Origin: Candidatus Heimdallarchaeota archaeon
GTDB taxonomy: Archaea > Asgardarchaeota > Heimdallarchaeia > JABLTI01
NCBI GenBank assembly: GCA_019894765.1
Contig: JAGXNT010000086.1
Coordinates: forward strand, 1 to 8,825
DNA: 8,825 nt
Direction: 5' to 3'
Both the position numbers and the translations under genes were made by a program. Positions 1 through 8,825 of this stretch are shown here, one piece after another. The first letter of the stretch is position 1, and the number at the start of each line of letters is the position of its first letter. The notes below the pieces were generated by a model. The model saw only the letters and a list, made by a program, of their open reading frames with translations. It was not told the origin of the DNA and made no database searches.

Positions 1-1466
1 ACAGATGCCGGTGTTGCTAATATTTTATTTTCTGATACTAACGCTGCTGCAGTGTATTGGGGCATCATGAAACCACTATTCAAACCTAATTCACTGCGCG
101 GAATCAAAAAGAGACTTAGTCCATCATTTCTTTTATCATCAATTAGTTTCGCACATCTTCTCTCTGAAATGTTTCCAACTTCAGCCATTGCTATTGACAA
201 ATAATCCATAACCATAGCAATTGGTTCACCATGGAAATTACCACCAGAGTAAATGTCAAATTCTAATGGATCTTTATTGGTAATGAAAATTAGTGGATTA
301 TCAGTAGCGGCATTAATTTCTCGAGAGATGGTATCACAGCAATGAACCAATGTTTCTCTTACTGGACCCAAAACTTGTGGAATGCACCTTATGGAGTAGT
401 CATCTTGTATTTTTGGCCACTGCTTTTCAAAATCATTCTTTGAACCCCCACAATTCGGACAATTCCAATCATCTGGTAATTTGATAAATTCAGTGTTTGG
501 AGGTATATTTTGTGAAGGATCACCCATTTTCCTATCATAGTAATACCCACAATTCTCTATTTCACATGTGTATAAACTTTCATGCTTTTTCACAAAGACA
601 CTGTCTTTTGTATGGGCTCGAAGGTTTTTGGCTACCTCTATTTGTCCTGGGTGAAATCTTGCTTGATGGATTCTATCATCAAATTGCTGACTGGCTGCTT
701 TGAGAGCTTCTAATGATAATGCTGCTGCAATTTCTGCATTCTTGATTAAATTACTGGCTTCTTGTAAAACTATACATGCAATTCCAGTTGAATATTGAGC
801 ACCATTATTTAGAGCTAAGCCTTCTTTATATGATAATTTTGTAATTGGAATCCCTGCTTTTTGCATGCCTTCCTTAGCATTGTATATTTTCCCTTCGTAT
901 TTCAGGTTCTTTTCTCCTTCACCTATCATTGCAAGAGCCATATGTGATAATTGTGCTAAATCGCCACTAGCACCAACAGATCCCTTTATTGGTATTATTG
1001 GTAAAACGTTTTTGTTTATCATTTGTATGAGGTTCTCTAAGGTTTCCAGTTGGCAACCGGAATTTCCTCGGGCAAGTGCTGTAACCCGGAGCACCATCAT
1101 TGCTTTAACAAAATCATCTCGAGCAGGTTCACCTACACCAACGCAATGACTTCTTATCAGATTGGTTTGTAATGCAGTAGCATCTTTTTCCGGAATAACA
1201 ATATCTCTTAGTGCGCCAAAACCAGTAGTAATACCATAGATTTTTTCACCTGATTCTACAGCTTTCAAAATAGCTTTTCGAGCTAAGATTACTTTTTCTT
1301 TCACATTTTTAGAAAGTTTGAGTTGGTGATCATTTTTCACAATATTGATTACATCTTCTAATGTTAGTCCTTCATTATCAAGAATTACTGTTTCTAGCAA
1401 GAGCTTCTTCACTCCAAGGATTTTTCTCCGTATTCGTGTTGGTTTATAACTTCCACATTTAAACAT
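1..1466 (-). CDS. hutH: Histidine ammonia-lyase with inserted rubredoxin-like domain (3' end cut by window edge)
   Basis: Removes ammonia from L-histidine to give urocanate, the first step of histidine degradation, using an MIO cofactor formed from an internal Ala-Ser-Gly. About 488 codons are visible, read from the ATG at 1466 with no stop down to base 1. Seen: YGITTGFG at about residues 77-84, NLIRSHCVGVG at 102-112 (the Ser-His pair is typical of HAL rather than Tyr or Phe lyases), the MIO triad A166-S167-G168 followed by DLA, a YSIRC motif, and PQYTAAALVSENK near the visible end (the Glu is also HAL-like). Odd: residues about 290-352 are an extra block with C301-x4-C306-GY and C336-PN-C339-GG plus the rubredoxin-like DPSQNIPP and LPDDWNCP segments. 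The gene lies 57 nt after the ubiquitin-like operon, behind a T-rich tract, and is probably functionally unrelated to it. A GTG within the first 20 codons is a possible later start. The lyase assignment is firm; histidine specificity is inferred. Confidence 0.88.
   Translation of the reverse strand, partial: MFKCGSYKPTRIRRKILGVKKLLLETVILDNEGLTLEDVINIVKNDHQLKLSKNVKEKVILARKAILKAVESGEKIYGITTGFGALRDIVIPEKDATALQTNLIRSHCVGVGEPARDDFVKAMMVLRVTALARGNSGCQLETLENLIQMINKNVLPIIPIKGSVGASGDLAQLSHMALAMIGEGEKNLKYEGKIYNAKEGMQKAGIPITKLSYKEGLALNNGAQYSTGIACIVLQEASNLIKNAEIAAALSLEALKAASQQFDDRIHQARFHPGQIEVAKNLRAHTKDSVFVKKHESLYTCEIENCGYYYDRKMGDPSQNIPPNTEFIKLPDDWNCPNCGGSKNDFEKQWPKIQDDYSIRCIPQVLGPVRETLVHCCDTISREINAATDNPLIFITNKDPLEFDIYSGGNFHGEPIAMVMDYLSIAMAEVGNISERRCAKLIDDKRNDGLSLFLIPRSELGLNSGFMMPQYTAAALVSENKILATPAS
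410..600 (-). other. Rubredoxin-like metal-binding domain inserted in the ammonia-lyase
   Basis: This domain-level feature lies inside the ammonia-lyase reading frame. Four cysteines (C301, C306, C336, C339 of the visible protein) form two knuckles, CX4CGY and CPNCGG. Thirty residues separate the second and third cysteines, the same step as between Cys9 and Cys39 of classical rubredoxins. The intervening segment has the family features: aromatic residues after the first knuckle, GDPxxxIPPxT, and LPDDWNCP before the second knuckle. The first knuckle has four rather than two residues between cysteines, a spacing known in some variant rubredoxins. It could bind Fe or Zn. The frame is intact through both junctions, so it looks like a true insertion and not an assembly join. 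Confidence 0.8.
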
Positions 1467-1489
1467 ATTTTTATTTGGAGTAAATTATG

Positions 1490-1505
1490 AAAAAAAGAAG
1501 AAAAA
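1490..1505 (-). terminator. T-rich tract, probable archaeal-type terminator
   Basis: Read on the minus strand, TTTTT-CTTC-TTTTTTT begins 18 nt after the stop codon of the last operon gene. No stem-loop precedes it. Archaeal RNA polymerase commonly terminates on such T-tracts without a hairpin. Only 23 nt remain before the ammonia-lyase ATG, so that gene's promoter must overlap this tract or the gene depends on read-through. No convincing BRE/TATA could be picked out in such AT-rich sequence. Confidence 0.45.
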
Positions 1506-1523
1506 CACTCATTAGAAATTCAA

Positions 1524-1841
1524 TTATTGTCTTTGTTTTATTCGTTTTCTTTTTATGAATTCCTTTTCCTTGAAATGCAGATAGCATTTTAGATAAGGTG
1601 AAAAATTAGGTGGTATTACTTCTTTGATTTCCATGTCTTTTTCTGAGATGATTTTTATGGTACTTGGTTTCCTTGGTTCTTCTTCCTTCTCCTCTATAAA
1701 CTCCTCTTCATCAAAAATTTCTTCTATGGATTCAACTTTACTTGTTGTTGAGCTCACTTCATAAGTGAACTCCAAAGACTCTTCATTTTCTTTGGAGTCA
1801 GTTTCATTCTCAGTTGTGGTTTCAACTTTCTTGTCTTTCAT
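1524..1841 (-). CDS. Small acidic hypothetical protein coupled to the E2 gene
   Basis: 105 residues, family not recognised. Residues 1-58 are rich in Glu, Thr and Ser and look disordered, with a strongly acidic run at 40-55 (EEIFDEEEFIEEKEEE). Next comes a short hydrophobic strand TIKII at 61-65, which matches strands repeated in the tail of the preceding E2. The C-terminal 40 residues contain VIPPNFSPYLKCYLHF (75-90) and end in a basic segment, KRKRIKQRQ. The ATG overlaps the E2 stop codon as ATGA, and a strong AAGGAGG...GTGAGG ribosome-binding stretch lies within the last E2 codons, so translation is coupled. No catalytic motif is visible. The shared strand motif and coupling suggest an accessory factor that binds the modifier or the E2. 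That is inference. Confidence 0.72.
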   Translation of the reverse strand: MKDKKVETTTENETDSKENEESLEFTYEVSSTTSKVESIEEIFDEEEFIEEKEEEPRKPSTIKIISEKDMEIKEVIPPNFSPYLKCYLHFKEKEFIKRKRIKQRQ

Positions 1842-2512
1842 ATAATCCTCACTCCTCCTTTCTTTTTCTCCTCTTCTTTCTCATCTCGAGGTATAATCTT
1901 TACAGTAGTTCCTTTATCCTCAGTATCTACTTTTTCTTCCTTTTCTGTTCCAATAATTCTAATTCCTCCACTGTCTTTTATTGACACTTTTTCATGGAGA
2001 CCATCCCATTTTGTTAGCATTAATTTGTGGGTATTATCGGCGTCTTTCTCAAACCATCTCATTGCAATGGTATTCGTTCCTGAGTCTTCCTTCGGGAATA
2101 GTTTTGGAGGGCGAATTCTTTTTGGATCCATTAGGATGTGGTAGAGAATATCAATGAGTATTCTATCTACTTCTCCATTCACGGTTATGCATGCTTCACC
2201 GTAACTACCTGTTGATATCCTTGGATGCCATAACCTTGTTATTGCTCTCATTTTGATGTTTGAAAGATTTGCAGGATATTCTCTGGGGAGAAAAATTGAG
2301 AATTTGTGATCGTTACTCATATTCAATTGTTTTCTATTGGCTGATTGTCCTACTAATCCTGGAGTTCTTCTCATAGTGAAGAGGATATCGCGATAAGCAC
2401 CATCATTGTATTTTCCCTTTATTTCTACAGTGTAGTCTTCCTGAACCCACTTATCGCCTGATTGTTTATGTGGAGTCCATTTCCAGCCTTTCTTTTTGAA
2501 GAAATCTTCCAT
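1838..2512 (-). CDS. E2-like ubiquitin-conjugating (UBC-fold) enzyme with extended charged tail
   Basis: Expected to take the ubiquitin-like modifier from the E1 as a thioester and pass it to targets. Residues 1-155 look like a UBC core: a β-sheet region with KFSIFLPREYP at 70-80 (the FxLxFPxxYP-like strand), WHPRI at 95-99 (equivalent to the HPN box), and GEACI at 105-109, where C108 is the probable catalytic cysteine. A helical region follows. A Trp-containing stretch ends the core near 170. Residues 175-224 form a Lys/Glu-rich tail with three short strands, GGIRII (182-187), TVKII (203-207) and GGVRII (219-224, the exact C-terminus). The ATG used here has no ribosome-binding site; the frame stays open for 25 codons upstream to an ATA preceded by GAAGGTG, so the true start may be at 2587. 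Assignment rests on the HP box, the cysteine and the neighbouring E1, Ubl and JAMM genes. Confidence 0.85.
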   Translation of the reverse strand: MEDFFKKKGWKWTPHKQSGDKWVQEDYTVEIKGKYNDGAYRDILFTMRRTPGLVGQSANRKQLNMSNDHKFSIFLPREYPANLSNIKMRAITRLWHPRISTGSYGEACITVNGEVDRILIDILYHILMDPKRIRPPKLFPKEDSGTNTIAMRWFEKDADNTHKLMLTKWDGLHEKVSIKDSGGIRIIGTEKEEKVDTEDKGTTVKIIPRDEKEEEKKKGGVRII

Positions 2513-2587
2513 TGACTCATAGAAAACAGAAATTGATTCAGCTATCCTAGCATTTACTACAGTAGATGGAAAATATGTTCTCGCTAT

Positions 2588-2600
2588 TTTTTACACCTTC
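2588..2600 (-). promoter_or_regulatory. Shine-Dalgarno stretch GAAGGTG in front of an in-frame ATA codon
   Basis: GAAGGTG occupies 2594-2600 on the minus strand, followed by a 6-nt spacer and then ATA at 2585-2587 in frame with the E2. The same AAGGTG core, with 7-10 nt spacing, precedes the ubiquitin-like gene's ATG. There is no comparable site before the E2 ATG at 2512. It suggests initiation at a non-standard codon, or a start codon lost by mutation or sequencing error. Confidence 0.4.
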
Positions 2601-2642
2601 GTTTTTCATTTAATCTTAACTAGAAGCGGAGATGTTGAAACT

Positions 2643-2660
2643 ACTATCCGTATTGATAGT
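2643..2660 (-). repeat. Stem-loop after the ubiquitin-like gene
   Basis: A perfect 6-bp inverted repeat ACTATC-6 nt-GATAGT begins 29 nt after the modifier stop codon, in the unusually long spacer before the E2. No T-run follows closely, so it is not a classical intrinsic terminator. It may be an RNA-processing or stability element. With only 6 bp it could be chance; its weight comes from two similar elements on the other side of the same gene. Confidence 0.35.
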
Positions 2661-2689
2661 GAATTCCAACCCGCTCAGTTCAATAGCTA

Positions 2690-3001
2690 TTATCCTACTT
2701 GAGCACAAGCGTCTAATTTGAAACGTTCATTTGATTCCAATGCAGGCTCTAGTGACCCAAAGGTTGCAGCTGGAGGTAATGCTGTGTTTCCAGTCATTTT
2801 TCTCATCATGATAAAGCTAACATTAGGTTGGCCGACCTTTTCCTTAGCCCACTTATTGATATCGACTCCTTCATCGATGCATCTTTGCACTAGTGTCTTT
2901 ACTACTTCGTCTATTGTTGATTCTTCCTCAACAGCTACACGAAATTCTTTTTGTCTTGGCTCAACATCTATTATGACTTCTCGCCATATTTCTTCGCTCA
3001 T
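2690..3001 (-). CDS. Ubiquitin-like β-grasp modifier ending in Val-Gly
   Basis: 103 residues, the probable protein modifier of the cassette. Seen: a β-hairpin at about 8-25 (REVIIDVEPRQKEFRVAVEE), a helix at about 28-44 (STIDEVVKTLVQRC), a strand FIMMRKMTG at 63-71, the turn LPPAATFGSL at 75-84, and a final strand RFKLDACAQVG at 93-103. This is the order expected of a β-grasp fold. It ends in a single glycine preceded by valine, not Gly-Gly, and has no extension beyond it, so no maturation cut would be needed. UFM1 in eukaryotes also matures to Val-Gly. The gene lies between the E1 and E2 genes and has the best ribosome-binding site in the operon (AAGGTGTGA, 7 nt before the ATG). Sequence similarity to ubiquitin itself is not evident; the call rests on predicted fold, size and neighbours. 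Confidence 0.75.
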   Translation of the reverse strand: MSEEIWREVIIDVEPRQKEFRVAVEEESTIDEVVKTLVQRCIDEGVDINKWAKEKVGQPNVSFIMMRKMTGNTALPPAATFGSLEPALESNERFKLDACAQVG

Positions 3002-3008
3002 TATTTGT

Positions 3009-3017
3009 TCACACCTT
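3009..3017 (-). promoter_or_regulatory. Ribosome-binding site of the ubiquitin-like gene
   Basis: AAGGTGTGA on the minus strand, 7 nt before the ATG at 3001. It is close to the archaeal anti-SD complement (GGAGGTGA) and fixes the start of the modifier gene. Confidence 0.7.
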
Positions 3018-3033
3018 AGTTATATTCATGCTT

Positions 3034-3050
3034 GATGCTATCTCAGCATC
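3034..3050 (-). repeat. Stem-loop in the E1-Ubl spacer (proximal to Ubl)
   Basis: Perfect inverted repeat GATGCT-5 nt-AGCATC, 33 nt before the Ubl start codon. Together with the neighbouring stem-loop at 3060-3077 it fills most of the 78-nt spacer between the E1 stop and the Ubl start. Likely an RNA element that affects processing, stability or translation of the modifier; this is inference. Confidence 0.42.
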
Positions 3051-3059
3051 TTTAGTACT

Positions 3060-3077
3060 ACATCAGGCATCTGATGT
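3060..3077 (-). repeat. Stem-loop just after the E1 stop codon
   Basis: Perfect 7-bp inverted repeat ACATCAG-4 nt-CTGATGT, starting two bases after the E1 stop codon. A tetraloop on a 7-bp stem should be stable in RNA. No U-run follows, so rho-independent-style termination is not suggested; a cleavage or transcript-end stabilising function is more likely. Confidence 0.45.
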
Positions 3078-3079
3078 GG

Positions 3080-4021
3080 TTACCGATCTGAGATTTTATT
3101 TGTTCTTCTTCTTGCTCTGCATGTTACATCTACACATTTATGATTTGGTAAAATGTTTCCGAAAATCATTTCATGATTTCTCAAGTCATACCTAATCATT
3201 TTACCGAAATTAGGTTCTTGACCTTTGGTAACATCCGAGTATTCGCCTTTTCCATCACTACTTACCAGTACTTTCGTTGCTTCCACAGACATTATTCCCC
3301 CAACAATTGAAGTTAAAGTACTAATCATTGGGAATTTTGGTAATGTTTCCACAAAGAATTCATCACAGCTTAGAACCACTTGATGATTCATAATTGCTTG
3401 ATAGTAATCCTCACTCCATAAGCAGACTGCACAAGCAGTGATTCCTGGATGATAGATTTGAGCTTCAATGAAAGACTTGCCCATTGCGCCATTAATCATT
3501 GGTACTGTTTTTTCTTGCATTAAATTGCCATAATTTAACATATATCTTGCATAATCGTTATCTAATGCCATTATGATTAGATCAACTTGATACACTTCTT
3601 GTGGTGCTTCCTCTATTCGAACTTCATAAGGGGTTACTTTTGTATTCGGAGCAATTTCTGGTAATCTTTCAGCTACCGCATTTACTTTGGAAATGTTCTT
3701 GTGGTCACCAGGTCTGAAGAAAATGCATCTGTTTATGTTAGATTTGTTTACAATATCAAAATCAACGAGTTTGATATGTCCCACACCAAGCATTCCTAGG
3801 TTTTTGCAGATTTCGTTCCCTACCGCTCCCGCACCCACACATAATATAGTACTATTCTTTATTTTCTGCAGATTCTCTTTACCGAAGTATCTTCTAGTTC
3901 TATCCTCAATATCCTCTTCAAAGAAACCAACACTTAGCAATTCTTTCTCTTTCGCAGAATTGTGTGACACACTATCCGCTTGGTGAGTGCTTTTTTTCTG
4001 TGTTAATTCTTTGTTTTCCAT
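3080..4021 (-). CDS. E1-like (ThiF/UBA-fold) modifier-activating enzyme
   Basis: Adenylates the C-terminus of the ubiquitin-like protein and forms a thioester for transfer to the E2. 313 residues: a disordered N-terminus (1-40), then the ThiF/E1 adenylation domain. Seen: nucleotide loop GAGAVG at 63-68, DFDIVNKSNINR at 87-98 (acidic residues and Arg of the ATP site), K112 in a GxxK-type helix, ALDN at 152-155, CAVC at 197-200, and KCVDVTC at 295-301. The last two are the probable zinc pairs, the second being CX4C as in UBA5 rather than CX2C. C219 in VVLSCDEFF aligns with the cysteine of MoeB/MOCS3-type enzymes before the SIVGGIMSVEATKVL helix and is the likely thioester cysteine. It is a single-lobe enzyme, so it should work as a homodimer. 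The start ATG lies 18 nt after the JAMM stop codon. Confidence 0.92.
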   Translation of the reverse strand: MENKELTQKKSTHQADSVSHNSAKEKELLSVGFFEEDIEDRTRRYFGKENLQKIKNSTILCVGAGAVGNEICKNLGMLGVGHIKLVDFDIVNKSNINRCIFFRPGDHKNISKVNAVAERLPEIAPNTKVTPYEVRIEEAPQEVYQVDLIIMALDNDYARYMLNYGNLMQEKTVPMINGAMGKSFIEAQIYHPGITACAVCLWSEDYYQAIMNHQVVLSCDEFFVETLPKFPMISTLTSIVGGIMSVEATKVLVSSDGKGEYSDVTKGQEPNFGKMIRYDLRNHEMIFGNILPNHKCVDVTCRARRRTNKISDR

Positions 4022-4039
4022 ATTCTCACATCAATGTAT

Positions 4040-4699
4040 TTATTTTACAGTATATTCTATCCAGTCAACTTCTTCGAGGTCTTTTACTCCGTTTTCATTA
4101 ACAACAATATAGGATTTATAGTAATTTGATCTAGGATCTATTAACACAAACACATTATGCTCAGCATCATATGGAAAGTTCAAAAACGTGTTATAATCAG
4201 TTGATGAGAAATGTGGGTTGGAACCAAAAGGATGGGAATGAAAAATGCCAACTATTTTTGGACGATTTTCACTTTCTCCGTATTTTTCTTCAATAATTGT
4301 TGTATACTGTCTTACACCTTCTGGAGTAAATTCTGCATAAGCGTGACTTGAATATGCTTTCCCGGTAACCCAATCAACAACCTTTACGTACTTCTTTCCT
4401 TTGTATTGATACTTGTATCCAAGTAAAATCCCAATTGCCTCGTTAGGATCTGATTTTTTACATAGTAACAGTGTTTCATAAACTACTCTTTGTAAAATAT
4501 AAACAGGATAAATTCCTTCTATTTGATCCTCTCTTAATTTGTCTGTTTTAGATTCTTCCTTAATCATCCTCTTTTGTGTTAATTCACTCTTTTTTTCGAT
4601 TTTTTTTGGGGGTTCTTCCGGTTCTCCTAAAAGCTTACCAAGATGATTCTTTGAGGGGTTCTTTTCAGAATCTTTTTTGTCTTTCTTCATGTTCTCCAC
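4040..4699 (-). CDS. JAMM/MPN+ metalloprotease, probable modifier-removing isopeptidase
   Basis: Zinc peptidase expected to cut the ubiquitin-like protein from its targets. The JAMM centre is complete: E87 (in NEAIGILLG), H154 and H156 in the HSHP box, S165 and D168. The spacing is HxH-x8-S-x2-D, one residue longer than the usual x7 of Rpn11-type proteins. The catalytic domain spans about residues 60-219. Residues 1-60 are a Lys/Glu/Pro-rich, probably disordered tail, which may dock the enzyme on the SMC or E1 proteins. Because the modifier already ends at its glycine, this enzyme is more likely a deconjugase than a precursor-processing enzyme. Start uncertain: GTG at 4699 or ATG at 4690 (GGAG lies just before the ATG). 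It is 16-25 nt behind the zinc-finger gene. Confidence 0.92.
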   Translation of the reverse strand: MENMKKDKKDSEKNPSKNHLGKLLGEPEEPPKKIEKKSELTQKRMIKEESKTDKLREDQIEGIYPVYILQRVVYETLLLCKKSDPNEAIGILLGYKYQYKGKKYVKVVDWVTGKAYSSHAYAEFTPEGVRQYTTIIEEKYGESENRPKIVGIFHSHPFGSNPHFSSTDYNTFLNFPYDAEHNVFVLIDPRSNYYKSYIVVNENGVKDLEEVDWIEYTVK

Positions 4700-4715
4700 T
4701 CATTTCTCTGATGGT

Positions 4716-5201
4716 TTAACCAATTTTTTCCCAGGTGATGAACTTACCGCGTCTTCTCTTAGTCATAACGAAACCGAAGGAAGACCAAATCTCTTCTTGA
4801 ATTTTGGGAGGTTCAAGATTTAGCTCATCGTCTTTTTCCTCTTCTTCTGCTTTCTTCTCTACAGCAGCATAAAAGGGCATAAAGCCCATTTGTTCATCTT
4901 CAAAAAATAATGCCTCTAATAATCCACCTGTTATTCCTTCTGATTTATTGGTTTCAACAAATAGCATTACTTCTTCAATTGGTATTGGTCCAGGACTTAA
5001 TTGATGCCTATCAATTCCGAAAATAAAAGACGGACAAGCTCCCGTCATTTTCAAATCGAATTCCTGAATACATTTTGGACATATGAATGTTCTACAAATT
5101 CTACACATGCGCCAACCGGCATCAACAGCTTCCCTTAAGGTAGCACGACCATTGTGTCCAGCACAACGAATCGATACTGTTGAAGTTGTTATTACAGCCA
5201 T
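4716..5201 (-). CDS. Small Cys/His zinc-finger protein, candidate E3 ligase or SMC-complex subunit
   Basis: 161 residues. The N-terminal 66 residues hold eight possible zinc ligands: C13, H16, C33, C36, C41, C44, C56 and H66. Three are clear pairs (C-AG-H, C-RI-C, C-PK-C). The C-x2-H ... C-x2-C-x4-C-x2-C pattern resembles B-box or RING-like cross-brace fingers, though the 16-residue gap after H16 is longer than in classical B-boxes. The rest contains GPIPIEEVMLFVE and an acidic stretch (116-124, EEEEKDDEL), and ends in a basic-aromatic segment. Archaeal ubiquitin operons of the Caldiarchaeum type carry a small RING finger protein, so this may be the E3 of the cassette. Placed right after the kite-like gene, it could also correspond to the zinc-finger half of Nse1. 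The finger is seen; E3 activity is inferred. Confidence 0.72.
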   Translation of the reverse strand: MAVITTSTVSIRCAGHNGRATLREAVDAGWRMCRICRTFICPKCIQEFDLKMTGACPSFIFGIDRHQLSPGPIPIEEVMLFVETNKSEGITGGLLEALFFEDEQMGFMPFYAAVEKKAEEEEKDDELNLEPPKIQEEIWSSFGFVMTKRRRGKFITWEKIG

Positions 5202-5207
5202 TTTTCG

Positions 5208-5215
5208 CTACCTTC
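5208..5215 (-). promoter_or_regulatory. Ribosome-binding site GAAGGTAG of the zinc-finger gene
   Basis: GAAGGTAG on the minus strand, 6 nt before the ATG at 5201. The identical octamer precedes the next upstream gene, which supports both starts. Confidence 0.6.
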
Positions 5216-5225
5216 TAGTTTATTT

Positions 5226-5852
5226 TTAGAGCAACATTCCCTCAGTTCTATCTGCGATTTCCTTTCTTCTTTCAGGTGCGATTTCGATTTTTGTTCTAGC
5301 ACCGTATCTTATCTTGTTCCCACCTCTTCTAATATAACCAGTTGAATCCAAGGTTCGCAGAATTCTAGTCAAAGAATATTCCGAATAATACCCTCTCTTC
5401 ACTAAGCGATCGAATAGGATGGTTGAAGTTATAGGTAATTCTTCTCTTCTTCGGTTGTCTGTGGTTTTTTCTATAAGATAAATTATTGTTCCGAGTACTG
5501 CTTGCTCATCTAGTGATAATTCATTAGGGACAACGTGTATTGATCTTAAACAATACCAGACTTCATTATCCTCAACATAGGAGATTAATTCTAGACCGAG
5601 TCGTTTTACGTTTCTTCCGAAATCTTCCAACAATGTTTCAAGTTCGAGAAGAGTTACCCCTGTTTTGTTTCTTAATTGCCTTTTAGACACACCAAAAGCC
5701 AATGAACCATTTTCTCTTCGCCATCTTGATGTTAAAGCAAGGAATAATTGAGGATCAATTTCACCGAAATCCTCCTCTAATCGCTCTCTTACATCATTGA
5801 GTGATCTTTTTTCGACTTCTTCATTATCGTTATCTGATTGATTTTCAATCAT
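5226..5852 (-). CDS. Tandem winged-helix 'kite'-like SMC-associated protein (ScpB/Nse1/Nse3-like)
   Basis: 208 residues. After an acidic N-terminus (1-15), two winged-helix modules can be outlined: about 20-105, ending in a strand pair (LISYVEDNEVWYCLRS), and about 110-195, starting LSLDEQAVLGTIIYLIE. The pattern of helix, wing, aromatic strand and then 'LS..E....I..I' is that of kite proteins (ScpB, MukE, and Nse1/Nse3 of Smc5/6), which dimerise and bind the kleisin linker. The layout recalls the N-terminal part of eukaryotic Nse1, where a 'YxL' strand is followed by a 'fxExELxLF' helix, but it lacks the Nse1 RING. The next gene supplies a separate zinc finger. It follows the candidate kleisin by 21 nt, as scpB follows scpA in bacteria. 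The start has a good GAAGGTAG site. Fold is fairly confident, family membership is inferred. Confidence 0.68.
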   Translation of the reverse strand: MIENQSDNDNEEVEKRSLNDVRERLEEDFGEIDPQLFLALTSRWRRENGSLAFGVSKRQLRNKTGVTLLELETLLEDFGRNVKRLGLELISYVEDNEVWYCLRSIHVVPNELSLDEQAVLGTIIYLIEKTTDNRRREELPITSTILFDRLVKRGYYSEYSLTRILRTLDSTGYIRRGGNKIRYGARTKIEIAPERRKEIADRTEGMLL

Positions 5853-5856
5853 TTTT

Positions 5857-5864
5857 CTACCTTC
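5857..5864 (-). promoter_or_regulatory. Ribosome-binding site GAAGGTAG of the kite-like gene
   Basis: GAAGGTAG on the minus strand, 4 nt before the ATG at 5852. It is the same octamer as before the following gene. Confidence 0.6.
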
Positions 5865-5873
5865 TTTTCTTCT

Positions 5874-6737
5874 TTATTTTCCGACTGCTTTTTTTGGAGT
5901 AATTACAATTGATTGATTGATTAGTTCAAGCTCATCAATCTTCCCAGAAGCAGTTTGCATAAGAACGATTTCAATTGAATTTTTTCCTGTTCGTAAAAGC
6001 ACTATTTGTTTTTCTCTTACTAATAGTGAGATTAAATCCGCTGAAATGCTGTCGATTTTACTCTCAAGTTCAGATATTATGAATTGCTTTCCACCAAATC
6101 TCTTCAAGAATTCCTTTTTCAAGACTTCTTTTTGTTCTTTTGTTAATCTGCGTAATGGCAGCGTCTCCATTATCGCTATACCCTTCCCCTCTAAGATATT
6201 ATCTTCGATGAGTAATTCTTTCTCATCTCCTTCAATGATCTGAACGCCACTTACTTCATGTAGATTAAACATATCCATATCAAGTGTATTATCTCCAGGC
6301 ATGAACATGATTGCATTAGTTCGAATCTTCACTTCCCAAGCAATCATTCGTAAACGATCTCTTTCAGTTGTTCCTTCTAAAGCCACCTTAGAATCTCTTG
6401 TCATTTGCATTTTCGTAAGAGATTGGTATACTCGAGCATCTAACTCTCTGTGTCTTTTATTTGCAACGTATAGATATGCATCAGAAACCTCTATTCTATC
6501 CTCTTCACTTTCAGCTATTTGTGGAACAGTACCTTTGTCAAGTAAAGTCTTGTACTTCTTCGCTATATTCCATAGTATTTTCTCGATTCCATCCACTGAA
6601 TGATGCTTGTTAGTTTTCTTTTTATCAGGATCTTTTTTTGATTTTGATTTATCAGAAGATTTACCCGAACTTTCTTCTTTAGCTGAAGAATCCGAAGAGG
6701 ATATTTCTATTTCAATATCATTATTGTCTTCTAACAT
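5874..6737 (-). CDS. Candidate kleisin-type SMC partner (Nse4/ScpA-like by position)
   Basis: 287 residues, family not recognised by motif. Residues 1-48 are a disordered tail: acidic-serine first, then a basic KSKSKKDPDKKK run. Residues about 50-150 are predicted helical (VDGIEKILWNIAKKY, YLYVANKRHRELDARVYQSL, RLRMIAWEVKIRTNAI). A middle linker (about 150-195) is rich in hydrophobic and acidic residues. Residues about 200-262 look like a winged helix: EQKEVLKKEFLKRFGG, FIISELESKI, ADLISLLVREKQIVLL, then a wing with SIEIVLM. Helical N-terminus, linker and C-terminal winged helix is the kleisin layout, and the gene lies between an SMC gene (17-nt overlap) and a kite-like gene, the usual place for a kleisin. 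No Nse4 signature motif could be identified, so it might instead be another winged-helix subunit. Confidence 0.5.
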   Translation of the reverse strand: MLEDNNDIEIEISSSDSSAKEESSGKSSDKSKSKKDPDKKKTNKHHSVDGIEKILWNIAKKYKTLLDKGTVPQIAESEEDRIEVSDAYLYVANKRHRELDARVYQSLTKMQMTRDSKVALEGTTERDRLRMIAWEVKIRTNAIMFMPGDNTLDMDMFNLHEVSGVQIIEGDEKELLIEDNILEGKGIAIMETLPLRRLTKEQKEVLKKEFLKRFGGKQFIISELESKIDSISADLISLLVREKQIVLLRTGKNSIEIVLMQTASGKIDELELINQSIVITPKKAVGK

Positions 6738-8825
6738 GTTCAGCTTTTACCACCTTCATCTCAGAAACAACCATATGATGGATGTTATCTGATATATCAA
6801 CATCTAAAGCATCTGGGCAAAGAAGAATAAATTGCGGAACAAAACGAGAATTTTCTCCTGCAAGTTTCTGTGTTCTCACAGCAATACTGAATGCGAGTGC
6901 TTTATTCTTCTCATCTAATCTCTGTGTGAACTCGTCTATTGCATGTATTGGTGAATCAGTTAGAGTATGCATTGCTAAAATTAATCCTTCAATTGCGAGA
7001 ACTTTCTCTCCACCGCTTAATTCTCGAAAATCACGATATGCTTTCCCTTTTGTAATTGCTTCAATATATAGACCAGCTTCATCAGGTTTATTGATGTTCG
7101 TTACTTTCAATCTTATTTTCTCAAATATTCCTCCTAATAGGAGTTTCATTGAACGAGTTATATTAGTAACAACCTCTTGTAATTCCCCATTCCAAAATGC
7201 TAGTCTTGCTTCTAAATCAGCTCGAAGATTTGTAATGTGTTCTTCTCTTTCCACCATATATACTTTCAAAGATTCAACTTTCACTTTCTGAGCATCAATT
7301 TTATCTTCATCTACATTACTAATTCCTATAGAATCCAAATGACCTTCAATTCGATTTAATTCGTCCCTAATTTCAGTGTAATTTCTGATCTCTTCTGGTC
7401 GTTCCCCTTTTTGTTTTGCTCTAGCCTCTCGCTCATTCTTTTCTTGTAAATGTGATTCATATTCAGCATCAAAATTTAACTCGAGTGTAAGGAGTCGTGT
7501 TGATTTCTCTGTTAAACTATGAGCTTCGATTCGAAGTAATTCGATTGTTTCTTTAATGTCCTCGATATTTCTATTCACTTCTCTCTTTTTCATGGAGTAA
7601 GTGGCAAAATCATCTTCTGCTTCATCAAGTTCTATTTTCAATCCATTCTGATGGATTATGTATTCTTGTGTTTTCGCTTCGATTGTAGCAATAATTTCGT
7701 TTATGGTTTCGATTTTGCCCAAGATCTTCTCGTCAGGCATTCCTAATGCTTGGATTTCCTGGTGTAGCTTTGTTATTTCTTTGAGTGTTTTTATCTCGTC
7801 GATTTTTAGGTCTCTTGTTTCCTTTTCTAGTCGTGCGATAGAAACTCTAGTTTTTCTTTCATTAATTACCTCTGTGTAGTATTTTTCTTCTGAGGTTTTT
7901 ATCTTCCAACCAAATGAGTTCTTCATTGGTGCAGGAGGTCTACCAAATCCACCATGTGATAGGTAGTAGCTATTGCCAGATTTTGTTAAGATATTTATTC
8001 GTGAATCTCGAGCGATATTTGTTAAAGTATTAGGATCATATTTGTCTTCAGCAACACCAGCTTTCACAACTCTTTTCAGAAAACCTATTGCATAAGGATC
8101 ACCTGATAGAAGATTACTAGCAATATCATGAACTTCTTTGTAAACTGGTTTCTTGAGCCTTTCATCCGCCTTTTTAGCATCTTCCGCAGTTACTTTGTAG
8201 ACAGAAATTGGTGGTTTCCATCGTGGCCATGTTTCATCATATAATCTCTTTGCAAATCTATAAGCTTCATCAGTTTTTGCCAAAAAGGCATAGAGATTAC
8301 GACCAACGAGGTTTTTGACTGCTTTTCCCCAAGTTTCCGATCCTTCCTTAATTTCAATTAAGGAAATTATTGGACCAATTATTTCTTTGCCCAAAGATTG
8401 TCTTCTAATTTTATGATAGAATATCTTTGCAGAGTTAGTTAGATCTTCCTCAAATTTAGTCAATCGTTGCCCGGAAAATGTTTCTTCATCAGAAGAAAAA
8501 GAATCATAATGTGGTTCAACAATTATCCTTCTTTTATGAATTTCAAGTTCTTTATCAGCATTGGAGTATTTTTCTTGTATAATAGATAACTTCTTCATTT
8601 TTACTGCAAGAGCTTCTTGTCTATCTTGGAGCTTTTTGTCTTTTTCACTTAAGTTTTTAGTAGCAATGATTTTCTCCATAGCACTTTTTTGCTCATTGTA
8701 ACGATCAACCTCTTTTCTAAAATTCGCAACATTTTCTTGATCATTTTGGATTTGTGCTTCTTTTGTGATTAACTTTCTATTCTTTATTCTCTCTTGTTCT
8801 TCCACTAAATCCAATTCTTCTTCTA
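6721..8825 (-). CDS. Smc5/6-like SMC ATPase (5' end beyond the window)
   Basis: The open frame continues past base 8825; the TTG at 8814 is not a likely start. About 700 residues are visible (numbered from that TTG): end of the first coiled coil (1-120), hinge (about 125-315, with GPIISLIEI at 147-155 and WGKAVKNLVGRNLYAF at 162-177), second coiled coil (about 315-550), and the C-terminal ATPase lobe with signature LSGGEK (599-604) and Walker B AIDEF with D627 and E628. Three features favour Smc5/6 over canonical SMC: the Smc6-like GPI..IEI...W..A hinge entry, the D-loop region DEFTQRLD (compare DEFDVYMD of Smc6 and DEINQGMD of Smc5), and FILLCPD where canonical SMCs have the ITH histidine and Smc5/6 have TP. 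The Walker A lobe and part of the first arm lie upstream; from the length of the second arm the full protein should be roughly 1,000-1,100 residues. It loads or moves on DNA through ATP-driven head closure. Confidence 0.88.
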   Translation of the reverse strand, partial: EEELDLVEEQERIKNRKLITKEAQIQNDQENVANFRKEVDRYNEQKSAMEKIIATKNLSEKDKKLQDRQEALAVKMKKLSIIQEKYSNADKELEIHKRRIIVEPHYDSFSSDEETFSGQRLTKFEEDLTNSAKIFYHKIRRQSLGKEIIGPIISLIEIKEGSETWGKAVKNLVGRNLYAFLAKTDEAYRFAKRLYDETWPRWKPPISVYKVTAEDAKKADERLKKPVYKEVHDIASNLLSGDPYAIGFLKRVVKAGVAEDKYDPNTLTNIARDSRINILTKSGNSYYLSHGGFGRPPAPMKNSFGWKIKTSEEKYYTEVINERKTRVSIARLEKETRDLKIDEIKTLKEITKLHQEIQALGMPDEKILGKIETINEIIATIEAKTQEYIIHQNGLKIELDEAEDDFATYSMKKREVNRNIEDIKETIELLRIEAHSLTEKSTRLLTLELNFDAEYESHLQEKNEREARAKQKGERPEEIRNYTEIRDELNRIEGHLDSIGISNVDEDKIDAQKVKVESLKVYMVEREEHITNLRADLEARLAFWNGELQEVVTNITRSMKLLLGGIFEKIRLKVTNINKPDEAGLYIEAITKGKAYRDFRELSGGEKVLAIEGLILAMHTLTDSPIHAIDEFTQRLDEKNKALAFSIAVRTQKLAGENSRFVPQFILLCPDALDVDISDNIHHMVVSEMKVVKAEHVRRQ

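What the first reader, a model, noticed from the sequence alone, without database searches (positions are those of the whole stretch)
1524..8825. One operon joins an Smc5/6-like SMC complex to a complete ubiquitin-like conjugation pathway
Seen: nine minus-strand genes with overlaps or short gaps, encoding an SMC, candidate kleisin, kite-like winged-helix protein, zinc finger, JAMM isopeptidase, E1, Ubl, E2 and a small E2-coupled protein. Known: of the eukaryotic SMC complexes, Smc5/6 carries built-in ubiquitin (Nse1) and SUMO (Nse2) ligases, and it restricts extrachromosomal viral DNA; bacterial SMC-type Wadjet systems restrict plasmids, and bacterial Ubl-E1-E2-JAMM (BIL-type) operons act against phage. 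Inference: this is a prokaryotic SMC complex with a dedicated modifier pathway, possibly ancestral to the Smc5/6-ligase association or a defence system built from the same parts.
Basis: partly seen in the sequence, partly recalled or inferred. Interest (0 to 1): 0.94.

Follow-up and report, generated by a model that had tools for sequence, protein, structure and literature searches.

The report
Asgard SMC machine with private ubiquitin
In Asgard archaea, one gene cluster encodes an SMC protein related to eukaryotic SMC6 beside a RING-like zinc finger, a predicted ubiquitin-like tag and the enzymes predicted to attach and remove that tag, so it is likely a prokaryotic counterpart of the Smc5/6 machine that would tag proteins on DNA.

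Summary
In detail: nine minus-strand genes (1524-8825) form one operon. The SMC profile matches SMC6 best (9.6e-41; canonical Smc 8.9e-25, SMC5 5.7e-17) and groups with eukaryotic SMC6 in a tree without SMC5. The winged-helix family is kite-like, the zinc finger RING-like by ligand pattern. E1, E2 and JAMM keep candidate catalytic residues. The Ubl has a near-invariant Val-Gly near its end (52 of 54 sequences).

Of 227 genomes of the phylum, 48 have the SMC6-like gene and 19 the Ubl, all within the 48. JAMM orthologues occur in those 19. In 18 of 19 an SMC-block gene shares a contig with a Ubl-block gene, in two arrangements and at least two classes. The other 29 have no Ubl hit. Eight of nine genomes of the window's clade carry a separate ubiquitin, so this would be a second modifier.

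New here: a transglutaminase-fold gene belongs to the module (39 genomes, all with the SMC block), and a short hydrophobic motif recurs in tails of three Ubl-block proteins.

Coupling is inferred; nothing was tested biochemically. The kleisin is unproven. Ancestry to Smc5/6 is possible but not shown. A defence role lacks positive support.

The parts
6721..8825 (-). SMC6-like SMC ATPase, C-terminal 700 residues (N-terminal head beyond the window)
   Evidence: LSGGEK signature at residue 602 and 'IHAIDE' at 626; Walker A present in full-length L004; profile best PDB match SMC6, 9.6e-41
5874..6737 (-). candidate kleisin (287 aa), overlaps SMC by 17 nt
   Evidence: between SMC and kite in clades A-E; no Pfam, PDB or ScpA-type match, so identity is inferred from position only
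5226..5852 (-). kite-like winged-helix protein
   Evidence: family hhalign to Asgard ScpB 86.7% over 136 columns; other family members hit MksE (4 of 36), SMC_Nse1 (3 of 36), MAGE (2 of 36), all below cut-off; 11 of 36 hit MarR_2 (best 2.5e-6); the window protein itself only HTH_12 0.012
4716..5201 (-). RING-like zinc finger with its own C-terminal module, SMC-block subunit and candidate E3
   Evidence: pattern C13/H16, C33/C36, C41/C44, C56/H66; six of these eight positions invariant in 21 rows; weak best PDB matches RNF4 and other RING ligases; match in 40 of 227 genomes of the phylum
4040..4699 (-). JAMM metalloprotease, predicted Ubl isopeptidase
   Evidence: Prok-JAB 7.2e-9; E87, H154, H156, S165, D168 invariant in 8 rows; orthologue-level in the Ubl genomes
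3080..4021 (-). E1-like activating enzyme
   Evidence: ThiF 3.1e-40; invariant C219 (candidate catalytic Cys) and C197/C200/C296/C301 (candidate zinc site) in 9 rows; best PDB match UBA6 1.5e-27
2690..3001 (-). ubiquitin-like modifier, ends ...AQVG
   Evidence: VG kept in 41 of 43 aligned rows and in all 11 further database hits; members weakly hit YukD, RA and PI3K_rbd; highest identity to relatives of the ten window proteins
1838..2587 (-). E2-like conjugating enzyme; ORF from ATG is 1838-2512, probable true start near 2587
   Evidence: invariant C108 in HPR...G.AC context in 10 rows; upstream in-frame conserved N-terminus; UQ_con 0.0035, below cut-off
1524..1841 (-). small acidic protein, overlaps E2 by 4 nt; carries one STIKII motif
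   Evidence: conserved beside E2 in clades A and B; similar 121-aa gene after E2 in one clade D genome
3..1466 (-). aromatic amino acid lyase with inserted rubredoxin domain (neighbour, probably not part of the machine)
   Evidence: PF00221 2.5e-152 and PF00301 4.4e-17; directly downstream in all five named relatives, not in the clade B loci

Best explanation
This operon encodes an SMC6-like SMC protein together with its own predicted ubiquitin-like modifier pathway, and the products likely act as one machine: an SMC-kleisin-kite ring that would entrap DNA, with a RING-like subunit that would bring the charged E2 to proteins at the ring. Inferred steps: the SMC dimer, kleisin candidate and kite form an ATP-driven DNA-holding ring. 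The Ubl, ending in a bare Val-Gly in the window and its close relatives and with extra residues after it in many others, is activated by the small E1 and passed to Cys108 of the E2. The zinc finger docks the E2 on the ring. Subunits of the ring, or proteins on the held DNA, are tagged, and the JAMM enzyme removes the tag. A transglutaminase-fold protein encoded nearby in relatives, outside the window, is an extra module member, perhaps a protease. The likely role is chromosome maintenance or repair rather than defence. Shown by sequence: gene content, conserved linkage, co-occurrence, conserved candidate catalytic residues and SMC6 affinity. Not shown: any interaction, conjugation or phenotype.
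For: SMC: a profile of 13 relatives hits SMC6 at 9.6e-41 over nearly its full length, a second SMC6 (9lwi) at 8.4e-34, canonical Smc at 8.9e-25; the first eukaryotic proteins in a 5.8-billion search are SMC6 (5.7e-39), just ahead of named canonical SMC (4.5e-36 and 1.8e-35); tree support 99/95 for Asgard SMC6-like plus eukaryotic SMC6; Pfam hinge found in one relative at 7.5e-6, no CxxC hook in the four checked. Kite. RING-like finger. Conjugation: candidate catalytic residues invariant; VG kept in 52 of 54 Ubl sequences. Coupling: SMC6-like at 1e-40 in 48 of 227 genomes; Ubl in 19, all within the 48 (hypergeometric 5e-15, relatedness ignored); JAMM at 1.2e-42 or better in 18 of those 19 and in no other genome, and cut by a contig end in the 19th; E1 at 2.8e-92 or better in 18 of the 19 and in no other. 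An SMC-block gene and a Ubl-block gene share a contig in 18 of 19 (15 by the Ubl, 3 by the JAMM alone), as a single operon in clade A and divergent in clade B, which lies outside clade A's class. Second modifier: ubiquitin PF00240 has a match elsewhere in 8 of 9 clade A genomes, 55 of 58 of the class.
Against: 29 of the 48 SMC6-like genomes have no Ubl hit, so the SMC block does not need this pathway. In G059 SMC, Ubl, JAMM and E1 are on four different short contigs. At E up to 1e-10 the JAMM profile also matches 22 further genomes (about 1e-11 to 1e-17), and the cut copy in G058 scores no better than those. SMC5 (5.7e-17) scores below Smc and below SMC4, SMC3 and SMC1 chains, so the affinity is to SMC6 only. 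The kleisin has no detectable homology to kleisins. The RING assignment is nowhere significant, other zinc families hit too, and one ligand is Asp in the clade B SMC-block copies. MarR_2 scores better than any kite family on kite members, and the Nse1 hits are in clades D and E, not in the window protein.
Confidence: 0.6

Rival explanations
1. It is a defence system: the SMC complex would recognise foreign DNA, as Wadjet or Lamassu do, and the Ubl pathway would tag viral or plasmid proteins, as bacterial Bil-type systems do.
For: The parts resemble defence parts: the E1 hits PADLOC E1-E2 models (8.5e-19), the JAMM hits JAB models (2.2e-8), the SMC hits LmuB (7.1e-20 in L004, 1.8e-21 in L047) and JetC (6e-6 in L004, 4.6e-11 in L047).
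Against: The same SMC family hits SMC6 at 9.6e-41; PADLOC is a defence library, so its nearest SMC-like model is bound to be a defence one. Kleisin, kite, zinc finger, Ubl and E2 of L004 hit no PADLOC model at 0.01; neighbouring genes were not scanned. One Ubl match per genome, Ubl 95% identical to L004, same neighbours in all five named relatives; most clade C genomes have no canonical SMC hinge or ScpB match, and in G013, on a 3.33 Mb contig, the only hinge match is this SMC.
Confidence: 0.17
2. The two blocks are neighbours without biochemical coupling: the SMC block is a stand-alone SMC complex and the Ubl pathway modifies unrelated proteins or carries sulfur.
For: The SMC block occurs without a Ubl hit in 29 of 48 genomes; in clade D the Ubl-E2 pair is on another contig; E1 and JAMM are related to those of other Asgard operons that hold a ubiquitin gene.
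Against: The Ubl is not seen outside SMC6-like genomes (19 of 19) and linkage survives a rearrangement between classes. The zinc finger of the SMC block and the second zinc finger of the Ubl block are related in sequence (about 1e-5 to 1e-6; alignment). Sulfur carriage would not explain an E2 with a conserved cysteine.
Confidence: 0.18
3. The zinc finger is a structural or DNA-binding subunit and not a ligase; the second zinc finger (beside the Ubl genes in clade B, some kilobases downstream in clade A) is the only E3.
For: The SMC-block finger persists in clade C without Ubl, and in clade B one ligand is Asp while the second finger keeps all eight.
Against: In clade A it sits directly before JAMM-E1-Ubl in the operon, with all eight ligand positions filled.
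Confidence: 0.3

Closest known systems
Eukaryotic Smc5/6 complex (SMC6, Nse4 kleisin, Nse1-Nse3 kites, Nse1 variant RING)
   Same: SMC6-like motor, kite-like gene followed by a RING-like finger gene, link to a ubiquitin-type pathway; Nse1 ligase activity with Ubc13/Mms2, stimulated by Nse3 and Nse4, is reported (PMC8750328, abstract and passages)
   Different: One SMC gene per cluster, one kite, RING-like finger as a separate gene, no Nse2-like SUMO ligase among the window proteins; the modifier, E1, E2 and protease are encoded in the same cluster
Archaeal ubiquitin operon (Caldiarchaeum; Asgard JAMM-E1-E2-ubiquitin)
   Same: Ubl, E1, E2, small RING finger protein and Rpn11/JAMM encoded together; JAMM matures and deconjugates there (PMC5654768, abstract and passages)
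   Different: Modifier here ends in a single Val-Gly and has no profile match to Asgard ubiquitin; linked to SMC genes; coexists with a ubiquitin match in 8 of 9 clade A genomes
[quoted passage not shown]
   Same: Archaeal SMC proteins that group with SMC5 and SMC6
   Different: 'ubiquitin' has 0 occurrences in PMC9389158; whether these exact genes were in that set is unknown, as the 2021 paper is not held
Wadjet (JetABCD), Lamassu and Bil-type bacterial systems
   Same: SMC-kleisin-kite operon (Wadjet, PMC10586767 passages) or Ubl-E1-E2-JAMM operon (Bil, recalled)
   Different: No known system recalled or seen in my search listings joins the two; JetC matches are weak and only partial, LmuB is the best PADLOC model for the SMC

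Membership tests
Eukaryotic-type Smc5/6 complex | SMC subunit of the SMC5/6 branch with a hinge | tested here: met
   SMC6 best in profile search; tree 99/95 with eukaryotic SMC6; SMC_hinge 7.5e-6 in the relative G013 only, 0.11 in the window protein. SMC5 not sampled in the tree and low in the profile search.
Eukaryotic-type Smc5/6 complex | Two different SMC proteins, SMC5 and SMC6 | tested here: not met
   One SMC6-like gene in each of five clade A genomes, in two pieces in G002; a second SMC6-like paralogue seen in clade D.
Eukaryotic-type Smc5/6 complex | Kleisin Nse4 | tested here: inconclusive
   No kleisin family at E up to 5 in PDB or up to 10 in Pfam. hhalign to Asgard ScpA-type proteins 0.5% or less, but those were taken by position beside canonical SMC, PF02616 rings in 1 of 58 genomes, and the two reference sets match each other at only 25.5%, so this test is weak.
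Eukaryotic-type Smc5/6 complex | Two kites, Nse1 and Nse3 | tested here: inconclusive
   One kite-like gene; family members weakly hit SMC_Nse1 (clades D, E), MAGE and MksE (clade C) and ScpB (clade D) models.
Eukaryotic-type Smc5/6 complex | RING fused to a kite (Nse1) | tested here: not met
   Kite and RING-like finger are adjacent but separate genes in clades A-D; in the clade E loci no finger follows the kite.
Eukaryotic-type Smc5/6 complex | SUMO ligase Nse2 | tested here: not met
   No SP-RING match among the ten window proteins by Pfam; the genomes were not searched for it.
Ubiquitin-like conjugation pathway | E1, E2 and JAMM with conserved catalytic residues | tested here: met
   the roles of the residues are recalled from the families.
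Ubiquitin-like conjugation pathway | Modifier with beta-grasp fold and C-terminal glycine | tested here: inconclusive
   VG kept in 52 of 54 sequences; fold supported only by weak YukD/RA/PI3K_rbd matches; structure prediction off.
Archaeal ubiquitin operon | Ubiquitin ending in Gly-Gly | tested here: not met
   Val-Gly; hhalign to Asgard ubiquitin 0.4%.
Wadjet | JetC SMC (DUF3584/MukB-like) and JetD nuclease | tested here: not met
   JetC models match only partially: 6e-6 for L004, 4.6e-11 for L047; no JetD among the ten proteins scanned.
Anti-phage Ubl system (Bil-type) | Protection against phage | not testable with these tools
   Needs an experiment.

The most novel reading that the evidence does not exclude
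The kite gene followed by the RING-like gene is a 'split Nse1', and this Asgard cluster is a living prokaryotic form of Smc5/6: the marriage of an SMC6-type ring to ubiquitin-type conjugation was made before eukaryotes, first with a private single-glycine modifier docked through hydrophobic motifs, and Smc5/6 inherited the arrangement.
Probability: 0.3. Interest if true: 0.95.

Novelty: new variant of a known kind. Interest (0 to 1): 0.86.

Why it matters
Smc5/6 is the eukaryotic SMC complex with built-in ubiquitin and SUMO ligases, and why an SMC machine should carry ligases is open. A prokaryotic SMC6-type operon that carries its own modifier, E1, E2, protease and RING-like subunit gives a small system in which that question can be reconstituted from about ten proteins, in the archaeal group thought closest to eukaryotes. 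It also points to a second modifier in Asgard archaea beside ubiquitin, which matters for the history of ubiquitin-like proteins with a single C-terminal glycine.

Tried and rejected
Considered and rejected. Rad50 identity of the SMC: no CxxC hook in the four relatives checked, SMC hinge found in one, Rad50 at 6e-8 or weaker in PDB. MoaD/ThiS-type sulfur carrier: the pathway has an E2 with invariant cysteine and a JAMM protease. The idea that the transglutaminase-fold gene exists only where the Ubl has a tail: rejected, because clade A also has it, 8 to 42 kb from the Ubl where both are on one contig, and some clade B-like Ubls have no tail. ScpA-type kleisin: no match, by a weak test. AU tests of groupings without eukaryotic SMC6 plus the Asgard group were uninformative (p 0.26 and 0.27), because the alternatives move two long-branch rows along; one of those rows, P0101, looks canonical by PDB search. 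SMC5 and SMC1-3 could not be placed in the tree because no sequence came into reach; one plant SMC row is unidentified. Before the tree I dropped seven rows of the first tree (L120, P0142, two oomycete SMC6, L044, L122, one Thermococcus SMC) and the two Rad50 rows, and added three. The motif test is post hoc: I saw the motif first, then counted it in chosen rows (8 of 12 E2 tails, 4 of 9 second-finger tails, 5 of 11 small proteins). Ubl alignment A9 took 32 of the 43 database hits; the 11 left out were read later. A last search with the winged-helix family found 60 relatives, none labelled eukaryotic.
Full report
What is there. Nine minus-strand ORFs run from the window's right edge to 1524 with two overlaps, five gaps of 16-78 nt and one of 177 nt. 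Part of the largest gap belongs to the E2: its frame stays open to about 2590 and encodes an N-terminus seen in relatives, without ATG, GTG or TTG. The window cuts the SMC, whose relative L004 has 1001 residues. Downstream, 57 nt away, lies an aromatic amino acid lyase gene with a rubredoxin insert.

Where it comes from. No genome is held for the window. One scan of genome contigs with the E1 gave five loci in the same order as far as the contigs reach: three with all nine genes, L002 starting within the SMC, L003 within the zinc finger; all five have the lyase. Four are named Candidatus Heimdallarchaeota and one 'Asgard group archaeon'. I call this clade A (nine genomes: G001-G005, G060-G063).

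Distribution. In 227 genomes of the phylum of G004 the SMC-block zinc finger has a match in 40, the SMC6-like gene at 1e-40 in 48 (four of these, G087, G090, G177 and G179, match less well or in part), and the Ubl in 19. The JAMM profile at 1e-10 matches 41: 18 Ubl genomes at 1.2e-42 or better, the 19th (G058) at 3.4e-12 with the gene cut by a contig end, and 22 others at about 1e-11 to 1e-17. The E1 profile at 1e-40 matches 22: 18 of the 19 at 2.8e-92 or better (G058 missing) and four others at 1e-41 to 1e-45. In three other genomes where a JAMM-E1 pair lies beside a ubiquitin-like gene (L229, L237, L238), no SMC6-like match was in the 15-16 kb read. All 19 Ubl genomes are among the 48. The hypergeometric chance is 5e-15, but related genomes are not independent. 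SMC and Ubl share a contig in 14 of 19, some SMC-block gene and the Ubl in 15, and some SMC-block gene and some Ubl-block gene in 18; the last three (G058, G062, G063) rest on the JAMM. These were counted by hand from the places; the exception is G059, where the genes lie on four short contigs. No completeness was told for any genome, so absences may be gaps.

Arrangements. Clade A: one operon. Clade B (eight genomes, G064-G071, missing from the 58-genome class of G004; one close Ubl is named Hermodarchaeota): SMC-kleisin-kite-finger on one strand, Ubl-E2-small protein-second finger-transglutaminase-fold gene divergent from it, then E1 and JAMM (some loci are cut by contig ends). Clade D (G058, G059): SMC-kleisin-kite-finger-JAMM at a contig end in G058, and Ubl-E2 on another contig with a transglutaminase-fold gene. 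Clade C (most of G011-G034): SMC block, no Ubl hit. Clade E (G035-G037): SMC-kleisin-kite in the two loci read, no finger behind the kite, no Ubl hit. So the SMC block is wider than the Ubl link; the data do not say whether clades C and E lost the pathway or never had it.

The SMC. A profile of 13 relatives finds SMC6 first in the PDB (9.6e-41 over nearly the full length; a second SMC6, 9lwi, 8.4e-34), ahead of canonical Smc (8.9e-25) and SMC4 (5.4e-21); SMC5 comes lower (5.7e-17), after SMC3 and SMC1 chains. Among 7990 scored proteins the first eukaryotic ones are SMC6 (5.7e-39), ahead of a Hodarchaeota protein (4.5e-36) and Thermococcus SMC (1.8e-35). Three unnamed metagenome proteins stand between them and the Asgard group, and one 71% identical protein is labelled Candidatus Glassbacteria, probably mis-binned (the 120 best were listed). 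In a PMSF tree of 45 head-and-hinge rows, 26 Asgard-type rows (some from unnamed metagenomes) and seven eukaryotic SMC6-type rows (two unnamed) form one group (99/95), with the Asgard-type rows a group inside it (98/94). SMC5 is absent from the tree, and the eukaryotic SMC6 rows entered because the Asgard query found them. The first trees, one of them with Rad50 as outgroup, agree in outline with weaker support. Nine of nine clade A genomes also have canonical SMC (hinge 6.6e-32 or better) and ScpB. In clade C a canonical hinge matches only in G018 and G019, ScpB only weakly in G025, and in G013, on a 3.33 Mb contig, the only hinge match is this SMC.

Partners. The winged-helix family matches Asgard ScpB by hhalign (86.7%, 136 columns), while the other eleven comparisons in that run gave 0.5% or less. 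Its members weakly hit MksE (4 of 36), SMC_Nse1 (3), MAGE (2) and ScpB (1), but also MarR_2 (11, best 2.5e-6) and other winged helices. The three Nse1 hits are in clades D and E; the window protein hits only HTH_12 (0.012). The finger has C-x2-C/H, C-x2-C, C-x2-C and C-x8-9-H; seven columns are invariant in 21 rows, six of them ligands. In PDB at E up to 1, 9 of 13 hits are RNF4, TRIM21 or Hakai, best 0.015. In Pfam 9 of 21 members hit IBR, 6 C1, 5 zf-Sec23_Sec24, 5 a zinc ribbon and 4 zf-UDP RING (best 7.7e-5); the window protein hits none. The kleisin candidate has no supporting match.

The conjugation pathway. E1: invariant C219 plus a C197-C200-C296-C301 set. E2: invariant C108. JAMM: invariant E87, H154, H156, S165, D168. 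The role of these residues is recalled from the families. Ubl: of 43 aligned rows (window, 10 loci, 32 of 43 database hits) 41 carry VG, 14 of them with nothing after it and the rest with 1-11 variable residues; P0033 is truncated and P0043 diverges at the end. The 11 hits left out all carry VG, with 0 to 53 residues after it. The Ubl is the most conserved protein compared: 95% to L004 and 87% to L043, against 78% and 59% for the SMC. Its fold is inferred: 18 of 43 members hit YukD (best 0.014), four RA and four PI3K_rbd; that these are beta-grasp folds is recalled. It does not match Asgard ubiquitin by hhalign. Ubiquitin (PF00240) has a match in 55 of 58 genomes of the class, 53 over the cut-off, and in 8 of 9 clade A genomes at other places (clade B was not searched), so this would be a second modifier. 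JAMM maturation and deconjugation are described for the Caldiarchaeum system (PMC5654768, abstract and passages).

Two additions. First, a transglutaminase-fold protein with an invariant Cys-His-Asp set (sharing the fold, 158 of 227 genomes match at 1e-15) has orthologue-level matches (E up to 1e-80) in 39 genomes, all with the SMC block (37 by the SMC, G018 and G026 by the finger). On the 26 contigs shared with the SMC it lies within 16 kb in 25. It sits beside the second finger in clade A (G060, G005, G002 looked at) and clade B, and beside Ubl-E2 in clade D. Second, a [VIT][KR][IV][IL] motif recurs in E2 tails (13 in 8 tails, 0.39 expected), second-finger tails (4 in 4, 0.12) and small proteins (3 in 5, 0.15), never reached in 2000 shuffles, but not in SMC-block finger tails (0 in 6, 0.17). 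The likeness to SUMO-interacting motifs is recalled; the rows were chosen and the motif defined after seeing them.

Literature. The listings of searches showed no title or abstract joining an archaeal SMC to a ubiquitin-like pathway. PMC9192718 (passages) has no 'SMC'; PMC1779556 (term search) has none either. PMC7203096 holds all four words Asgard, ubiquitin, SMC and kleisin, but only the first 300,000 of 769,434 characters are held and there 'kleisin' and 'ubiquitin' do not occur, so it is not excluded. PMC9389158 (passages) describes 'SMC5/6-related' archaeal SMC. PMC8750328 (abstract and passages) reports Nse1 ligase activity, with Nse4 as a substrate. PMC10586767 (passages) was used for Wadjet and Lamassu. 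The library holds open-licence papers only, so the claim is limited to it.

Verdict. The parts and their linkage are real and conserved; the joint mechanism is inferred. It works like Smc5/6 with a private modifier, but is not filed as a member: a second SMC and a fused Nse1 were tested and not met.

Noticed in passing
window 3-1466 (-); L004:12505-14361, L004:18011-19534: Aromatic amino acid lyase with a rubredoxin domain inserted (residues 299-346), downstream of the operon in clade A, with a second lyase and, in L042, a histidyl-tRNA synthetase-like gene nearby.
   Followed up: partly
L047:1580-3181 (-), L083:2438-3745 (+), L084:35-1489 (-), L058:16594-18198 (-): Transglutaminase-fold gene with a Cys-His-Asp set that belongs to the SMC/Ubl neighbourhood in clades A-D; outside the window.
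   Followed up: yes
window 1524-2512 (-); L047:3171-3566 (-): Repeated hydrophobic-basic-hydrophobic-hydrophobic motif in E2 tail, small protein and second zinc finger tail; looks like a shared docking motif.
   Followed up: partly
P0040, P0042, P0044, P0046 (metagenome Ubl hits): Four Ubl relatives carry a related 37-53 residue extension after VG that resembles by eye the N-terminus of the E2; they may be Ubl-E2 fusions or remnants on short contigs.
   Followed up: no
L134, L135, L136; L232:7390-10563 (-), L235:1840-5055 (-): A second SMC6-like paralogue in G058 (and fragments in G059); the G058 copy groups with 1057-1071 aa SMCs of G087 and G090; possibly a partner SMC.
   Followed up: partly
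L212-L216: In G047, G051, G054, G056 and G057 two adjacent ScpB-like kites (about 187 and 365-430 aa) lie near an SMC-family gene and a gene of kleisin size, with an 800 aa gene between.
   Followed up: no
clade C genomes, e.g. G013 (L057): Most clade C genomes have no match to ScpB or to a canonical SMC hinge, so the SMC6-like complex may be their only SMC complex.
   Followed up: partly
L047:10367-11347 (-): A histone-deacetylase-family gene lies convergent with the SMC block in clade B, one ORF away; ORFs of similar size are there in other clade B loci.
   Followed up: no
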